Part shown: positions 1-5,875 of the stretch, piece by piece
How positions within the stretch are numbered: position 1 is the first letter of the stretch
How the letters are laid out: each line of letters opens with the position of its first letter
DNA from: Chitinophagaceae bacterium UBA4412
GTDB lineage: Bacteria; Bacteroidota; Bacteroidia; Chitinophagales; Chitinophagaceae
Direction: 5' to 3'
Assembly: GCA_002400445.1 (NCBI GenBank)
Contig: DGQO01000174.1
Coordinates: forward strand, 12,229-18,103
DNA: 5,875 nt
The notes under the pieces: generated by a model
Seen by the model: only the letters and a program-made list of their open reading frames with translations
The model's database searches: none
What the model was told of the DNA's origin: nothing
Translations under genes and position numbers: made by a program

Positions 1-109
1 CGTTCAATTTGCAGTAGAAAATATATTTGATAAATTCTATAGGGTGTTCAGTTCGGGGCTAAGTGCACCGGGGCGCAACTTCGTTTTCACCCTGAGGACT
101 AAACTATAA
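1..109 (+). CDS. TonB-dependent receptor, C-terminal end (partial)
   Basis: Reading from base 2, 35 codons run to a TAA at 107-109. The peptide contains VENIFDKFYRVFSSG followed by SAPGRNFVFTLRTKL. The pattern EN-(I/L)-x-DK-x-YR, a Ser-Gly pair, then APGRNF and an alternating hydrophobic last strand is typical of the final two beta-strands of TonB-dependent outer-membrane receptors, which import large ligands such as siderophores, cofactors or glycans using energy from TonB-ExbBD. Everything upstream, including plug domain and substrate clues, lies outside the window, so the ligand cannot be named. The chain ends in Leu, where many barrels end in an aromatic residue. The gene points the same way as the sigma factor starting 104 bases further on, but a terminator-like hairpin lies between them. 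The family call is firm although the fragment is short. Confidence 0.85.
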   Translation, partial: VQFAVENIFDKFYRVFSSGLSAPGRNFVFTLRTKL

Positions 110-121
110 TCACATTGGCCT

Positions 122-154
122 AAAAATGACCGCTAGTTAAAATCGGACATTTTT
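122..154 (+). terminator. Possible terminator after the TonB-dependent receptor
   Basis: AAAAATGACCG (122-132) pairs with CGGACATTTTT (144-154) across an 11-base loop, with a single A-A mismatch in the stem. The right arm ends in five T residues. It sits 12 bases after the receptor stop codon, as expected for an intrinsic terminator. The stem is AT-rich and therefore weak, so some read-through into the sigma factor gene is possible. Confidence 0.4.
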
Positions 155-213
155 GCGCTAAGCAGCAAAAGTTGATACAAAATTGTCTAACTTGATGGGA
201 TAAATTCAATAAT

Positions 214-789
214 ATGACCGAAGAACTCATGCTTGCCGGGAGTATAAAAAATAATGCCGCGGCGCAGGAGGAGTTGTATACCCGATTTAGCCCAAGAATG
301 CTTGGCGTATGCTACCGTTTTGCAAAGAACAGAGAGGATGCCGAAGATATGCTGCAGGAAGGTTTTATTAAGGTTTTTACACAGCTGCATCAATACAGGA
401 ATGAAGGCTCACTCGAAGGCTGGATCAGGCGTATCGTAGTGCACACTTGCATTAATATCCTTAAAAAAAATAAGAAGTTTTCTGAAAGCGTTGACCTGAT
501 TCATGCTAAAGGAATACATATCAAAGAAGATATTATTCCCTCCATCATGCAGGCAAAACAAGTAGTGGAATGCATCCGCATTTTACCGCTTGGCTACCGT
601 ACGGTATTAAACCTTTATGCTATTGAAGGTTTTTCTCATCGTGAGATTGGAGAAATGCTCGACATTGAAGAAAGTACGAGCCGCAGTCAGTATACGAGGG
701 CTAAAGCAATGCTTGAAGAAATATTGGTAAAGAAAGATATTATTCAAAAGACCCGAAAAACTGCGGTTGGTGCGTCGCCCCTTGGATAA
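214..789 (+). CDS. RNA polymerase sigma factor, ECF (sigma-70 family)
   Basis: A 191-residue protein with the two-domain architecture of an extracytoplasmic-function sigma factor, which directs RNA polymerase to a small regulon when released by its anti-sigma partner. Region 2 spans about residues 15-88 and includes the core-binding and -10-recognition motif DAEDMLQEGFIKVF (42-55) and GWIRRIVVHTCINILKK (69-85). Region 4 spans about 115-171, with the -35-recognising helix-turn-helix FSHREIGEMLDIEESTSRSQ (140-159) and then YTRAKAMLEEIL. The 20-residue tail after region 4 is basic. The ATG at 214 is the first in frame after the stop TGA at 193-195; no clear Shine-Dalgarno site is visible, as is usual in Bacteroidota. 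The barrel protein gene follows 53 bases downstream on the same strand, the usual sigma/anti-sigma arrangement. The family is certain; the target genes cannot be told from this window. Confidence 0.93.
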   Translation: MTEELMLAGSIKNNAAAQEELYTRFSPRMLGVCYRFAKNREDAEDMLQEGFIKVFTQLHQYRNEGSLEGWIRRIVVHTCINILKKNKKFSESVDLIHAKGIHIKEDIIPSIMQAKQVVECIRILPLGYRTVLNLYAIEGFSHREIGEMLDIEESTSRSQYTRAKAMLEEILVKKDIIQKTRKTAVGASPLG

Positions 790-842
790 GATGCGCTTTT
801 CTGCCGAAAACTAAAACTAACTTAAAAACGCTTTTGTGAAAG

Positions 843-2264
843 ATGGAACAGGAATTTTACAAAGATGAATTTGCACAGATGCTAAGGGAGACCACGGAGG
901 ATTTCAAAATGTATCCTTCGAGGCGGGTATGGTATAGCATCTATAATAATTTCCACCCGGATAGGAAATGGCCTTCACTGGCTATTTGTTTGCTGCTGCT
1001 CACCGCCATATTATACATTGGCGTTTCAAACAACAACCATATCAGCAATGTATCACGAACTACTTTTGAGAATAGCCATGAGTTAGTTAGTCCTCTATCG
1101 CCCAGTGCAAATATTATTGCAGAGGTGATTCCTATGCCCGAACAACACAACCTCAGATCGACTCAAGTGCCGCCCGCTCCAAATCCTTTACCCCAGCCGG
1201 CCCTGATAATGAGCAGCGTCAAGACAGATGTTGCCGAGGTTAATGCAACTTCTCAAATTATTTCTAAGAATGAGGTCATCATTCCTGTCCTGGAAACTGA
1301 AGATAAAGTATCCATTGCCTCAACTGAAACATCCCTTGTATCACAGCAAGACCTTGTGGTAACGATTTCAACAACAAACAAAATCGGAATGAGTAATGCT
1401 GTTATTGCGCCGCTCAGGAAAGACATTAAACCAATAAATACTGCAAATGTTTTAGGCGTAGTAGTAAAAAATAATGAAACCATCTCCTGGATGGAAAATG
1501 ATGTATTCTATAACCTGCGGCATCCCGGTAAATGGAAAGCCAAGATGTCTTTGCAATACTATATCACTCCTTCCATTGGCTACAGATCTTTATATAAAAA
1601 CAACGATTATGAGCCAACAAGCAGTTCCCTTTTGCTCAGAAGTGTTGTAGTGCAAAATAGCGTGGTAAACCAGCAGGGTGCAATAAATCTTGAGGCCGGA
1701 TTTGGCCTTGCATACGGCGCATCAAAAAAGCTACGCCTTAAATCAGGCCTTCAGTTTAATGTGAGCAACTATGTGACTTATGCTCATGAATTAAAACATC
1801 CCACCCAGGCTACGGTGCTCATGAATAACCTGCATGATGGCAGCGTGTGGCCAAAAACTTTTGCGACGAAGTATGCAAATGTGCTGGGATCAAATTTCAA
1901 TATGCTGGACAACCGAACAGTACAGCTAAGTTTACCGTTAGGTGCTGACTATACGATTTCAAGTAATGAAAAATTAAGTTGGCATGTAGCGGCCACGGCA
2001 CAACCTGGTGTTGTACTTACCGGCGATGCTTACCTTATTTCTTCTGACTTGAAAAACTTTGTAGAAGATGCCTCGATGATCAGGAAGTTTAATGTGAATA
2101 CAGCCATAGAAAGTTTCGTTGCATTTAAAGCAGGTAATGGTTTGGAAATTGGTCTTGGACCTCAGTTTCGTTATCAACTGCTTTCTACCTACAAAAAAGA
2201 ATATACGTATACAGAAAAACTATTTAACCTCGGGCTGAAGCTGGGTATTACCCGGAAACTTTAA
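843..2264 (+). CDS. Probable dual membrane-spanning anti-sigma factor with C-terminal beta-barrel
   Basis: A 473-residue protein in four parts. Residues 1-43 are charged and cytoplasmic, with the motif YPSRRVWYSIYNNFHPDRKW (24-43) right before the membrane; this is the likely sigma-binding segment. Residues 44-62 form one hydrophobic helix (PSLAICLLLLTAILYIGVS). Residues 63 to about 226 are a Ser/Thr/Asn/Val-rich, low-complexity linker with a Pro-rich patch at 109-119 (VPPAPNPLPQP). From about 229 to 473 the sequence alternates polar and hydrophobic residues with aromatic ends (for example SLQYYITPSIGYRSLY), like a small outer-membrane barrel. It lacks a cleavable signal peptide, so the helix should stay in the inner membrane while the barrel sits in the outer membrane. 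That is the architecture of the dual membrane-spanning anti-sigma (Dma) proteins of Bacteroides. The anti-sigma role is inferred from architecture and from following the ECF sigma gene; the signal sensed is unknown. A terminator follows. Confidence 0.75.
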   Translation: MEQEFYKDEFAQMLRETTEDFKMYPSRRVWYSIYNNFHPDRKWPSLAICLLLLTAILYIGVSNNNHISNVSRTTFENSHELVSPLSPSANIIAEVIPMPEQHNLRSTQVPPAPNPLPQPALIMSSVKTDVAEVNATSQIISKNEVIIPVLETEDKVSIASTETSLVSQQDLVVTISTTNKIGMSNAVIAPLRKDIKPINTANVLGVVVKNNETISWMENDVFYNLRHPGKWKAKMSLQYYITPSIGYRSLYKNNDYEPTSSSLLLRSVVVQNSVVNQQGAINLEAGFGLAYGASKKLRLKSGLQFNVSNYVTYAHELKHPTQATVLMNNLHDGSVWPKTFATKYANVLGSNFNMLDNRTVQLSLPLGADYTISSNEKLSWHVAATAQPGVVLTGDAYLISSDLKNFVEDASMIRKFNVNTAIESFVAFKAGNGLEIGLGPQFRYQLLSTYKKEYTYTEKLFNLGLKLGITRKL

Positions 2265-2289
2265 TTCGGGTAAGGAAACTATTATTTAC

Positions 2290-2313
2290 AGCGTGCATTT
2301 GCACGCTTTTTTT
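2290..2313 (+). terminator. Intrinsic terminator of the sigma/anti-sigma unit
   Basis: A perfect seven-pair stem, AGCGTGC (2290-2296) with GCACGCT (2301-2307), closes a four-base ATTT loop and runs straight into seven T residues (2307-2313). It begins 26 bases after the barrel-protein stop codon and separates that gene from the lipoprotein-uvrC unit. Confidence 0.88.
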
Positions 2314-2337
2314 ATTTCAGTAAAAAGGCAAATAAGG

Positions 2338-2345
2338 TAATTTTG
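2338..2345 (+). promoter_or_regulatory. Possible -7 promoter box for the lipoprotein-uvrC unit
   Basis: TAATTTTG matches the Bacteroidota -7 consensus TAnnTTTG exactly. Nineteen bases upstream is TTTC (2315-2318), one base off the -33 TTTG. A promoter is expected here, because a strong terminator ends just upstream and a new gene begins. However, transcription would then start at about 2350, on top of the first ATG (2349), so the message would be nearly leaderless or use the ATG at 2358. Short AT-rich matches are common by chance. Confidence 0.35.
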
Positions 2346-2348
2346 AAG

Positions 2349-2927
2349 ATGATAAAAATGAATTGGGTATGCGTACTGAGCATTGTTGGTTGCATGTCTT
2401 GCGCAGAACAATCCAGGCAGAAACCACAGGCTACTGCAGAGAAACCTGCAAATTTCTTCCCGGTAACACGTTACCTGCGTGGACAAATTGCTGGCATCGG
2501 GAGAGACGGTATTAACCCGATAAGCATTACTATAACAGGAGAGAAAACGGATAGCTCGTGGCTTAAAATGGAGAACTTGCCAGACATATTTGCCGATTTC
2601 TTAAATCCAGAAATTGATACGACTAATCTGGTTCCTTTCTTTAAGGAGGAAAGTTTTGCAGATGAAACTATTCACACCTATACCTTTAACTATCTTCCAA
2701 AAACGATCTTGCCTGATACGATGGCATTGCTGCGCTGGGATGTGCTTGTAGACCCCGAAACAGATCATGTAAAACGAATTTTCATAGTGAAACGAACAGG
2801 TGCGGGCAAAGAGCTACAGCTCACCTGGCAAGGAGATCAGTGGGCAAAGAAAGTAGAAATCGGCACAGACAAAACGGGCAAACAATTTGTTGTTTCAGAA
2901 CAAACCATTAAATGGCATTTTGATTAG
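2349..2927 (+). CDS. Uncharacterised lipoprotein upstream of uvrC
   Basis: A protein of about 192 residues from the ATG at 2349; TTG at 2343 and ATG at 2358 are alternative starts. The 2349 start gives a Lys before the hydrophobic stretch NWVCVLSIVGCMSC. Lipidation could be at Cys15 (IVG-C, a good lipobox) or Cys18 (CMS-C), after which the mature chain begins AEQSRQKPQ, a typical flexible polar tether. The rest is soluble, mixed alpha/beta in appearance, with the segment FFPVTRYLRGQI (36-47) and a WDVLVDPET stretch near the middle. It resembles a conserved uncharacterised Chitinophagaceae lipoprotein type that I recognise only by general pattern; no enzymatic motif is visible. It would sit on the periplasmic face of a membrane or on the cell surface. 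The uvrC start codon follows its stop by three bases, so the two are probably co-transcribed, although their roles have no obvious connection. Confidence 0.75.
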   Translation: MIKMNWVCVLSIVGCMSCAEQSRQKPQATAEKPANFFPVTRYLRGQIAGIGRDGINPISITITGEKTDSSWLKMENLPDIFADFLNPEIDTTNLVPFFKEESFADETIHTYTFNYLPKTILPDTMALLRWDVLVDPETDHVKRIFIVKRTGAGKELQLTWQGDQWAKKVEIGTDKTGKQFVVSEQTIKWHFD

Positions 2928-2930
2928 AGC

Positions 2931-4739
2931 ATGACTTCAGCACAGTTTTCAATAATAGCACCTACAATTCCCACCTCCCCGGGGATATACAAATATTTCG
3001 ATATCTCCAACCAGCTCATCTACGTTGGAAAAGCAAAACACCTGCGCAAAAGGGTGAGCAGTTATTTTACAAAACATCTGCAGAGCTATAAAACTGTTGA
3101 ACTGGTAAATAGAATTCATAAAATAGAATTCACCATTGTAAACAGTGAACAAGATGCCTTCCTGCTGGAAAATTCTTTGATTAAAGAATACCAGCCCCTT
3201 TTTAACATCAATCTCAAAGACGATAAATCCTACCCATTTATCGTTGTTAAAAATGAGCCCTTCCCGCGGGTCTTTTTTACACGAAAGAAAATTAATGATG
3301 GTTCAGAATATTTTGGGCCCTATACTTCCCTGGGAAAAGTGAGAGACCTTCTGGATGTAATAAAACAAAACGTACCGCTACGCACTTGCAAACTTAACCT
3401 CAGCAAAAAAAATATCGAAAGCGGAAAATTCAAAGTGTGTTTAGAATATCATCTTGGAAATTGTAAAGGGCCATGCGAAGGCTTACAAACACCTGATGAT
3501 TACCAGGAAGGAATTATGCAGCTTAAGCATATTTTAAAAGGCAATGTAGCCCCGGTATTGCAACATTATAAAACCCAGATTAAAGATCATGCTACTAATT
3601 TAGAATTTGAAAAAGCTGCTTTGTTCCAATCTAAATTTGCGCAGTTGCAAGAATACCAGGCTAAGTCTGCGGTTGTAGGAATGCGCACGGGAACGATTGA
3701 TGTCTTTGCGATTATTGAAGAGGGAGACCAGGCGTATGTAAACTACCTCGCTGTAAATAATGGAAGTATCATACAAACCAAAACCATTATCCTCCTAAAG
3801 AAACTTGAAGAAACACCGGCAGAAATTCTCCGTTTTGCGATCGCACAACTCAGGGAAACTTTTAGCAGTGAAGCCCATGAAATCATCGTGCCCATACCTA
3901 TAGAATACCCCGAGGAAAATATTACGGTGACTATTCCGAAGGCGGGACCTAAAAAATTATTACTTGAACTCTCACAAAAAAATGCCGATTACTTTGCCGG
4001 GGAATTACACGCCCGTAAGTTGCTGAAGCTTGAAGATAAGACCAGCCAGGAAAAAGAACGCATCTTAAAACAGCTACAGCAAGACCTGCACTTAAAAGAA
4101 CTGCCGGCACATATCGAATGCTTTGATAACTCTAATTTCCAGGGGAGTTATCCCGTAGCGGCCATGGTTTGCTTTATAAATGGCGAGCCAAGTAAAAAAG
4201 ATTATCGGCACTATAACATCAAGACTGTAGCCGGAATAAATGACTTTGCCTCGATGAGCGAAGTAGTGCTACGCCGCTATAGCCGGCTTTTAAAGGAAGA
4301 AAAGTCCTTGCCTCAATTGGTTATCATTGATGGTGGAAAAGGGCAGCTAAGCGCTGCATTGGATAGCATAGAGGAATTAGGCATCACCGGGCAAATTACA
4401 CTCGTGGGCCTTGCTAAAAATAAAGAGGAGCTCTTCTTTGCCGGAGACAGCAACTCCCTGCAACTACCATGGGATAGTGAGAGTTTAAAACTCATCAGGC
4501 GCATAAGAGACGAAGTTCACCGGTTTGGTATTAGCTTCCATCGGGATAAAAGGAGCAAGGGCACTTTCAAAAACGAACTGGAAGATATTAAAGGTATTGG
4601 CAAAAGCACCGCAGATACCTTGTTGAAAGCTTTCCGCTCCGTAGCAAAAGTGAAAGAACAAACGCAGGAGCAACTTTCAGCAATTGTAGGAGAAGCAAAA
4701 GCAGTGCTGTTATTTAAGGCCTTGCATAAAGAAGTATAA
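2931..4739 (+). CDS. uvrC: UvrABC excinuclease subunit C
   Basis: A full-length 602-residue UvrC, the endonuclease that cuts damaged DNA on both sides of a lesion once UvrA has loaded UvrB. The N-terminal GIY-YIG nuclease domain (about 14-100), responsible for the 3' cut, shows GIY (18-20), YVGKAKHLRKR (31-41, with the conserved Arg41) and the metal-binding Glu80 in LLENSLIKEY. Four cysteines at 153, 170, 178 and 182 fit the family's iron-sulfur ligands. A UVR motif (LEFEKAA, about 208-243) should bind UvrB. The RNase H-like domain that makes the 5' cut has all three catalytic residues: Asp399 in FDNSN, Asp467 in IDGGKGQ and His530 in RDEVHRFG. A helix-hairpin-helix DNA-binding end (IKGIGKSTADTLLKAF) starts near 551. 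Nothing is missing, so the protein should be active. The start is the only ATG near the end of the lipoprotein gene, three bases away. Its TAA stop lies inside the first copy of the downstream repeat. Confidence 0.98.
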   Translation: MTSAQFSIIAPTIPTSPGIYKYFDISNQLIYVGKAKHLRKRVSSYFTKHLQSYKTVELVNRIHKIEFTIVNSEQDAFLLENSLIKEYQPLFNINLKDDKSYPFIVVKNEPFPRVFFTRKKINDGSEYFGPYTSLGKVRDLLDVIKQNVPLRTCKLNLSKKNIESGKFKVCLEYHLGNCKGPCEGLQTPDDYQEGIMQLKHILKGNVAPVLQHYKTQIKDHATNLEFEKAALFQSKFAQLQEYQAKSAVVGMRTGTIDVFAIIEEGDQAYVNYLAVNNGSIIQTKTIILLKKLEETPAEILRFAIAQLRETFSSEAHEIIVPIPIEYPEENITVTIPKAGPKKLLLELSQKNADYFAGELHARKLLKLEDKTSQEKERILKQLQQDLHLKELPAHIECFDNSNFQGSYPVAAMVCFINGEPSKKDYRHYNIKTVAGINDFASMSEVVLRRYSRLLKEEKSLPQLVIIDGGKGQLSAALDSIEELGITGQITLVGLAKNKEELFFAGDSNSLQLPWDSESLKLIRRIRDEVHRFGISFHRDKRSKGTFKNELEDIKGIGKSTADTLLKAFRSVAKVKEQTQEQLSAIVGEAKAVLLFKALHKEV

Positions 4740-4806
4740 AAAAAGGGCCAGGATAGAAATCCAGCCCCGCTTAAAATCCAATATCCTATGAAAAACCGAT
4801 GTAAAA
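4736..4806. repeat. Structured intergenic repeat, copy 1
   Basis: First of three near-identical elements of about 71 bases. It begins ATAAAAAAAGGGCC, where TAA (4737-4739) is the uvrC stop codon. A hairpin follows: GGGC (4745-4748) with GCCC (4764-4767) and GGAT (4751-4754) with ATCC (4759-4762), loop AGAA, with a small CA/A internal loop. After it come GCTTAAAATCC, AATATCCTATGAAAAACC and GATGTAAAA. Copy 1 matches copy 3 at essentially every base. Read on the minus strand, the hairpin is followed by seven T residues, as in an intrinsic terminator. An ATG at 4788 opens a 25-codon reading frame that is not kept in the other copies. Confidence 0.93.
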
Positions 4807-4830
4807 ATAAGCAGTTGTGTTATGCAGTGC

Positions 4831-4857
4831 AATACGGCATTTGTCGTATTTTTTTTT
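4831..4857 (+). terminator. Copy-1 trailing hairpin, probable uvrC terminator
   Basis: AATACGGC (4831-4838) pairs with GTCGTATT (4843-4850), with one G-T wobble and a four-base loop. It is followed by an unbroken run of nine T residues (4849-4857). This is the first strong intrinsic terminator on the plus strand after uvrC, about 92 bases past the stop codon. It begins exactly 24 bases after the end of repeat copy 1. Confidence 0.65.
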
Positions 4858-4870
4858 GCACATAAGTTTG
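4840..4870 (+). promoter_or_regulatory. Promoter-like sequence in front of repeat copy 2
   Basis: TTTG (4840-4843), 19 bases, then TAAGTTTG (4863-4870): both boxes and the spacing fit the Bacteroidota housekeeping promoter (TTTG, 19-21 bases, TAnnTTTG). Transcription would start near 4874-4876, right at the left end of repeat copy 2, and would read through that copy to the hairpin at 4968-4987. The -33 box overlaps the loop of the preceding terminator hairpin. Copy 3 has only a degenerate equivalent, TAAAATTG at 4996-5003, without a convincing -33 box. Confidence 0.5.
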
Positions 4871-4873
4871 CGC

Positions 4874-4943
4874 ATAAAAAAAGGGCCAGGATAAAAATCC
4901 AGCCCCGCTTAATCCAATATCCTATGAAAAACCAAGGGTAAAA
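4874..4943. repeat. Structured intergenic repeat, copy 2
   Basis: The most divergent copy. It keeps ATAAAAAAAGGGCCAGGAT, the ATCCAGCCCCGCTTAA stretch and CCAATATCCTATGAAAAACC. Differences: the hairpin loop is AAAA instead of AGAA, two A residues are missing after GCTTAA, and the end reads AAGGGTAAAA instead of GATGTAAAA. All the changes avoid the paired bases of the hairpin (4883-4905), as expected if the fold matters. The reading frame from its ATG (4924) stops after five codons, so it is not protein-coding. Confidence 0.92.
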
Positions 4944-4967
4944 TTCAACTTCTTTTAGCTGTAAAAC

Positions 4968-4989
4968 AATACTCCCCTGGGAGTATTTT
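4968..4989 (+). terminator. Copy-2 trailing hairpin
   Basis: AATACTCC (4968-4975) pairs perfectly with GGAGTATT (4980-4987) around a four-base loop, and the 3' side ends in four T residues. It begins 24 bases after repeat copy 2, the same distance as in the other two units. Apart from the outer AATAC/GTATT its stem differs from that of copy 1, with both arms changed together, so base pairing is preserved. Confidence 0.55.
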
Positions 4990-5008
4990 CGTTGCTAAAA
5001 TTGGGGGC

Positions 5009-5079
5009 ATAAAAAAAGGGCCAGGATAGAAATCCAGCCCCGCTTAAAATCCAATATCCTATGAAAAACCGATGTAAAA
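5009..5079. repeat. Structured intergenic repeat, copy 3
   Basis: Practically identical to copy 1 across 71 bases: TA7GGGCC, hairpin with loop AGAA (5018-5040), GCTTAAAATCC, CCTATGAAAAACC and GATGTAAAA. The flanks on both sides are unrelated to those of copy 1, apart from a preceding CAT shared with copy 2. The near identity points to recent duplication or to strong constraint on the element itself rather than on its surroundings. An open frame of 44 codons from its ATG (5061) runs through the gldN terminator and looks accidental. Confidence 0.93.
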
Positions 5080-5103
5080 GTACAAGCTTTAAAATGCCTT
5101 CCT

Positions 5104-5125
5104 ATACCCTAAACTGGGTATTTTT
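5104..5125 (+). terminator. Copy-3 trailing hairpin
   Basis: ATACCC (5104-5109) pairs with GGGTAT (5116-5121) around a six-base loop, followed by T residues to 5125. This is the shortest of the three trailing hairpins, and again it starts about 24 bases after the repeat. It is followed within six bases by the convergent gldN terminator, so a plus-strand RNA from copy 3 would meet two stops in succession. Confidence 0.45.
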
Positions 5126-5130
5126 GGAAA

Positions 5131-5161
5131 TTAAAAACCCTCCGAAAAGGAGGGCTTTTAA
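5131..5161 (-). terminator. Bidirectional terminator downstream of gldN
   Basis: TTAAAAACCCTCC (5131-5143) pairs with GGAGGGCTTTTAA (5149-5161) around a GAAAA loop with one mismatch. The GC core of six pairs is flanked by A residues on one side and T residues on the other, so it can work in both directions. It lies 24 bases beyond the gldN stop codon and would end that gene's message while also blocking plus-strand transcription from the repeat region. It indicates that gldN is the last gene of its operon. Confidence 0.8.
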
Positions 5162-5185
5162 TAAAATTAGCTTTGGTAAACGGGA

Positions 5186-5875
5186 TCAATAACTCCAGAG
5201 ATCCTGCTCATAATTAAAGATTTCTTCTTTAATATGCTCGCCTTCTAAAAGTTGCAACACGCCATTTTCAGAAAGACCTGGATAATTCTTTATATACTGA
5301 TCATATGGATTATCAATAGTGCTCTTTATAATGCGACCATAAAACATGCGACTCTCAAACAATTCTTCCCAACTCATACGTGCACCGAAGTTTTTGCCAT
5401 TGTACACTTCGTACTTAGCAAAGGTTTCCCGCATATCCGGATAGTAAACCCAGAAGAGTTCAGATTCACCCAGGTTTACACCTTGTGATGTAACCACATT
5501 CTTTACCGGTGCAATACCGAGTATCCGCCAGAAGAGCCTTGAACTCTCTTTATCAAATATGACTTCTTCTTTAATGCGAAACTTGTAGAAAGAATCATAG
5601 TTGATGTCATTGTACATTCTTTTTGTACCGGTGAGTTCACCATTTTCATTATAGATAGGCACTTCAACAGGCTCTCCTGTAATTACCCTTGCAACTTCAG
5701 ATGTTGTCATTGGTGTAGTAAAACGATCGTCTACAGAACTGAATACCGTAACAGTGCTGTCCTGTATTGCCTTAAGCAAGATGGAAATAAAGCGCTGGTT
5801 TCCGTTATTCTCATTGGCGGCATAACGGAAGGGAAGATTGATTTTTTCCCTTGTATCTATTTCCCGCCATATTTT
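5186..5875 (-). CDS. gldN: Type IX secretion / gliding motility protein GldN (PorN), C-terminal part
   Basis: An open frame on the minus strand enters from the right edge (first residues KIWREIDTREKINLPFRY) and ends at TGA (5186-5188), giving 229 visible residues; roughly the first quarter, with the signal peptide, is outside. No start is in view: the TTG at 5777-5779 is internal, because family sequence continues upstream of it. Diagnostic features are WREIDTREKINLPF, the EEVIFDKESSRLFWRILGIAP segment in the middle, SELFWVYYPDMR, and MSWEELFESRMFYGRIIKS with NPYDQYI near the end. GldN/PorN is a periplasmic component that joins the lipoprotein GldK/PorK in a ring under the outer membrane, part of the type IX machinery that exports cargo proteins and, in gliding species, supports motility. 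In other genomes it is last in a K-L-M-N gene cluster; the terminator directly downstream agrees with that. Confidence 0.93.
   Translation of the reverse strand, partial: KIWREIDTREKINLPFRYAANENNGNQRFISILLKAIQDSTVTVFSSVDDRFTTPMTTSEVARVITGEPVEVPIYNENGELTGTKRMYNDINYDSFYKFRIKEEVIFDKESSRLFWRILGIAPVKNVVTSQGVNLGESELFWVYYPDMRETFAKYEVYNGKNFGARMSWEELFESRMFYGRIIKSTIDNPYDQYIKNYPGLSENGVLQLLEGEHIKEEIFNYEQDLWSY

Follow-up and report, generated by a model that had tools for sequence, protein, structure and literature searches.

FopS are small RNAs by which gut Bacteroides turn off sugar-importer genes. The accessible part of the report on this family (PMC11697453) describes repression of susC translation through pairing at the start codon, supported by compensatory mutants, the binding of the FopS 5' parts by RbpB and the countering of FopS repression by the same protein, and calls the family highly conserved within the Bacteroidaceae. 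Two further Bacteroidota small RNAs can be set beside the elements studied here. GibS of Bacteroides thetaiotaomicron resembles them in using a 5' single-stranded seed that acts on start regions, according to the portion of PMC7366714 available, but differs, in a comparison by description, in having a second seed, R2, and the promoter motif PM2 (PMC11697453, in part). Rfp18 of Flavobacterium likewise comes from the Bacteroidota and is conserved within its own genus, but its predicted pairing region is a third stem-loop, and the part of PMC9723704 available does not report a multicopy state.

The window analysed here, a stretch of 5,875 nucleotides, lies at the end of a contig of 18.1 kb from the 3.04-Mb, 83% complete draft genome of Chitinophagaceae bacterium UBA4412. 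It holds three tandem elements that are likely to be minus-strand genes for predicted small RNAs of about 60 nt, belonging to a multicopy Chitinophagaceae family that is probably related to FopS and probably blocks translation by pairing at start codons. What carries this reading is found in the sequence itself, namely the copies, a promoter box, an invariant 5' part that matches that of FopS, a covarying terminator and recurrence at syntenic sites. From these we infer transcription and its exact ends, common descent with FopS, pairing, repression, the targets and a helper protein: the three genes would each give rise to a small RNA whose unpaired 5' end would pair with the start-codon region of mRNAs, pairing there would block translation, and the helper may be an RRM_1 protein rather than Hfq. 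The idea of a small RNA, put forward in an earlier sequence-only reading of the window, is right, yet not wholly new given FopS. The features are as follows.

2931..4739, plus strand: uvrC, convergent with the small RNA genes.
4738..4797, minus strand: predicted small RNA, copy 1 (5' end near 4797, U-run 4744-4738; covariance-model match 4735-4797, 90.1 bits).
4745..4768, minus strand: terminator hairpin of copy 1.
4775..4797, minus strand: invariant unpaired 5' part (candidate seed) of copy 1, GGTTTTTCATAGGATATTGGATT.
4802..4809, minus strand: -7 box of copy 1, TATTTTTA (consensus TAnnTTTG); TTG at 4832-4830, 20 bases upstream.
4833..4857, plus strand: TAC...GTA inverted repeat and T-run to the right of copy 1; terminator-like, perhaps that of uvrC.
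4876..4933, minus strand: predicted small RNA, copy 2 (hairpin 4883-4906, U-run 4882-4876; 85.4 bits).
4939..4946, minus strand: -7 box of copy 2, weak, GAATTTTA; TTG at 4969-4967.
4970..4989, plus strand: TAC...GTA-type inverted repeat to the right of copy 2, by eye.
5011..5070, minus strand: predicted small RNA, copy 3 (hairpin 5018-5041, U-run 5017-5011; 89.7 bits).
5075..5082, minus strand: -7 box of copy 3, TACTTTTA; TTG absent at the usual spacing, by eye.
5105..5125, plus strand: TAC...GTA-type inverted repeat to the right of copy 3, by eye.
5186..5875, minus strand: gldN, truncated by the contig end, upstream of the small RNA genes and on the same strand.

The three copies are direct repeats (4736-4809, 4874-4947 and 5009-5082, with spacings of 138 and 135 bases) and, as first reported from the letters alone, copies 1 and 3 are near-identical (99% over 74 nt). 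The ungapped identity of copy 2 drops to 66% because of a 2-base deletion; its differences are those described before, that is one base of the hairpin loop, the deletion, which falls in the linker, and bases beyond the element. A chance repeat is excluded by a BLAST search of the genome itself, which returned 10 copies on 8 contigs with E-values down to 3e-31. Searching the genome for the 21-base core with up to three mismatches recovered the same 10 copies with at most one mismatch and a single three-mismatch site inside a reading frame, and the reversed-pattern control gave 0 matches. The reading frames from the shared ATG had been given as 25, 5 and 44 codons; the first two lengths hold and the third frame has 43 amino acids (44 counting the stop), but all three are irrelevant because they lie on the strand opposite to the predicted RNA. 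The spacers had been described as unrelated, and their sequences do differ, but by eye each has, on the plus strand, a TAC...GTA inverted repeat with T after it, two of the three being detected by an energy filter.

The elements are best read on the minus strand, as a Bacteroidota-type promoter, a near-invariant unpaired 5' part and an intrinsic terminator of hairpin and U-run. In each, a spacer that is 4 bases long in the commonest register separates the -7 box (TAnnTTTG) from GGUUUUUCAUAGGAUAUUGGAUU, which is followed by a short A-rich linker, the hairpin and the U-run; the U-run of copy 1 overlaps the uvrC stop codon (4737-4739). The strand was assigned on two grounds. In 30 of 32 sequences the hairpin contains a U-G pair, which a plus-strand transcript would have as A-C, and the T-run comes after the hairpin on the minus strand. 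A plus-strand reading, as an ATG leader or an antisense start region, was rejected on these two points and on the lack of a common peptide. When the 32 elements are aligned, all but two sites of the first 22 columns are invariant, the hairpin is variable, and 4 of its 10 pairs show changes on both sides, as aligned with MAFFT without model fitting. The covariation test proposed in the earlier reading gave a positive result in a larger alignment, whose 111 matches come from 100 of 172 sources and form 106 distinct rows: all 10 hairpin pairs were changed on both sides (111 cells), and the score was matched in 0 of 500 shuffles, which leave the relatedness among the 106 distinct sequences in place. 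In this alignment 96.7% of hairpin cells pair, a value to be read knowing that the rows were fitted to the model and so biased towards it, and that four of them are weak (at most 32.8 bits).

The elements had been called undescribed, which stands in so far as no Rfam family reaches its own cut-off for them, but not in so far as their 5' part and architecture are close to FopS (RF04319). That model gives a full-length alignment with the minus strand of copies 1 and 3 (the latter at 5008-5071) at 15.7 and 15.5 bits against a cut-off of 56, copy 2 being absent from its matches in the search of the window; a second Rfam search with copy 1 gave 16 bits against the same cut-off. Taken alone this match is at chance level, because several unrelated families obtain lower E-values: rimP with 0.21 in the window search, and ar15 (0.44) and cyano_het_sRNA (0.46) against 1.0 for FopS with copy 1. 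RF04319 has 0 matches at E of 0.01 or below in the genome itself, and across the class it matches 8 of 198 genomes, 5 of them over the cut-off. A sub-threshold match to RF01055 at 5128-5168 falls on another hairpin and was discarded.

The likeness to FopS rests on the comparison of 5' parts and not on the Rfam score. In this comparison, made with RF04319 matches and chosen after the Rfam match had been seen, there are two 2-base gaps and 23 identical letters among the 24 aligned, an identity equalled by 9 of 20000 dinucleotide shuffles and by 0 of 494 promoter-like windows of genome G123. The readable FopS copies of other Bacteroidia contain ...TATATTTGCANTGTGTTTTTCATAGTATTAGATTTAAGGTTAAC... 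with small changes, and the distance from box to GUUUUU is 5 bases here (commonest register) against 6 in FopS. Both are paralogous families with many copies per genome (here 12 at E of 0.001 or below), and they share the unpaired 5' part GUUUUUCAUAG..UAUURGAUUU..AAG, a Rho-independent terminator after it (here in 119 of 123 copies) and a sigma-ABfr-type promoter (its -7 box being present here, with no more than one mismatch, in 88 of 123 copies, and weak in the second copy of the window), together with a setting in which the genus of the window genome has RRM_1 proteins and Hfq was not found. The elements differ from FopS by two 2-base insertions in the 5' part, a shorter linker, an unrelated hairpin sequence and their occurrence in another bacterial family.

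A joint sequence model of FopS and the elements matched 108 of 395 genomes of the class at E of 0.01 or below, but its weak matches are unreliable because there are far more of them than the E-values allow, and the weaker loci that were read (L326-L336) have mostly the motif alone, with no clear terminator seen. Below E = 1e-5 the matches occur only in f1 on one side and in f49, f73, f82 and f93 on the other, with no clear link between them. This, and the fact that UUUUUCAU is complementary to AUGAAAAA, would be expected if the two families had converged on an anti-start-codon sequence instead of descending from a common ancestor. We consider convergence rather unlikely, since the identity to FopS runs beyond the motif (UAUU.GAUUU..AAG) and the promoter spacing is nearly equal.

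That the elements act as FopS-like start-codon repressors is supported by complementarity that is specific for start regions. When the 27-nt 5' part was set against positions -25 to +20 of 1046 genes, a collection that excludes loci picked by a target-like pattern, 0 of 100 shuffles did as well, compared with 26 of 100 for upstream regions and 17 of 100 for coding regions; foldings that failed shift the coding means by a constant amount, equal for seed and shuffles, and the cleaned set of 1044 genes gave 15 of 60. With 582 genes of another genome, the shuffles as good numbered 0 of 100 at the start region, 11 of 100 upstream and 18 of 100 in coding sequence. The 5' part of FopS showed a similar tendency on G123 in the rows completed, where 2 of 60 shuffles equalled it for start regions, compared with 59 and 56 of 60 for the two controls. 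Neither half of the 5' part beat its own shuffles at the start region, and long exact target sites in 147 genomes showed little or no excess (27 against a control of 16, one of the 27 being a family copy itself, and 5 against a control of 10). Ten SusC-like genes, picked by regular expression, gave p = 0.069 against the rest, with 2 of 100 shuffles as good. Among 29 clusters tested, gldN start regions (n=29) lean towards pairing with 0 of 100 shuffles as good, a score shared by two further clusters; those of genes that we take, from their opening residues, to be gldM (n=19) and gldL (n=17) also lean towards pairing, each with 2 of 100 shuffles. The gld clusters are a lead only, because these genes were over-sampled as neighbours of the elements.

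All 19 genomes examined from the genus, among them the one studied here, encode RRM_1 proteins, and Hfq was found in 0 of 30 genomes by a search that was positive in 5 of 14 control genomes. The small RNA could act by binding and titrating a protein, for example one of the RRM_1 type, the 5' part being a protein-binding site and no pairing taking place. The presence of RRM_1 proteins, an invariant stretch longer than a usual seed, the lack of strong exact targets and the binding of FopS 5' parts by RbpB, as given in PMC11697453, are all consistent with such a mode of action. We nevertheless judge it a fairly improbable one, in view of the start-region-specific complementarity described above and of the repression by pairing established for FopS with compensatory mutants, described in the same paper.

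The reading as small RNA genes is also supported by the sequences flanking the 5' part. Among 123 copies from the 119 stretches listed for the exact 20-mer, 88 have a -7 box of at most one mismatch, against a shuffle value of 8.4; of the 105 copies with up to two mismatches, 92 have the box in one shared register. Of 156 distinct upstream regions, 64 carry a TTG at 19-21 bases upstream, against an average of 9.5 and a maximum of 17 in shuffles. Two other patterns occur in the same 156 regions, CAAY-N14-19-CGTY in 11 (shuffle mean 1.1, maximum 5), 6 of which have a poor -7 box, and TGGY-N7-TTG in 5 (shuffle mean 0.5, maximum 4); going by consensus sequences, we take them to be ECF-like and sigma-54-like promoters, respectively. 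The filter for hairpin and T-run was passed by all but four of the 123 copies, three of which fail it with a hairpin that is still readable, the fourth being at a contig end. The elements lie at gene ends, and in 80 of 189 instances the upstream gene is on the same strand and the downstream gene is convergent. This arrangement would suit a plain terminator shared by convergent genes, whose released RNA has no function; such a reading is very unlikely given that the invariant piece is the unpaired 5' part and not the hairpin, and that most copies have a promoter box of their own.

The search of related genomes suggested at the outset found the element by BLAST in 22 of 23 genomes of the same genus, with 2-15 copies each, and in 1 of 15 genomes of other genera, G024, from another family of the same order, where the match (L031) scores 43 bits with the model, starts GGTTTTTCATATGATAT and has the hairpin. 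The covariance model detected it in 108 of 147 sampled Chitinophagaceae genomes and 72 of 100 genera. In a class-wide sample 5 of 198 genomes matched, three of them Chitinophagaceae members and the two others marginal and without the 5' part. The genome studied here has 12 matches at E of 0.001 or below and 13 at E of 0.01 or below, and two extra copies (L205 and L206) belong to a divergent 5' class, GUUUUCAUAGGGUACGGAUUAAAAA. A second divergent class, GGUUUUUCAUAGGAUAUGGUUAAAAU, makes up several of the 14 matches in G144; UUUUCAUAGGRUA is common to the classes. The exact 20-mer occurs in at least 119 stretches in named genomes, nearly all Bacteroidota; the lone match in Streptomyces griseus, a metagenome bin, is taken as misbinning.

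Twenty-eight uvrC-gldN loci were fetched, with one copy between the genes in 26, two in one and three in the window; as they were chosen for holding the element, they show its recurrence at this site and not the frequency of empty sites. We take the triplet to have arisen by amplification, at this site, of an ancient gene that was present in single copy. Other tandem arrays consist of three copies (L017) and four (L204). Among the 189 instances, some at overlapping loci, a UvrC-like gene lies downstream in 31 and a GldN-like gene upstream in 30, and 11 instances fall inside an open frame of at least 80 amino acids. Other recurrent neighbours are presumably RecQ (19), pyruvate dehydrogenase E1 beta (12), QueA (8) and RecA (6), by their opening residues. 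The sequence-only reading had left a choice between a tandem family of small RNAs, which is favoured by the promoter, the invariant 5' part, the covarying terminator and the family-wide occurrence, and a mobile structured repeat (REP/MITE-like) spread by transposition, which would fit the dispersed and tandem copies in those same-genus relatives and the copies on phage contigs but is most improbable given that the copies recur at syntenic sites in different genera, such as gldN-RNA-uvrC, have a promoter and terminator of their own and are better conserved in the unpaired part than in the hairpin. A repeat scan of the window reported no inverted-repeat pair, a weak result since its minimum length also missed the hairpins.

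A sister family with nearly the seed of FopS in 72 of 100 sampled genera would make such RNAs a general layer of regulation in Bacteroidota where Hfq was looked for and not found; the family concerned is mostly environmental, as judged from record titles only. No paper on such small RNAs in Chitinophaga or Chitinophagaceae was seen among the matches listed for open-licence papers. An invariant seed, countable copies and cultivated carriers (strains of Niastella, Flavihumibacter and Terrimonas) offer an experimental handle. It is possible, though we propose it only tentatively, that the Bacteroidota have an old module of RNAs targeting start codons, with FopS as one visible branch and with a parallel Chitinophagaceae system of more than 70 genera, three seed classes and at least three promoter types, and that phages carrying the same seed, some with a different terminator, use it to reset the translation programme of the host, perhaps including its surface receptors.

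FopS has been noted in a phage too, in the part of PMC11697453 available, and the 20-mer is found on five viral contigs here. A 236-kb viral contig (L050) has the full element, which adjoins a ribonucleotide reductase gene, with a baseplate gene on the same stretch. The near-identical L048, L049 and L051, as well as L052, have the same 5' end followed by a different hairpin and T-run; by eye, their -7 boxes are TAGCTTCG in the first three and AACCTTCG in L052. An integrase gene lies nearby in L051 and L052.

Promoter variation among family copies suggests, from sequence comparison, that different sigma factors may serve different family members. The pattern CAAY-N14-19-CGTY was found in 11 of the 156 distinct upstream regions (shuffle mean 1.1), those in loci L015, L022, L076, L081, L099, L111, L116, L142, L161, L162 and L168, and 6 of these 11 have only a poor match to the usual -7 box, TAnnTTTG. 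A second pattern, TGGC-N7-TTG, lies at a constant position (-27/-28) upstream of the copies in L058, L092, L109 and L118, and we take this arrangement to resemble sigma-54 promoters; overall, patterns of this type occur in 5/156 upstream regions, versus 0.5 in shuffles.

The 5' part of the small RNA behaves as if it were a portable module, judging by four viral contigs (L048, L049, L051 and L052) that carry the family's own 20-base 5' end followed by a terminator hairpin unrelated to that of the family. On the phage contig L051, a gene for a Ro60/TROVE RNA-binding protein (9684-11162) is on the same strand as the small RNA and ends about 10 bases from the 5' end of the latter, which lies downstream.

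Each small RNA copy in the window is accompanied by a plus-strand hairpin:

4833-4857, plus strand, TAC...GTA hairpin with T-run
4970-4989, plus strand, TAC...GTA hairpin with T-run
5105-5125, plus strand, TAC...GTA hairpin with T-run

Such hairpins, again on the plus strand and with a T-run, are present at several further uvrC-gldN loci. Should they serve as terminators of uvrC, its transcript would overlap a small RNA in antisense at the 3' end.

Directly 3' of the U-run, TTTTTTTATGCC was seen in 6 of the first 39 element rows (for example at window 5003-5010 and in L009, L015 and L018), and several copies of the Bacteroides small RNA family FopS (RF04319) likewise run on into it. It recurs there despite the rarity of TTTTTTATGCC, which has a single occurrence in 800 kb, both strands, of genome G123.

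In its upstream part, the window itself encodes an ECF-type sigma factor:

214-789, upstream part of the window, ECF-type sigma factor gene, sigma-70 regions 2 and 4_2 found
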